54,066 nt of DNA, taken from positions 1 to 54,066 of the forward strand of contig JAFUGT010000088.1 of the NCBI GenBank assembly GCA_017469275.1. Reading direction: 5' to 3'. The position numbers were made by a program, and so were the translations under genes. This document shows, piece after piece, positions 1 through 54,066 of the stretch; the first letter of the stretch is position 1, and every line of letters begins with the position of its first letter. This DNA comes from Lachnospiraceae bacterium. GTDB taxonomy: Bacteria > Bacillota > Clostridia > Lachnospirales > Lachnospiraceae. The notes below the pieces were generated by a model. That model searched no databases and was not told where the DNA came from. It saw only the letters and a list, made by a program, of their open reading frames with translations.

Positions 1-172
1 GTGCATATTATACAGATTCCATAAACAGACCCTTTGCGACCGTCGGTACTTATGCACCGTATTTTGGTGCATTAGTACCGCTACGTGAGCAACGGAGTGA
101 GAACGTGTCTGTGTTGGAACTGCATAATATGCACAAAATAGGAAACGTAAATTAGCGTTTCGCAATTGCCTA
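1..172 (+). repeat. Element A, copy 1 (left end cut by window edge)
   Basis: This is a second copy of the structured repeat at 43154-43364. The first 50 bases match that copy exactly. Then comes a tip hairpin of 23 bases that is unrelated in sequence but also self-complementary, and then about 100 bases with only a handful of differences. The outer arms GTGCATATTAT (1-11) and ATAATATGCAC pair, followed inward by CAGATTCC/GGAACTG and ACAGAC/GTCTGT. The tip is CGGTACT...AGTACCG enclosing ATGCACC/GGTGCAT. The left strand of the outermost stem lies outside the window. The element ends about 16 bases before the ribosome site of the DNA polymerase gene, so it may be its 5' leader. It could be a structured RNA, a cis-regulator or a MITE-like element. 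Confidence 0.8.
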
Positions 173-202
173 TATTAATTACCATTAGAAAGGAGCAGAA
201 CA

Positions 203-1390
203 ATGAGCACTCCACTCCCGCTTTTTTTTCATGTAGATGTTAATAATGCATTTTTAAGCTGGGAAGCCATATATCGACAGACTGTTCTTGGCGAGACCAA
301 CGATATAAGATACACGGATGCGATCATCTGTGGTGATATAAGCAAAAGACACGGTGTTGTTCTTGCCAAATCCATGTCTGCCAAAAAATATGGGGTAAAG
401 ACCGGAGAGCCCGTGGTTGATGCTCTCAAAAAATGTCCGGGACTTAAATGCTATGAACCACATATGCGCTATTATCACGAACGCTCAGCAGACCTTATGG
501 AAATTTTTGAAAAGTATGCCCCTGTTGTGGAACAGTGCTCTGTGGATGAAGCATTTCTCGATATGACCGGGACGGGTAAATTATACGGAGAACCGGTAGC
601 ATTTGCTTATAAACTGAAAGACGAGATACGGGACACACTTGGTTTTACCGTTAATATAGGAATATCCGTAAATCGTTTACTGGCAAAGATGGCAAGTGAT
701 TTTCAAAAACCGGACAGAGTACACACACTGTTTCCCGAAGAGATTAAGGATAAAATGTGGCCGCTGCCAGTGGAGGAGCTCTTCTTTGTAGGAAAATCAA
801 CCGCGGTTAAATTGCACGATCTTGGTCTGCACACTATCGGCGACATAGCCACCTGCGATCTTTCAATATTAAAGTCACATTTCAAAAGCCACGGTGTCGT
901 AATATATGAATTTGCCAATGGCATAGACAATACATTAGGGCATCGTGGAGAAGAGGAACAAAAAGGATATGGCAACTCGACAACAATCGCCTATGATATT
1001 AAATTAGCTGAAGATGCATATGGAATAATAAGGAAACTCTGCGAAAAGGTATGCGCCAGATTAAGAGCGGATGAAGTTCAGGCGCTGGTTTTATCCGTAG
1101 AGATAAAGGACAGTAATCTGGTCGTAAGAAGACATCAGAGAAGTCTTCTCTCACCAACGGATGTGACATCCGAATGTTATAAGACTGCCTGTGAATTATT
1201 TGATGAACTGTGGGACGGCTCACCCATAAGACTCTTAGGGGTTACTGCCAATAAGGTAACTGATAGCGGAATGCGTCAGATGAATCTGTTTGATATGGAA
1301 ACCCATGATAAGATGAAGAATCTGGATAAAGCACTTGATTTGATTCGAGGCAAGTATGGGGACGGTGCCATAACGAGAGGAAAGATATAG
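203..1390 (+). CDS. dinB: Y-family DNA polymerase (DNA polymerase IV/DinB type)
   Basis: This is a translesion DNA polymerase that copies past damaged template bases without proofreading. The N-terminal motif HVDVNNAFLSWEA carries the first metal-binding Asp (D12). SVDEAFLDMTG carries the second acidic pair (D115, E116). A helix-hairpin-helix region follows (FVGKSTAVKLHDLG, about residue 195), then the little-finger domain. Near the C-terminus QMNLFD (about residues 359-364) fits the sliding-clamp binding consensus. The length of 395 residues is normal for the family. The start has AAAGGAG about 9 bases upstream. It is transcribed away from a copy of structured element A lying immediately 5', and converges on the HD-domain gene. 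No LexA box is evident in the short upstream region seen here. Confidence 0.9.
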   Translation: MSTPLPLFFHVDVNNAFLSWEAIYRQTVLGETNDIRYTDAIICGDISKRHGVVLAKSMSAKKYGVKTGEPVVDALKKCPGLKCYEPHMRYYHERSADLMEIFEKYAPVVEQCSVDEAFLDMTGTGKLYGEPVAFAYKLKDEIRDTLGFTVNIGISVNRLLAKMASDFQKPDRVHTLFPEEIKDKMWPLPVEELFFVGKSTAVKLHDLGLHTIGDIATCDLSILKSHFKSHGVVIYEFANGIDNTLGHRGEEEQKGYGNSTTIAYDIKLAEDAYGIIRKLCEKVCARLRADEVQALVLSVEIKDSNLVVRRHQRSLLSPTDVTSECYKTACELFDELWDGSPIRLLGVTANKVTDSGMRQMNLFDMETHDKMKNLDKALDLIRGKYGDGAITRGKI

Positions 1391-1446
1391 AAAACTGATG
1401 ATGTGCAGAGTATTAGCTTATCGAATACACCGATATATATAATTCT

Positions 1447-1893
1447 TTAAAGTAGTCTTTTTAGTCTGTACTCAGTAACTTTAGACGCTACTATCTTGTG
1501 ATATTTTTCATACTTCCGGAAACGTTGCTCATCACGTTCTGTCGGAAACGGTATACGGTCGCGATTCATATTATCTTCAAGATCATATAGTTTCACCTGT
1601 GTCGCAAGAGGATTGGTAATAACGCGGTCTATAAAATCAGCGTATTCTTCATCCTCATTTTTGGTGATGCAGGAAATGGCATCTAATACTTCCTCTGAAA
1701 AACCTTCTAACCGCAGCATGTCCAAAGTGACCGGAGTATCCTCTACCACGTCATGCAGGATACCTACGATCTGCTCGACTTCATTTCTCCCTCTAAGCAT
1801 AACCCGAATAGGATGCAGGATATAGATTTTCCCTGCTTTATCAATCTGTCCTCTATGTGCTTCAACTGCGATTTCGATAGCTTTTTCCAGCAT
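1447..1893 (-). CDS. Small HD-domain hydrolase, RelA/SpoT (MESH1-like) type
   Basis: A stand-alone HD phosphohydrolase of 148 residues. It shows the metal-site signature of the (p)ppGpp hydrolase half of RelA/SpoT proteins: AHRGQ near residue 13, ILHPIRV near 26, and the HD pair in LHDVVEDTPVTL near 47. The ED after HDVV is the pair used for ppGpp hydrolysis in SpoT-type enzymes. No synthetase, TGS or ACT domain is present. By family it would remove the 3'-pyrophosphate from alarmones or act on a related nucleotide; the substrate is not proven by sequence. The start is supported by GGGGAG six bases upstream. It converges with the polymerase gene across 56 bases in which I see no clear terminator. 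Confidence 0.7.
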   Translation of the reverse strand: MLEKAIEIAVEAHRGQIDKAGKIYILHPIRVMLRGRNEVEQIVGILHDVVEDTPVTLDMLRLEGFSEEVLDAISCITKNEDEEYADFIDRVITNPLATQVKLYDLEDNMNRDRIPFPTERDEQRFRKYEKYHKIVASKVTEYRLKRLL

Positions 1894-2097
1894 AGAATTC
1901 TCCCCGACTGTGTATTGAAAAATGATTACTTACATTATATATAACAACATATTCAGTATACGCATAATAATATATTATCTGTAATATCAGATTAATCATA
2001 CTATACCTGTTATAAAACCACAAGGAGAAAAAATGCCGAATGTTCACGACTATTCTTATGAGTGTTAGGAAAGTTTGTAGAAATTTTAAAAAAGGTA

Positions 2098-2126
2098 GTG
2101 ACATTTTCGAATAAATGTTGTAGAAT
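2098..2126 (+). promoter_or_regulatory. Sigma-A-type promoter for tRNA-Pro
   Basis: GTGACA and TAGAAT are separated by 17 bases, about 55 bases before the tRNA. It is the only good promoter match in the roughly 290 bases between the HD gene start and the tRNA; nothing else is recognisable in that stretch. Confidence 0.55.
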
Positions 2127-2180
2127 GCTTTAAGTAAGTTGCAAATGACTTAACATTAAGACATTGCACATATGATATAT

Positions 2181-2255
2181 CGGGATGTGGCTCAGTTTGG
2201 CTAGAGCGCCACATTAGGGATGTGGAGGTCGCAGGTTCAAGTCCTGTCATTCCGA
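2181..2255 (+). tRNA. tRNA-Pro (anticodon AGG)
   Basis: A full cloverleaf can be drawn. The acceptor stem CGGGATG pairs with CATTCCG, including one G-T pair. The D arm is GCTC/GAGC. The anticodon stem CCACA/TGTGG closes a loop TTAGGGA with anticodon AGG. The T arm is GCAGG/CCTGT around TTCAAGT. The CCA end is not encoded. Adenosine at the wobble position would normally be deaminated to inosine or read CCU directly. A terminator follows 11 bases downstream, so the gene is probably transcribed alone. Confidence 0.93.
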
Positions 2256-2266
2256 TTGGTTAAGAG

Positions 2267-2303
2267 AACGCTGGAAGCTTTTTTGTAAGGCTTTCAGCGT
2301 TTA
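2267..2303 (+). terminator. Intrinsic terminator after tRNA-Pro
   Basis: A 12-bp stem AACGCTGGAAGC / GCTTTCAGCGTT (one G-T pair) followed by TTATTCTTT. It lies between the tRNA and the epimerase gene. Confidence 0.75.
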
Positions 2304-2413
2304 TTCTTTGACACTACAAAAGTCTTATTTTCGTTGTTTTTAGATTGTAATTATGATACACTTAAACATAAATGAAAATTAATAATCAGGTGATTGCGAA
2401 AGGAGCACTAATA

Positions 2414-3421
2414 ATGAACACAAGTTGTAAAGAAATACGTTTGGACAATGCACCGGTAATCGAGATGAAAGCAGGTGGATATCTTGCAATCGTTGCACCG
2501 ACTGTAGGAAGTAATGTTGCCAGACTACGTGACTGCAAAAACAAGCTGGAGATACTTAGATACAACAAGAAAAAACCTATAACTAAGTTAACAGCCAATC
2601 CATGTACATACGGAATGCCTACTCTCTATCTCCCTAACCGTTTGAAAAACGGCGTTTTGAAAGTAAGCGACGCCACATATCAGTTTCCTGTAAACGAAGG
2701 ACGTTTCCAGAATTTCATTCACGGCTTTCTCCATACAAGAAACTACGAAGTTGTTGAGACAAAGACTGAAGATGACAAGGCAATTCTCAAGACCAGATAT
2801 GTGTATGATGAAAAGGATCTGTTCTTTGAGTATTATCCGGTGAAATTCCAGTCAGATATAGAATTCATATTGGATAAAGACGGGCTTCACTATTCATTCA
2901 CACTGACCAATCAGTCAGACAGGCAGATGCCCTATGGAGTTTGCAATCACACCTCATTTGCGGCACCCCACAGCTCGAAAAGTAAAGCCAAGAACATCCG
3001 TCTTAAACTTCCGGCAGTAAAGCGCCTGCCTGTGGACTTCAGACAACTTCCTACCCCTCCTTATAAGAAGGAGCTTTCAGCCTATGATGAGAACTATGTA
3101 AATGGTACCGCACACATGATCAAGTTCCCAATCAATAATGATATGTACGAGATTGATACAATGGAAGTTGACGGCAAGCAATTCCACGGTGCTCTTATAA
3201 CCGACACTGCTACCGGCAAACGTATATGCTATGAAGTGGACGATGCTTTCAAGTTCTTTATCGTATGGAATGACCGCGGAACAAAGGATTACTACTGTCC
3301 TGAACCCATGAGCTGGATGATCGATGCACCTAATCTTGACCTTCCCGCCGAAGAGACAGGATATATAGAGCTTGCCCCCGGTGAATCTAAGACCGTAACG
3401 GAACGCATATATACCTTGTAA
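2414..3421 (+). CDS. Aldose 1-epimerase-like (galactose mutarotase superfamily) protein
   Basis: The protein (335 residues) has the pattern of mutarotase-fold sugar epimerases: an active-site-type His in NFIHGFLHTRNYEV, a second His in GVCNHTSFAAP, and the acidic residue in YYCPEPMSWM near the C-terminus. By family it interconverts the alpha and beta anomers of a free sugar. The ATG at 2414 is preferred to one at 2372 because AAAGGAG lies 9 bases before it. It stands upstream of, and in the same direction as, the cellobiose phosphorylase, which releases glucose and glucose 1-phosphate. A role in feeding the right anomer into that route is an inference. Its 3' end is followed by palindromic element B, so read-through is uncertain. 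Confidence 0.75.
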   Translation: MNTSCKEIRLDNAPVIEMKAGGYLAIVAPTVGSNVARLRDCKNKLEILRYNKKKPITKLTANPCTYGMPTLYLPNRLKNGVLKVSDATYQFPVNEGRFQNFIHGFLHTRNYEVVETKTEDDKAILKTRYVYDEKDLFFEYYPVKFQSDIEFILDKDGLHYSFTLTNQSDRQMPYGVCNHTSFAAPHSSKSKAKNIRLKLPAVKRLPVDFRQLPTPPYKKELSAYDENYVNGTAHMIKFPINNDMYEIDTMEVDGKQFHGALITDTATGKRICYEVDDAFKFFIVWNDRGTKDYYCPEPMSWMIDAPNLDLPAEETGYIELAPGESKTVTERIYTL

Positions 3422-3446
3422 TGTGTATAATAATTAATCGTTAATA

Positions 3447-3530
3447 TTAACAGTAGATATAAGTTAGGATATGTGCTTTAACATGCTTGCATGATTAAAC
3501 ACATATCCTAACTTATTTCAAAACTGTTAA
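3447..3530 (+). repeat. Element B, copy 1 (84-bp palindrome)
   Basis: An almost perfect 84-bp palindrome. The ends are TTAACAGT/ACTGTTAA, the long middle stem is ATAAGTTAGGATATGTG with its complement, and the inner stem CATG/CATG closes a CTTG loop. The reverse strand at 23726-23809 carries a second copy of identical length with 76 of 84 identical positions. The differences include two exchanged base pairs (A-T for C-G at the tip of the arms, G-C for A-T inside the stem). It lies 25 bases after the epimerase stop codon and could act as a terminator or RNA stabiliser. The DNA from 3531 to 3619 shows only a short GCAAC/GTTGC hairpin. Confidence 0.85.
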
Positions 3531-3619
3531 GCAGAAACTCCGCATACAGCCACAAATAAAGCAACAAAGTTGCGACCGAATACATTCAGAAAAAATTTCA
3601 CAATTCAGAAGTCTTTTTC

Positions 3620-3648
3620 TTGTCTTTTTCCGTCATTTATACTATAAT
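3620..3648 (+). promoter_or_regulatory. Sigma-A-type promoter for cellobiose phosphorylase
   Basis: TTGTCT and a perfect TATAAT are spaced by 17 bases, about 53 bases before the start codon. I do not see an obvious cre site or inverted-repeat operator overlapping it. Confidence 0.75.
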
Positions 3649-3701
3649 GAATGTATCTGACTAGAACAGAATATCAACAATGAAAGAGAGGTATTTTTTA
3701 C

Positions 3702-6161
3702 ATGAAATTTGGATTTTTCGATGATGCCAACAAGGAGTATGTCATCACTTCTCCTAAGACTCCATACCCATGGATCAACTACTTAGGAACACAGGATTTC
3801 TTTTCATTGATTTCCAATACTGCAGGAGGTTACAGCTTCTACAAGGATGCTCGTCTTCGTAGAATTACCCGTTATCGTTACAACAATGTACCGGTAGATA
3901 TGGGTGGTCGTTATTTCTACATCAAGGATGGCGAGACAGTTTGGAGTCCGGGATGGTCACCTGTAAAGACTACTCTTGACGAATATGAGTGTCGTCATGG
4001 TATGGGGTATACCAAGATTACCGGCAAGAAGAACGATGTTAAGACTGAGGTTACATTCTTTGTTCCTCAGAATTATACAGGTGAGGTTCAGAATTTTGTT
4101 ATCACCAATGAAGGAAGCGCAGCTAAGACTCTTAAGCTCTTCTCTTTCGTTGAATGGTGTCTGTGGGATGCTCAGGATGATACAACCAACTTCCAGAGAA
4201 ACTTCAACACAGGCCGCGTAGAGATTGAAGGTTCAACAATCTATCACAGAACAGAGTATAATGAGCGTCGTAATCACTACGCTTTCTATACAGTTAATAC
4301 AGATATCGATGGATTCGATACCGACAGAGAGAGTTTCTTAGGTCTTTATAACGGATTCGGTGAGCCTCAGGTAGTTGAAGCAGGCAAATCTTCTAACTCG
4401 GTTGCAGATGGTTGGTCACCAATCGCTTCTCACTACAAAGAGATTACATTACAGCCCGGTGAGAGCAAGAACTTAATCTTCATTCTCGGTTATGCTGAGA
4501 ATCCTGTAGATAAGAAATTTGAAGCAGACGGCAAGACTCTTAACAAAGAGGTTGCACATGCTATGATCGAGAAGTTCAACACGCCTGAGAAGGTGGCAGA
4601 TGGTCTTGCAGAACTTAAGGCTACCTGGGACAAGCTCCTTGGCATTTATACAGTTAATACTCCTGACGAGAAAGTTAACCGTATGGTTAATATCTGGAAT
4701 CAGTATCAGTGTATGGTTACATTTAACCTTTCTCGTTCAGCTTCATATTTTGAGTCAGGTATCGGACGTGGAATGGGCTTCCGTGATTCCAACCAGGATC
4801 TTCTTGGATTCGTTCACCAGATTCCTGACAGAGCAAGAGAAAGACTTATCGACCTTGCTTCCACTCAGCTTCCTGATGGTGGATGCTACCATCAGTATCA
4901 GCCGCTTACTAAGAAGGGTAACTCTGATATCGGTGGAGACTTCTCAGACGATCCATTATGGATGATCCTTTCAGTAGCCGCTTACATCAAAGAGACCGGT
5001 GACTACTCAATCCTTGATGAGATGGTTCCTTATGACAATGACGAGTCTAAGGCTAAGCCAATGCTTGATCACTTGATGGTTTCCTTCTACCATGTATGCA
5101 ACAATGTTGGTCCTCACGGATTACCGCTTGCAATGCGCGCTGACTGGAATGACTGTATCAACCTTTCATGCTACTCTGAGCAGCCGGGTGAGAGCTTCCA
5201 GACATATACCTCACCAATGTTCGCTGCAGAGGGTGGATATTCTAAGACAGCCGAGTCTGTAATGGTTGCCACATTATTTACATATACAGGTCCTGCATTC
5301 GTAGATATCCTTAAATATAAAGGAATGGATGAGGAAGCAGCTAAGGCACAGGCTGAGATTGATAAGATGAAGAAGAACGTAATGGACAGCGCATTTGATG
5401 GCGAGTGGTTCTTACGTGCTTATGATAACGAAGGACAGAAGATGGGTTCTAAGGAATGCGAAGAAGGTAAGATTTTCATCGAGCCACAGGGATTCGCAGT
5501 TATGTCTGAGATTGGTAAAGATCAGGGTGCTGATATCAAGACTCTTGATTCCATTGACAAGTACCTCAATACAAAGCATGGACTTGTTCTTAATAATCCT
5601 GCATTTACCAAGTACTATGTTAAGTATGGAGAGATTTCAACATATCCCGGTGGATACAAAGAAAATGCCGGTATATTCTGCCACAATAATGCATGGATCA
5701 TCTGTGCAGAGGCATACGCAGGCCGCGGTGACAAAGCATTTGAATACTATTCAAAGATTGCTCCTGCCTTCAATGAAGAGATTTCCGATCTTCACAGAAC
5801 TGAGCCATATGTATATGGTCAGATGATTGCAGGTAAGGATGCAGGACGTTTTGGAGAAGGTAAGAACTCATGGCTTACCGGTACAGCAGCTTGGAACTTT
5901 GTAGCTATTTCTCAGTACATCTTAGGTGTACAGCCTGATTGGAACGGTCTTAAGATTGATCCTTCTATTCCTAAAGAGTGGGATGGTCTTACAGCTACAC
6001 GTAAGTTCCGCGGCGATACATTCGAGATTAAGGTTTCTAACCCTGACCACGTATGCAAGGGCATTAAGAGCATGACTGTTGACGGCAACGCTGTTGATGG
6101 CAATGTAGTCCCTGTATTCGGCGACGGAGCTACACATAAGGTCGAGGTAGTTATGGGTTAA
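3702..6161 (+). CDS. Cellobiose phosphorylase (GH94)
   Basis: Phosphorolyses cellobiose to glucose 1-phosphate and glucose in the cytoplasm, saving one ATP per disaccharide. The first 60 residues ([18 protein letters not shown], then [19 protein letters not shown]) are near-identical in pattern to clostridial cellobiose phosphorylases rather than cellodextrin or chitobiose enzymes. There is no signal peptide. The region around [11 protein letters not shown] contains the general acid (D484 of the DWND motif). The length of 819 residues is usual. Codon use is notably uniform, suggesting high expression, and the gene has a strong promoter, a GAGAGG ribosome site and its own terminator. The mutarotase-like gene is upstream. 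No cellobiose transporter is seen nearby. Confidence 0.95.
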
Positions 6162-6195
6162 TCACAAACGACATAATATAATAACACTTATACAA

Positions 6196-6229
6196 GTAAC
6201 CATCGGGTATCCCGGTGGTTACTTTTTTC
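6196..6229 (+). terminator. Intrinsic terminator of cellobiose phosphorylase
   Basis: A 12-bp stem GTAACCATCGGG / CCCGGTGGTTAC with a 3-base loop, followed by a run of T. It is a strong canonical terminator 34 bases after the stop codon. Confidence 0.92.
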
Positions 6230-6251
6230 TATATTTACAAAAAATAAAACA

Positions 6252-6372
6252 AAGAGTCGCTTGCGACTCTTGCGCGCCCGAGCGGTATTGCGAAGCAATT
6301 AACTTCTTCTCCGCGAGGTGCGCATCCTGCGGAATTTAGGTTTATAGGAAATCGCAATTTCCTATAAACCTA
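6252..6372. repeat. Hairpin-rich intergenic segment
   Basis: Two clear palindromes lie between the converging phosphorylase and acyl carrier protein genes. One is AAGAGTCG with its complement around a CTTG loop (6252-6271). The other, at 6336-6372, has arms TTAGGTTTATAGGAAAT around a 3-4 base loop. The DNA between them is unusually GC-rich (GCGCGCCCGAGCGG, CCGCGAGGTGCGC) and can pair with itself. It does not look coding. It resembles a cluster of intergenic palindromic repeats, but no second copy is in this window. Confidence 0.55.
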
Positions 6373-6406
6373 AAAAACCCATCTGACATTATCACATCAG
6401 ATGGGT
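6371..6406 (-). terminator. Intrinsic terminator of the acyl carrier protein gene
   Basis: On the minus strand ACCCATCTGA and TCAGATGGGT form a 10-bp stem followed by a T run (bases 6371-6377 on the minus strand). It lies 55 bases beyond the acpP stop codon. Confidence 0.88.
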
Positions 6407-6460
6407 AAACAATTATCATAAGATTATATACATACAATCATTAGTTGAATCGTTAATATT

Positions 6461-6694
6461 TTAAGCCTCTACACCATGAGCCTTCAAATATTCGATAACA
6501 TCCTCAACAGTTGCAATATTCTCTAATTCTTCAGAAGGAATCTCCACATCATACTCTTCCTCAAGAGCCATAACAAGCTCAAACAAGTCAAGTGAGTCAG
6601 CACCCAAATCCTCTTTAAAATTAGAACTTAATTCAATCTCGCTAACATCTACAGATAGTTGCTCAGCGATAATCTCTTTCATCTTTTCTAACAT
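6461..6694 (-). CDS. acpP: Acyl carrier protein
   Basis: Carries growing acyl chains on a phosphopantetheine arm in fatty-acid synthesis. The 77-residue acidic protein has the classic attachment motif [10 protein letters not shown] with Ser34, and the helical pattern of AcpP. The inner ATG is chosen because AAAGGAG lies 7 bases before it; the ATG two codons earlier would touch the ribosome site. The gene stands alone with its own terminator rather than in a fab cluster, so it may be a second, specialised or housekeeping copy; the rest of the genome would be needed to say which. The region upstream contains a TATAAT (minus strand, 6735-6740) but no convincing -35. Confidence 0.93.
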
Positions 6695-6848
6695 GACCAT
6701 TCTCCTTTAACGCATATTTTCTTTATATTACATTATTATACCGCTTACTTGTACAATATGCGGTTTTTCAAGAATGACTATACAACATGTTGTATATACT
6801 GTCAAGTTTTCAGTAAAAAAAAATATAATTAATTTTATCTAAGCAGAT

Positions 6849-6886
6849 GATTTGTGGCTTGTAAATGTGGAGTACTGTGAATAGTA
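6849..6886 (+). repeat. Dispersed 37-bp repeat (element C), copy 1
   Basis: ATTTGTGGCTTGTA followed by ATGTGGAGT and ACTGTGAATAGTA. The reverse strand at 13567-13604 has the same run with two mismatches. The end motif ACTGTGAATAGTA also occurs at 23802-23814 (edge of element B) and 30485-30497. It lies in the gap between the SpoIIQ-like gene and acpP. Confidence 0.75.
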
Positions 6887-6904
6887 TCTTCTTATAATCT
6901 CATT

Positions 6905-7801
6905 TTACTCCATGAACTCCATTGGATCAACCGGTTCATCACCCTTTAACATCTTGAAAAACAGGTGGCTTCCCTCTTCTTCAAAACTGTCGGTAGGTTT
7001 GCCTATCGTTCCGACAGACTCACCTGCCTTGACGTAATCTCCTTCCTTGACATATATCGTATCAAGCTGACCATACACTATACTGTAATCATTTCCCAGA
7101 TAGATTGTCACGAGATTTCCGTAGGTGTTATCACTGGTTACCTTAACCACTTTACCAAGATAAGCATTTTTGACCGTAGAGCCATTGCCGGCAGCAATAA
7201 GCATACCCGGATTAGTTCTATACTGATCTAAGGTCTTATAATAAACTGTTGTCTCCATACTAAATGGAAGGATAACTTCTCCGCTTACAGGCCACGACAA
7301 AGTCTTATCACTGCCAAAATTAAGTTCTCCAACATCGGCTGTTACCGGAAGCTGTTCACCATCTTCGGCAGTATTATCGGGTTTGACAGCTTCTGTAGTA
7401 GCATCTGCGGACTCGTTATTTTCGCCTGTCATTGAGCGATCAGATACTTGTACATTTTTCTTCTCTATTTGCCGGGCAGCATTTGTATCAGGAATGCTCT
7501 CTACCGCCTCCTTGTTGCTTCTCATACGATTTTCTTCAGATGTATAATTGTTGCCACTTGTACCCTGATTATCAGTTCTCTCTCTGTTAATCCTTACATT
7601 ATCACGGTCTGTCTCTGTCTGAATAGATGAGAAATCCGACGGTTGATTCAGATCGACCTCATTCTCCTCATATGCGCCTCCATCTCTTCCCATTGTATAT
7701 ACCGCAATCACAGCTATTATTGCAAGAATACCGACTCCCAAAGCAATATAAAAAGCGTTATCCTTTATCTTTTGTGAAAATGTGGAATTATTATTGTTCA
7801 T
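6905..7801 (-). CDS. SpoIIQ-like protein with degenerate LytM/M23 domain
   Basis: A membrane-anchored protein (298 residues) with one transmembrane segment near residues 18-38, a long polar linker to about residue 165, and a C-terminal M23/LytM-type beta domain. The usual zinc site is lost: HxGxD is replaced by NPGML, and HLHFE by HLFFKM with only the first His kept, so peptidase activity is unlikely. The family role of SpoIIQ is to hold the engulfing mother-cell membrane to the forespore by pairing with SpoIIIAH. The position two genes after spoIID supports this. The start at 7801 is chosen because the AGAGGTG sits 6-8 bases upstream; longer starts lack a ribosome site. It could instead be a non-sporulation envelope LytM protein. 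Confidence 0.7.
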   Translation of the reverse strand: MNNNNSTFSQKIKDNAFYIALGVGILAIIAVIAVYTMGRDGGAYEENEVDLNQPSDFSSIQTETDRDNVRINRERTDNQGTSGNNYTSEENRMRSNKEAVESIPDTNAARQIEKKNVQVSDRSMTGENNESADATTEAVKPDNTAEDGEQLPVTADVGELNFGSDKTLSWPVSGEVILPFSMETTVYYKTLDQYRTNPGMLIAAGNGSTVKNAYLGKVVKVTSDNTYGNLVTIYLGNDYSIVYGQLDTIYVKEGDYVKAGESVGTIGKPTDSFEEEGSHLFFKMLKGDEPVDPMEFME

Positions 7802-7881
7802 TTTCATCACCTCTGTGTATATGTTTTCCACAGAGACGTAAAAATATTCACATATTATAATATTTAGAAAAATATTATAAT

Positions 7882-9408
7882 TCATTTCAACCGGTACGTT
7901 ACACTGAGTGTAGTAATATTCCCAACCTTATCCTTTGCGTAATACATAACTTTATAGGGCTCATCTTCGTTAAATCTCAATGGTCTTGATATGCTCACCT
8001 CAACATTATTACTGTTATCCGTTGCTTCCACAAGCGATATCAGATACTCGTCATCAAGAATCTTGTTCTTTCTTATATCCCGCTGAAATTCATTTTTAAG
8101 AGTAAGTGTCGGAGCCTCTAAGTCAACATCAACCGTCAGAACGACCACATCGGACATATTTCCTTCCGAATCTTTAGCTCTGTATTTGATGTGACATTTG
8201 CCATATGTTTTCTCAAACAATTCCGAGTAATCCACTATTATATTATCCTCCGGAAGCACATCTTCACCGTCATAGGCTGTAACATTTTGTTTTAATAGTT
8301 CTACAAGATGTTCGTCTGAAGTAGTATCACTAACGGATATCGTGCTAACCACCTGATCAACCTTAAGTATCGGACTTTCTTCGTCCTTCACTGTGAAAAT
8401 GACGGAAACCGATGTCTCTTTTCCTTTTTCTTCACCTTTTCCATCACCTTCATCATCATTTTCTTCATCACCTGTAATATCTTCATAATCATCTATATCA
8501 GCAACCGTATAAGTAACAGGGTATTCTCCGCAGGTGTCACCATCAACCACTCCCTGCACCTTCATATACTTTGTAATATCCTCACCGTTACTGTCTAAGG
8601 CGGTAACTCCGGCGGTAATATCAAAATCGCTGTATCTGTTGATTACCCTGTCATAAGCGCCTAAAATTACAGGTGTATCCTTCATATAGGGGTTCTCTAA
8701 ATCCGGGTCTGTCGGATCCCAGTTTTCATCCTTATTCTTTTTTATCTGTGGAGTCTGAGGCCTTCCCATGGGACCCTCATAGTCACTCTCAAATATCTCC
8801 ACAAGAGTTCCGTTTTCACAATTGTCATATATCCATTTCACATCCACCACCGTCAGCCTGACGCAACCGGCAGACACGCTTTTCCCCAGATTGTTATATT
8901 CCTCAACCTCGAGATCAGACTTGTCCCTTGTATAATAGGGAACGGAATGAAACAATATATTCCCTGTAATTCTTATTGCATATTGTCCAAAGCAATCACC
9001 AAACAGAGCCCGCCATTTATAACGCTCACCCAATTTGTAGACACCTTCCGGAGTATTACCTGTCTCGCCAACAGAACATAGCATTGCCTTAACAGGCTTG
9101 TCATAATTCCCGTTTTCTCCAGCCTCATATACCGTTACAACATTTCTTTTTTTATTGACTTTAATAGCATACGGCTTTCCATTATCTTTAAGAAGGGTGC
9201 CATTATAAGTATCCTGATTTTTAACTGTTTTCCTATCCTCAATGGACGCATCATTTATCTTGGCACCGTCATAAGCTCCTGCTTCCATTTTATCAATCCT
9301 GTAGCCGGACATCGTTGCCACTCCATTATATCTCTTTGCCAGCCATATTGATAAGAAACCCATTATTATCATAAATGGAAAGTAAACCAAAAAATATTTA
9401 TGTCTCAT
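7882..9408 (-). CDS. Membrane-anchored L,D-transpeptidase (YkuD) with Ig-like domains
   Basis: An N-terminal hydrophobic anchor (residues 4-24) is followed by a YkuD catalytic domain at about residues 75-210. The domain contains ILFHSVPYY with the catalytic-site His and SVSAGCVRLTVVD with the nucleophilic Cys. YkuD enzymes make 3-3 peptidoglycan cross-links or attach molecules to stem peptides outside the membrane. The C-terminal 290 residues hold two or three Ig-like domains of the DUF5011 type, seen from repeats ending in YAKDKVGN / YRAKDSEGN, with an acidic DDYEDITGDEENDDEGDG linker. A ribosome site AAGGAA precedes the start. It lies between spoIID and the SpoIIQ-like gene in the same direction, suggesting wall modification during engulfment, but that is inference. 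Confidence 0.85.
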   Translation of the reverse strand: MRHKYFLVYFPFMIIMGFLSIWLAKRYNGVATMSGYRIDKMEAGAYDGAKINDASIEDRKTVKNQDTYNGTLLKDNGKPYAIKVNKKRNVVTVYEAGENGNYDKPVKAMLCSVGETGNTPEGVYKLGERYKWRALFGDCFGQYAIRITGNILFHSVPYYTRDKSDLEVEEYNNLGKSVSAGCVRLTVVDVKWIYDNCENGTLVEIFESDYEGPMGRPQTPQIKKNKDENWDPTDPDLENPYMKDTPVILGAYDRVINRYSDFDITAGVTALDSNGEDITKYMKVQGVVDGDTCGEYPVTYTVADIDDYEDITGDEENDDEGDGKGEEKGKETSVSVIFTVKDEESPILKVDQVVSTISVSDTTSDEHLVELLKQNVTAYDGEDVLPEDNIIVDYSELFEKTYGKCHIKYRAKDSEGNMSDVVVLTVDVDLEAPTLTLKNEFQRDIRKNKILDDEYLISLVEATDNSNNVEVSISRPLRFNEDEPYKVMYYAKDKVGNITTLSVTYRLK

Positions 9409-9567
9409 GTATAATTCCTTCTATGCCTTTAAACTCATTTGTACTTCAGAGATTTTATCCAGTCACATTTATCAATATATCAGATTATTTTATGCACTGT
9501 CAATTCCAAATAACAACAGTTCACAAACCACAATTGATGATATATTGCTACTTTATAGCACTATTTG

Positions 9568-10797
9568 TTAATTCTTATAATCTTCTATGTTGACGTCTTT
9601 ATAGTAATGTGCAATTATTTCTTCCATGGAACTTCCTTTATCTGCCATATGGTTAGCGCCATACTGAGAAACCCCAAGACAGTTTCCCTTACCTAAACAT
9701 ACTATTCTCACTCCATCCTCAATATTCTCAACATAATAATTAGTGGATGCAAGACCCAACATTTCCCGTACTTCTTCTCCGGAATATGTATCTGCTCCAA
9801 CCGCAGCCGTTTTTACAAAACCGTTTTCTGTACTTTCTGTCACCTCTACGACAATTTTATCTCCGGTTAATTTCTCAGAGTTCTTACCACCCTTCTTATC
9901 ATTGTCCTCTCGCTCAATATCTTTTTCTTTATTGACCACTTCTTCTCCTATCTTAGTATCCTTTTCTTCATTGACCACTTCTTCTCCTGCTTTCACATCC
10001 TTTTTTTCATCAAGCGCATCTTCTCCTGTCTCATCATCCTTTTTTTCATCAACCGTATCTTCTCCTGCCTCATCATCCTTTTTTTCATCAACCATTTCTG
10101 CTGCTTCAATATCTTTTTGACTTGTCAAATTAACATTTTCAATATATTCTTCCTGTAACCTTCTTATATCTTCATAAGAAAACTCATAGATATTCATATA
10201 ATTCTTGGCTTCAACGTCACTGCTGCTATCGACAGATTGAAGATATGATATATCCTCATCTAAAATTTCCGATGCCGAAGCTGTCTTTCCAATGCTCACC
10301 TCATGGTACATCGCCATTATGAGACTTCCCTCTTTTCTCAAAACCTTACCGGCAGTATCCGCAACCGCCTTTTCAATCGCCACCTCATATTTATCATACT
10401 TCTTTCTCCCCCACAAAGTCTCCCTGTCTTCTTTCGTAAGATACTCATAGGACATATCAGAATCATCATTGGATTTTTTCTCCTCCATCTCCTTAAGCAC
10501 GTTTGTACGAACAAGAACCGCCTGTGTCTTCAAAGCTTCTATATTATATTCAGGTGAAATGACACCTGCCATTATACCTGCCACATACTCTTCCACATCT
10601 ATATTCTTATATAATCCTGAAACTTCAATCATAACATCCTTTCCCATGTAATGATTTTCAATCCGACTCCCGCCTTTTCCTATGCCAAATTCAGGATTAA
10701 CAAAATGATAGAGCAAACAAGTAACACTTGGAAATAACAATATTATTAGAGCAAAAACAACTGTAATTTTTATTCCTGATTTAATCTTATTTTTCAT
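9568..10797 (-). CDS. spoIID: Stage II sporulation protein D (SpoIID), with charged repeat insert
   Basis: SpoIID is a membrane-anchored lytic transglycosylase that thins septal peptidoglycan so the mother cell can engulf the forespore. The protein (409 residues) has a membrane segment at about residues 10-30. ISPEYNIEALKTQAVLVRT contains the catalytic-type Glu (E83). The C-terminal motif is GVSQYGANHMADKG. Between the two halves of the domain lie five copies of a 13-residue acidic/basic repeat (residues 236-299). Start choice: the ATG at 10797 has GGGGGAGG about 7 bases upstream; an upstream in-frame start would run through a terminator hairpin. The gene precedes the L,D-transpeptidase and SpoIIQ-like genes. 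Confidence 0.88.
   Translation of the reverse strand: MKNKIKSGIKITVVFALIILLFPSVTCLLYHFVNPEFGIGKGGSRIENHYMGKDVMIEVSGLYKNIDVEEYVAGIMAGVISPEYNIEALKTQAVLVRTNVLKEMEEKKSNDDSDMSYEYLTKEDRETLWGRKKYDKYEVAIEKAVADTAGKVLRKEGSLIMAMYHEVSIGKTASASEILDEDISYLQSVDSSSDVEAKNYMNIYEFSYEDIRRLQEEYIENVNLTSQKDIEAAEMVDEKKDDEAGEDTVDEKKDDETGEDALDEKKDVKAGEEVVNEEKDTKIGEEVVNKEKDIEREDNDKKGGKNSEKLTGDKIVVEVTESTENGFVKTAAVGADTYSGEEVREMLGLASTNYYVENIEDGVRIVCLGKGNCLGVSQYGANHMADKGSSMEEIIAHYYKDVNIEDYKN
9898..10092 (-). repeat. 39-bp tandem repeats inside spoIID
   Basis: Five degenerate units encode VDEKKDDEAGEDT, VDEKKDDETGEDA, LDEKKDVKAGEEV, VNEEKDTKIGEEV and VNKEKDIEREDN. The first units are the most alike, so the array probably grew by slippage. 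It adds a highly charged spacer to a protein whose family lacks one. Confidence 0.88.
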
Positions 10798-10833
10798 GAA
10801 AAAACCTCCCCCACAATTATATGTGAAGGAGGT
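10798..10833 (-). terminator. Terminator of glgP overlapping the spoIID ribosome site
   Basis: On the minus strand ACCTCC...CACA pairs with TGTG...GGAGGT and is followed directly by a run of T. This is the first terminator-like structure after glgP. The 3' arm of the stem is also the GGAGG ribosome site of spoIID, 7-8 bases before its start. The same hairpin could therefore end glgP transcription and, in read-through RNA, hide the spoIID start. Confidence 0.75.
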
Positions 10834-10907
10834 CTTCATTATTCTTATCAGTCTTAATGACAGGCGTTTCAATAGTTGCTTTTGTCGCCCGATAATATCC
10901 GGAGCAA

Positions 10908-13382
10908 TTATTTAGAAACTTTCTTCTTAGCAGGAGCCTTTGGCATCTTAACAGTTACCTTTTCAAGCTTCCATATCTCCTTAGCATACTGCTCAATTGT
11001 ACGGTCAGATGAGAACTTACCTACACATGCAGTATTAAGCATTGCCATCTTAGCCCATCTCTTCTCATCTCTGTATGCCTCATCAACTTTATCATGAGCT
11101 TCACAGTAGGAATCAAAATCCTTAAGTGTGAAGTAAACATCCTCATTGAGCAATGAATCATAAAGATCACGGAACAACTCGGTATCTTCATTAAATGTTC
11201 CATTGATAAGCTGAGTAAGTACACGTCTTACGTTAGCATTGCTGTTGTAGATATCTCTTGGCTTATAACTGTGATCTCTCTCGTATGCCATAACCTCATC
11301 AGCCGAGAGACCGAAAATAAATGCATTCTCAGCACCAACCTCTTCAACAATCTCTACATTGGCACCATCCATTGTTCCGAGAGTAGGAGCACCATTTAAC
11401 ATGAACTTCATGTTACCTGTACCTGAAGCCTCTCTTGAAGCCGTTGAAATCTGCTCTGAAACATCTGCTGCCGCAAATATAAGCTCCGCATTAGAAACAC
11501 GATAGTTCTCAATGAATACGACCTTAATCTTACCCTTGATTGACTCGTCATTGTTAATAACATCAGCAACCGAATTGATAAGCTTAATCGTAAGTTTGGC
11601 TCTCTTATAACCTGCTGCCGCCTTGGCACCAAAGATAAATGTACGAGGCACGATATCTCTCTCCGGATGCTCCTTGATCTCTGTGTAGAGGTGCATTACA
11701 TGAAGAATATTGAGCAACTGTCTCTTATACTCATGTAATCTCTTAACCTGTACATCAAAGATAGAACGAGGATCAACCTCAATACCGTTATGCTCTTTAA
11801 TATATGCTGCAAGACGAACCTTATTCTGATACTTAATGTTCATGAACTCCTGCTGACATTTCTCATCATCCACATATACTTTAAGTTTAGCAATATGTGG
11901 AAGATCTGTAATCCACTCGTCACCAATCTTGGAAGTAACCCATTCTGCAAGAAGAGGATTACCATGAAGAAGGAAACGTCTCTGTGTAATACCGTTTGTC
12001 TTATTATTGAACTGCTCAGGTCTCATCTCATAGAAGTCCTTAAGTTCACGTTTCTTAAGAATCTCTGTATGAAGGGCAGCAACACCGTTAACGGAGTATG
12101 AACCTGCAATTGCAAGATGTGCCATCTTAACCTGTCCATCATAAAGAATAGCCATGTTCTTAACTTTATCAGGATTGTTAGGATATTTCTCACGTATCAT
12201 GTTAACATATCTTCTGTCAATCTCCTCGATAATCTGATATACACGAGGAAGAAGTCTTGAGAATAACTCAATCGGCCATTTCTCTAACGCTTCCGACATG
12301 ATAGTGTGGTTAGTGTATGCACATGTATGACATGTGATATCCCATGCATCATCCCACTCAAGTTCCTCTTCATCTACTAAGATTCTCATAAGTTCTGCAA
12401 CTGTTACTGTAGGATGCGTATCATTTAACTGGAAAGTAATCTTCTTGGGAAGATCATGTATATCCTCATTGTTCTCTTTGAATTTCTTAAGAGCTGTCTG
12501 GATAGAAGCAGAGATGAAGAAATACTGCTGTTTTAATCTAAGCTCTTTACCTGCATAGTGATTATCATTAGGATAGAGAACCTCTACGATTGTTCTGGCA
12601 AGATTCTGCTGCTCTACAGCCTTCTGATATTCTCCTTTATCAAAAGAATCAAGGTTGAAGTCTGAAATAGCTTCAGCATCCCAGATTCTAAGTGTATTAA
12701 CAACATTGTTACCATATCCGATTATAGGAAGATCATATGGTATTGCGCGGATTGACGAATAACCTTCCTGTACAAAATGATTCTTTCCATCTTTGTAATC
12801 AACCTTAACATGACCGCCAAACTTAACTTCGCAGGCATACTCGTTACGGCGAACCTCAAATGGATTACCGTCCCTTAACCAGTCATCCGGCTTCTCAATC
12901 TGGTAACCATCCTGAATTTCCTGACGGAACATACCATATCTATAACGAATACCACAGCCGTAAGCAGGATAACCTAAAGTAGAGAGTGAATCCAGGAAAC
13001 ATGCTGCAAGACGTCCAAGACCACCATTACCAAGTGCTGCATCCGGCTCCTGATCCTCTATTACATTAAGATCAAAACCTAACTCATCAAGAGCTTCCTT
13101 AACCTCATCATAATATGTCAGGTTAATAAGATTGTTGCCAAGGGCTCTACCCATCAAGAACTCCATTGAGAGATAGTAAACTGTCTTAGCATTCCTTTTC
13201 TCATACTCTTTATGTGTTGCTATCCACTGATCGATGATGGTATCCTTGATAGCATAACATACTGCCTGGAACACCTGCTGATCATTAGCTTCATCAATCG
13301 TTCTACGATAAAGAGCCTTAACATTATTAACAACCTCTTTTTTGAAGGTCTCCTTATCAAAGTCTAACTTTCTACTAGCCAT
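10908..13382 (-). CDS. glgP: Glycogen/maltodextrin phosphorylase (GT35)
   Basis: Releases glucose 1-phosphate from alpha-1,4-glucans by phosphorolysis in the cytoplasm. The 824-residue sequence is typical GT35: MEFLMGRALGNNL near the N-terminus, DAALGNGGLGRLAACFLDS, the substrate loop QLNDTHPTV, and the pyridoxal-phosphate lysine in EASGTGNMKFMLNG (K659). It ends in a Lys/Ala/Pro tail (KMPKAPAKKKVSK). The start at 13382 is chosen because AAGGAGG lies about 11 bases before it and the protein then begins MASRKLDFDK; a longer reading has no ribosome site. It has its own promoter and a terminator, and no other glycogen genes adjoin it. Confidence 0.96.
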   Translation of the reverse strand: MASRKLDFDKETFKKEVVNNVKALYRRTIDEANDQQVFQAVCYAIKDTIIDQWIATHKEYEKRNAKTVYYLSMEFLMGRALGNNLINLTYYDEVKEALDELGFDLNVIEDQEPDAALGNGGLGRLAACFLDSLSTLGYPAYGCGIRYRYGMFRQEIQDGYQIEKPDDWLRDGNPFEVRRNEYACEVKFGGHVKVDYKDGKNHFVQEGYSSIRAIPYDLPIIGYGNNVVNTLRIWDAEAISDFNLDSFDKGEYQKAVEQQNLARTIVEVLYPNDNHYAGKELRLKQQYFFISASIQTALKKFKENNEDIHDLPKKITFQLNDTHPTVTVAELMRILVDEEELEWDDAWDITCHTCAYTNHTIMSEALEKWPIELFSRLLPRVYQIIEEIDRRYVNMIREKYPNNPDKVKNMAILYDGQVKMAHLAIAGSYSVNGVAALHTEILKKRELKDFYEMRPEQFNNKTNGITQRRFLLHGNPLLAEWVTSKIGDEWITDLPHIAKLKVYVDDEKCQQEFMNIKYQNKVRLAAYIKEHNGIEVDPRSIFDVQVKRLHEYKRQLLNILHVMHLYTEIKEHPERDIVPRTFIFGAKAAAGYKRAKLTIKLINSVADVINNDESIKGKIKVVFIENYRVSNAELIFAAADVSEQISTASREASGTGNMKFMLNGAPTLGTMDGANVEIVEEVGAENAFIFGLSADEVMAYERDHSYKPRDIYNSNANVRRVLTQLINGTFNEDTELFRDLYDSLLNEDVYFTLKDFDSYCEAHDKVDEAYRDEKRWAKMAMLNTACVGKFSSDRTIEQYAKEIWKLEKVTVKMPKAPAKKKVSK

Positions 13383-13496
13383 GTTACTTTCATCCTCCTT
13401 ATTACAGCGCGTAAATGTGCAACTCACGCCCCTTATTACTTATACATAATTCCGACCGCTTCAAAATATCGAAATCATGTAAAACAGTCGCTTTAT

Positions 13497-13525
13497 ATTT
13501 TACCAAAAATTCACTGATTTCACAA
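13497..13525 (-). promoter_or_regulatory. Sigma-A-type promoter for glgP
   Basis: On the minus strand TTGTGA and TAAAAT are separated by 17 bases, about 115 bases before the glgP start. The long leader has no structure I recognise. Confidence 0.6.
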
Positions 13526-13564
13526 GTATTTCTTTAAAACCCTCGTGATTTTCTCTACCCTTAG

Positions 13565-13604
13565 TTACTATTCACAGCACTCCACATATACAAGCCACAA
13601 ATTA
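13565..13604 (-). repeat. Dispersed 37-bp repeat (element C), copy 2
   Basis: Read on the minus strand it matches 6849-6886 at all but two of 37 positions and ends in CTGTGAATAGTAA. It begins 14 bases after the amidase stop codon. Confidence 0.75.
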
Positions 13605-13618
13605 CCGGTTTTTCATGG

Positions 13619-15346
13619 TTATCTCTTCTTGGTTCTTACGCCCTTCTTATTAACGTAATAATTGTCTATCCATTTACTCTTAGCCATCTTGCCTGACTCC
13701 TCATCAAAGTAATAGTATTTTCCCTTGAGCTTCTTCCAGCCTTTGACCATCTCACCGGAATATTTATCGAAATAATATTTTGCTCCCTTATACTTGACCC
13801 AGCCTGTTTGTCGCGCCGCCTTGCTGCCAAAATAATATGTTTCTTCGCCAATTGTAACCATTTTTTTCTTGGCAGCTACACCTGTATCGGGATCAAAATA
13901 GTAATCCTTACCGCCAAATGACTGTTCACCGTATAACATTTTGCCGCTATCAGTTCCAAAGCCATAGTACTTTGAACCTATCTTGGTAAGTCCCCTTGCG
14001 ACCTTGCTGTTATTCACGACATAGAAAGTTTTTCCATTTATCGTATGGAAACCTTTTTTCAATTTTCTGCCGCCCTCATCATACAGATATGTTCCTATTC
14101 CATCAGTGTGAATAGCGCCTTTTACTAAAGTTCCGTTACCCTTAGCCAGATATTCTTTGCCATCTTTCTTAAATCCTCCCACTACCATCTCGCCGGTTGA
14201 AGGATTGAGATAGAATGTGTCATCTCCCTGGGTCAGGAAGCCTTTTTGCATTTCACCTGTCATCTCATCAAAATAATACCATGAACCTTCTGATTTGACC
14301 CATCCGGAAACCTTAACACCTGCTTCATTTTTATAATATGTGGCACCATTTTCCTCAACAAATGATCCCTTAACAGTTTTCTTTGACAAATTGTAATATG
14401 AGATTACAGCTTTTGCATCAGCCACTCCCACTTTTTTTCTCTTAGCCTTGGTCTTGAAGTATTTTTTACAATCAGAGGCGCTTGTTATATATCCATGCTC
14501 CATGATAACACCGGGAATCTGATCCACCACTCCCCGACGCACGATGGCATAATAATCTGCCAGTTTGCCATTGCTATATCTGTTTCCGGAGCCGGATTTT
14601 CTAAGCAAAAAGCCTCTGTTACCTATTCCTAATTTGTGCAGTTCTTTAAGAGCGATCTTTCCAAATGCCTGAGTCTCTTTTCGGATTTCATCGTGATATC
14701 CGGAATTATATGCAACAAGCGCATAAGCACCGCTGGAATAACCCGCATTGATATGAACACTCACTAGAAAATCCGCATCAAGTTTTAATGCGTAATTGCT
14801 TCTTGCATGCAGACAGTCGCTTCCCGCCACAAGATATTTGCAACATCCACCGTCCTCTCTCGTAAGATACGCATTTATATCTGCGTAATCCAACAATTCA
14901 TCATACATTGCCAGCGAGATATCAAGATTAACAGCCTCTTCTTTTAATCCATTTCCTCTGGCACCGGGATGTGTGTTACAATGTCCCGGGTCAATAACCA
15001 ATACTTTGCAGTCGGCAGGTGAAAGACCTGTATATGCAAGCTCCGGATTTCTTACTGGCTGAGTGTCAGATGTCTGGGTAGCTGTCGCTGACTGTTCTCC
15101 GGTTGTCTGTGTACCTGCTGATGTCTGAGTATCCGTTGTCTGCGTGCCTGCTGATGTCTGAGTATCCGTTGTCTGTGTATTGGTTTCGGAAGCTGCATTG
15201 TCAGAAGCCACGCTTTGTCCTTTATCAGTCTCAGCAGCGGTTGCCGACACCATAGACATATTCCCCGGAGTGATGGTAACCATCATTGCCGCCACCAGTG
15301 TAAATACCATACCGCATCTGATACTTTCCCAATTTAGTAATTTCAT
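13619..15346 (-). CDS. Secreted N-acetylmuramoyl-L-alanine amidase with choline-binding-type repeats
   Basis: Cleaves the amide bond between muramic acid and the stem peptide. After a signal peptide (residues 1-37, ending near SATAA) comes a Thr/Gln/Ser-rich linker with TQTSAGTQTTD repeats. The amidase_3 domain follows: VIDPGHCNTHPGA with the first zinc His, GLKEEAVNLD with the zinc Glu, FLVSVHINAG with the second His, and GVIMEHGYI with the catalytic Glu. The last 250 residues are cell-wall-binding repeats of the GWxxxxGxWYYFD type (WVKSEGSWYYFDEMTGEMQ and similar), which anchor to wall polymers. The start at 15346 follows GGAGG by 6 bases. Vegetative wall turnover is most likely; it has its own promoter. 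Confidence 0.92.
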   Translation of the reverse strand: MKLLNWESIRCGMVFTLVAAMMVTITPGNMSMVSATAAETDKGQSVASDNAASETNTQTTDTQTSAGTQTTDTQTSAGTQTTGEQSATATQTSDTQPVRNPELAYTGLSPADCKVLVIDPGHCNTHPGARGNGLKEEAVNLDISLAMYDELLDYADINAYLTREDGGCCKYLVAGSDCLHARSNYALKLDADFLVSVHINAGYSSGAYALVAYNSGYHDEIRKETQAFGKIALKELHKLGIGNRGFLLRKSGSGNRYSNGKLADYYAIVRRGVVDQIPGVIMEHGYITSASDCKKYFKTKAKRKKVGVADAKAVISYYNLSKKTVKGSFVEENGATYYKNEAGVKVSGWVKSEGSWYYFDEMTGEMQKGFLTQGDDTFYLNPSTGEMVVGGFKKDGKEYLAKGNGTLVKGAIHTDGIGTYLYDEGGRKLKKGFHTINGKTFYVVNNSKVARGLTKIGSKYYGFGTDSGKMLYGEQSFGGKDYYFDPDTGVAAKKKMVTIGEETYYFGSKAARQTGWVKYKGAKYYFDKYSGEMVKGWKKLKGKYYYFDEESGKMAKSKWIDNYYVNKKGVRTKKR

Positions 15347-15386
15347 TAATTTCCTCCATCTCCTTTGTATATACATAAACTCTGCT

Positions 15387-15395
15387 ATTATAGCA
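15387..15395 (-). promoter_or_regulatory. Extended -10 promoter for the amidase gene
   Basis: TGCTATAAT on the minus strand, 41 bases before the start codon, matches the extended -10 form (TGnTATAAT). No good -35 is present, as is usual for this type. Confidence 0.5.
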
Positions 15396-15552
15396 TTAAC
15401 AATGTGATAGATATGTGTGAATCACAATAAATGTGTTAATAGTAAGCAATCTGTTTTCCCTTATACACTAACATATCCCATTATACATAGTGTCTGCCAA
15501 ATGCGCAATGGAAAAAATGTGGATAATTCACATACATTTTTTACTGATATAG

Positions 15553-15581
15553 TTGAATTTGCAGTAAAATTAGAGTATTAT
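15553..15581 (+). promoter_or_regulatory. Sigma-A-type promoter for the PH-domain gene
   Basis: TTGAAT and TATTAT with a 17-base spacer, about 38 bases before the start codon. The gap 15396-15552 shows nothing else. Confidence 0.6.
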
Positions 15582-15618
15582 ATGTGTATTAATATTCATC
15601 AACGAAATGGAGGATATC

Positions 15619-16005
15619 ATGGATTATTTATGGAGTGACAGAAAGAGAACCCTATTCGGACTACCCCTTTCATTTACAAAATACAGCATGACAGACGAAA
15701 GACTATTCATTGAACAGGGATTTCTTAACAAGAAGGAAGATGAAGTAAGATTATACAGAATCATGGATGTGTCATTAAGCCGCAGCTTTGGACAGCGTAT
15801 GTTCGGTGTTGGTACGATTCATTGCTGCTCTGCAGATAAGAGTATGAAAGACTTTGATATAGTAAGCATCAAACATCCTAAGGAAGTCAAAGAGCAGCTC
15901 TCAGAACTTGTCGAAAAACAGCGTGATGCCAAGAGAGTTACCAACAGAGAATTCATGTCTGACCGTCACGATATGGATGATGATTACGATGTCGATGACA
16001 ACTGA
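15619..16005 (+). CDS. Small bacterial PH-domain (bPH2/YdbT-like) protein
   Basis: A 128-residue cytoplasmic protein with the pattern of bacterial pleckstrin-homology-like domains: FTKYSMTDERLFIEQGFLNKKEDEVRLYRIMDVSLSRSFGQRMFGVGTI, that is, two beta strands, the conserved RLYRI-DV turn and a G-rich strand. It has a C-terminal helix and an acidic tail (MDDDYDVDDN). Unlike many family members it has no membrane segment. Function is unknown for this family in general. The start at 15619 is set by GGAGG five bases before; it is monocistronic with its own promoter and terminator. Confidence 0.75.
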   Translation: MDYLWSDRKRTLFGLPLSFTKYSMTDERLFIEQGFLNKKEDEVRLYRIMDVSLSRSFGQRMFGVGTIHCCSADKSMKDFDIVSIKHPKEVKEQLSELVEKQRDAKRVTNREFMSDRHDMDDDYDVDDN

Positions 16006-16051
16006 TCATATATAGCATATATGGTCATACATAACATTTATGATAATTAAC

Positions 16052-16095
16052 AAAAGCGTAGGTGCGACCACAAAACATCGTCATCTACGCTTTTT
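16052..16095 (+). terminator. Intrinsic terminator of the PH-domain gene
   Basis: AAGCGTAG / CTACGCTT stem with a 23-base loop followed by a T run. A second small palindrome (TTTCG, CACTTG / CAAGTG, CGAAA) follows at 16113-16139, pointing toward the converging sugar-transferase gene but lacking a T run. Confidence 0.75.
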
Positions 16096-16223
16096 ATGTT
16101 TAATAACTCAAATTTCGCACTTGAACAAGTGCCTCGAAACCTTGAAAGCTCAATAATAGCCGGCAAAAATGAACATTGACCTCCCTTTTTGTCCGGCAAA
16201 TTGCAATACATTTTACGAATACA

Positions 16224-17636
16224 TTATCTATCGTCTCTACCTATCTTTTCAACATCTTCATTATCAATATAGTTAACTGCCATAGCGGTATCCTGATCTG
16301 CGCTTACCCCCTCGGTACTCTCCGGAAGGAACAGTATCTTAACCGTATAGAAGATTATTTTTAGGTCCATCAGAACCGATCTCTGTGAAATATATATCAA
16401 ATCCAGCTTTAGCTTATCCTCAGGTGTGGTATTATATTTGCCATATACCTGTGCATAACCCGTAAGCCCTGCCTTAACCTTAAGTCTCATGGCAAATTCA
16501 GGCAGAACCTCCTCGTATTCTTTGGCAATCTCAGGACGTTCAGGTCTCGGTCCTACAATTGTCATATCGCCCTTCAAAATGTTGAATAACTGTGGCGTCT
16601 CATCAATACGGAAACGTCTGATAATCCGTCCGACTTTGGTGACACGTTTATCTCCTGCTTTTGCAAGCATTGCGCCCTTCTCGGAGTTCTCACGCATACT
16701 TCTGAACTTGTATATATAGAAAGACTTTTTGTCCTTGGTCAGTCTTTTTTGCAGATAGAATATACTTCCGCCATCCTCCACCTTAATGGCAATAGCGGTA
16801 ATGATCATAAATGGTGACGCAATGATTAGGGCAATCAGAGACAAAATAATATCCGAAAGCCTTTTAACTATGGGATAGTACCACACAACATCCGTTCTTC
16901 GATTTCTCAAAAACGGAGTATCAAAGAAGGTGGATACCTCACATCCGCGCACATTTATATCCTGAATATTAATTGAGAAATGAAGATCTATATGTCTGTA
17001 CTCACAAAAAAGCAGTAGTTCTTCACGAAGATCTGTATCCACTTCGTAGAGGTAGATATCCTGACATCTGTTAAGAACCTTGTACATCTCACCCTTGTCT
17101 GAATATTGATCAATACATCCCATTATTCGATATCTATATGGGAATGCTTTCATTTTATCAAGCAGCAGCGGATAGGACTCATCCCCGTATACAATCGCAA
17201 CCCTGTGCGGTTCATCAAATCTGGCATGAAGCCTGTTCATGAAGAACGTAATAAACGTTATGATTACATTCTGTATAATGAATGCCAGTATGAACAATCT
17301 GGTCTGTATACGCTGCAAATTATGGAACCAGAAGAAAGCTGAGACAAAAAGCACTACATCACTGATTCCATAAGACAGCATTTGTGAAAAGGATAATTCC
17401 ACCAAATGATAAGCGCCGATTTTATGAGCCTTATACATTTTTGAAAACGAAAAATACACTATGGAATACAGGACTCCTACCGTTGCAAGTGTACGCACAC
17501 CAAAATAGCCCTTGTCCCAACCGACTCCGACATTCCAATACCAAAGCCATATTGCCGAGCCAAATGCCACAGCAAGACTTAACAGCATATATATATTGCG
17601 TATTATCTGTTTGATAAATTTCTTAGACATAATCAT
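16224..17636 (-). CDS. Polyprenyl-phosphate sugar-1-phosphate transferase (WbaP/PglC family)
   Basis: Transfers a sugar 1-phosphate from a nucleotide sugar to undecaprenyl phosphate, the first step of a surface polysaccharide or glycoprotein glycan. The 470-residue protein has about five N-terminal hydrophobic segments (residues 12-125), a Rossmann-like middle part, and a C-terminal catalytic domain (about 265-455). That domain starts with a membrane re-entrant helix (VKRLSDIILSLIALIIASPF), then KVEDGGSIFYLQKR, FRSMRENSE, the DE catalytic pair in RFRIDETPQLFN, and IVGPRPERPE. The start codon lies one base after the ileS stop with no strong ribosome site, so it is probably translated by coupling. 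No other glycan genes flank it, which is unusual. Confidence 0.9.
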   Translation of the reverse strand: MIMSKKFIKQIIRNIYMLLSLAVAFGSAIWLWYWNVGVGWDKGYFGVRTLATVGVLYSIVYFSFSKMYKAHKIGAYHLVELSFSQMLSYGISDVVLFVSAFFWFHNLQRIQTRLFILAFIIQNVIITFITFFMNRLHARFDEPHRVAIVYGDESYPLLLDKMKAFPYRYRIMGCIDQYSDKGEMYKVLNRCQDIYLYEVDTDLREELLLFCEYRHIDLHFSINIQDINVRGCEVSTFFDTPFLRNRRTDVVWYYPIVKRLSDIILSLIALIIASPFMIITAIAIKVEDGGSIFYLQKRLTKDKKSFYIYKFRSMRENSEKGAMLAKAGDKRVTKVGRIIRRFRIDETPQLFNILKGDMTIVGPRPERPEIAKEYEEVLPEFAMRLKVKAGLTGYAQVYGKYNTTPEDKLKLDLIYISQRSVLMDLKIIFYTVKILFLPESTEGVSADQDTAMAVNYIDNEDVEKIGRDDR

Positions 17637-17637
17637 A

Positions 17638-20600
17638 TTAGTCGTTCTTCGTCACACCAAAATCTACCTTTTCTCCGTTGATGTTCCAGTTCTTTGTATA
17701 TCCCTTGGCACCATCATAATCAATAGCAGTTGCAAGCACATCCGTAAAGATTGTTTCCTGATTATTTTTCAATATATCAGCAATCTTATCATTACCTGAT
17801 ACTGAAATTGTAATCTTGTCCATAACCTCGAAACCGGCTTCCTTACGCATTGTCTGTACTTTGGAAATAATCTCTCTGACAAAACCTTCTTCTATCAACT
17901 CAGGTGTCAGCTTCTTATCGAGCACAACCGTTACCACATTATCTGCCTGTGTTTCATAGTCAGGTGACTGCGCAAGTTCTATCAACAGATCTTCCTCTGT
18001 GAGAGAAATCTCTGTTCCGTCCACCTCGAATTTCAACGCTCCTTCGGATTTCAATGTGTTCATTGCCGCATTGCCATCCACACTTCCGAGATATTCTCTG
18101 ATGCCATTTAACTGCTTACCATACTTAGGTCCGACCGTCTTAAGCTGTGGTTTGAAGGAGTATGATGAAAATTCTGAAACATCATCCTTAAACGTTACCG
18201 CTTTGACATTAAGCTCGTCAGCAATAATATCCTTATAGAAATCCGAAAGTTCCTTTTTAGCCTTTACGAACATATTGGCAATCGGCTGACGATTCTTGAT
18301 GTTAGCAGCATTTCTTGCGGCACGTCCCATAACAACAATGTGCAGCACTTCGTCCATATCTGCCTCAAGTTCCTTGTCAACGAACTTCTCGTCACAAACA
18401 GGGAAGTCACACAAATGAATACTCTTAGGAGCACTCTTATCTACACTTATAACAAGATTCTGATAAATATCCTCAGTCATAAACGGAATCATAGGAGCTG
18501 ATGCCTTGCTTATTGTCACAAGTGCCGTATATAAAGTCATGTATGCATTTATCTTATCCTGCTCCATTCCCTTAGCCCAGAAACGTTCGCGCGAACGACG
18601 AACATACCAGTTACTCATATCGTCAACAAATTCTGAGAGAGCTCTGGCAGCTTCGGGAATTTTATACGCGCCAAGATTGTCATCACAGGTCTTAACGGCA
18701 GTGTTTAATGTTGACAAAAGCCATTTATCCATAACGGACAATTTATCGTAATCCAGACTGTATTTTGTAGGGTCAAATTCATCAATATTGGCATAGAGCA
18801 CATAGAAGGCATATGTGTTCCAAAGTGTACCCATGAACTTCCTCTGACCCTCAACAACCGCATCCTCGTGGAAACGATTAGGCAGCCAAGGTGCCGAATT
18901 GGTGTAGAAGTACCAACGGATTGCATCGGCTCCATACCGGTTAAGGGCCTCCATAGGATCTACTGCATTGCCCTTACTCTTACTCATCTTCTGACCGTCT
19001 TTATCCTGAACATGACCGAGTACAATTACATTCTTATACGGCGCTTCGTTAAAAATCAGAGTAGAAATCGCCATCAGCGAATAGAACCATCCTCTTGTCT
19101 GGTCAACCGCCTCGGAAATGAAGTCAGCAGGGAAGTTCTCCTTAAAGATATCCTCATTTTCAAACGGATAATGCCACTGTGCAAATGGCATTGCGCCGGA
19201 ATCAAACCAGCAGTCAATAACCTCAGGTACACGATGCATTTCCTTGCCACAATCAGGGCACTTAATAGTTACCGCATCAATATATGGTCTGTGAAGTTCA
19301 ATATCATCAGGGCAGTTATCGCTCATTTCCTTAAGTTCTGCAATGGAACCGATAGCGTGACGTTTGCCACATTCACACTCCCATATATTAAGTGGCGTAC
19401 CCCAGTAACGATTTCTGGAAAGTCCCCAATCCTGAACATTTTCCAACCAGTCACCAAAACGTCCTTTACCTATAGACTCAGGAATCCAGTTAACCTTGTT
19501 ATTATTTGCAACCAGATCATCCCGAACAGCAGTCATCTTGATGAACCAGGTATCTCTTGCATAATAGATAAGCGGAGTATCACATCTCCAACAGAAAGGA
19601 TAGTCATGCTCAAACTTAGGTGCGTCGAAGAGAAGTCCGCGACTGTCGAGATCGACAAGCACCTTGGGATCCGCATCTTTTACAAAGAGCCCGGCAAACG
19701 GCGTCTCCTCTGTCATATTACCCTTACCGTCAACGAACTGTACAAATGGAAGATCGTATTTTCTTCCCACATTGGCGTCATCCTCACCAAATGCAGGTGC
19801 AATATGAACTATACCTGTACCGTCTGTCATTGTTACGTAGTAATCACAAGTAATGTAATGTCCCTTCTTATTCTGCTTAGCAGCACATTCAGCTGTACAT
19901 GAGAACAACGGCTCGTACTCCTTACGCTCTAAATCAGTACCCACATAAGTTTCAAGTATCTCATAAGCCTTGCCATTTTCAAAAGGTTTTAAAGCCTTAT
20001 CTTCCTCGCCTTTTTTAACTGCAGTTAATTTACCAAGAACTGTATCGAGAAGTGCCTCTGCCATATAGTAAGTGTATCCGTCAACAGCTTTAACCTTGCA
20101 ATATCTCTCCTCCGGATTAACACAAAGTGCCACGTTAGAAGGTAATGTCCATGGTGTGGTGGTCCACGCCAGGAAGTATGCATCCTCACCAACAACCTTA
20201 AAACGGACTATTGCCGAACGCTCTTTAACGGACTTGTATCCCTGTGCCACCTCATGAGATGAAAGCGGAGTACCACATCTCGGACAATAAGGAACGATCT
20301 TAAATCCCTTATAGAGCAGGCCCCTGTCCCAAATCTTCTTGAGAGCCCACCACTCTGACTCAATAAAACTATTGTGATAAGTTACATACGGATCATCCAT
20401 ATCAGCCCAGAAACCTACCTTGCCGGAGAATTCCTCCCACATTCCTTTGTATTTCCAAACCGATTCTTTACATTTTGTGATAAACGGATCAAGACCATAC
20501 TCCTCGATCTGTTCCTTTCCATCTATTCCAAGTAATTTCTCAACCTCCAGCTCTACCGGAAGACCATGAGTGTCCCAGCCTGCCTTACGGATTATCTTAT

Positions 20601-20829
20601 GCCCCTTCATTGTCTGATATCTTGGAATCATATCCTTGATAACACGGGTAAGCACATGTCCTATATGTGGCTTACCGTTAGCTGTTGGAGGTCCGTCATA
20701 GAATGTATAGACAGGCTTTCCCTCCTTCTCCTTGATAGATTCCTCAAAAATCCGGTTCTTTTTCCAGAAATCAAGAGTCTTTTCTTCTCTCTCAACAAAA
20801 TTTAAGTTGGTTGATACTTTCTCGTACAT
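17638..20829 (-). CDS. ileS: Isoleucyl-tRNA synthetase, type 2
   Basis: Charges tRNA-Ile. It is a class I synthetase with the HIGH motif in PPTANGKPHIGHVL (about residue 58) and KMSKSKGN (about 613). The CP1 editing domain includes WTTTPWTLPSN. The length (1063) and the passage PYCPRCGTPLSSHEVAQGYK place it in the eukaryote-like type 2 group, which lacks the C-terminal zinc finger of the type 1 enzyme and, as known for that group, is poorly inhibited by mupirocin. The start has a GAAGGGAA ribosome site. The leader is short and has no T-box, unlike many clostridial synthetase genes. The sugar-transferase gene follows without a gap. Confidence 0.97.
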   Translation of the reverse strand: MYEKVSTNLNFVEREEKTLDFWKKNRIFEESIKEKEGKPVYTFYDGPPTANGKPHIGHVLTRVIKDMIPRYQTMKGHKIIRKAGWDTHGLPVELEVEKLLGIDGKEQIEEYGLDPFITKCKESVWKYKGMWEEFSGKVGFWADMDDPYVTYHNSFIESEWWALKKIWDRGLLYKGFKIVPYCPRCGTPLSSHEVAQGYKSVKERSAIVRFKVVGEDAYFLAWTTTPWTLPSNVALCVNPEERYCKVKAVDGYTYYMAEALLDTVLGKLTAVKKGEEDKALKPFENGKAYEILETYVGTDLERKEYEPLFSCTAECAAKQNKKGHYITCDYYVTMTDGTGIVHIAPAFGEDDANVGRKYDLPFVQFVDGKGNMTEETPFAGLFVKDADPKVLVDLDSRGLLFDAPKFEHDYPFCWRCDTPLIYYARDTWFIKMTAVRDDLVANNNKVNWIPESIGKGRFGDWLENVQDWGLSRNRYWGTPLNIWECECGKRHAIGSIAELKEMSDNCPDDIELHRPYIDAVTIKCPDCGKEMHRVPEVIDCWFDSGAMPFAQWHYPFENEDIFKENFPADFISEAVDQTRGWFYSLMAISTLIFNEAPYKNVIVLGHVQDKDGQKMSKSKGNAVDPMEALNRYGADAIRWYFYTNSAPWLPNRFHEDAVVEGQRKFMGTLWNTYAFYVLYANIDEFDPTKYSLDYDKLSVMDKWLLSTLNTAVKTCDDNLGAYKIPEAARALSEFVDDMSNWYVRRSRERFWAKGMEQDKINAYMTLYTALVTISKASAPMIPFMTEDIYQNLVISVDKSAPKSIHLCDFPVCDEKFVDKELEADMDEVLHIVVMGRAARNAANIKNRQPIANMFVKAKKELSDFYKDIIADELNVKAVTFKDDVSEFSSYSFKPQLKTVGPKYGKQLNGIREYLGSVDGNAAMNTLKSEGALKFEVDGTEISLTEEDLLIELAQSPDYETQADNVVTVVLDKKLTPELIEEGFVREIISKVQTMRKEAGFEVMDKITISVSGNDKIADILKNNQETIFTDVLATAIDYDGAKGYTKNWNINGEKVDFGVTKND

Positions 20830-20889
20830 ATTAAAGTTCCCTTCTATCTTTTATTACATAGTTTGTAGCTTATTTTTACAACTTTGCTC

Positions 20890-20918
20890 ATTTTAGCATA
20901 TTCTTTTATAATTTTCAA
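20890..20918 (-). promoter_or_regulatory. Sigma-A-type promoter for ileS
   Basis: TTGAAA and TAAAAT with a 17-base spacer on the minus strand, about 60 bases before the ileS start. It leaves too short a leader for a T-box riboswitch. Confidence 0.7.
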
Positions 20919-20952
20919 TTGTACGAAACATAAATTTAACTCAATTACAACA

Positions 20953-20981
20953 TTTACTAATTTTTAAATGTGTGATAAAAT
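20953..20981 (+). promoter_or_regulatory. Sigma-A-type promoter for pncB
   Basis: TTTACT and TAAAAT with a 17-base spacer, 30 bases before the start codon, back to back with the ileS promoter. Confidence 0.6.
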
Positions 20982-21011
20982 GAGCACGAATTCTTATCAG
21001 GAGGTTGTCTT

Positions 21012-22463
21012 ATGGCTTATCAGAATCTTACCCTGCTTACAGATTTATATGAACTCACAATGATGCAGGGATATTTTAAGGAACAAAGCAATGACACCGT
21101 TGTATTCGATGCGTTTTACCGAAAGAACCCATCCGGCAATGGATATGCCATATGTGCAGGACTGGAACAGATAATTGACTATGTGAAGAATCTGTCATTT
21201 TCATATGACGATATTGACTACTTAAGAGGACTTAATATTTTCTCGGAAGAGTTTCTGGAATACCTGGCAGGTTTTCACTTTACGGGAGATATATATGCAA
21301 TACCTGAGGGAAGCATTGTATTTCCTCACGAACCCCTTGTGAAGGTTGTAGCTCCGATAATGGAGGCACAGTTGGTAGAGACAGCAATACTCAATATTCT
21401 CAATCACCAGAGCCTTATTGCCACAAAGGCATCTCGTGTATGCTACGCTGCTGGGGGTGACGGTATTATGGAATTTGGATTGAGACGCGCCCAGGGACCT
21501 GACGCCGGTACACTCGGTGCAAGAGCTGCTGTAATTGGAGGATGTATAGGTACTTCCAATGTACTATGCGGACAGTTGTTCGACATCCCCGTTCTTGGAA
21601 CCCATGCTCACAGTTGGATAATGAGTTTTCCTGATGAATATACTGCATTTAAGACATATGCAGACATGTATCCCGATGCATGTATACTCCTGGTAGACAC
21701 CTACGATACATTGAAATCCGGTGTACCTAACGCCATCAAGGTTTTTGAGGAAATGAAAGCCGCAGGAATCAAATCTAAAAAATACGGAATCCGTTTAGAT
21801 TCCGGCGATCTTGCTTACCTTTCAAAAGAAGCACGCAAGATGCTTGACAAGGCAGGCTTTACAGATGCAATAATCTCTGCATCTTCAGATCTTGACGAAT
21901 ATCTTATAGACAGTCTGAAGACACAGAATGCCGCTATCACCTCATGGGGAGTTGGTACCAATTTGATCACTTCCGCAGATTGCCCTGCATTCGGCGGTGT
22001 ATACAAACTTGCCGCCATCAAGAAAGCCGGTGAGGATACATTTACTGCCAAGATAAAGATTTCTGAAAATCCGGTTAAGGTTACCAACCCGGGCAATAAA
22101 ACCGTATTTCGAATTATAGATAAAGAGACGGGTAAAATGAAAGCTGACCTTATTGCTCTTACCGATGAAACCTATGACACCAGCAAAGATTTGGAGATTT
22201 TTCATCCTATAGATACCTGGAAACGTTCTACTATCCAAGGCGGAACATATGATATGGAAGAAATATTAGTTCCCGTATTCAAAAAAGGACAATGTGTATA
22301 TACTTCTCCAAAAGTTATGGAGATAAGGGAATACTGTAAAAACCAATTAGATTTATTATGGGATGAATCAAGAAGACTTGTGAATCCGCAGGAAGTATAT
22401 GTGGATCTGTCCAAGCCTTTATATGATCTTAAAATGGAACTACTTAATAAGAGGGGGAAGTAA
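21012..22463 (+). CDS. pncB: Nicotinate phosphoribosyltransferase
   Basis: Makes nicotinate mononucleotide from nicotinate and PRPP in the NAD salvage pathway, coupled to ATP hydrolysis. The 483-residue sequence begins LLTDLYELTMMQGYF and carries EFGLRRAQGPDAG and the phosphohistidine segment GTHAHSWIMSF. The PRPP/phosphate-binding part includes IRLDSGDLAYLS and WGVGTNLITS, as usual for the type II bacterial enzyme. AGGAGG precedes the ATG by 7 bases. A small membrane-protein gene follows three bases after the stop, so the two form an operon ending at the 22.9 kb terminator. Confidence 0.96.
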   Translation: MAYQNLTLLTDLYELTMMQGYFKEQSNDTVVFDAFYRKNPSGNGYAICAGLEQIIDYVKNLSFSYDDIDYLRGLNIFSEEFLEYLAGFHFTGDIYAIPEGSIVFPHEPLVKVVAPIMEAQLVETAILNILNHQSLIATKASRVCYAAGGDGIMEFGLRRAQGPDAGTLGARAAVIGGCIGTSNVLCGQLFDIPVLGTHAHSWIMSFPDEYTAFKTYADMYPDACILLVDTYDTLKSGVPNAIKVFEEMKAAGIKSKKYGIRLDSGDLAYLSKEARKMLDKAGFTDAIISASSDLDEYLIDSLKTQNAAITSWGVGTNLITSADCPAFGGVYKLAAIKKAGEDTFTAKIKISENPVKVTNPGNKTVFRIIDKETGKMKADLIALTDETYDTSKDLEIFHPIDTWKRSTIQGGTYDMEEILVPVFKKGQCVYTSPKVMEIREYCKNQLDLLWDESRRLVNPQEVYVDLSKPLYDLKMELLNKRGK

Positions 22464-22466
22464 AGC

Positions 22467-22880
22467 ATGATTCAAGAAGATCGCAGATTATGGAAGTTAT
22501 TGCTGTTCACCATCCCGACACTCGGAATATATAATATATACTTCTGGTTCACACTCACAAAAGACCTTAACGAAATGAATCAGGAAGAAAAGAAGCTGAA
22601 AAATTATTTTCTTGTTATATTCCTATCAATAATAACCCTTGGAATATATCGTTGGGTTTGGTTTTTCTATGTTGCAGACCGCATACAGACAACAGGTGCC
22701 GACATTGGTATCAAAATCAAACCCGGACCAAGCATAACACTTATCTGGAAGTTGTTTGGAACCTTTATTCTTATCGGACCACTGGTGGCAAACTTCCTCG
22801 TAATACGCAATATGAATAAGGTTGCAAAACAATACAACCGTTACTTTGCAAAGAAACCTCATGCAACTAAGAGTGCATAA
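22467..22880 (+). CDS. DUF4234-type membrane protein
   Basis: A 137-residue protein with three hydrophobic segments (about 9-31, 46-70, 88-112). The first two are internal repeats, each with the signature LGIYNIYFWFTL / LGIYRWVWFFYV seen in DUF4234 proteins. The function is unknown. Its ribosome site (GGGGGAAG) lies inside the last codons of pncB, and the three-base gap shows they are co-transcribed. The C-terminus is basic (NRYFAKKPHATKSA) and probably cytoplasmic. A role in precursor uptake is conceivable from the context only. Confidence 0.7.
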   Translation: MIQEDRRLWKLLLFTIPTLGIYNIYFWFTLTKDLNEMNQEEKKLKNYFLVIFLSIITLGIYRWVWFFYVADRIQTTGADIGIKIKPGPSITLIWKLFGTFILIGPLVANFLVIRNMNKVAKQYNRYFAKKPHATKSA

Positions 22881-22896
22881 GTATATTCATATATCC

Positions 22897-22945
22897 AAAA
22901 AGACACTCCGATGACAACACGACATCATTTCGGAGTGTCTTTTTC
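22897..22945. terminator. Bidirectional intrinsic terminator (pncB operon / spoIIID)
   Basis: AAAAAGACACTCCGA and TCGGAGTGTCTTTTT form a stem of about 14 bp with A and T runs on opposite sides, so it works in both directions. It sits between the converging DUF4234 and spoIIID genes. Confidence 0.9.
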
Positions 22946-23206
22946 TTATATTGTTTCTCTCTTGTGCAAATATTTTTCTTTCGTTGCTAACCCGCCACGA
23001 ATATGACGTTCTGCCTTATTGACATCAAGAACTTTTCTAACTTCTTTTGCCAGGGCCGGATTAATATAGGTAAGTCTATCTGAAACATCTTTGTGTACCG
23101 TACTCTTACTCACTCCGAATTTTCTGGCAGTTTGTCTTACTGTTGCATTAGACTCAATAATGTAAGTCCCTATCTCCATTGCACGTTCTTCGATATACTC
23201 CTTCAC
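22946..23206 (-). CDS. spoIIID: Sporulation transcription regulator SpoIIID
   Basis: A mother-cell DNA-binding protein that switches genes on and off between SigE and SigK stages. The 86-residue sequence matches SpoIIID throughout: KEYIEERAMEIGTYI, then the helix-turn-helix ATVRQTARKFGVSKSTVHKD, then DRLTYINPALAKEVRKVLD and RHIRGGLATKEKY. The start is a GTG at 23206 with GAGG 7 bases upstream, which gives the family N-terminus; no ATG fits. In many clostridia spoIIID directly follows spoIID-spoIIQ. Here about 16 kb of unrelated genes separates them. Confidence 0.95.
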   Translation of the reverse strand: MKEYIEERAMEIGTYIIESNATVRQTARKFGVSKSTVHKDVSDRLTYINPALAKEVRKVLDVNKAERHIRGGLATKEKYLHKRETI

Positions 23207-23273
23207 TGTAATCCTCAATACACTTGTTGTTACAATGTATGCGAAGAACATGAAATGTATTACAAAGAAAACA

Positions 23274-23579
23274 CTACAGCAAAGCGAGTATCTCTTCCTT
23301 AGGCTTAACTCCTACACTTCTTGCCGCCTCTGCTCCATCCTTAAAAACTATAAGGGTCGGAATTGACATCACTTTGTACTTAACAGCTATATCCTGCTGC
23401 TCATCCACATTAAGTTTGCAGACCTTGATATCTGTCCTCTCTTCTGCTATCTGGTCGACCACCGGCGAAAGCATCTTACAGGGTCCACACCAGCTTGCCC
23501 AGAAGTCAACTAATACGGTCTTATCACTTGAAAGAACCTCTGCCTCAAAATTGTCCTGAGTTGCCGTTACTACTGCCAT
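23274..23579 (-). CDS. trxA: Thioredoxin
   Basis: A disulfide reductant of the cytoplasm. The 101-residue protein has the thioredoxin fold order and the active site WASWCGPCKM (C31, C34), followed by the cis-Pro motif SIPTLIVFKDG. The ATG at 23579 has AGGAGG nine bases upstream. No thioredoxin reductase lies nearby. A -10 box and a perfect inverted repeat stand in its upstream region, suggesting control by a DNA-binding regulator. Confidence 0.95.
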   Translation of the reverse strand: MAVVTATQDNFEAEVLSSDKTVLVDFWASWCGPCKMLSPVVDQIAEERTDIKVCKLNVDEQQDIAVKYKVMSIPTLIVFKDGAEAARSVGVKPKEEILALL

Positions 23580-23665
23580 AATCAAATACCTCCTATTATA
23601 AATTATTATTAAAAATGCTCACATTACTGCTTATGTTCATCATATGCTGACTTTGTGATTATGTC

Positions 23666-23706
23666 ATTATATCATGAACTTCGTAATTGCGCCATCCTTG
23701 GCGCAA
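23666..23706 (-). promoter_or_regulatory. trxA promoter region with 20-bp inverted-repeat operator candidate
   Basis: On the minus strand a TATAAT (23666-23671) is preceded by TTGCGCCA-N4-TGGCGCAA (23687-23706), which occupies the place where the -35 box should be. The position suggests a repressor or activator site. The T run precedes rather than follows it on the trxA strand, so it is not a terminator for the upstream gene. Confidence 0.45.
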
Positions 23707-23725
23707 AAAAAACACTCGTTCCTGC

Positions 23726-23809
23726 TTCACAGTATAGATATAAGTTAAGATATGTATTTAATCATGCAAGCATGTTAAAGCACATATCTTAACTTATATC
23801 TACTGTGAA
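23726..23809 (-). repeat. Element B, copy 2 (84-bp palindrome)
   Basis: This is the reverse-strand match of 3447-3530, same length, 8 differences. The ends are TTCACAGT/ACTGTGAA. The copy is more completely paired than the first, and two differences are paired exchanges that keep base pairing. It lies 12 bases after the stop of the PARG-like gene, on that gene's strand. The adjoining bases extend the motif to ACTGTGAATAGTA. Confidence 0.85.
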
Positions 23810-23821
23810 TAGTAACATCCG

Positions 23822-24454
23822 CTACTCTTTACATATTACGATGGTATCAATGGTCTTCATCCATACAACAGACAACAATGAGCGCAACACATCTGTAATA
23901 CCCCCGTCATATTCTTTATCACTAATATGTTCCCTTTGCGTCATTACATCAATAGCCTTCCTATCAACAGCTATAACATCCAAAAAAAGAGCATCTGTGC
24001 TGTCAGAAACCTTTTGCTCCTCAAAGAATATAACTTTCGGCAAATACAAACACTTCACGGCTTCATTCATACTGTACCCGTCACAGCTATACAATTCTTT
24101 CAGCTTTTCATTATTCTGAATACAGAACAACAACGTTGAACGGCTATAAATATGCGAAGCATCTGCCTCCTCACAGTATATCCATTCTCCGCTCTCTTTA
24201 TTCAAGGGCAGCTCCACAAATACTGCCGTCCCGGAACTTCCTAATGAAGATGTTACCTTATACAGGTCATCAACATCTGTATAAATAAAACGCAAATCAT
24301 CTCCCCTGACATCGGAAGGCTTTGCACTCAGAAAAACATCATAAACCTTACTATTCCTTCTGCTCTCACCTATCGCTTGAAAAAGCCGCGAGGAAGACTC
24401 ACAATAACGTCTCAGTTCCCTTAAACCATAATCACTTCCAACCTTATCATACAT
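23822..24454 (-). CDS. Possible degenerate and truncated PARG-like (TIGR02452-type) protein
   Basis: A 210-residue protein that I cannot assign firmly. The pattern EEADASHIYSRSTLL, then YLPKVIFFEE, then DVIAVDRKAID, and finally TIDTIVI is what remains of microbial PARG-like macrodomain proteins, where these stand for QEESLCRSSTL, YSPDVPVF, a DVI(T) strand and the NLVLGAWGCG strand. The GGG catalytic loop is not recognisable. The protein stops just where the conserved GAWGCG should follow, 12 bases before element B, so it may have been cut short by insertion. AGGAGG precedes the ATG by 9 bases, so it is probably still translated. The homology rests on eye alignment only. Confidence 0.4.
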   Translation of the reverse strand: MYDKVGSDYGLRELRRYCESSSRLFQAIGESRRNSKVYDVFLSAKPSDVRGDDLRFIYTDVDDLYKVTSSLGSSGTAVFVELPLNKESGEWIYCEEADASHIYSRSTLLFCIQNNEKLKELYSCDGYSMNEAVKCLYLPKVIFFEEQKVSDSTDALFLDVIAVDRKAIDVMTQREHISDKEYDGGITDVLRSLLSVVWMKTIDTIVICKE

Positions 24455-24546
24455 ACACTCTTACCTCCTATAGCAATTCTGCTTACCGTTTCATTTAAGT
24501 GTATTATACAATATTGTCGGTACGATTTTTGGTACCATAGTTTTTA

Positions 24547-25461
24547 TTATATGATCTGTATAAGCATGTCATATACTACATTCTGTTCAGGATTGAATTC
24601 CCATTTCAAATGATACTCAGTCATATTAAGACTGCGCTCCACAAGGTCTATTATACATTGATACGCCCCTTCTACAGGTTCCATCTCATCATATTCACAT
24701 CCGAACACCGCCTTCTCCTTAGAACATTTAAGTATTGCGGAATTAATGACAGGTATCACTATACTGTTCATGGCTTTTATCTTGGTGACCACCATCTTGA
24801 TAGAGGGTTTTTGTCCCTGGAACAACTGGCTGGATATATTATACGTGAGCACATTTATCATATAACTCAGCAGCGACATCAATTGACTGTGTACCCCCAG
24901 ACATACAACAACATCATATCCCGCAGGTGGTAATATGTCTTCCTGAAGTTTGATCTCGTCCTTATATAGCTTCTTTTCAAGCACTGATAATTCCTCTAAC
25001 AAAAATCTGACATACATTTCTTTTGTCATACCATTTCCATATTGACTCACTCTCTTCAATATGTGCTCACAGAATCTTTCCTGATCCGCATCCGTTATTC
25101 CCGTGAGACTTGCTTCTTTGAGTGTTATCTTTTCTTTGAATATCTCCGGCATCCATTCTATCGCTTTGGTCATGGATTTTTTATCAACGTCAATCAGGGT
25201 AATTTTATCAAAATACTGTGCAATCTCCACCAGATCAAAATCACTGCAGGAGCCTGCACCTAATATGGCTATTGATAAATCTTCTTTGTAGACCGGCACC
25301 ATTTTGGTCTTGACTAATCCCTCTTTAACCGGTTCATATCCGACAACTTCTCTTTCGACGCCATCCACAATAAGACCGGTAACCTTCTCCCTGTATCTGC
25401 TCCAGTCCTGATACGCATTAGGCATTGTAAACTTGTCTTTGATCTGAGTATATATGCTCAT
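24547..25461 (-). CDS. SAM-dependent methyltransferase-like protein, unknown substrate
   Basis: A 304-residue cytoplasmic protein. The segment AILGAGSCSDFDL followed by a hydrophobic strand and TLIDVD is a Rossmann-type SAM-binding motif I with its acidic strand-2 end. VVVCLGVHSQLMS would be strand 4. The remainder, rich in helices, matches no family I know. The ATG at 25461 has GGAGGG about 6 bases upstream; a longer start lacks one. It precedes the PARG-like gene on the same strand, but a gap of 92 bases separates them. Other readings, such as a nucleotide-binding protein without transferase activity, are possible. Confidence 0.5.
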   Translation of the reverse strand: MSIYTQIKDKFTMPNAYQDWSRYREKVTGLIVDGVEREVVGYEPVKEGLVKTKMVPVYKEDLSIAILGAGSCSDFDLVEIAQYFDKITLIDVDKKSMTKAIEWMPEIFKEKITLKEASLTGITDADQERFCEHILKRVSQYGNGMTKEMYVRFLLEELSVLEKKLYKDEIKLQEDILPPAGYDVVVCLGVHSQLMSLLSYMINVLTYNISSQLFQGQKPSIKMVVTKIKAMNSIVIPVINSAILKCSKEKAVFGCEYDEMEPVEGAYQCIIDLVERSLNMTEYHLKWEFNPEQNVVYDMLIQII

Positions 25462-25552
25462 GGCACCCTCCATAATTATAATCTTGAAAGTACAAAACAT
25501 AAGCCGGTACACCGAATAACTAATTTCCGGTATATTCGCGGTACCTGTATCA

Positions 25553-27223
25553 TCAGCTCATCTTCTTCATATTCTCTATGATCATGCGGGGCGCTACATA
25601 GATAATTCTCGCCGCAACCCCTCCTAATATTATAAGCATCACAATCTGATAAACCATTATCGGCAATCCCAAAAGTTCATATAATATCAATCCAATCACC
25701 ATGACCACAGCAGATACAACCATCATTATCGCCATATTGAAAAATGTGTTGAGATTTCCTCTGAGTGCACTGTATTCATCATCCCAGGTGACATATGGGG
25801 AAACGCTGTCCATGTACATTCCAACTGCTATTGCTATAATATGTGCCAACAGCATAAGCACCGCATATAACATAAATTTGAAGAAAGATGCATGTATAAA
25901 CACACATATAATTATGTCTGTCAGCAAAAGCATGGGATATGTGAACATGAAACTAACAAAAGCCTTGGCGTACATCTGTGTCTTATATGGTACCGGAATG
26001 AATTTAATGAGTGCCAGATGCTGCCCCTCTCTGGTAAATGCGGTGGAGGCAAGACTATTGAGCGCTGATGCAATAAATGCTACAGCTATTATTATCATAA
26101 GCATGATCATTTCCGCCCTGTCATAGCCCTCTGCAAAATGTGTGATAAATGCCGCCATGTTTTCTTTATCTCTTGTCATATGAAACAGGAAAAATGTTCC
26201 CACCGGCCATAAGATATTGATATATGCGGTATTTCCCGAAAACGCTCTGGTACGGAGAATAACTCTCAGCTCTTTCTTAAGACTGGACATAAACTGCGAC
26301 TCCATTTTAATATCTTTACTGTCTATATCAGCTTTCTTGGAAGAACCCAGGGAAGCTGCCGTATAGAGTCCTTCCTGATAGAGCGCCTTTCCTACAAAAA
26401 ACAATATCAACAATAATCCAGCATTAGCGGCAAGATAAATGATAAGATATAATATACTGCCTTCACTTACCGCATCACACAGCCATACCACAGGGAAAAA
26501 TATAACATTCAAGGTTCTTAAAAACAGATTATCACCACTACCTAAAGATTCAACATAATTGGCAACATTTATTTCTCCCAGTCCTCTTAGGGAATAGAGA
26601 AATATTGCTGCAAATATAAGCATAAACACCGTTGACATTCTGTAAAAAATCTTCTCGTTCTTAACACCCTTAAGCACCGCCATAAGCACCAACGAAAACA
26701 GTGCGCAATATATCATCGGTACAAGAGGGATCATAAATGTTCCAAGAAGTGACGCAATAATGGAAACCGGATTGATTGCCATACCTATTCCGATATTCCT
26801 TCCAACCGCTATGAAATAGCCGATAAACACCGCTATAAGCACCATAAACTCCATGATACTCTCTGCAAAATACGCATACAAGAACTTGGCTGCCATCAGG
26901 TGATGGGAAGGAATCGGAAGAGTCACAAGATGCTCACGATCCGAAGAAAAGAACAACACGGAAAAAATAACCATTATTCCAAACACCATGGAAAAGGCTG
27001 AGAGAATCTGCATTTCAAACAGCATCCCGCCTCCCGGATTGTTAACTTCAATAAGGGCTTCCGTCATCACATAACTTATAACACCCACAATAACCACGCA
27101 GGGAATCATAATTCCCAATGCAGCAATCAACGCCAATATCCTGTATCCGGTCGTTTTCGGAAGCTGCATCTCTGAATTTTTCCTGAATATATCCATCAGG
27201 GATTTGATACCTGTATAATTCAT
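25553..27223 (-). CDS. ABC-2 type exporter permease
   Basis: A 556-residue membrane protein with about twelve hydrophobic segments. It has the layout of large ABC-2 permeases: the early motif FFSSDREHLVTLPIPSHHLMAAKF, which couples to the ATPase, and a second half with FTREGQHLALIKFIPVPYK in the equivalent place. It is translated 18 bases after the ATPase gene and must form the transporter with it. The exported substrate is unknown; bacteriocin, lipid or drug export are all possible. A GGAGG ribosome site precedes the ATG by 8 bases. Confidence 0.85.
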   Translation of the reverse strand: MNYTGIKSLMDIFRKNSEMQLPKTTGYRILALIAALGIMIPCVVIVGVISYVMTEALIEVNNPGGGMLFEMQILSAFSMVFGIMVIFSVLFFSSDREHLVTLPIPSHHLMAAKFLYAYFAESIMEFMVLIAVFIGYFIAVGRNIGIGMAINPVSIIASLLGTFMIPLVPMIYCALFSLVLMAVLKGVKNEKIFYRMSTVFMLIFAAIFLYSLRGLGEINVANYVESLGSGDNLFLRTLNVIFFPVVWLCDAVSEGSILYLIIYLAANAGLLLILFFVGKALYQEGLYTAASLGSSKKADIDSKDIKMESQFMSSLKKELRVILRTRAFSGNTAYINILWPVGTFFLFHMTRDKENMAAFITHFAEGYDRAEMIMLMIIIAVAFIASALNSLASTAFTREGQHLALIKFIPVPYKTQMYAKAFVSFMFTYPMLLLTDIIICVFIHASFFKFMLYAVLMLLAHIIAIAVGMYMDSVSPYVTWDDEYSALRGNLNTFFNMAIMMVVSAVVMVIGLILYELLGLPIMVYQIVMLIILGGVAARIIYVAPRMIIENMKKMS

Positions 27224-27241
27224 AACACGAACCTCCGTCTA

Positions 27242-27988
27242 TTATTCCGTCTTTGCTTTCTCCTCCGAAATTCCACCGATCATTTCTATAAAGATCGCCT
27301 CCAAATCCTTACCCGGATGCTGTTTTTCAAGATCTTCCACTGTACCCTGATACAAATTTTGACCATGGTTAATAATCATGATCCTGTCGCAGAGTTTCTC
27401 AGCCACCTCTAACACATGAGTTGAGAACAGTACAGCGTTACCCTTAGCAGCATGTTCTTTCATCATCTGTTTAAGTTCAAATGCTGCTGTCGGGTCAAGT
27501 CCCGTCATAGGCTCATCCAATATCCATGCAGGCGGATTATGAATAAGTGCGGCAATTACCATAGTCTTTTGGCGCATACCATGGGAATATTCCCGCATAG
27601 GAAGTCCCAAGGAGTCTTTGATACCAAATCTTTCTGCCAATTCATTAATTCGATTTTCTCTCTGTTCCAAAGGCACTCTGTAGAGATTGGCAATATAATT
27701 AATGTATTCTATTCCTGTAAGCTGTAGAAGAATATCCGGATTATCCGCAACATATGCAAAACTCTCCTTTGCCTTTAACGGATCTTTGACTATATCGTGT
27801 CCGTTGATAACTGCCACACCTTCCGTAGGCTTTAATATTCCTGTCAGCATCTTGATAACCGTAGTCTTACCTGCACCGTTAGGCCCTGCAAAACCAACAA
27901 TCTCCCCCGGCTTGATTTCAAAAGACAGATTGTTCACCGCCTTGAAATCCTTACCGTACACCATTGATAAATTTTCTGCTTTGATCAT
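27242..27988 (-). CDS. ABC transporter ATPase
   Basis: The 248-residue ATP-binding subunit has Walker A GPNGAGKTT (about residues 35-43), a Q-loop at YVADNPDI, the signature YSHGMRQK in place of LSGGQ, Walker B plus D-loop WILDEPMTGLDP, and the H-loop STHVLE. It belongs to the exporter type that pairs with ABC-2 permeases. The ribosome site AAGGGGAA is six bases before the ATG. A 23-base fragment of element A lies about 55 bases upstream, in the gap after patB. The pair is the third and fourth gene of a possible read-through unit with DUF3737 and patB. Confidence 0.93.
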   Translation of the reverse strand: MIKAENLSMVYGKDFKAVNNLSFEIKPGEIVGFAGPNGAGKTTVIKMLTGILKPTEGVAVINGHDIVKDPLKAKESFAYVADNPDILLQLTGIEYINYIANLYRVPLEQRENRINELAERFGIKDSLGLPMREYSHGMRQKTMVIAALIHNPPAWILDEPMTGLDPTAAFELKQMMKEHAAKGNAVLFSTHVLEVAEKLCDRIMIINHGQNLYQGTVEDLEKQHPGKDLEAIFIEMIGGISEEKAKTE

Positions 27989-28043
27989 ACTTATTTCCCC
28001 TTGTTTTATAATTTCCTGATAATTGAAGAAACACCCTTCTATA

Positions 28044-28066
28044 TCTTTTGTGTATATTATGCAGTT
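28044..28066 (-). repeat. Fragment of element A (right arm)
   Basis: On the minus strand AACTGCATAATAT-A-CACAAAAGA matches the right arm of element A at 22 of 23 positions. It starts 7 bases after the patB stop and ends about 55 bases before the ABC ATPase start. Confidence 0.7.
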
Positions 28067-28073
28067 TTAACTT

Positions 28074-29372
28074 CTACATTTTGATTAACTCAATTCCCTT
28101 CTTAAGTCTCCTAAGTCCATCCTCTACATAACTTCTCGGGCAAGCCACATTCATCCTAAGAAACCCTTTAGTACCGTATTCCTCGCCATCGGACAGATAA
28201 AGTCCTGTCTTCTCCCTGATAAATGCAGCCAAATTCCTATAGTTATTTGAATCTAAAGTCGTATTTGCTATGCTCTGCCTGTTATTAAGATTGGATAATG
28301 CCTCTATATTATCTTTCAATCCCCTTGCATCTATCCACAACAGATAAGTCGAAGCTCCGTCGATAAGGCTAAGCTCCGGAATATGTTTTCTCAGGTATTC
28401 TTTGACCAATCTTCTGTTACCGGATATATATTCTCGAAGTTCATCAAGCCATTCTCCACCCCTGTCAAATGCCGCCACTGTTGATGCTATCGCAAAGGAA
28501 TTAGGTTCGGCAACCTCGTCAGTATTAAGTGCTCTCCACACTTTATGTCGAAGATTCCTATTAGGAATCATCACTGCCGCGCTCTGAAGTCCTGCCAGAT
28601 TAAATGCTTTCGACGCCGCTATACAGGTCACGCTGTTGTCCCTGCAGGTTTCCGATACGCTTGCAAAGGGCACGTACTCCCTTCCCGGCTCTGTTATATC
28701 ACAATGTATCTCGTCAGAAAGCACAACTACATTATACTTTGCACAAAGTTCGCCGACTCTTGTCAGTGCAGCCTTGTCCCATATCTGTCCCGAAGGATTC
28801 TGGGGATTGCAAAGAAGCATCAAGGTCGTCTGCGGATCGGCAAGTTTTCTTTCCAAATCTTCAAAATCCATCTCATAATGTAAAGACCGCTCTTTTGTGC
28901 CTGATTCATCCTGCGCATCTTCTTTTTCATTGTCACTATCCGAACTGTCTGTATATGTTTCAACCAGCTTAAGAGGACTCACAAGAATATTTCTACCATT
29001 GTTGCGAATGGAATTAAAAAATATATTATATACCGGAGTCTGAACCAGTACATTCTCTGCCGGTTCAGTAAGTTTTCGCACACATGAAGAAATAGCAGGA
29101 ACAACCCCTGTACAAAAGACGAGCCAGTCCTTCTCCATCTCAAAATGATGTCTTTTTCTCCACCAGTTCATATAAGCGTTATACCACTCATCCGGAACGG
29201 TTCCGTAACCAAACACCCCATGCTCCAAACGCTGTTTCATAGCTTCCGTTATCTCCGGTGCCGCTTTGAAATCCATATCGGCAACCCACATAGGAAGCTC
29301 ATGCGGTTTGATGTCCCATTTATATGATCCGGTACCATGACGGTCTATCGGTGTATCAAAATCATATTGCAT
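28074..29372 (-). CDS. PLP-dependent C-S lyase / aminotransferase (PatB/MalY family)
   Basis: A fold-type I aminotransferase-like enzyme of 432 residues. It has MWVADMDFKAAPEI and the GVFGYGTVPDEWYNAYMNW segment typical of PatB/MalY cystathionine beta-lyases. The cofactor Lys is in SKAFNLAGLQ, and the aspartate in LSDEIHCD. By family it cleaves the C-S bond of cystathionine or cysteine. An acidic insert at about residues 138-165 (DSSDSDNEKEDAQDESGTKE) is not part of the fold core and interrupts the sequence before LHYEMDFEDLE. It is translated 21 bases after DUF3737, which suggests an operon. AAGGAG lies 7 bases before the ATG. Confidence 0.9.
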   Translation of the reverse strand: MQYDFDTPIDRHGTGSYKWDIKPHELPMWVADMDFKAAPEITEAMKQRLEHGVFGYGTVPDEWYNAYMNWWRKRHHFEMEKDWLVFCTGVVPAISSCVRKLTEPAENVLVQTPVYNIFFNSIRNNGRNILVSPLKLVETYTDSSDSDNEKEDAQDESGTKERSLHYEMDFEDLERKLADPQTTLMLLCNPQNPSGQIWDKAALTRVGELCAKYNVVVLSDEIHCDITEPGREYVPFASVSETCRDNSVTCIAASKAFNLAGLQSAAVMIPNRNLRHKVWRALNTDEVAEPNSFAIASTVAAFDRGGEWLDELREYISGNRRLVKEYLRKHIPELSLIDGASTYLLWIDARGLKDNIEALSNLNNRQSIANTTLDSNNYRNLAAFIREKTGLYLSDGEEYGTKGFLRMNVACPRSYVEDGLRRLKKGIELIKM

Positions 29373-29393
29373 ATATATCTCCTTTTTACAATC

Positions 29394-30305
29394 TCATTCA
29401 TTTACTATAATTCTTGTCTTCGAGATATCCACCTTATCCTTCTCTAGTATCAGCTCGCCGATGGAATCCGCTTTGATCATGCCACTGTTTGGATTAATCA
29501 CACTGTCAATCTTACCATTAATCTCTACATCTACATCAGAATACTCAAAGGCCAGTGTTGTATTGATAAGTTTACAATTTCTCATCACCAGATTATCTAT
29601 GTAACACATTCCCTGAAGGCTTTCCACCGTACAATTAACCAGGGTCACATTCTTTGAATTCCAACCGAGATACTCCCCGGAAATGTATGAGTCATAGATT
29701 GTTATATTCTCCGCATTCCAGAAACAGTCCTTTGACAGAAATCTTGAGTTGCGGACCTCCACATTCTTAGCCCCATCGAAACAATAATTGCCATAGAGTA
29801 TGAAATCATCCATGGTAACATTTTCACAGTTCATTCCAAAATAGTCACCGTTAGCTGTCACCTTGATAAGCTCCACATTCTTACAGTTCCAAAGCGTCTC
29901 CTGCGCATTAGGTATGGATACATTCCTCACCCTTATCCCATCACATCTTCGAAATTGCTTAGGTGCCTCGATTAGAGTATCTTCCACTGTAATATCATCC
30001 GTGTACCATATTCCGGCTCTTGCCATCTCAAATAAAGTACACTCCCTGACAGTAACGTGCTTACTGTACCAAAATGGATATTTCCATCTGAAAAGAGTAT
30101 GTATGACATCTATGTTCTCACTATGCTTCAAAGGCGACTCACCTTCTCCAAACACAGTATCCTTAATCAACAGATTCTTTGCCTGAAACAAAGGTCTTTC
30201 TCCCGTATATGTTTGTCTTTCAATTACCCCTTTAGCTGCACCGTTATCAACTTTCCCACTATTCTCCCCGGTAATTATTTTTTTATCATTATTAAATGTA
30301 TCCAT
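29394..30305 (-). CDS. DUF3737 family beta-helix protein
   Basis: A 303-residue cytoplasmic protein that looks like a right-handed beta-helix. It has many short repeats of the form NVELIKVTANGDYFGMNCENVT, with Trp/Cys/Asn-rich turns (WKYPFWYSKHVTV, ETLWNCKNVEL, DCFWNAENITI, GEYLGWNSKNVTL). DUF3737 proteins have this pattern; their function is unknown. A PatB/MalY gene follows directly, as it often does in related bacteria, so a link with sulfur amino-acid metabolism is plausible. GGAGG lies 11 bases before the ATG. No clear promoter is seen, only weak TATAGT and TAAAAT boxes. Confidence 0.82.
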   Translation of the reverse strand: MDTFNNDKKIITGENSGKVDNGAAKGVIERQTYTGERPLFQAKNLLIKDTVFGEGESPLKHSENIDVIHTLFRWKYPFWYSKHVTVRECTLFEMARAGIWYTDDITVEDTLIEAPKQFRRCDGIRVRNVSIPNAQETLWNCKNVELIKVTANGDYFGMNCENVTMDDFILYGNYCFDGAKNVEVRNSRFLSKDCFWNAENITIYDSYISGEYLGWNSKNVTLVNCTVESLQGMCYIDNLVMRNCKLINTTLAFEYSDVDVEINGKIDSVINPNSGMIKADSIGELILEKDKVDISKTRIIVNE

Positions 30306-30452
30306 ATCAGATTATGCCTCCATCAAAAAGTAGTATCACTATTTTATCATTACTATACCATATTTGTATATAACTTTTTTATTTCAATCCCATAAATCAC
30401 AATAATCCCGGAATAACTTTTTTTATGCTATTTACAAATACAATATACAAAT

Positions 30453-30481
30453 TTGACTATAAATGTATTATATGATATAAG
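30453..30481 (+). promoter_or_regulatory. Sigma-A-type promoter for the Na/Pi cotransporter
   Basis: TTGACT and TATAAG with a 17-base spacer. The predicted RNA start falls on the motif ACTGTGAATAGTA (30485-30497) shared with elements B and C. Confidence 0.6.
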
Positions 30482-30547
30482 GTAACTGTGAATAGTAATA
30501 ATATAAGTGTCATAACACAATCAAGGATATCATACAAGGAGTACAAC

Positions 30548-32662
30548 ATGAACATATTATCAATACTTAATCTATTCGGCGGCGTGGGGCTTTTTCTTTT
30601 CGGCATGAGCCTTATGGGTTCTTCCCTGCAAAAGCTCGCCGGCGGGGGACTGGAAAAAATATTAGAAACCCTCACCACCAGTAAAAGAAAAGGTGTGGGA
30701 GCCATCAAGGGCTGGGGTCTCGGCGTAATTGTCACAGGTATCATTCAAAGTTCCTCTGCTACCACCCTGATGCTGATAGGTTTTGTAAATGCCGGCATAA
30801 TGAAACTCGGACAGGCAATTCCGGTGGTATTCGGCGCCAACGTAGGCAGCACATTTACAGCTCAGATATTAAGACTTGGAGATCTCGGCTCAGGCAGCCT
30901 TATCCTCAAACTGTTAAAACCTTCTTCCTTTGCCCCGATGCTTCTTGCCGTTGGAATGTTCATTACCATTGCCACGAAAAAGAAGAAAAACCAGCGCATG
31001 GCTGATGTGGCGGGAATCATGATCGGATTGGGACTTCTTTTCTACGGAATGACTAAAATGGAGGGGGTTTTTGCACCGCTTAAGGATTCTCCCGAATTTC
31101 AAAAACTTTTTACTTCATTTTCCAATCCCCTTATCGGAATACTTACCGGTATTTTATTGACAGCAGTTATTCAAAGTTCTTCTGCTGCTGTGGGAATTTT
31201 ACAGGCACTTTCCGCATCCGGAAGCGTAACCTACGGAATCGCGCTACCATTTATATTGGGACAGAATGTAGGTAAATGTATGCCAATTATTTTGGGCGCC
31301 ATAGGTGCCTCCAAAAAGGCAAAACGCGTTTCCATAAGCTATATATTATTTAACATAGTAAGCACAGTATCCTTCGCAGTTATTATATACGGTATTCACT
31401 ATACCGTCGGACTGCCAATCCTTGCCAATGTTATGAACCGCGGTGATATCGCCAATGTACATCTTGCCATTAACCTTATTACAAGTCTTTGTCTTCTCCC
31501 CTTCTGCAACCAGGTTTCGGCAATTAGCCGCCGCATAACCGGTGACAGCGATATAAACCCTGTAGACGAAGAACTTAGAAAGCTTGATGACAGACTGCTT
31601 CAGACTCCCGGTATCGCTCTTAACCAATGTATTAACCTAATCAACCGGATGAGTGAAAAGATCATGGAAAACTTTAATATTTCCACAGGTCTTATCAGTG
31701 AATATGAAGAAGATGCATTTACCACATTAGAAGACAATGAAAGTTTTCTGGACAAATGCGAAACTGCTCTTTCAGCATATATCATACGCATTAACCGTAA
31801 GCATTTAACCCCTGACAACAAACTTGTAGTTGCCGAAATCCTACACTCCGTAGGCGATTTCGAGCGAATAGGCGATTACTGTATGAATATAGCTTACACC
31901 GCAAGGAGTAATCATGACGACAACATAGTATTTTCAGAGGCCGGACAAGCAGAAATTGATACCATCGTGTCTGCCACAAAATATACCTTAGAAACGCTTA
32001 CAAAGTCCTTCTCTGAGGACGATGGAAGAAAGGCTATACGAATTGAGCCAATGGCTCACACCATCAACAACCTGAAGGATATAATCAAATCCCATCACGT
32101 TGACAGACTTCAAGTGGGGGATTGCGGTGTAGAAGGCGGAGTTGCCCTGGCTGATCTCACCAACTCCTTTGAGCGTATTGCCTCCCATGCTGCCAACATC
32201 GCTTTACACATAATAAAGAGAACCAGCGGTGATCAGGGATTTGATGAAATGCACGGACATGTAGAAGATACCAACAGTGAAGAATACAAGGCTCTTGAAA
32301 ACTACTACTTCACCATGTATATACAACCTGTACTGAAAAATGACAAAAAATCCAAAGTTGCGAAGCGGAATGAAGACATTGACAACAGTAATAATAATAC
32401 CGTTGATAAAGATAACAAAAAAGCCGTCAACAAAAAAGCCAAGCGGGAACAAACAGATAAAGAATCAGCAAATAACAGGAAAACCAAGGCAAAAGATAAT
32501 ACCAAAAACGATACCGGCAACAAACCTAAGGATAATGTCAAAAACAAAGCCAACGATAATGTCAAGAGCAACGACAAAAACAAAACAAATGATAATGTCA
32601 AAAAAGTAACCAACCCCAAAGAAGACACCGGCAAAAAATCCAAGAAAAAGAAGAAAAGGTGA
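30548..32662 (+). CDS. Na/Pi cotransporter family protein with PhoU domain and Lys-rich tail
   Basis: A membrane transporter of the NptA/PNaS family. Two inverted repeats of transmembrane helices carry the signature QSSSATTLMLIGFVNAGIM and QSSSAAVGILQALSASG. A PhoU-like helical domain follows at about residues 340-550 (CETALSAYIIRINRKHLTPD, LHSVGDFERIGDYCMNI). After residue 600 there is a 100-residue tail made almost only of K, N, D, T and S, with NDNVK-type repeats and ending KKSKKKKKR. The tail is not part of the family and must be disordered. The ATG at 30548 follows AAGGAG; an upstream GTG in a repeat motif is rejected. It probably imports phosphate with sodium. Confidence 0.92.
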   Translation: MNILSILNLFGGVGLFLFGMSLMGSSLQKLAGGGLEKILETLTTSKRKGVGAIKGWGLGVIVTGIIQSSSATTLMLIGFVNAGIMKLGQAIPVVFGANVGSTFTAQILRLGDLGSGSLILKLLKPSSFAPMLLAVGMFITIATKKKKNQRMADVAGIMIGLGLLFYGMTKMEGVFAPLKDSPEFQKLFTSFSNPLIGILTGILLTAVIQSSSAAVGILQALSASGSVTYGIALPFILGQNVGKCMPIILGAIGASKKAKRVSISYILFNIVSTVSFAVIIYGIHYTVGLPILANVMNRGDIANVHLAINLITSLCLLPFCNQVSAISRRITGDSDINPVDEELRKLDDRLLQTPGIALNQCINLINRMSEKIMENFNISTGLISEYEEDAFTTLEDNESFLDKCETALSAYIIRINRKHLTPDNKLVVAEILHSVGDFERIGDYCMNIAYTARSNHDDNIVFSEAGQAEIDTIVSATKYTLETLTKSFSEDDGRKAIRIEPMAHTINNLKDIIKSHHVDRLQVGDCGVEGGVALADLTNSFERIASHAANIALHIIKRTSGDQGFDEMHGHVEDTNSEEYKALENYYFTMYIQPVLKNDKKSKVAKRNEDIDNSNNNTVDKDNKKAVNKKAKREQTDKESANNRKTKAKDNTKNDTGNKPKDNVKNKANDNVKSNDKNKTNDNVKKVTNPKEDTGKKSKKKKKR

Positions 32663-32707
32663 AGGGCACTACTATCGAAATTCACTTTTCCTGAACAAAA
32701 GCCGGTT

Positions 32708-35700
32708 CTAATCATTGGCATACTGAAGCTTTCTGTCAATCTCTCTCTCATTTACCATAAATAATCTTCTGCCACGGCATATCCTGATATTATCTTCCTT
32801 AGCATAGGTATCGGTGTCAATCTTATTATGCACCTCCACCCGGGTATCCGTACTCACAAGATCTATCATGCATTTATCATTGAAGCCGCCCATAGCCAAT
32901 GCTTTCTCACCGCTGTTACCGATACGGACACCGGCATATTTTGTGCTGATTTTCGTCGAACCATGAAGTGAGCCCATACATGTGGCGTATTCCGAACATA
33001 CATCAATAGTGGTACTGGAATCTTTTATTACAATTTCACAGGAATCACCGTCAACACATCCCAATACCGCAAACTCTCTGCCCCCACCGAAACATTTCAC
33101 AGCACTCCTGTATACGGCAAGATTAACTTTGCCATTAAATGAGCCCAGTGTAACACCCTTTGCCGCCACAAGATCCGCCTCGACAAGACAGGAATCCAGA
33201 GTAAGCTCCACATCACCGTCAGTTGCTCCAATCCCGACACACATATCACCATTAACCTTCAATACATAATGTCCTCTGTTTATCTCAATTTCTCCACCAA
33301 GACCTGAACCGATACATATTCCTTCCTTACCGCTGGTATTTATGAGGATTGTTCCGTCCTGTTCGAAGGTAAGTTTTCCGTGTCTTGCTAAAAGCCCGTT
33401 ACCGATACCGTAATACTCAGGTGCATTTAACAAAATATCAAGATTGCCGTCTCCCTCCAAGAGAAGATTTGAATTCTCCGGAACCTGTATTCCCGAACCA
33501 TCAAGCTTGTTATTGCCCTGAAGAACCAGCGTGACATCAGCTCCCGCTCCTATTTCAATACAGGGACGATTCTTAACATTGGAGAAGTACACATTTTCAA
33601 GAGTTATTCTTCCATTGTACCCGGGCTCAACACGCATATGGACATTAGTCTTCATTGCAGGAGTTCCTATAATGGCAATATCCTTATAAACCATTTCATC
33701 TTGTCCCACAACAATGTCAGTACATCCTTCTTTAACCAGTGTGGCAAGAGAAATCCTGTTGGTTTTTCCCGCAATGTAAATCTGCTTTGTGGCACCGTCC
33801 TGTCGCTCCTGATAATAGGTCTTTATCTCTGTTCTTATCTTCTCATCAATTTGAGAAATTATCTCCGCAGAAGGTCTTGCCGTATAAAAGCCCTGTATAA
33901 GATCAGCACCGAGATGAATGACCATCCTTAATTCTTCCGTAGTCTCAACACCCTCTGCCAAAGCCATTATGTTATTGTCATGGCAAAACTCAATTATTTC
34001 TCTGACAAAATGCTGTTTGGCAGGCTTATTCTGAATCTCGCTTAACAACACGCGATCGATCTTAACATAGTTTGGCATATAACGTAACAGATTACTTACA
34101 TTGGAATATCCGGTTCCATAATCATCTAATGCCGTCTCTACATGTATCTTCTTAAAGAAGCCCTTTAATCTTTGCAGGTCTTCATCAGAAAGTTCCGCCT
34201 CTTCCGTAAGCTCTACCACTGCCACATCCGAATTCTTGGCAAGCAGCTCCGCCATTTTATAAAAATCACTTTCATAGAGTTTTACACCCGGAATACTGTT
34301 AATGAATACTTTGGCATTTCCAAACTCTGCTTTTTTATCGTCAACAATTCTCAATACATTGAACAGTGTCGCTCTCTCCACATCCGATAATCTGCCCTGC
34401 ATCCCTGCATACTTGATTATGGCTAAGGGAGATATCCACTTGTCTAATGTGGTTCGCATAAGCGCCTCATAAGAAAAAATATTACCATCTGATGTGCGCA
34501 CTATCGGTTGAAAATGGTAGGTGAGCAGATTATTATCCAATATGTCTCCCACCATTTTATAATCAGTCTGCTCCTCCTGACTCAAGCTCTCGTAGGCCGC
34601 ATCTCCGATGTCAAATTTGCTGACTCTCATTTTCTCTAACCGTGTCATCACAGTCTGAATCAAACTATATCTTCTTATATTCTCAAAGCCCCTTGAAACC
34701 GCCCCTGTCCACATGCGATAGACTTCATCATAACTTCTTGGCATACTTCCGTAATTGACTGCTGCATACCCGAAACACTCATTGTCATTAAATATAGGTG
34801 TAAAGAAAAAAGCCCTTGGTCTGTCACAGCCTGTATGCAGTTCCGGTAAAATATCCTTAGTTTCGAATTCTTCGCTGATACTTACCTGATTGTCCTTTCT
34901 GTCACTGTTATATCTGATGGCATAAATCATCTTTTCAGGATATCCGTTATTATTCACATGCAGATTAGCCATATCCAAAGAATCATCCTCAAGATACTTC
35001 CATTTACTGCAAAGGCAAAGGTGAAAACTTTCCGCACCCTTTATCTGATATGCATAGGAGTAAATGGTATTTAGATACTCCGTAAGACTTGTCTGAGCCA
35101 TAAGGTCCTCGGACATTGTATTATTGACTGAATTAAATGCTTCTAAGGAAATATCCGTACCCCATATATCCCTTTTCACTATTCTGTCAGGAATTGTAGT
35201 GTTCTTGCACCCACAGCTTTCACCGATCACAATTGCCGGATGTACGGCAAACTCCTTCGGCTCACTTCCCTCTAATCCGGATTTAATATAGTCCATTGCA
35301 TAACTCCCGCATTCTCTTGCCGGTATCTCAGCAGAGGTAACGGACTTTGGACTTGTCTGTCCCTCGTCAGTGGAATCAAAGCCCACAACCGCGATATCAC
35401 CAGGAACCATAATTCCCCGCTTTGCAAATGCATCACAAAGACCTATTGCCATGGCATCATTAGCGCACACCACCGCCTCCGGAAGTTCATCTTCAAGTGA
35501 AATCAGATGTTCGGCGCACTGCTCGCCACTGTTATACCAGAAATCACCGTAGATTATCCAATCTTCCCTTACATCAATTCCGTACTCTTTTATGGCATCA
35601 CGGAAGGCTTTGAGACGCTGTATGGAATGACGGTGCCATTTCTTGCCTGAAAGAAATGCCAGTCTCCTATATCCGTGCACCTCAATAAGATGAGACACTA

Positions 35701-36070
35701 ATTCCTTCATTGCAGAATACCCGTCAACATAAAGACTTTCGTAAAATTCACTTTCTTTTTCTATCACGAGCACAGGACCTTCAAATTGTTCATGAAGCCT
35801 TTTCTCCAGATTCTCCGCCGCATCTGTAGTCTGAATAGTATCCTTAAGAATTACCGCACCATCAAACAAATCAGGATTCATAAGAGAGAAAATATTAGAC
35901 TCTCCCTTTTCACGCTCTGCAGTTCCCTGATATTTGCGATACATAGAAAAGGTGCAGACATCCATATCATATTCAAATGCCCTATCTATAAGACCTGTTA
36001 TAAATCTGCTCTGATAGCTTTCATCTGCCTGCCCGACAAAGACAGCTATCCGCTTCCTTAAAATCCCCAT
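32708..36070 (-). CDS. LacI-type sugar sensor / EAL c-di-GMP phosphodiesterase / beta-helix fusion
   Basis: A 1120-residue cytoplasmic protein of three parts. Residues 5-290 are a LacI/periplasmic-binding-type fold without a DNA-binding head (IAVFVGQADESYQSRF, FDGAVILKD, VVCANDAMAIGLCDAFAKRG, GDIAVVGFDS). A GAF-like stretch lies at about 320-480. An EAL domain is at about 515-750 with YEALMR, VELTEEAEL, DDYGTG, VKIDRVL, AEGVETTEE and IQGFY; every metal and base residue is present, so it should be an active phosphodiesterase. Residues 762-1100 form beta-helix repeats (CIGSGLGGEIEINRGHYVL, CVGIGATDGDVELTLDSC). GGAGGG precedes the ATG. It lies downstream of the arabinose operon on the same strand after a terminator, so its ligand may be a pentose; that is inference. 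Confidence 0.85.
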   Translation of the reverse strand: MGILRKRIAVFVGQADESYQSRFITGLIDRAFEYDMDVCTFSMYRKYQGTAEREKGESNIFSLMNPDLFDGAVILKDTIQTTDAAENLEKRLHEQFEGPVLVIEKESEFYESLYVDGYSAMKELVSHLIEVHGYRRLAFLSGKKWHRHSIQRLKAFRDAIKEYGIDVREDWIIYGDFWYNSGEQCAEHLISLEDELPEAVVCANDAMAIGLCDAFAKRGIMVPGDIAVVGFDSTDEGQTSPKSVTSAEIPARECGSYAMDYIKSGLEGSEPKEFAVHPAIVIGESCGCKNTTIPDRIVKRDIWGTDISLEAFNSVNNTMSEDLMAQTSLTEYLNTIYSYAYQIKGAESFHLCLCSKWKYLEDDSLDMANLHVNNNGYPEKMIYAIRYNSDRKDNQVSISEEFETKDILPELHTGCDRPRAFFFTPIFNDNECFGYAAVNYGSMPRSYDEVYRMWTGAVSRGFENIRRYSLIQTVMTRLEKMRVSKFDIGDAAYESLSQEEQTDYKMVGDILDNNLLTYHFQPIVRTSDGNIFSYEALMRTTLDKWISPLAIIKYAGMQGRLSDVERATLFNVLRIVDDKKAEFGNAKVFINSIPGVKLYESDFYKMAELLAKNSDVAVVELTEEAELSDEDLQRLKGFFKKIHVETALDDYGTGYSNVSNLLRYMPNYVKIDRVLLSEIQNKPAKQHFVREIIEFCHDNNIMALAEGVETTEELRMVIHLGADLIQGFYTARPSAEIISQIDEKIRTEIKTYYQERQDGATKQIYIAGKTNRISLATLVKEGCTDIVVGQDEMVYKDIAIIGTPAMKTNVHMRVEPGYNGRITLENVYFSNVKNRPCIEIGAGADVTLVLQGNNKLDGSGIQVPENSNLLLEGDGNLDILLNAPEYYGIGNGLLARHGKLTFEQDGTILINTSGKEGICIGSGLGGEIEINRGHYVLKVNGDMCVGIGATDGDVELTLDSCLVEADLVAAKGVTLGSFNGKVNLAVYRSAVKCFGGGREFAVLGCVDGDSCEIVIKDSSTTIDVCSEYATCMGSLHGSTKISTKYAGVRIGNSGEKALAMGGFNDKCMIDLVSTDTRVEVHNKIDTDTYAKEDNIRICRGRRLFMVNEREIDRKLQYAND

Positions 36071-36249
36071 CTGATTCTCCCTCCTGAATCATCTATGATC
36101 CATCATATCTCTATCATGTCATATATCTGCATAGGTTTCCCCGTTCCTCTAAGGTTGATGCAAAACCAATGTCCGCAGGACATTACTCATCTAAAAATAT
36201 TTTAATATCACAATTATACGATAACAGGCACTTATACACAATATGATAT

Positions 36250-36289
36250 TCAAAAATATCCTCTTTACCGGTCTATCCGGCAAAGAGGA
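36250..36289 (-). terminator. Intrinsic terminator of the arabinose operon
   Basis: On the minus strand TATCCTCTTT...CCGG / CCGG...AAAGAGGATA form a stem of about 14 bp with a mismatch, followed by TTTTTG, 46 bases beyond the araD stop. The remaining gap up to 36070 has only a small palindrome (ATGTCC/GGACAT). Confidence 0.85.
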
Positions 36290-36335
36290 TACATTTCACT
36301 ACAAGTAAACCCAATAGTTATCGAATTGTCAGATT

Positions 36336-37031
36336 TCAATTCTGACCATAGTATGCATTTTCTCCATGTTTGCGGAAGAAATGTTTATCTCTTATACAAT
36401 CCGGCGCTGTTCTCACCTTCGGATTAATAAGTTCGGTGCGGAATGCCATCTTGGCGACCTCTTCTAACACAACCGCATTGTGCACAGCTTCAGCAGCATC
36501 CTTTCCCCAGGTAAAAGGTCCGTGGTTCACGCAGAGAACTCCCGGAGTGTACATTGGATTAAGCCCCCTTTTTTCGAAGGTTTCAATTATAACAAGTCCG
36601 GTATTTTTCTCATATGCTTCGTCAATCTCCTCAGGTGTCAAACCTCTTGCACAGGGTATCTCTCCAAAGAAATAATCTGCATGGGTCGTTCCGTATAGAG
36701 GAATACTTCTTCCCGCCTGAGCCCAGGAAGTTGCCTCCGGTGAATGAGTATGTACAACTCCGCCGATTTCAGGATATTTTTTATACAGTTCCAGATGAGT
36801 TGCCGTATCAGAGGAAGGACGATATTCGCCCTCGATTTTGTTGCCTTCAAGATCCATGACAACCATGTCCTCAGGTTTCAATTTCTCATAATCAACACCA
36901 CTTGGCTTAATTACAAAATACCCTGTCTCACGATCAATACCGCTGACATTACCCCAGGTATATGTCACAAGTCCTCTGGCAGGAAGCTCCATATTAGCCT
37001 TATACACTTCTTCTTTTAAATTCTCTAACAT
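36336..37031 (-). CDS. araD: L-ribulose-5-phosphate 4-epimerase
   Basis: Converts L-ribulose 5-phosphate to D-xylulose 5-phosphate, the last step of arabinose entry. The 231-residue class II aldolase-fold protein has the zinc-binding pair in [11 protein letters not shown], the third His in [10 protein letters not shown], and phosphate-binding motifs TWGNVSG and KPSGVDY. It is the last gene of the ara operon, with a ribosome site AAAGGA about 7 bases before the ATG. A 50-base fragment of element A lies in the 96-base gap upstream. Confidence 0.95.
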
Positions 37032-37067
37032 ATTACGTTCCTTTCCATTTTTTGATTAATTATGGGC

Positions 37068-37117
37068 TTGCGAAACTCTCATTTACTCTTTCTCTTTTTT
37101 ATGCATATTTTGCAGTT
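37068..37117 (-). repeat. Fragment of element A (right part), in the araB-araD gap
   Basis: On the minus strand it reads AACTGCAAAATATGCAT, AAAAGAGAAAG, AAATGAGAGTTTCGCAA. This follows the right half of element A (about 39 of 48 positions). It is flanked by ATTAATTAT at both ends (37055-37063 and 37123-37131), which could be a target duplication but is AT-rich and weak evidence. It sits about 37 bases before the araD start. Confidence 0.6.
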
Positions 37118-37127
37118 TCGCAATTAA

Positions 37128-38726
37128 TTATACTTCTTTAACGTTAGATACAGCTGCTTGTTCCACAGGAAATGCCTCCACATAACGCTTCATATATACA
37201 TCAAAGCCATCCATCTCAGCTTTGTCAGGTTCGATGGTTATACCCTCTCCGTCTTTAAATATCACATTATTAAGATAATCCGGCAGAGTCTGTCCCGACT
37301 CTCTAAATGCCGCATAAAGCGCAAGTATGGCGATTCCCCAGGCTCCTCCTTCACCTGCCGTCTCCATTACCGATACCGGTGCATGCATGGCAGCAGCCAT
37401 AACACGCTGACCGACTTCTTTGGTCTTGAAGAAACCTCCGTGACCAAACATCTTATCAATGGGAACTTTCTCCTCATTCAGAAGAATATCAAGACCATAT
37501 TTCAACGCACCGACAGCAGAATACAACTGCATTCTCATAAAGTTGCTAAATGAGAACTCGGAATTGGCAGTACGGATAAGCATCGGTCTGCCTTCAGAAA
37601 AACCTGTAACCGGTTCGCCTGAAAAATAATTATATCCCACAAGTCCACCACAATCAGCCTTTCCCTTGAGCGCACTTTCAAACATTGTAGTATATATCTT
37701 ATTCATGTCCACAGGGATTCCCATTGCTTCTGAATATCCTGCAAAAATATTTGCCCAGGCATTGATATCTGATGTACAGTTGTTACAGTGAACCATTGCC
37801 ACATCATCACCTACAGGAGTGGTCACTATATCAATCTCTTTGTGAACAGCTGAAAGGGGCTTCTCCAATACTATCATGGCAAATACCGATGTACCTGCAG
37901 ATACATTACCTGTACGAACCGCTACAGAATTGGTTGCAGCCATGCCGGTTCCCGCATCACCTTCAGGAGGACACACGGCTATTCCTGCCTTGATAATCCC
38001 GGAAGGATCAAGCAACTTTGCGCCTTCCTCCGTAAGCCTGCCGGCATTTTCTCCTGCCACAAGCACTTTAGGTAAAACTTCTCTGATTCTCCAACTATAA
38101 CCATCTGCAGCAATCAACTCATCGAAACTGTCAAGCATCTGAGAATTATAATCTCCGGTTGCGCTGTCAATGGGAAACATTCCGGAGGCGTCCCCAATAC
38201 CGAGAACCTTCTCACCCGTCAATTTCCAATGAATGTATCCTGCCAAAGTTGTCAGGTAATCAAGTTTTGATATATGTTCCTCTTTGTTAAGCATTGCCTG
38301 ATAGAGATGTGCGATGCTCCACCTCTGTGGAATGTTGAAACGGAACCTATCTGTAAGGATATCCGCAGCCTGCTCTGTTATGGTGTTTCTCCATGTTCTG
38401 AAAGGAACCAGCAACTCACCCTTATCATCAAATGCCATATATCCATGCATCATTGCAGAGAATCCTATTGTACCTACATTTGAAAGCTGTAATCCATATG
38501 TATCTTTTACATCTCTTAAAAGATTGGCAACACTGTCCTTTAAGCCATCCCACACTGCATCAATGCTGTAGGTCCACACACCATTTTCATACTGATTCTC
38601 CCAGGTATGACTTCCCGATGCCAAGGGTGTTCCGTCCTGACCTACGAGAACAGACTTGATACGTGTAGAGCCTAATTCTATACCAATAGCGGTTTTGCCA
38701 CTTTCTATCCAAGCCTTACCATCCAT
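37128..38726 (-). CDS. araB: FGGY-family carbohydrate kinase, probable L-ribulokinase
   Basis: A sugar kinase of 532 residues with the two actin-like halves of the FGGY family. The N-terminal phosphate loop is [14 protein letters not shown]. The active-site region is [29 protein letters not shown] with the catalytic Asp. The C-terminal adenosine-binding motif is [20 protein letters not shown]. Placed between an aldolase and araD in an operon with araA, it should phosphorylate L-ribulose, though the sequence itself is not of the classic E. coli AraB subtype and could accept another ketose. AAGGGGGAAT precedes the ATG by about 7 bases. Confidence 0.82.
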
Positions 38727-38744
38727 TATTATTCCCCCTTATTA

Positions 38745-39398
38745 TCACTCACCAAACACTGCTTTGTAATCAGCCTGGAATTTAACAATTCCCTGATCTG
38801 TCAACGGATGCTTCGTCATCTGCTCAATTACACCGTAGGGAACAGTTGCGATATCTGCACCTGCCAAAGCGCACTCCGTAACATGAACTGTATTTCTGAT
38901 GCTGGCAGCAATTATCTCTGTGTCGATATCATAATTGTCGAATATCTGAACTATAGCTTCTATAAGTTCGATACCCGGTGAACTTATATCATCAAGCCTT
39001 CCCAGGAAGGGTGAAACATAAGTTGCCCCTGCACGGGCTGCAAGAAGTGCCTGATTAGCAGAAAAGATCAGGGTAACATTTGTCTTAATACCCTCTGCCG
39101 AAAGAACCTTGACTGCCTTAAGACCTTCAACTGTCATAGGAATCTTAACTACCATGTTAGGATGAATGGCTGCAATCTCGCGCCCCTCTTTGATCATACC
39201 TTCAGCGTCAACAGTCGTAGCCTTGACTTCTCCTGAGATAGGTCCGTCAACTATTGTTGTGATCTCCTTGATAACTTCTCCAAAATCTCTTCCCTCTTTA
39301 GCAATAAGTGAAGGGTTTGTTGTAACTCCACAGATCACTCCCATATCATTTGCCTTACGAATATCATCTACATTAGCTGTGTCAATAAAAAATTTCAT
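38745..39398 (-). CDS. Transaldolase-like / fructose-6-phosphate aldolase family protein
   Basis: A small single-domain transaldolase (217 residues) of the FSA/TalC group. It begins [16 protein letters not shown], has [13 protein letters not shown] with the conserved Asn, and VVKIPMT carries the Schiff-base Lys. [31 protein letters not shown] and IIAASIRN complete the barrel. By family it is either a transaldolase of the pentose phosphate path or a fructose-6-phosphate aldolase; its place in the ara operon favours transaldolase, to clear xylulose 5-phosphate. The ATG at 39398 follows AAGGAG by 9 bases; araA ends 23 bases upstream. Confidence 0.88.
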
Positions 39399-39421
39399 AT
39401 CATTTATCTCCTTTTTCACCA

Positions 39422-40918
39422 TTATTTGTAAAATACTTCACCTAACATCAAGTCACGTTTGAAATCTCTGATATTGGTGTTCTCATCAATATATACGGCT
39501 TCGATACCCATCATTGAAGCCCAATCTCCCATCTGTTCAGCGGTGAGATCGTAAGAAAATGCTGTGTGATGCGCGCCTCCTGCCAATATCCATGCCTCAG
39601 CACCTGTGTAAAGATTAGGTAACGGCTCCCAAAAAGCAGTTGCAACAGGGAGTTTCGGCATAGGCTTCTCAACCTTCTTGCAATTGACATCATTTATTAT
39701 CAGACGGAAGCGGTTTCCAAGATCAATCAGGGAAGTTGCTATTCCCCTTCCCTCTTTGGATGTAAATACAAGTCTTGCCGGATCTTCGCGATTACCCATG
39801 GAAAGCGGTTGACATTTAATGCTGACAGGTCCGTCTGCAATGGAAGGACAAATCTCCAACATGTGAGCCTCTAATATTCCTTCCTTACCCTTTACAAGAT
39901 TATATGTATAATCCTCTAACATCGAGGTACCCTTTGCATCCTTCATGCCCTGAGTCATTATCTTCATAAGACGTACCATGGCAGCGACTTTCCAATCGCC
40001 CTCCGCTCCAAAGCCATAGCCTTTTTCCATAAGTCTCTGGATTGCAAGTCCCGGAAGCTGCTTGAGTTTGCCAAGGTCACCAAAATGAGTAACTATCGCC
40101 TGATATCCCTTCTCATCTAAAAATCTTTCAAATCCGATTTCTATCTGTGCCTGAACAGCAACATGCTTCTTAAATTCCTCAGGATCTCTTCCCTCTAACA
40201 ATATCTCGTATTTGCTATAATACTCATCCAGCAAAGTATTAACCTCTGCCTCAGTAACATCAGACACACATTCTTCTATCTCATTGACGGGATAGGCATC
40301 AATCTCCCATCCAAACTTAATCTGAGCTTCTACCTTATCACCTTCGGTAACGGCAACATTTCGCATATTGTCCGCTACTCTCATAACACGTATATGTGAA
40401 GACTCAATAACACCCACCGCTGTACGCATCCAGCCGGCAATTCTCTTCTTTATTACCTCATCCTTCCAATATCCCATAACAACTTTGCGTTCAATTCGCA
40501 TACGGCTGACGATATGACCGTATTCACGATCTCCGTGGGCTGCCTGATTCTCATTCATAAAGTCCATGTCTATAGAATCATAAGGAATCTCTTCATTGTA
40601 CTGAGTATGAAGATGAAGAAGAGGTTTTCTGAATTCGGAAAGCCCAAGTATCCATGACTTTGCAGGTGAAAATGTGTGCATCCAGGTAATAACGCCTGCA
40701 CACTCCTCATCCGCATTGGCTTCATTAAAAGTCTTTCTGATCAGTTCGTTAGTAATAAGTGTAGGTTTCCATACAACTTCATAGGGAAGAAGTCCCGACT
40801 TATTAAAGTCATCAACTATCTCTTTCGCATGTTCCGCAACATGAGCAAGAACCTCATCCCCGTAAAGATCCTGGGAACCTGTACAAAACCAGAACTTGTA
40901 GTTCTTATTTTTCAGCAT
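39422..40918 (-). CDS. araA: L-arabinose isomerase
   Basis: Isomerises L-arabinose to L-ribulose with a manganese ion. The 498-residue sequence shows the family features: [14 protein letters not shown] at the N-terminus, [34 protein letters not shown], the metal site region [15 protein letters not shown], and HMLEICPS and GAHHTAFSY near the end. The start at 40918 follows GGAGG by 7 bases; a longer reading has no ribosome site. It is the first gene of the operon. I see no confident AraR site or promoter in the 180 bases upstream. Confidence 0.95.
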
Positions 40919-41102
40919 GTCATGTCCTCCTGTCATTATATTTGGTGATATCGCTGCCAAAAAACCAAATGGAATCACAGTTATCACTATTATGGTTTCA
41001 AGCAGCTTTATCAAATATAACTCAATAGTACAACGTGTCAGCTTCTTCTTACAAGTCGTTTTTATATGAATTACTTATGAATTTTTATTATTATGATATA
41101 AG

Positions 41103-41157
41103 TGTCAAAAGTCATACTGCTTTGTGCTTGCACAAAAAAGCAATATGACTTTTGACA
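41103..41157. repeat. Long hairpin between cinA and araA
   Basis: TGTCAAAAGTCATA-C-TGCTTT pairs with AAAGCA-A-TATGACTTTTGACA, 20 bp with one mismatch, and the loop contains GTGCTTGCAC. There is no T run outside the stem, so a classic terminator is doubtful. It follows cinA (minus strand) and lies upstream of the araA promoter region. Confidence 0.7.
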
Positions 41158-41185
41158 TCCAAATCTTATACTATATATATTTAAC

Positions 41186-41689
41186 TCAGTTATTGATTAT
41201 CTTCATCAATTCATCAAATACTTCCTTAGCCACCGCAAGTTTATACATCAACCTGCTTTCCTGCGAGTTTATCTCTTTGTAGAAGCTTGCCACCTCCTCA
41301 CCATAGCTTATGGCAAAATACACTCTTCCCGGCGTTGAACTTCCCGGGTTAGCCGGGTCAACATTGCCCATAGTACCTGTCACACCTATTCCTATATCTG
41401 CCCCGTACTTATCCTGACAGGCCTTTGCCATTGCCACCGCAGTCTCTTCCGAATAGACCGAATATCTGTTGATGATTTCGGCAGGAACTCCCTGCATAAT
41501 CTTAGCCTCATTACAATAAGTGACAAATGCGCCTTTAATAACAGAAGACGAACCCTCTGTATCCGTTATGAGACTAGCTATCTGTCCTCCTGTACAAGAT
41601 TCCATTGTTGTGATTGTCATGCCTTTTTCAATCAGCAGTTTTGTCAATTTTCTGTAATCTTCCCGTATATTTTCTTCGATATAATTCAT
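41186..41689 (-). CDS. pncC: CinA C-terminal domain protein (nicotinamide-nucleotide amidase)
   Basis: A stand-alone 167-residue CinA C-domain. The catalytic Ser is in TTMESCTGGQIASLIT, followed by VIKGAFVTYCNEAK and the glycine-rich GIGVTGTMGNVDP, then GRVYFAIS. The enzyme removes ammonia from NMN to give nicotinate mononucleotide in pyridine-nucleotide recycling. The N-terminal molybdopterin-like domain of full CinA is absent. AAGGAG stands 10 bases before the ATG. It may complement the pncB gene at 21 kb, but they are not linked. Confidence 0.9.
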   Translation of the reverse strand: MNYIEENIREDYRKLTKLLIEKGMTITTMESCTGGQIASLITDTEGSSSVIKGAFVTYCNEAKIMQGVPAEIINRYSVYSEETAVAMAKACQDKYGADIGIGVTGTMGNVDPANPGSSTPGRVYFAISYGEEVASFYKEINSQESRLMYKLAVAKEVFDELMKIINN

Positions 41690-41773
41690 TTATTCTTTAC
41701 TCCTTACTAAAATGGTGCCAAATATTAGCCGGCGTCTTTGCTTCCCTTTTTTTCAAATATTCCATTCTGTTTT

Positions 41774-42823
41774 TTATCTCTCCTCCGGCAAAAAGGAATC
41801 AAATATTATCACCTCAAAGACCTTAGCGACCTTCTCAAGTGCCGCCTCGCTCCTCACAGTCCAGGCTGCACTTACTACTCCAAAGAGATTTCTGCAAAGC
41901 CAAAATGACGGCTGGTTCTTATACCTGTAATTATACGCCACAAAATCCGGTCTCGACAGAAAGTTCAGCATGAGATTAGTAAGCACAATATTCTCATACC
42001 AAACACGCTTCAAGGTACTTTGAAAGAAGTTAGTAGATAACTGTCCCCGTAACACATCCGGTCGGTTGTCTCTAAACCACTTTACTATAAGAGGATGAAA
42101 GGATTCCATGCAATAAGGCTGTCTTTTATATTCTCCTTTTCCCACTTTTTTTACTTCTTTTGAACCCCTCGCCCTGTTGTCAGATCCTACCGAAACCCCA
42201 TATGCATCAAGTGCCTCTGCCGTCATCCTGGTTGTACGTTTCCAATTACCTTCGGACTTTATCTCCACTACCAAAGGTACTCTGCCGTCCACTACCTTAA
42301 GTACATCCTCGAACAAGGGAATTCCATACTCTGTCTTAGCCAGTTTATATTCCTTTAACTCGTCATAGGTACACTCATATAAATTCTTATCAATGCCACA
42401 CATTCTATAAAGATTCTCATCATGGAACACCACCAGTCTGCCATCGGCTGTGGTCTGTGTGTCAAGTTCTATTCCATATCCCGCTTCCACTGCCGCCTCA
42501 AAAGCAGGCATGGAATTCTCCGGAGCCAAAGGAATTGCCATATCTGCCTTGAATTGTTGATTAACTGCTGTAATCCTGCCCGTCTTGTCGGATGCGGTAG
42601 TGCTACCTGACTTATGGGACGCTGTATTCGTAACATCTTCCCGCCTCACCAGATTCCCGTCACTGTCCTTAACAAGCCACTCACCATCACCATTGTTGAA
42701 CAGACCGCGATGAGCAATAAATGTTTCCGAGAAGGGTTTCATTTTCTCCCGCCTGCCCATATTGGGAGCAATGCTGTATAAATAAATGATTAAAACAACA
42801 ACTACAATAATTGCAATCCACAT
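41774..42823 (-). CDS. Membrane-anchored glycerophosphodiester phosphodiesterase family protein
   Basis: A 349-residue GDPD with one N-terminal membrane helix (WIAIIVVVVLIIYLYSI). The active-site pieces are all present: FIAHRGLF, PENSMPAFEAAVEAG, IELDTQTTADGRLVVFHDENLYRM. About 50 residues rich in Ser, Thr and Lys are inserted between the HRG and PENS motifs, where normal members have fewer than 15. Family role: hydrolysis of glycerophosphodiesters from lipids or teichoic acid. The ATG at 42823 has AAAGAGAG upstream; the earlier ATG has none. The 42824-43095 stretch upstream holds nothing I recognise. Confidence 0.85.
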   Translation of the reverse strand: MWIAIIVVVVLIIYLYSIAPNMGRREKMKPFSETFIAHRGLFNNGDGEWLVKDSDGNLVRREDVTNTASHKSGSTTASDKTGRITAVNQQFKADMAIPLAPENSMPAFEAAVEAGYGIELDTQTTADGRLVVFHDENLYRMCGIDKNLYECTYDELKEYKLAKTEYGIPLFEDVLKVVDGRVPLVVEIKSEGNWKRTTRMTAEALDAYGVSVGSDNRARGSKEVKKVGKGEYKRQPYCMESFHPLIVKWFRDNRPDVLRGQLSTNFFQSTLKRVWYENIVLTNLMLNFLSRPDFVAYNYRYKNQPSFWLCRNLFGVVSAAWTVRSEAALEKVAKVFEVIIFDSFLPEER

Positions 42824-43095
42824 AACATACTCTCTTTCTGACTTTTTCATTATATTTTATGATATATGTGCCAACAATATATTTTGACACGCTCGATATA
42901 CCGGCTACTGTTTACACCCATATCATTATATGCCTTGGAAAGATTTCGTCAATTCTTATTTGGGTATTTTTAATGTGCTTTTATTAATATTTTTCGTGTT
43001 TATACCCCCTCTTTTCGATTTTTTGCTTTTTATATATCACTGTATTACACACTACAACAAAACAAGTACTACACACCATAACCGGTCAAGCTGTA

Positions 43096-43124
43096 TTCAC
43101 AAAAAAATAAAAACGTGCTATACT
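43096..43124 (+). promoter_or_regulatory. Sigma-A-type promoter reading into element A and yqeY
   Basis: TTCACA and TATACT with a 17-base spacer. The RNA would start near 43131, just before element A, giving a leader of about 265 bases for yqeY. Confidence 0.55.
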
Positions 43125-43153
43125 GTGAAACATGAACATTTTTTATGTATTAC

Positions 43154-43364
43154 TAGGCGTTTGCGAAACGCTCAAATGATGTATATCCTGTTGTGCATAT
43201 TATACAGATTCCATAAACAGACCCTTTGCGACCGTCGGTACTTAATGAGTGCAAAGCACGAATTTAGTACCGCTACGTGAGCAACGGAGTGAAAACGTGT
43301 CTGTGTTGGAACTGCATAATATGCACAAAAGAGAAAACACAAATTAGCGTTTCGCAATTACCTA
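43154..43364 (+). repeat. Element A, copy 2 (complete structured element)
   Basis: A 211-base unit that folds as one long rod. P1 is TAGG/CCTA plus TGCGAAACGCT/AGCGTTTCGCA. P2 is TTGTGCATATTAT with its complement (13 bp, 43191-43203 and 43316-43328). P3 is CAGATTCC/GGAACTG, P4 is ACAGAC/GTCTGT, and the tip stem is CGGTACT/AGTACCG. The tip contains GTGC-AAA-GCAC with two adjacent G-A mismatches. Compared with copy 1, flanks are near identical, while the 23-base tip differs and remains self-paired. It lies between a promoter and yqeY, 32 bases before the start codon. RNA leader, small RNA or MITE are all possible. Confidence 0.85.
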
Positions 43365-43396
43365 TTATGTATTACAATAACAAGGAGGACTAAACC

Positions 43397-43831
43397 ATGC
43401 AATTTGAAACATTACAGAAAGATATGATCGCTGCCATGAAGGCTCATGATAAGACAAGAAAGGATGCCATCTCAACCTTGGTTTCGGCAGCTAAGAAGAT
43501 AGCCATAGACGAGGGCAAGCGCGATGATATCCCTGAAGAAGTTGTTGACCGCGCAATTCTTAAAGAAGTTAAATCCGTGAAAGAACAGTTGGATACCTGT
43601 CCTGACGAACGCGCAGAACTCAAAGCGGAATATCAGGCCCGCTACGACATCATGCAGGAGTATGCACCGAAAATGCTTTCTGAGGAAGAGATTGAGAGCA
43701 TCATCAAAGAGAAATTTGCCGATGTTCTTGCCACGGGTAACAAGGGACAGATCATGAAAGCCGTTATGGGAGAACTCAAAGGCAAGGCTGACGGAAAACT
43801 GATCAACCAGGTTGTATCAAAACTATCATAA
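43397..43831 (+). CDS. yqeY: YqeY/GatB-like domain protein
   Basis: A 144-residue, mostly helical protein. It has the family start FETLQKDMIAAMKAHDKTRKDAISTL, the middle part EEVVDRAILKEVKSVKEQLD and the tail NKGQIMKAVMGELKGKADGKLINQVV. The tail domain resembles the tRNA-interacting tail of GatB. Stand-alone YqeY proteins are widespread, and their precise job is not settled. AAGGAGG lies 8-9 bases before the ATG. The MerR-methyltransferase gene follows after 28 bases, so they share the transcript that starts at element A. Confidence 0.9.
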   Translation: MQFETLQKDMIAAMKAHDKTRKDAISTLVSAAKKIAIDEGKRDDIPEEVVDRAILKEVKSVKEQLDTCPDERAELKAEYQARYDIMQEYAPKMLSEEEIESIIKEKFADVLATGNKGQIMKAVMGELKGKADGKLINQVVSKLS

Positions 43832-43859
43832 TAGATTTTAATATACAAGGAGAGACCAC

Positions 43860-45077
43860 ATGAAACCGTCAGGCTACTACACATCCGGCGAATTTGCCAA
43901 GATGGCTCACATTACCATTCGCACAGTCCGCTATTACGACAATGCCAATATTCTGAAACCATCCTATGTCAATGACAATGGTGCCAGATTCTATACTGAT
44001 GAAGATTTCGCCAAGCTTCAGCAGATTCTTCTGCTCAAGTATCTCGGTTTCTCCTTAGACGATATCAAAACCATGACCATCGGCGACCTTGACCGTAGTA
44101 TGCTTAAGAATTCCCTTAACATGCAGCTGAAACTGGTAAAAGATAGAATTGAGCAGATGGAAATGGTCTCTAATGCAATAGAAGACCTGACTGTGGCTTT
44201 AGACGGAGAAAATGATATCGACTGGTCCCGGATGCTCAATCTTATCCATCTCACTAACATGGAAAACACGCTGAAGGCACAGTACGAAAATTCCAATAAC
44301 ATTTCCGCCAGAATCAAACTGCACAAACTCTATTCCACCAACAAGCAGGGATGGTTCCCATGGATATTTGAACAATGTGATATACATCCCGGAAACAATA
44401 TACTGGAGATAGGCTGCGGCAGTGGTGCCTTCTGGATTGAAAACTACGAAAAGTTAATCCGGAAAGACAAATCAGTATCAAAAAACGCCTCTATACATAT
44501 AACACTAAATGATATTTCCGAGGGAATGCTTAGAGACACAAGAAGAGAGTTTGAGAAGTTAAATGATTCTGACATACATTTCAACTTTCATGCTTTTGAC
44601 TGCCATGACATTCCCTATGAAGATGACACTTTTGATCTTATAATAGCCAATCATGTATTATTTTACTGCCACGATCTGCAAAGAGCACTTAATGAAATCC
44701 GACGCGTGCTAAAACCCGGAGGCACATTTATATGCAGTACCTATGGAGCCAAACATATGAAAGAGATTACCACTCTTGTTCAGAAATTCAACAGTTCCAT
44801 AATTTTATCCGCAGATAAATTGTATGAGAGATTCGGCCTTGATAACGGCGCCGACCTGTTAGCCCCCTACTTCTCCAAAGTTAAGAGAAAGATATATGAA
44901 GACGAACTGATTGTGGGCAGTCCGGAACCTCTTATAGAATATATTCTGTCCTGCCATGGCAACCAGAATCAGTATCTTCTCGACAGATACAAAGACTTCC
45001 GCACCTATGTGGAGCGGAAGACCAAAAAGAAATTCCATATAACCAAGTACGCCGGTATATTCCTGTGTACAAAATGA
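43860..45077 (+). CDS. MerR-type regulator fused to a SAM-dependent methyltransferase
   Basis: A 405-residue fusion. Residues 5-75 are a MerR winged helix (YYTSGEFAKMAHITIRTVRYYD, then GARFYTDEDFAKLQQI), followed by a dimerisation helix to about residue 125. Residues 165-310 hold a class I methyltransferase: NILEIGCGSGAFW as motif I, HITLNDISEGML as strand 2, and DTFDLIIANHVLFYCHD as motif IV, then VLKPGGTFICSTYG. It could sense or modify a small molecule, with the two activities linked. The target is not known. AAGGAGAG precedes the ATG. The stop lies 9 bases from the converging dnaB stop. Confidence 0.9.
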   Translation: MKPSGYYTSGEFAKMAHITIRTVRYYDNANILKPSYVNDNGARFYTDEDFAKLQQILLLKYLGFSLDDIKTMTIGDLDRSMLKNSLNMQLKLVKDRIEQMEMVSNAIEDLTVALDGENDIDWSRMLNLIHLTNMENTLKAQYENSNNISARIKLHKLYSTNKQGWFPWIFEQCDIHPGNNILEIGCGSGAFWIENYEKLIRKDKSVSKNASIHITLNDISEGMLRDTRREFEKLNDSDIHFNFHAFDCHDIPYEDDTFDLIIANHVLFYCHDLQRALNEIRRVLKPGGTFICSTYGAKHMKEITTLVQKFNSSIILSADKLYERFGLDNGADLLAPYFSKVKRKIYEDELIVGSPEPLIEYILSCHGNQNQYLLDRYKDFRTYVERKTKKKFHITKYAGIFLCTK

Positions 45078-45086
45078 ACACCACTC

Positions 45087-46448
45087 TTACAGACTCTCCT
45101 GTTGCTTACGAGGTGCCAGCTTGTTGGCAAACTTCGTGTACTCACCAAGCCATGCAAGTTCCACCGATCCCGTGGAACCATTTCTCTGTTTGGCAACAAT
45201 AATATCTGCAATTCGCTGTTTCGGAGAATCCTTATTATAATAATCATCACGATAAATGAACATGATGACATCGGCATCCTGCTCAATGGCTCCCGATTCA
45301 CGAAGATCTGACATGACCGGCTTGTGATCCTCACGGCTGTCCACCGCACGGTTAAGCTGGGAAAGCGCCACCACAGGCACATCCAACTCTCTGGCCAATT
45401 TCTTAAGTGCACGGCTTATGGTCGATATCTCCTGCTGACGAGACTCACTTCTGCCTCCGGCATTCATCAACTGAAGATAATCTATCACTATCAATCCAAT
45501 ATCCTTTGTCTGTTTGAGTTTTCGACATTTTGACCTTAGCTCGGCTATATTGATACCCGGTGTATCATCAATGTACATCTGAGTCTCCCCTACGCGGTAA
45601 GTGGACTCCATTATCTTGTCCCAATCATTATCAAGAATCTGACCCGTTCTGATGGCTTGGGAATCCACCTGGGAATCCATTGCAATAAGACGGGTGGCAA
45701 GCTGTTCCTTGCTCATCTCCAAAGAAAATATAGCTACCGGAATGCCTGACTTCATAGCAGCATTCTGTGCAATATTGAGTGCAAATGCAGTCTTACCCAT
45801 GGCAGGTCTTGCCGCAATAAGTATAAGTTCAGAACCATGAAGACCTGTAAGCTTATTATCAAGGTCGATGAAGCCCGTAGGAACACCTGTAACCTTGCTG
45901 CCTCTCTTTGCGGAAGCCTCGATATTGTCCAACACACTTAAGGCAATTTCCTTCATCTCAGCAAACTGCATACCGGTATTTCTCTTCTGAGTGATGTCGA
46001 ACAGATCCTTTTCCGACTGCTCTAAAATATCATTTACCGATTCCTCCGACTCATAACACAGAGCCATAGTCTTTTCAGCGTATTTGATCATTCTTCTAAG
46101 TACCGCTTTATCCTGAACCACCCTGGCATACTCTCCGGCATGACTGGCAAACTGAACAGAATCAAGCACCTCGGCAATGTAACTCATATTACTGACAGAC
46201 TCAGGCGCACCCATATCCTTAAGCCTGTTACTTACAATAGCAAGGTCTATCGGCTTTCCTTCATTATATAATTCAACTATAGCAGAAAAAAGCATACCAT
46301 ACTGACTGTAATAGAAATCATCCTTCGTCAGCAGGTCTGCCACCTCCGCCACTGCGTCACGATCCATCAGCATGGAACCTATGACAGCCTGCTCCATCTG
46401 CAGGTTATTAGGCAGTGCTTTCTTCTGTAATGCCACATTCTCGTCCAT
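45087..46448 (-). CDS. dnaB: Replicative DNA helicase DnaB
   Basis: A ring helicase that unwinds DNA at the replication fork. The 453-residue sequence has the N-terminal primase-binding helical domain (NLQMEQAVIGSMLMDRDAV). The RecA-like C-terminal domain has Walker A AARPAMGKTAFALNIA, Walker B LIVIDYLQLM, the motif with SQLNRAVDSR, and the arginine finger region QDADVIMFIYRDDYY. The ATG at 46448 is chosen; an in-frame TTG four codons earlier sits on the ribosome site. It is the last gene of the gdpP-rplI-dnaB operon conserved in Firmicutes. Confidence 0.96.
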   Translation of the reverse strand: MDENVALQKKALPNNLQMEQAVIGSMLMDRDAVAEVADLLTKDDFYYSQYGMLFSAIVELYNEGKPIDLAIVSNRLKDMGAPESVSNMSYIAEVLDSVQFASHAGEYARVVQDKAVLRRMIKYAEKTMALCYESEESVNDILEQSEKDLFDITQKRNTGMQFAEMKEIALSVLDNIEASAKRGSKVTGVPTGFIDLDNKLTGLHGSELILIAARPAMGKTAFALNIAQNAAMKSGIPVAIFSLEMSKEQLATRLIAMDSQVDSQAIRTGQILDNDWDKIMESTYRVGETQMYIDDTPGINIAELRSKCRKLKQTKDIGLIVIDYLQLMNAGGRSESRQQEISTISRALKKLARELDVPVVALSQLNRAVDSREDHKPVMSDLRESGAIEQDADVIMFIYRDDYYNKDSPKQRIADIIVAKQRNGSTGSVELAWLGEYTKFANKLAPRKQQESL

Positions 46449-46503
46449 ATTATATTCCAAGTCCTTACTGTATATTTCTTATCCGGAAATGATGATTTCC
46501 CGA

Positions 46504-46953
46504 CTACTCTTTACCTTCTACGATTACCTTAAGAGACGCTGTAACCTTAGGATGAAGCTTGATCTTAACATCATATTCACCTGTTGTCTTGATGGCATCC
46601 TTAAGCTGAACCTTCTTTTTATCGATATCGAGCTCTAACTGCTTCTTAACCTCCTCGGCAATCTCCTTAGAGGATACTGAACCAAAGCTCTTACCGCCCG
46701 AACCCATTTTGATTGGAATAGTAATCTTAGAATTCTCGATTTTAGTGCCAAGTTCTTTGGCCGCTTCAAGATTTTCCGCAGCAATCTTATCATCATTTGC
46801 CTTTTTCAGTTTGAGGTCATTAAGATTTTTGCTTGTTGCTTCTAAGCCCAGTTTTTTCTTTATAAGCACATTGCGGGCATAGCCGTCATTTACCTTGACA
46901 ACATCACCCTTCTTTCCCACATTTTTCACATCTTCAAGTAATATAACTTCCAT
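46504..46953 (-). CDS. rplI: 50S ribosomal protein L9
   Basis: A two-domain protein that binds 23S rRNA at the base of the L1 stalk. The 149-residue sequence starts [19 protein letters not shown], with the family signature [17 protein letters not shown], then a long helix and the C-terminal domain ([18 protein letters not shown], then [20 protein letters not shown]). AGGAGG lies 9 bases before the ATG. It is between gdpP and dnaB, as in related bacteria. Confidence 0.97.
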
Positions 46954-47041
46954 CTGACTATAACCTCCTGCATTATTTATCTGATTCTTTTATAACGTAT
47001 ATACTAAAACGCCACATTATAGATTCTGTGATATAGCAAAA

Positions 47042-49147
47042 TCAAAAATCTCCGTCATCCCACATCTCTTTGAGCACTTTCTTTAACTGCTCCTTAACTT
47101 CCTCCACCGTAGAGTCGGGAATCTGCATTCCTGCAACGGTTCCGTGACCGCCGCCGCCAAACTTCTCCATAATCACCTGCACATTGACGTCATCTATTGA
47201 TCTGGCGCTGACATACACAAGATTGTCAATCTTGGTCAACACAAAGGATGCCCTTACATTCTCAACATCAAGCAGTTCATTGGCAACCTTTGCCGCAATT
47301 ACATTCGGACTATCAACACCCGCCTCAGCAGGCACATCTGAAATAGCAAAACAATCCATGAATATCTCCGCTCTTCCCACACCGTCGGAAACATGCTTGT
47401 AGCTTTCCAAATCCACACGATAGGCCTTTCTGACACGTATCATGTCGGCACCGCATTTACGCAGGAAGGAAGCTGCCTCAAAAGTACGAACCCCCGTCTT
47501 AGTGACAAAATTATCCGTATCCACCAACATTCCGGCGTACATGGCATCTGCCTCCGCCGGACGTAGTTTCGGTTTATCCATACTGTATTGAAGTATCTCG
47601 GCAACCATCTCACAGGCCGATGAGGCATAGGGCTCGATGTACGACAATATTGCATTATCAACCACATCCCCACTCTGTCTGTGATGGTCTATCACAACAA
47701 TATTCTTGGTATGTGCAAGCAATTCAGGGCACTCCGTGATACTTGGTCTGTTCACATCTACAACAATGAGCACCGTATTAGGGTCCACCGTCCCCAATGC
47801 CTGCTCACTACTGTAAAATATATCCTGAGGATAGACACTGCTGCCCATGAAATTATTCATCGCCGGTCTTATGGAGCTGGTCACCTCATTGATAACAATA
47901 TGGGCCTTCTTCTCCATATTAGTTGCCAGCCTGTAAATGCCGATTGCCGAACCCAGACAATCGATATCCGGCTTACGGTGTCCCATAATAAGAACCTGAT
48001 CCTTATTGGTAAGCAATTCTTTAAGGGCATGGGCCTTGACACGTGCCTTGACACGGGTATTCTTCTCAGCCGACTGAGTTTTGCCTCCATAATAAATAAT
48101 CTTGTCGCCCTTCTTGACAACCGCCTGGTCTCCACCACGGCCTAGTGCCATATCCATCGCCATATGCGAATATTCATAGGCTACGGTGTAGTCATCATTT
48201 TCCGTATCGACACCCACAGCAATGGAAAGTGTTACCGGCGTCTCATTACCTATATTGATATTCCTCACCTCATCCAACAGACTGAACTTGCCCTCCTGTA
48301 GCAGTTCTAACTGTTGCTGTTGAAGTAAGAAGATGTATTTGTCCTTCTCAAGCTTCTTGATTATACCCCTTGCAGACTGCATATACTTGGTGATCTTTCT
48401 GTCGATAAGTGCTCCCAATAATGCACGACGCACTTCCTCAGTGGCATCCATAGCCTCTTCATAATTATCAATATATATCTGACCTGCCACAAGCTTAATA
48501 CGCTCTTTGTCCTCAACCGCTTCCATGAGTTCAGTCTCGTCATAGAGGTACATGGCATACATTATCTCTTCTTTCTGAACATTGTCTGCAAGATTATTTG
48601 AAAGAAGCTCTGAGACCGAAACCTTTCTGATATCAACCCTGTAATTCCTGTCTGCCTGGAAAATGTGCAGTACTCTCTGCCCGTTATCCTCCGGCTCCAT
48701 GTTAAGCAGCTCAAGCGTAATATCCGTAAATATATTCTGAATATGCTTGCGCATATGCTGTTTGTCACTTTTCACTGCCTGATAAAATGCCTGATTGCAC
48801 CACAAAACACGGCCGTTCTCATTAACCAGCGCATAGGGTACGGAAAGCTCTTTGATCAGCTCACTCTGAATCGAACCATGCGCAAATGAAAATGCCATCA
48901 GATCCGTCATTATCTGCGGCCGCTTCCTGTAATATATCAGCAACGCCACAATAAGATAAATGATCATTCCCACTGACACGACAATACCGCTCTTACAGTT
49001 AATGGCATATACACATCCGTTGACCATTATCAGGATAATAAACAGATAAAATGGAATTCTGAGATAGCGTTCTATCTCTTTCTGCAAAGGATTGATTGCC
49101 TTTTTATTTTCAATTTTCGATACTTCCGATTTGATTTTCTTACCCAT
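47042..49147 (-). CDS. gdpP: c-di-AMP phosphodiesterase GdpP
   Basis: A membrane enzyme that breaks down c-di-AMP and so controls turgor, potassium and wall homeostasis. The 701-residue protein has two N-terminal membrane helices (about residues 28-70), a degenerate PAS region (VPYALVNENGRVLWCNQAF), a degenerate GGDEF domain (VTLSIAVGVDTEND, YEYSHMAMDMALGRGGDQAVVK) and a DHH/DHHA1 phosphodiesterase domain (MGHRKPDIDCLGSA, VVDVNRP, VVIDHHRQSGD, then FGGGGHGTVAG). All metal ligands of the DHH site seem present. The ATG at 49147 follows AAGGAT; it has a strong promoter upstream. Confidence 0.96.
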   Translation of the reverse strand: MGKKIKSEVSKIENKKAINPLQKEIERYLRIPFYLFIILIMVNGCVYAINCKSGIVVSVGMIIYLIVALLIYYRKRPQIMTDLMAFSFAHGSIQSELIKELSVPYALVNENGRVLWCNQAFYQAVKSDKQHMRKHIQNIFTDITLELLNMEPEDNGQRVLHIFQADRNYRVDIRKVSVSELLSNNLADNVQKEEIMYAMYLYDETELMEAVEDKERIKLVAGQIYIDNYEEAMDATEEVRRALLGALIDRKITKYMQSARGIIKKLEKDKYIFLLQQQQLELLQEGKFSLLDEVRNINIGNETPVTLSIAVGVDTENDDYTVAYEYSHMAMDMALGRGGDQAVVKKGDKIIYYGGKTQSAEKNTRVKARVKAHALKELLTNKDQVLIMGHRKPDIDCLGSAIGIYRLATNMEKKAHIVINEVTSSIRPAMNNFMGSSVYPQDIFYSSEQALGTVDPNTVLIVVDVNRPSITECPELLAHTKNIVVIDHHRQSGDVVDNAILSYIEPYASSACEMVAEILQYSMDKPKLRPAEADAMYAGMLVDTDNFVTKTGVRTFEAASFLRKCGADMIRVRKAYRVDLESYKHVSDGVGRAEIFMDCFAISDVPAEAGVDSPNVIAAKVANELLDVENVRASFVLTKIDNLVYVSARSIDDVNVQVIMEKFGGGGHGTVAGMQIPDSTVEEVKEQLKKVLKEMWDDGDF

Positions 49148-49198
49148 GAATATATCCTTCTTACACAATCGAACTTGCGTTCACAATCATTGCCCCTA

Positions 49199-49227
49199 AT
49201 TATAACATTTTTATAAAATAGAGACAA
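49199..49227 (-). promoter_or_regulatory. Sigma-A-type promoter for the gdpP-rplI-dnaB operon
   Basis: TTGTCT and a perfect TATAAT, 17 bases apart, on the minus strand, about 52 bases before the gdpP start. Confidence 0.75.
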
Positions 49228-49342
49228 CATGACATCTTGTAATATTTTTTTCAATAAACCCAATATTTTGTGGATGACACCGTAAGTACAAGTAACGGAT
49301 ATCTATCGTCTTTCGCAGGGCTATATAAGTTAGCTAATCCCA

Positions 49343-49368
49343 AAACGCTAATTTACGTTTTCTCTTTT
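49343..49368 (-). repeat. Fragment of element A forming the 3' end of a coding sequence
   Basis: On the minus strand AAAAGAGAAAACGTAAAT plus TAGCGTTT matches the right end of element A (copy 2) at 24 of 26 positions. It encodes the last six residues (KRENVN) and the TAG stop of the overlapping methyltransferase gene. No other part of the element is seen beside it. Confidence 0.7.
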
Positions 49369-50055
49369 GAAGGGACTGTCATGATCATATATATCAAAGT
49401 CTGTAAGTCCCGGAGGACTACCGTACTCATAAATCACGACCTTCTCATCCCAGTCATTTTCATAAGCCGGAAGCTTCACCACCTTGTACAGCTTGAACTT
49501 GTGGTGTTTCATATAATCCCGGTACTCTTCCTTCGGATAATACATAAGGATAAGCACGCGCCTTGGATGCTCATTTACACTTGCAATTATATGCTCCAGC
49601 ACCTGTGAGTAAATGCTAATCTCAAAGGGATTAAAGAAATAGAAAATGTTATCCTCCGGGCGTATCTCATATTCCTCTGCCTTGCCGTTAATTATCTCGA
49701 TGCTGTCATGGGAGCCGCGGAATCTGGTGTTATAAAATGAACGGTTATCCAGCGCTGCCTCGTAAAGACTCTCATCAACCTCTATGCCACATACTTCACA
49801 GCCAAACCTCTGATTCACATAGAAGAGAACACGACCTTTGCCACAACCAAAATCCACCAGCCTGTCATGGCGCGAAATGTCCTTCTCCAATTCATCAAAC
49901 GCGCAAATGAGCCCACTGTAGCTTGTAGGCTCATATCGGTAGTAATCATCGTTATATCTGTTATTATATACTATTTCCGTACTCTCAATCCCCAGGAATT
50001 GCTCGAATTTGTCGTTCTCGTAAAATTTGGGGGAGTGGCCTTTTGGTTTTCTCAT
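49348..50055 (-). CDS. Class I SAM-dependent methyltransferase, unknown substrate
   Basis: A 235-residue protein with motif I LVDFGCGKGRVLFYV, strand 2 end VCGIEVDES, and NIFYFFNPF in the motif IV place (a form seen in several base or small-molecule methyltransferases). The N-terminal segment RKPKGHSPKFYENDKFEQF is family-specific, but I cannot name a substrate. The ATG at 50055 follows AGAGGAA by 5 bases; a longer reading lacks a ribosome site. The C-terminal KRENVN and stop come from a fragment of element A. It follows DUF1934 on the same strand after a 178-base gap with no feature that I recognise. Confidence 0.75.
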   Translation of the reverse strand: MRKPKGHSPKFYENDKFEQFLGIESTEIVYNNRYNDDYYRYEPTSYSGLICAFDELEKDISRHDRLVDFGCGKGRVLFYVNQRFGCEVCGIEVDESLYEAALDNRSFYNTRFRGSHDSIEIINGKAEEYEIRPEDNIFYFFNPFEISIYSQVLEHIIASVNEHPRRVLILMYYPKEEYRDYMKHHKFKLYKVVKLPAYENDWDEKVVIYEYGSPPGLTDFDIYDHDSPFKRENVN

Positions 50056-50233
50056 GCTTATTCCTCTTTGAAGGCAATTGTGAAACTGTTTTATATACTT
50101 CTCGTGGTTCATATCATATAGTTTCATATCATATGGTTCCACAGCAGACACACTTTCCTTCCGTTGTGCACATAACGATACCAGTGCCCTGTAATTGCCT
50201 CTTATACATATCAAAATAAATATAGTCTATGCT

Positions 50234-50650
50234 TCATCGGGATTCGATTACGAAATTGACTTCGCACTCGGAGATGAATTGACCGTTGATGGTAAGTGAG
50301 TACTTCACTGTGGTGCGGATGGCATCATCGTTTTCTAATATACTGATATCGTGAGTGTGTACTTCCATCATAACGGTACCGGCTGTAGTGCGATATACAC
50401 TCTCCGATTTCTCATCTATGTTGAACTTCAACGCAGAGGATACTGCTCCGTTCTTCACCATCTCAAAATGACCATCATGAAATTTGACACGATTCTTAAT
50501 CACATCTCCACTGTCATCCGGCTGCTCGTCATAGAGAACATAGTGTTTTCCATTTTTCAGATAGTAGGTTCCCGGCGTAATTATCTCCGTCGCCTCATCG
50601 TTGACATCAAACTGTCTTCCGGTGACAGTAATCAAAACATCTTTTGTCAT
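50234..50650 (-). CDS. DUF1934 family protein
   Basis: A 138-residue protein of all-beta appearance with the DUF1934 pattern: VLITVTGRQ at the start, ITPGTYYLKNGKHYVLYDEQ, VKNRVKFHDGHFEMVKNG and TTVKYSLTINGQFISECEVNF at the end. Family members are calycin-like beta barrels of unknown function, commonly near wall or translation genes in Firmicutes. The ATG at 50650 follows AAGGATG, about 6 bases; a GTG two codons upstream is too close. It follows murI after 91 bases that hold a 47-bp tandem duplication. Confidence 0.8.
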   Translation of the reverse strand: MTKDVLITVTGRQFDVNDEATEIITPGTYYLKNGKHYVLYDEQPDDSGDVIKNRVKFHDGHFEMVKNGAVSSALKFNIDEKSESVYRTTAGTVMMEVHTHDISILENDDAIRTTVKYSLTINGQFISECEVNFVIESR

Positions 50651-50670
50651 ACACACATCCTTATATACAT

Positions 50671-50764
50671 TCCGCTAAAGTCTCACATTTACCTTCAATA
50701 GCTCTCGATATCCACGGTCCGCTAAATTACTGCATTTATCTTCAATAACTCTCGATATCCACCA
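50671..50764 (-). repeat. 47-bp tandem duplication at the murI 3' end
   Basis: Two adjacent 47-bp units (50671-50717 and 50718-50764), both containing CTTCAATA-CTCTCGATATCCAC and TCCGCTAAA, differ at about 9 positions. The second unit contains the last codons of murI (DIESY and the TGA stop). The first is a duplicate of them beyond the stop. Confidence 0.85.
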
Positions 50765-51545
50765 CCTGCGTATCTCTTACATGCACAGGCAGAACGCTGT
50801 CCGCAAAGGACATGAAACTCTCCACGCCGTCACTTACATAGTATTCATAGCTCGGTCTGTGCCCGGTCATGTTGAGCATTTTCTTCTCCACCATAAGTTC
50901 CTTTAAGTTCTTGGCGGTCTCAAATGCCGGATTAACCAGATGCACTCCCTCGCCCATAAATCGCTTAATGGTATTGCGAATCAAAGGATAATGAGTACAT
51001 CCAAGCACTAGAACATCAACGTTGTACTCCTTCATTTCCTGAAGATATCTTGCAACAATGTCATCTGTCACCCTGTCTTCGAGAAGTCCCTCCTCAACAA
51101 GCGGAACAAACAACGGGCACGCCTTACTGACAACCGTTATGTTCGGATCAAGTTCTCTTATATAATCATTATAAATGCCGGATTTGACAGTACTTGCAGT
51201 TCCTATGACTCCCACATTACCGGTCCTGGTGGTCTCCACAGCCATCTTAGCACCCGGCTTGACAACACCGATTATGGGAATATCAATCTCCTTGGCAATC
51301 TCATCTAACGCCAATGCACTTGCCGTATTACAGGCAACAACGATTGCCTTCACATTCTTCGTCTGAAGAAATCTCACTATCTATCTGCTATATTTGAGAA
51401 CTGTCTTTTTGGATTTTGAACCGTAGGGAACTCTCGCCGTGTCACCAAAATACACCAGGTCTTCACCGGGAAGCTGCCTCATAATCTCTCTGGCAACCGT
51501 AAGTCCGCCCACACCGGAATCAAATACGCCTATGGGGTTGTTCAT
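50742..51545 (-). pseudogene. murI: Glutamate racemase with in-frame amber codon
   Basis: Glutamate racemase supplies D-glutamate for peptidoglycan. The reading frame runs from an ATG at 51545 (GAGGAG six bases upstream) and starts [17 protein letters not shown] with catalytic-site Asp D9. The sequence continues to KYSR, where codon 55 is TAG (51381-51383). The same frame continues as IVRFLQTKNVKAIVVACNTAS, carrying C72, and later VLGCTHYPL with C183. In homologues the codon is a Gln (KYSRQIVRF), so one C-to-T change (CAG to TAG) explains it. A restart at the GTG 51377 would lack D9 and be inactive. It could be a pseudogene, a suppressed stop or a sequence error. Confidence 0.88.
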
Positions 51546-51574
51546 AATTGTCTCCTCTATATACCTTCTATAAA

Positions 51575-52660
51575 TCAATATCTTCTTGTTAACGCCAATT
51601 GAATCTGCTTCTCCACCTGCTCTTCTATCGAAAGCCCGGCAGCCTTCCACAACATGGGATACATGCTTATGGAAGTAAATCCGGGCAGAGTGTTGATCTC
51701 ATTAAAGATAACTCTGTTGGTCTCCTTCTCTAAGAAGAAGTCAACTCTCGCCAATCCATAACCGTCTACCGCTGAGAATATAGCCATTGCTGCCTGTCTT
51801 ATCTCTTCAGCCTTACCCTCCGGAAGCTCAGGAGAAATGATCGTCTTACTCTCTGCATTACTGTACTTGGCATCAAAATCGTAAAATTCAGCTGCAGCTA
51901 AAATCTCTCCCACTCCGGAAGCCTCAGGTGCCACGGCAGTTCCCAACACTGCACACTCTATCTCTCTGCCGATGACATTTCTCTCCACAAGAATCTTGGT
52001 ATCATGCTTAGCCGCAAGAATCAGTCCATCTATAAGTTCTTTTCTGTCATGAGCCTTGGATACACCCTGGGATGAACCTGCCTTGCTGGGCTTAATAAAT
52101 ACCGGATAGGTCAGTTTGCTTTCAACACGCGCCACCAGATCATCCATGGATATTCCGGCATTTACCATCGTGCCTTCAACCTCAGCTGCTCTCACAAGCA
52201 CATAATCCGCCTGATCAATTCCCAGATCATCCACTATTATCTTAGTATATACTTTATCCATTCCCACTGCCGAAGCCAACACTCCACATCCGACATAAGG
52301 AAGTTTTGCCATCTCCAGAAGTCCCTGAATTGTTCCATCCTCACCATACATGCCATGCATTACAGGGAAAACAACGTCTATTTTTTTCGTTGAGGTACCA
52401 TTTACACCCGACAAAATGAGTTCCTTCTTTGTTGCATCCGGCGATATCACAGCCGACACCGTAGACTCTCTCCAACTGCCGTCTACAATCTTGTCAAGGG
52501 AATCCACCAGCAGCCAGTGTCCCTCCTTTGTGATTCCAATATATGTAATATCATACTTATCACTGTCGATAGCCTTGGCAATGGTCTGCACAGAAATACA
52601 GGATATATCATGCTCCGATGACTGTCCGCCAAAAACTACCACCATGTTTTTCTTATCCAT
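51575..52660 (-). CDS. ddl: D-alanine--D-alanine ligase
   Basis: Joins two D-alanines for peptidoglycan precursors. The 361-residue ATP-grasp protein has [47 protein letters not shown], and the omega-loop [13 protein letters not shown]. The Lys-Tyr pair in AKY is the form of D-Ala-D-Ala ligases, not the Phe of D-lactate-adding types. The metal-binding end is [16 protein letters not shown]. The ATG at 52660 follows GGAGG by 8 bases. murI begins 29 bases after its stop, so the two form a wall-precursor operon. Confidence 0.96.
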
Positions 52661-52690
52661 CCTTCGATCCTCCATGTAAATTTCAGATGT

Positions 52691-52699
52691 ATTATACCA
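52691..52699 (-). promoter_or_regulatory. Extended -10 promoter for ddl-murI
   Basis: TGGTATAAT on the minus strand, about 31 bases before the ddl start, fits TGnTATAAT. The -35 region is poor. Confidence 0.5.
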
Positions 52700-52730
52700 C
52701 CATCTTATGTTTTATGCCATAATATAATGC

Positions 52731-52756
52731 AAAAATCGGCGGTCATCTGCCGCCGA
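52731..52756 (-). terminator. Intrinsic terminator of the methyltransferase gene
   Basis: TCGGCGG / CCGCCGA, 7 bp with a 7-base loop, followed by TTTTT on the minus strand, 46 bases beyond the methyltransferase stop. It separates that gene from the ddl promoter. Confidence 0.88.
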
Positions 52757-52802
52757 CTACAATATGTCATCAATCGATAATTATGTACCCCATAGACATA
52801 TA

Positions 52803-53597
52803 CTAATCCTCATTCCTCATAACTACATATATTCTCCCACTGCTCTTTAACGGTTTTCTGAAGGTAAATGCGTCATAGACATTAGCTTTGTTAAAGCCTG
52901 CATTTAACGCCGCCTGCTTAATATCACCTGCACTAAATGACCGCTGCCTGTGATGCTCTTTGATCAAGCGTAAATGCTTATGATCCAATATGGTATCTTT
53001 CTTAGAAGCATTATCTTTTCTGTTTTTTCCCAAACCGGATTTCACATTGAATTCCAACAGATAGTGATGTATGTGTTCCTCACGGTTATAGCGGTTACGC
53101 CACACATACGAAAAATCGCCCATATCCTCAGCAAATACTTCACCGTCCAATTCATTTACAAAGAAGTATTCCGTCTTAAGATCAAATATGAACACTCCGC
53201 CGGATTTCAGATTTCTCTTCACAGACGAGAAGGTCTTAGTGATATCCTCTTCCGTCAACAGGTAGTTCATGCTGTCGCACACACTGATTATCGCATCCTG
53301 TTTCGTAGATAATTCAAAATTTCTCATATCCCGGCATATATAATTAATGTCTGAAGTATCCTTGCATTTTGCCACTTCAAGCATATCTTCAGACAGATCA
53401 ATTCCTGTCATGGCAAAGCCCTCACTTGAAAGCAGTCTTGTCATTACCCCCGTACCACATCCCAGCTCCGCCACATGAGAACAGGGTGCAACTCCATATC
53501 TGTAAAAGAGCTGCAATATATATTGCTCCCACTCCTCATATGGTATGTTATCCATCATTCGATCATATACAGTTGCAAAATATGTATAGTTATTCAT
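52803..53597 (-). CDS. Class I SAM-dependent methyltransferase, unknown substrate
   Basis: A 264-residue protein with YFATVYDRMMDNIPYEEWEQYI at the start, a common opening for small-molecule methyltransferases of Firmicutes. Motif I is VAELGCGTGVMTRLL, strand 2 TGIDLSEDML, motif II/III ICRDMRNFEL, strand 4 DAIISVCDSMNYLL, and then LKSGGVFIFDLKTEYFF. The substrate is not known. The ATG at 53597 has GGAG 7 bases upstream. The region directly 5' is a duplicated piece of the neighbouring coiled-coil gene, so its promoter, ribosome site and start codon overlap foreign sequence. Confidence 0.82.
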   Translation of the reverse strand: MNNYTYFATVYDRMMDNIPYEEWEQYILQLFYRYGVAPCSHVAELGCGTGVMTRLLSSEGFAMTGIDLSEDMLEVAKCKDTSDINYICRDMRNFELSTKQDAIISVCDSMNYLLTEEDITKTFSSVKRNLKSGGVFIFDLKTEYFFVNELDGEVFAEDMGDFSYVWRNRYNREEHIHHYLLEFNVKSGLGKNRKDNASKKDTILDHKHLRLIKEHHRQRSFSAGDIKQAALNAGFNKANVYDAFTFRKPLKSSGRIYVVMRNED

Positions 53598-53656
53598 TCT
53601 CCAACTCCGATACCTTACCACCCATGATATCACCTATCCTCTCCCGAATATTGCAG
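53597..53656 (-). pseudogene. Duplicated fragment of the neighbouring coiled-coil gene
   Basis: In one minus-strand frame this reads NIRERIGDIMGGKVSELENE and stop, against NIRERIGDIMGGKVLELD in the gene at the right edge. At DNA level, CCACCCATGATATCACCTAT and the bases to ATATTGC are identical to 53899-53937. The last codons overlap the start of the methyltransferase gene (GAG AAT GAA TAA against ATG AAT). Confidence 0.8.
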
Positions 53657-53669
53657 AACCATCTTCAAC

Positions 53670-54066
53670 TTATTCTAATATCGCCCTTGCCATCTCCATA
53701 GCCTCTTCTTCTGTCAGCGATGAATCCTGCTTCATGTAGGAAGCCGCCAGTTTCTTAATAAGATTTTCACGCTCACTGGCTCTGCCTCGTGCCTCTCCAC
53801 GCGCTTCTCCACGCGCTTCTCCAATAACTTCTCCAATCGTCCTGCCCTCAGCCAAACCTTCATGTCTTGCCTTAATAATATCCAACTCCAACACCTTTCC
53901 ACCCATGATATCACCTATCCTCTCCCGAATATTGCTTCGCTTCACGTTCATCTTGTACATGACCTTGTGTATTAATGAAATTATAACACCGTGTGAAAAC
54001 TGTGACAAGTACCCTTTTGCCAAATCAAATTCAAGTCTGCCGGCAATGTTCCTATATAATTCCACA
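53670..54066 (-). CDS. C-terminal part of a coiled-coil protein, possibly Rpn/PD-(D/E)XK transposase-type (partial)
   Basis: The gene runs off the right edge, so only the last 132 codons or so are seen; the apparent GTG at 54065 is an internal codon. The visible part holds NIRERIGDIMGGKVLELDIIKARHEG, then short repeats EARGEARGEARGRAS encoded by 12-bp tandem units at about 53791-53835, then ENLIKKLAASYMKQDSSLTEEEAMEMARAI. Similar tails (EGR/EAR repeats followed by LxKxx helix) end many clostridial Rpn-type recombination-promoting nuclease proteins, but the catalytic domain is not in view. A plain coiled-coil protein is equally possible. Confidence 0.5.
   Translation of the reverse strand, partial: VELYRNIAGRLEFDLAKGYLSQFSHGVIISLIHKVMYKMNVKRSNIRERIGDIMGGKVLELDIIKARHEGLAEGRTIGEVIGEARGEARGEARGRASERENLIKKLAASYMKQDSSLTEEEAMEMARAILE

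What the first reader, a model, noticed from the sequence alone, without database searches (positions are those of the whole stretch)
43154..43364. Structured element with constant flanks and a swapped, still self-paired tip
Copies at 1-172 and 43154-43364 share almost every base of their flanks. The 23-base tip between CGGTACT and AGTACCG has no similarity but is of equal length and self-complementary in both (ATGCACC/GGTGCAT; GTGC/GCAC with two adjacent G-A mismatches). An identical scaffold with an exchanged hairpin is not what simple decay gives. It suggests selection for folding, or a variable specifier in an RNA. Both copies precede a coding sequence in sense direction, and the second also follows a promoter. 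I do not recognise it as a named RNA family. A MITE-like element is the main alternative.
Basis: partly seen in the sequence, partly recalled or inferred. Interest (0 to 1): 0.85.

Follow-up and report, generated by a model that had tools for sequence, protein, structure and literature searches.

The report
Jumping hairpin with conserved RNA-like core
A short jumping DNA element in this gut bacterium carries at its centre a roughly 100-letter fold that recurs in many relatives and keeps its shape while its letters change, which suggests that the folded strand does a job that has not been named.

Summary
It is not a plain MITE. Its middle (43212-43307) is a conserved fold: a stem with a U.U mismatch, then tandem G.A or two ordinary pairs below a variable tip, plus a side hairpin with a GNRA loop. 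A model of it matches 26 of 26 genomes of the genus and 124 of 299 of the family, and one genome outside the family in three wider samples. At the same loci in sister species, 19 of 25 changed core pairs still pair, against 15 of 102 in the outer arms. The fold sits in two families of terminal repeats and in copies with private arms. No Rfam family fits. Orientation to genes is random (55 against 51) and no promoter was found, so a riboswitch or 5'-UTR role is unlikely. The exchanged tip is one of several changing but paired segments; nothing points to a specifier. Function is inferred.

The parts
43154..43364 (+). complete element, 211 bp, terminal repeat to terminal repeat
43143..43153 (.). 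left target duplication TTATGTATTAC (11 bp)
43365..43375 (.). right target duplication TTATGTATTAC (11 bp)
43154..43169 (+). left terminal inverted repeat TAGGCGTTTGCGAAAC
43349..43364 (-). right terminal inverted repeat (TAGGTAATTGCGAAAC on the minus strand)
43212..43307 (+). conserved folded core, model R1, 92.0 bits
43236..43242 (+). 5' side of the conserved stem, CGGTACT
43243..43265 (+). variable tip (23 bases), tandem G.A type: TAATGAGTGCAAAGCACGAATTT; its first and last T form the U.U mismatch
43266..43272 (+). 3' side of the conserved stem, AGTACCG
43289..43296 (+). side hairpin with GNRA loop (GAAA at 43291-43294)
1..172 (+). second copy, cut at the contig start (element positions 40-211)
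20..115 (+). core of the second copy, 88.3 bits
51..73 (+). variable tip of the second copy, Watson-Crick type: TATGCACCGTATTTTGGTGCATT

Best explanation
The window holds a non-autonomous palindromic mobile element (MITE-like) whose centre is a conserved fold of about 96 nt that is selected as one folded strand, most likely RNA. Shown: the 211-bp unit moves as double-stranded DNA with terminal repeats and 9-13-bp target duplications; the core is shared by Lachnospiraceae elements with unrelated ends; at the same locus in sister species it changes less than its arms, and its changes keep the pairs. Inferred: after insertion the copies are kept by the host much as REP/BIME repeats are, because the folded core is a docking site for a protein on the transcript (less likely on single-stranded DNA) in whatever intergenic region it lands. 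The swapped tip and private arms arise by recombination between copies and by hairpin-templated template switching, which replaces a paired segment in one event. I give about 0.85 to 'mobile element with a core selected for folding', about 0.65 to RNA rather than ssDNA given that, and about 0.4 to a host-level role.
For: Mobile unit: 10 of 17 terminal-repeat pairs in this genome have target duplications, swapped control 0 of 797; of the 11 core-bearing pairs of 210-269 bp, 9 have one. Fold: 24 of 34 pairs with two-sided changes in 55 diverse cores, covariation 0.437 against at most 0.148 when slid; 33 of 34 pairs in 102 distinct rows found by the model, 0.626 against at most 0.135 (aligned to the model, so it leans that way). 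GNRA loop in 294 of 301 distinct cores; U.U in 177 of 183, tandem G.A in 115 of 183 with 53 more having two Watson-Crick pairs there, A before the hairpin in 180 of 183. Selection at the locus: core less diverged than the arms in 20 of 21 informative orthologous pairs, 2 ties; 19 of 25 changed core pairs still pair, in copies sense and antisense to their genes, against 15 of 102 changed arm pairs. Strand asymmetry: G.U exceeds A.C in the outer core stem (88:22), tip (131:14) and the central stem without pair 28/73 (22:7), but not in the outer arms (307:315). Separate ends: CAATGTCATTWAGTTAAG elements with 10-bp duplications.
Against: No transcript data and no promoter. Orientation to genes is random, odd for a cis-acting RNA. 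G.U does not exceed A.C everywhere in the core: the two-pair helix is 11:13, the poorly paired inner stem 26:70, and pair 28/73 is C.A in 34 with no G.U. The tip total is carried by two pairs that recur in common tips. Two orthologous pairs have many core changes (21 and 11 substitutions), which fits replacement by another copy. 4 of 25 changed core pairs were lost or gained. Three of the ten G019/G023 pairs have flanks 27-31% apart, so their orthology is doubtful. The host-level role has no direct evidence.
Confidence: 0.6

Rival explanations
1. Plain MITE: a dead non-autonomous derivative of an insertion sequence. The structure is a by-product of its palindromic ends, and hairpin-templated correction alone makes the paired changes.
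For: Terminal repeats and target duplications. In one genome, four IS4-type insertion sequences have the same ends. Outer arms are paired with no strand asymmetry. Template switching is a published route to paired changes (PMC8794818, abstract seen).
Against: Templated correction would remove the U.U and tandem G.A mismatches, yet they persist. The GNRA loop, the two-base bulge (CT 132, TT 45 of 183) and the A before the hairpin are unpaired and conserved. At orthologous loci the core is kept while the arms decay. The core occurs with different ends and lies in none of five transposase-bearing loci searched, four of which have the matching ends.
Confidence: 0.15
2. Single-stranded DNA signal: the core is read as a DNA hairpin during lagging-strand synthesis by a HUH-type or other recombinase, as in REP/RAYT or attC systems.
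For: No promoter and random orientation to genes need no explanation if DNA is the active form. Strand-specific fold. Close pairs are never convergent: 13 divergent, 7 tandem, 0 convergent.
Against: Y1 transposase (PF01797) is found in 11 of 20 core-rich genomes and 15 of 18 core-free ones; nine core-rich genomes have none. Terminal repeats and target duplications point to a double-stranded intermediate. The third loop base is a purine in all but a handful of 301 cores and no loop listed reads GNYA; stable DNA tetraloops are recalled to allow either.
Confidence: 0.2
3. Cis-regulatory leader RNA (riboswitch or protein-responsive leader) of the downstream gene, or an RNA with a variable specifier tip.
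For: Both window copies precede genes in sense. Tips are diverse: 190 distinct among 246 read.
Against: Core with both genes in 55, against both in 51, convergent genes 30, divergent genes 24. Flanking genes differ (a Y-family polymerase and a YqeY protein in the window). In this genome tips recur and one is shared by two scaffolds.
Confidence: 0.05

Closest known systems
MITE / mobile insertion cassette of the IS4 family
   Same: Short, non-autonomous, terminal inverted repeats, about 10-bp target duplications, many copies, intergenic. In one genome the ends match full insertion sequences with a DDE transposase. PMC2266710 (passages seen) gives IS4-subgroup ends -AATR--- and 10-13-bp duplications.
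   Different: A conserved covarying core unrelated to the ends, under constraint at each locus, shared between elements with different ends. No autonomous partner was found for the ends of the window element; this genome has no PF01609 match (assembly 82.6% complete).
REP / BIME repeats with RAYT transposases
   Same: Intergenic, palindromic, strand-asymmetric, dozens of copies, pairs in opposite orientation. This comparison is recalled, not searched.
   Different: Longer, three-way fold with a GNRA hairpin, target duplications, and no dependence on a Y1 transposase.
MRSC-65-2 and other mobile/repeat sequence candidates (PMC11109978)
   Same: Many copies per genome, inconsistent orientation to genes, strong covariation, unclear whether RNA or DNA is the active form (passages seen).
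   Different: MRSC-65-2 is one long stem with a UYCCGG repeat in diverse phyla; this is a branched fold with GNRA, U.U and G.A features, nearly confined to one family. Their other 250 candidates of this class are in supplements that I could not read.

Membership tests
MITE (non-autonomous DDE element) | terminal inverted repeats | tested here: met
   16-bp ends at 43154-43169 and 43349-43364
MITE (non-autonomous DDE element) | target-site duplication | tested here: met
   11 bp at the window copy; 10 of 17 pairs in the genome, control 0 of 797
MITE (non-autonomous DDE element) | ends shared with an autonomous element | tested here: inconclusive
   met for CAATG-ended relatives; none found for the TAGG ends of the window element, the only transposase family sought in this genome being PF01609 and PF01797
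MITE (non-autonomous DDE element) | no conserved function of the interior | tested here: not met
   core constrained at orthologous loci
Any of 4227 Rfam families | match at gathering score | tested here: not met
   window: only a tRNA; 10 loci: only an L10 leader elsewhere; permissive searches gave only weak hits far below gathering score
Riboswitch or leader RNA | consistent sense position upstream of genes | tested here: not met
   55 sense, 51 antisense, 24 and 30 others of 160
REP/RAYT system | Y1 transposase in the genome | tested here: not met
   9 of 20 core-rich genomes have none
Autonomous small RNA gene | own promoter | tested here: inconclusive
   no clear enrichment upstream; consensus scans are weak in A+T-rich DNA
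Structured RNA in general | transcript | not testable with these tools
   no RNA-seq

The most novel reading that the evidence does not exclude
A family-wide class of structured RNA, unnamed so far, that travels inside palindromic mobile elements, is passed between elements with unrelated ends, and is then domesticated at each site, so that every copy is kept by selection long after it stopped moving. Its arms and tip are replaced as whole paired segments by hairpin-templated synthesis while the core stays fixed.
Probability: 0.4. Interest if true: 0.88.

Novelty: new variant of a known kind. Interest (0 to 1): 0.72.

Why it matters
If true, a common group of gut bacteria carries up to about a hundred copies per genome of a folded element (112 in one genome) that standard annotation and Rfam miss. 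It would be a clear case of a mobile element whose cargo is an RNA-like structure rather than a gene, and a natural test bed for two questions: whether paired changes arise by selection or by templated mutation (the core and the arms of one hairpin give opposite answers), and whether dispersed repeats such as REPs are kept for the host. It also warns that arms of hairpins can look like covarying RNA without strand-specific selection.

Tried and rejected
Own promoter: three scans of the flanks gave no clear signal. Insertion into pre-existing palindromes as the source of private arms: in 400 kb of genome G135 only 9 strong hairpins, one of them this element, and arm-like sequence at full length only beside the two cores in that stretch; that is about an eighth of the genome. 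Clean empty sites: of two candidate sites in G255 against G380, one is a remnant left by a deletion and the other is not clean. Long terminal-repeat pairs about 3.1 kb apart in this genome as the autonomous partner: they enclose ordinary genes. Y1 transposase: no association. Plasmids and phages: no match; viral contigs: no match to one pattern. Paper searches returned none; others returned listings, and none of the titles listed describes this element.

Full report
What is there. The copy at 43154-43364 runs from TAGGCGTTTGCGAAAC to the complement of TAGGTAATTGCGAAAC and is flanked by the 11-bp repeat TTATGTATTAC. The copy at 1-172 is the same element cut by the contig end. The flanking genes are a Y-family DNA polymerase (203-1390) and a YqeY protein (43397-43831). 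In this genome 17 terminal-repeat pairs were found in the fetched loci; 10 have target duplications of 9-13 bp, against 0 of 797 swapped flanks. Of the 11 core-bearing ones (210-269 bp) 9 have one. So the unit is a MITE-like mobile element.

The core. Their titles name mostly Lachnospiraceae or other Clostridia, with a few bearing other labels (for example Bacteroides, Muribaculaceae), which I did not check. 55 of 63 non-redundant cores were aligned. The fold is: an outer stem of variable sequence; a two-pair helix; an inner stem; the conserved stem CGGTACT/AGTACCG with a two-base bulge; a U.U mismatch; three pairs; then tandem G.A or two Watson-Crick pairs; a variable tip; and on the 3' side a hairpin with a GNRA loop. 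In 55 cores 82.5% of cells pair and 24 of 34 pairs change on both sides; the covariation score is 0.437 against 0.152 shuffled and at most 0.148 slid. Columns fixed by the search pattern cannot vary in that set. In 102 distinct rows from loci reached with the model, 33 of 34 pairs change on both sides, score 0.626 against at most 0.135 slid. GNRA holds in 294 of 301 distinct cores. In 183 cores outside the pattern set, U.U holds in 177 and the tandem position is G.A in 115 and Watson-Crick in 53 of the types listed.

Where it occurs. Model R1 matches 26 of 26 genomes of the genus, with 1 to 112 matches each, and 124 of 299 of the family, 123 of 298 genera. In samples of order (295), phylum (398) and class (391), 30, 5 and 11 genomes match, all in the family except one, G951, with 9 copies. 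The samples overlap. Plasmids, phages and viral contigs gave nothing.

Different ends, same core. In genome G987 (record CAJTEN) 11 fetched elements end in CAATGTCATTWAGTTAAG, 7 with target duplications. That genome has 124 and 132 such sites on the two strands, control 0, and four insertion sequences of 1679-1726 bp with these ends; the transposase of one (L330) is DDE_Tnp_1. None of five such loci holds the core. In other genomes the arms are private: in G135 cores are 0.99 alike, own arms pair with a score of 23.0, but 5' arms of different copies match with only 12.1; G255 gives 20.5 and 2.8. In G000 and G987 the arms are shared. Overall, own arms pair (score 10 or more) in 237 of 261 copies, against 18 of 261 when arms are exchanged.

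Core and arms behave differently. In 23 orthologous pairs from three species pairs the core is less diverged than the arms in 20 of 21 informative ones, and less than the mostly coding flanks in 19 of 23. Pooled values for core, arms and flanks are 4.7, 17.7 and 8.4% (G255/G380), 1.5, 4.0 and 10.3% (G019/G023, with three doubtful flanks) and 1.6, 4.1 and 10.8% (G002/G005). Of 25 changed core pairs 10 changed on both sides and still pair, 9 keep a G.U, 4 were lost or gained and 2 are other cases. Of 102 changed arm pairs only 1 is compensated and 14 are G.T, against 24 A.C. In the arms of 245 copies G.T and A.C are equal, 307 and 315. In the core G.U exceeds A.C in the outer stem (88:22), tip (131:14) and central stem (22:7), but not in the two-pair helix (11:13), inner stem (26:70), GNRA stem (2:3) or at pair 28/73 (0:34). 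So most of the core, but not the arms, looks selected as one folded strand. In G255 paralogous cores are only 0.68 alike, so homogenisation between copies does not explain conservation there; replacement of whole cores may explain the few loci with many changes.

The tip. In this genome 30 cores fall into three scaffolds; one tip type occurs in two of them. Sister species show changed but paired tips at the same locus. Arms show the same: at one locus G255 and G380 have unrelated arms around a similar core. Exchange between copies and template switching inside a hairpin (PMC8794818, outline and abstract seen) both fit. I find no sign that the tip specifies anything.

Function. Placement is intergenic: 0 of 161 copies with enough flank lie inside a long reading frame by a simple caller, and the 160 classified show no orientation preference. 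No promoter is evident. Close pairs are divergent 13, tandem 7 (three in one array), convergent 0, and the 5' side lies farther from the next gene than the 3' side (medians 108 and 71.5); I cannot explain either. Conservation in copies antisense to their genes speaks against a leader. A REP-like, host-kept docking site is my best guess, and it is inference.

Literature. Passages of PMC11109978, PMC8632094, PMC2864571 and PMC2266710 were seen. PMC11109978 names a class of mobile/repeat sequence candidates into which this would fall; its supplements were not readable, so prior listing under a number is not excluded.

Noticed in passing
L074, L081, L096, L097, L110, L140 (genome G987): CAATG-ended elements lie beside or within other short palindromes (forms of GTAACAGTTCAGCC and GTTACTATTCACGGC), which suggests a target preference.
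   Followed up: partly
L017 1501-1763; L039 173-441; L094; L062: Extra hairpins that look like a second copy of the tip module (CUUA..GA..GA..UUAG) are inserted in the tip or beside the GNRA hairpin.
   Followed up: no
L069, L072, L093, L148, L164, L204, L205, L213, L256, L266, L269, L173, L370: Close pairs of cores have their 5' sides facing; no convergent close pair was seen.
   Followed up: partly
core pair 28/73 of model R1: C.A instead of U-A in 34 of 301 distinct cores with no G.U.
   Followed up: no
L352 (G255) and L346 (G380): Apparently the same locus with a similar core but unrelated outer arms.
   Followed up: no
G951: One genome outside the family in the same phylum has 9 copies; possible horizontal transfer.
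   Followed up: no
L306 1257-1309, L309 240-282 (this genome): Very short core-less elements of 53 and 43 bp with similar ends; the second has a near-perfect 12-bp target duplication.
   Followed up: partly
L324 1328-2996: Insertion sequence in genus member G013 with 54-bp inverted repeats that are themselves palindromic.
   Followed up: no
window 2181-2255: tRNA gene, the only Rfam match in the window.
   Followed up: no
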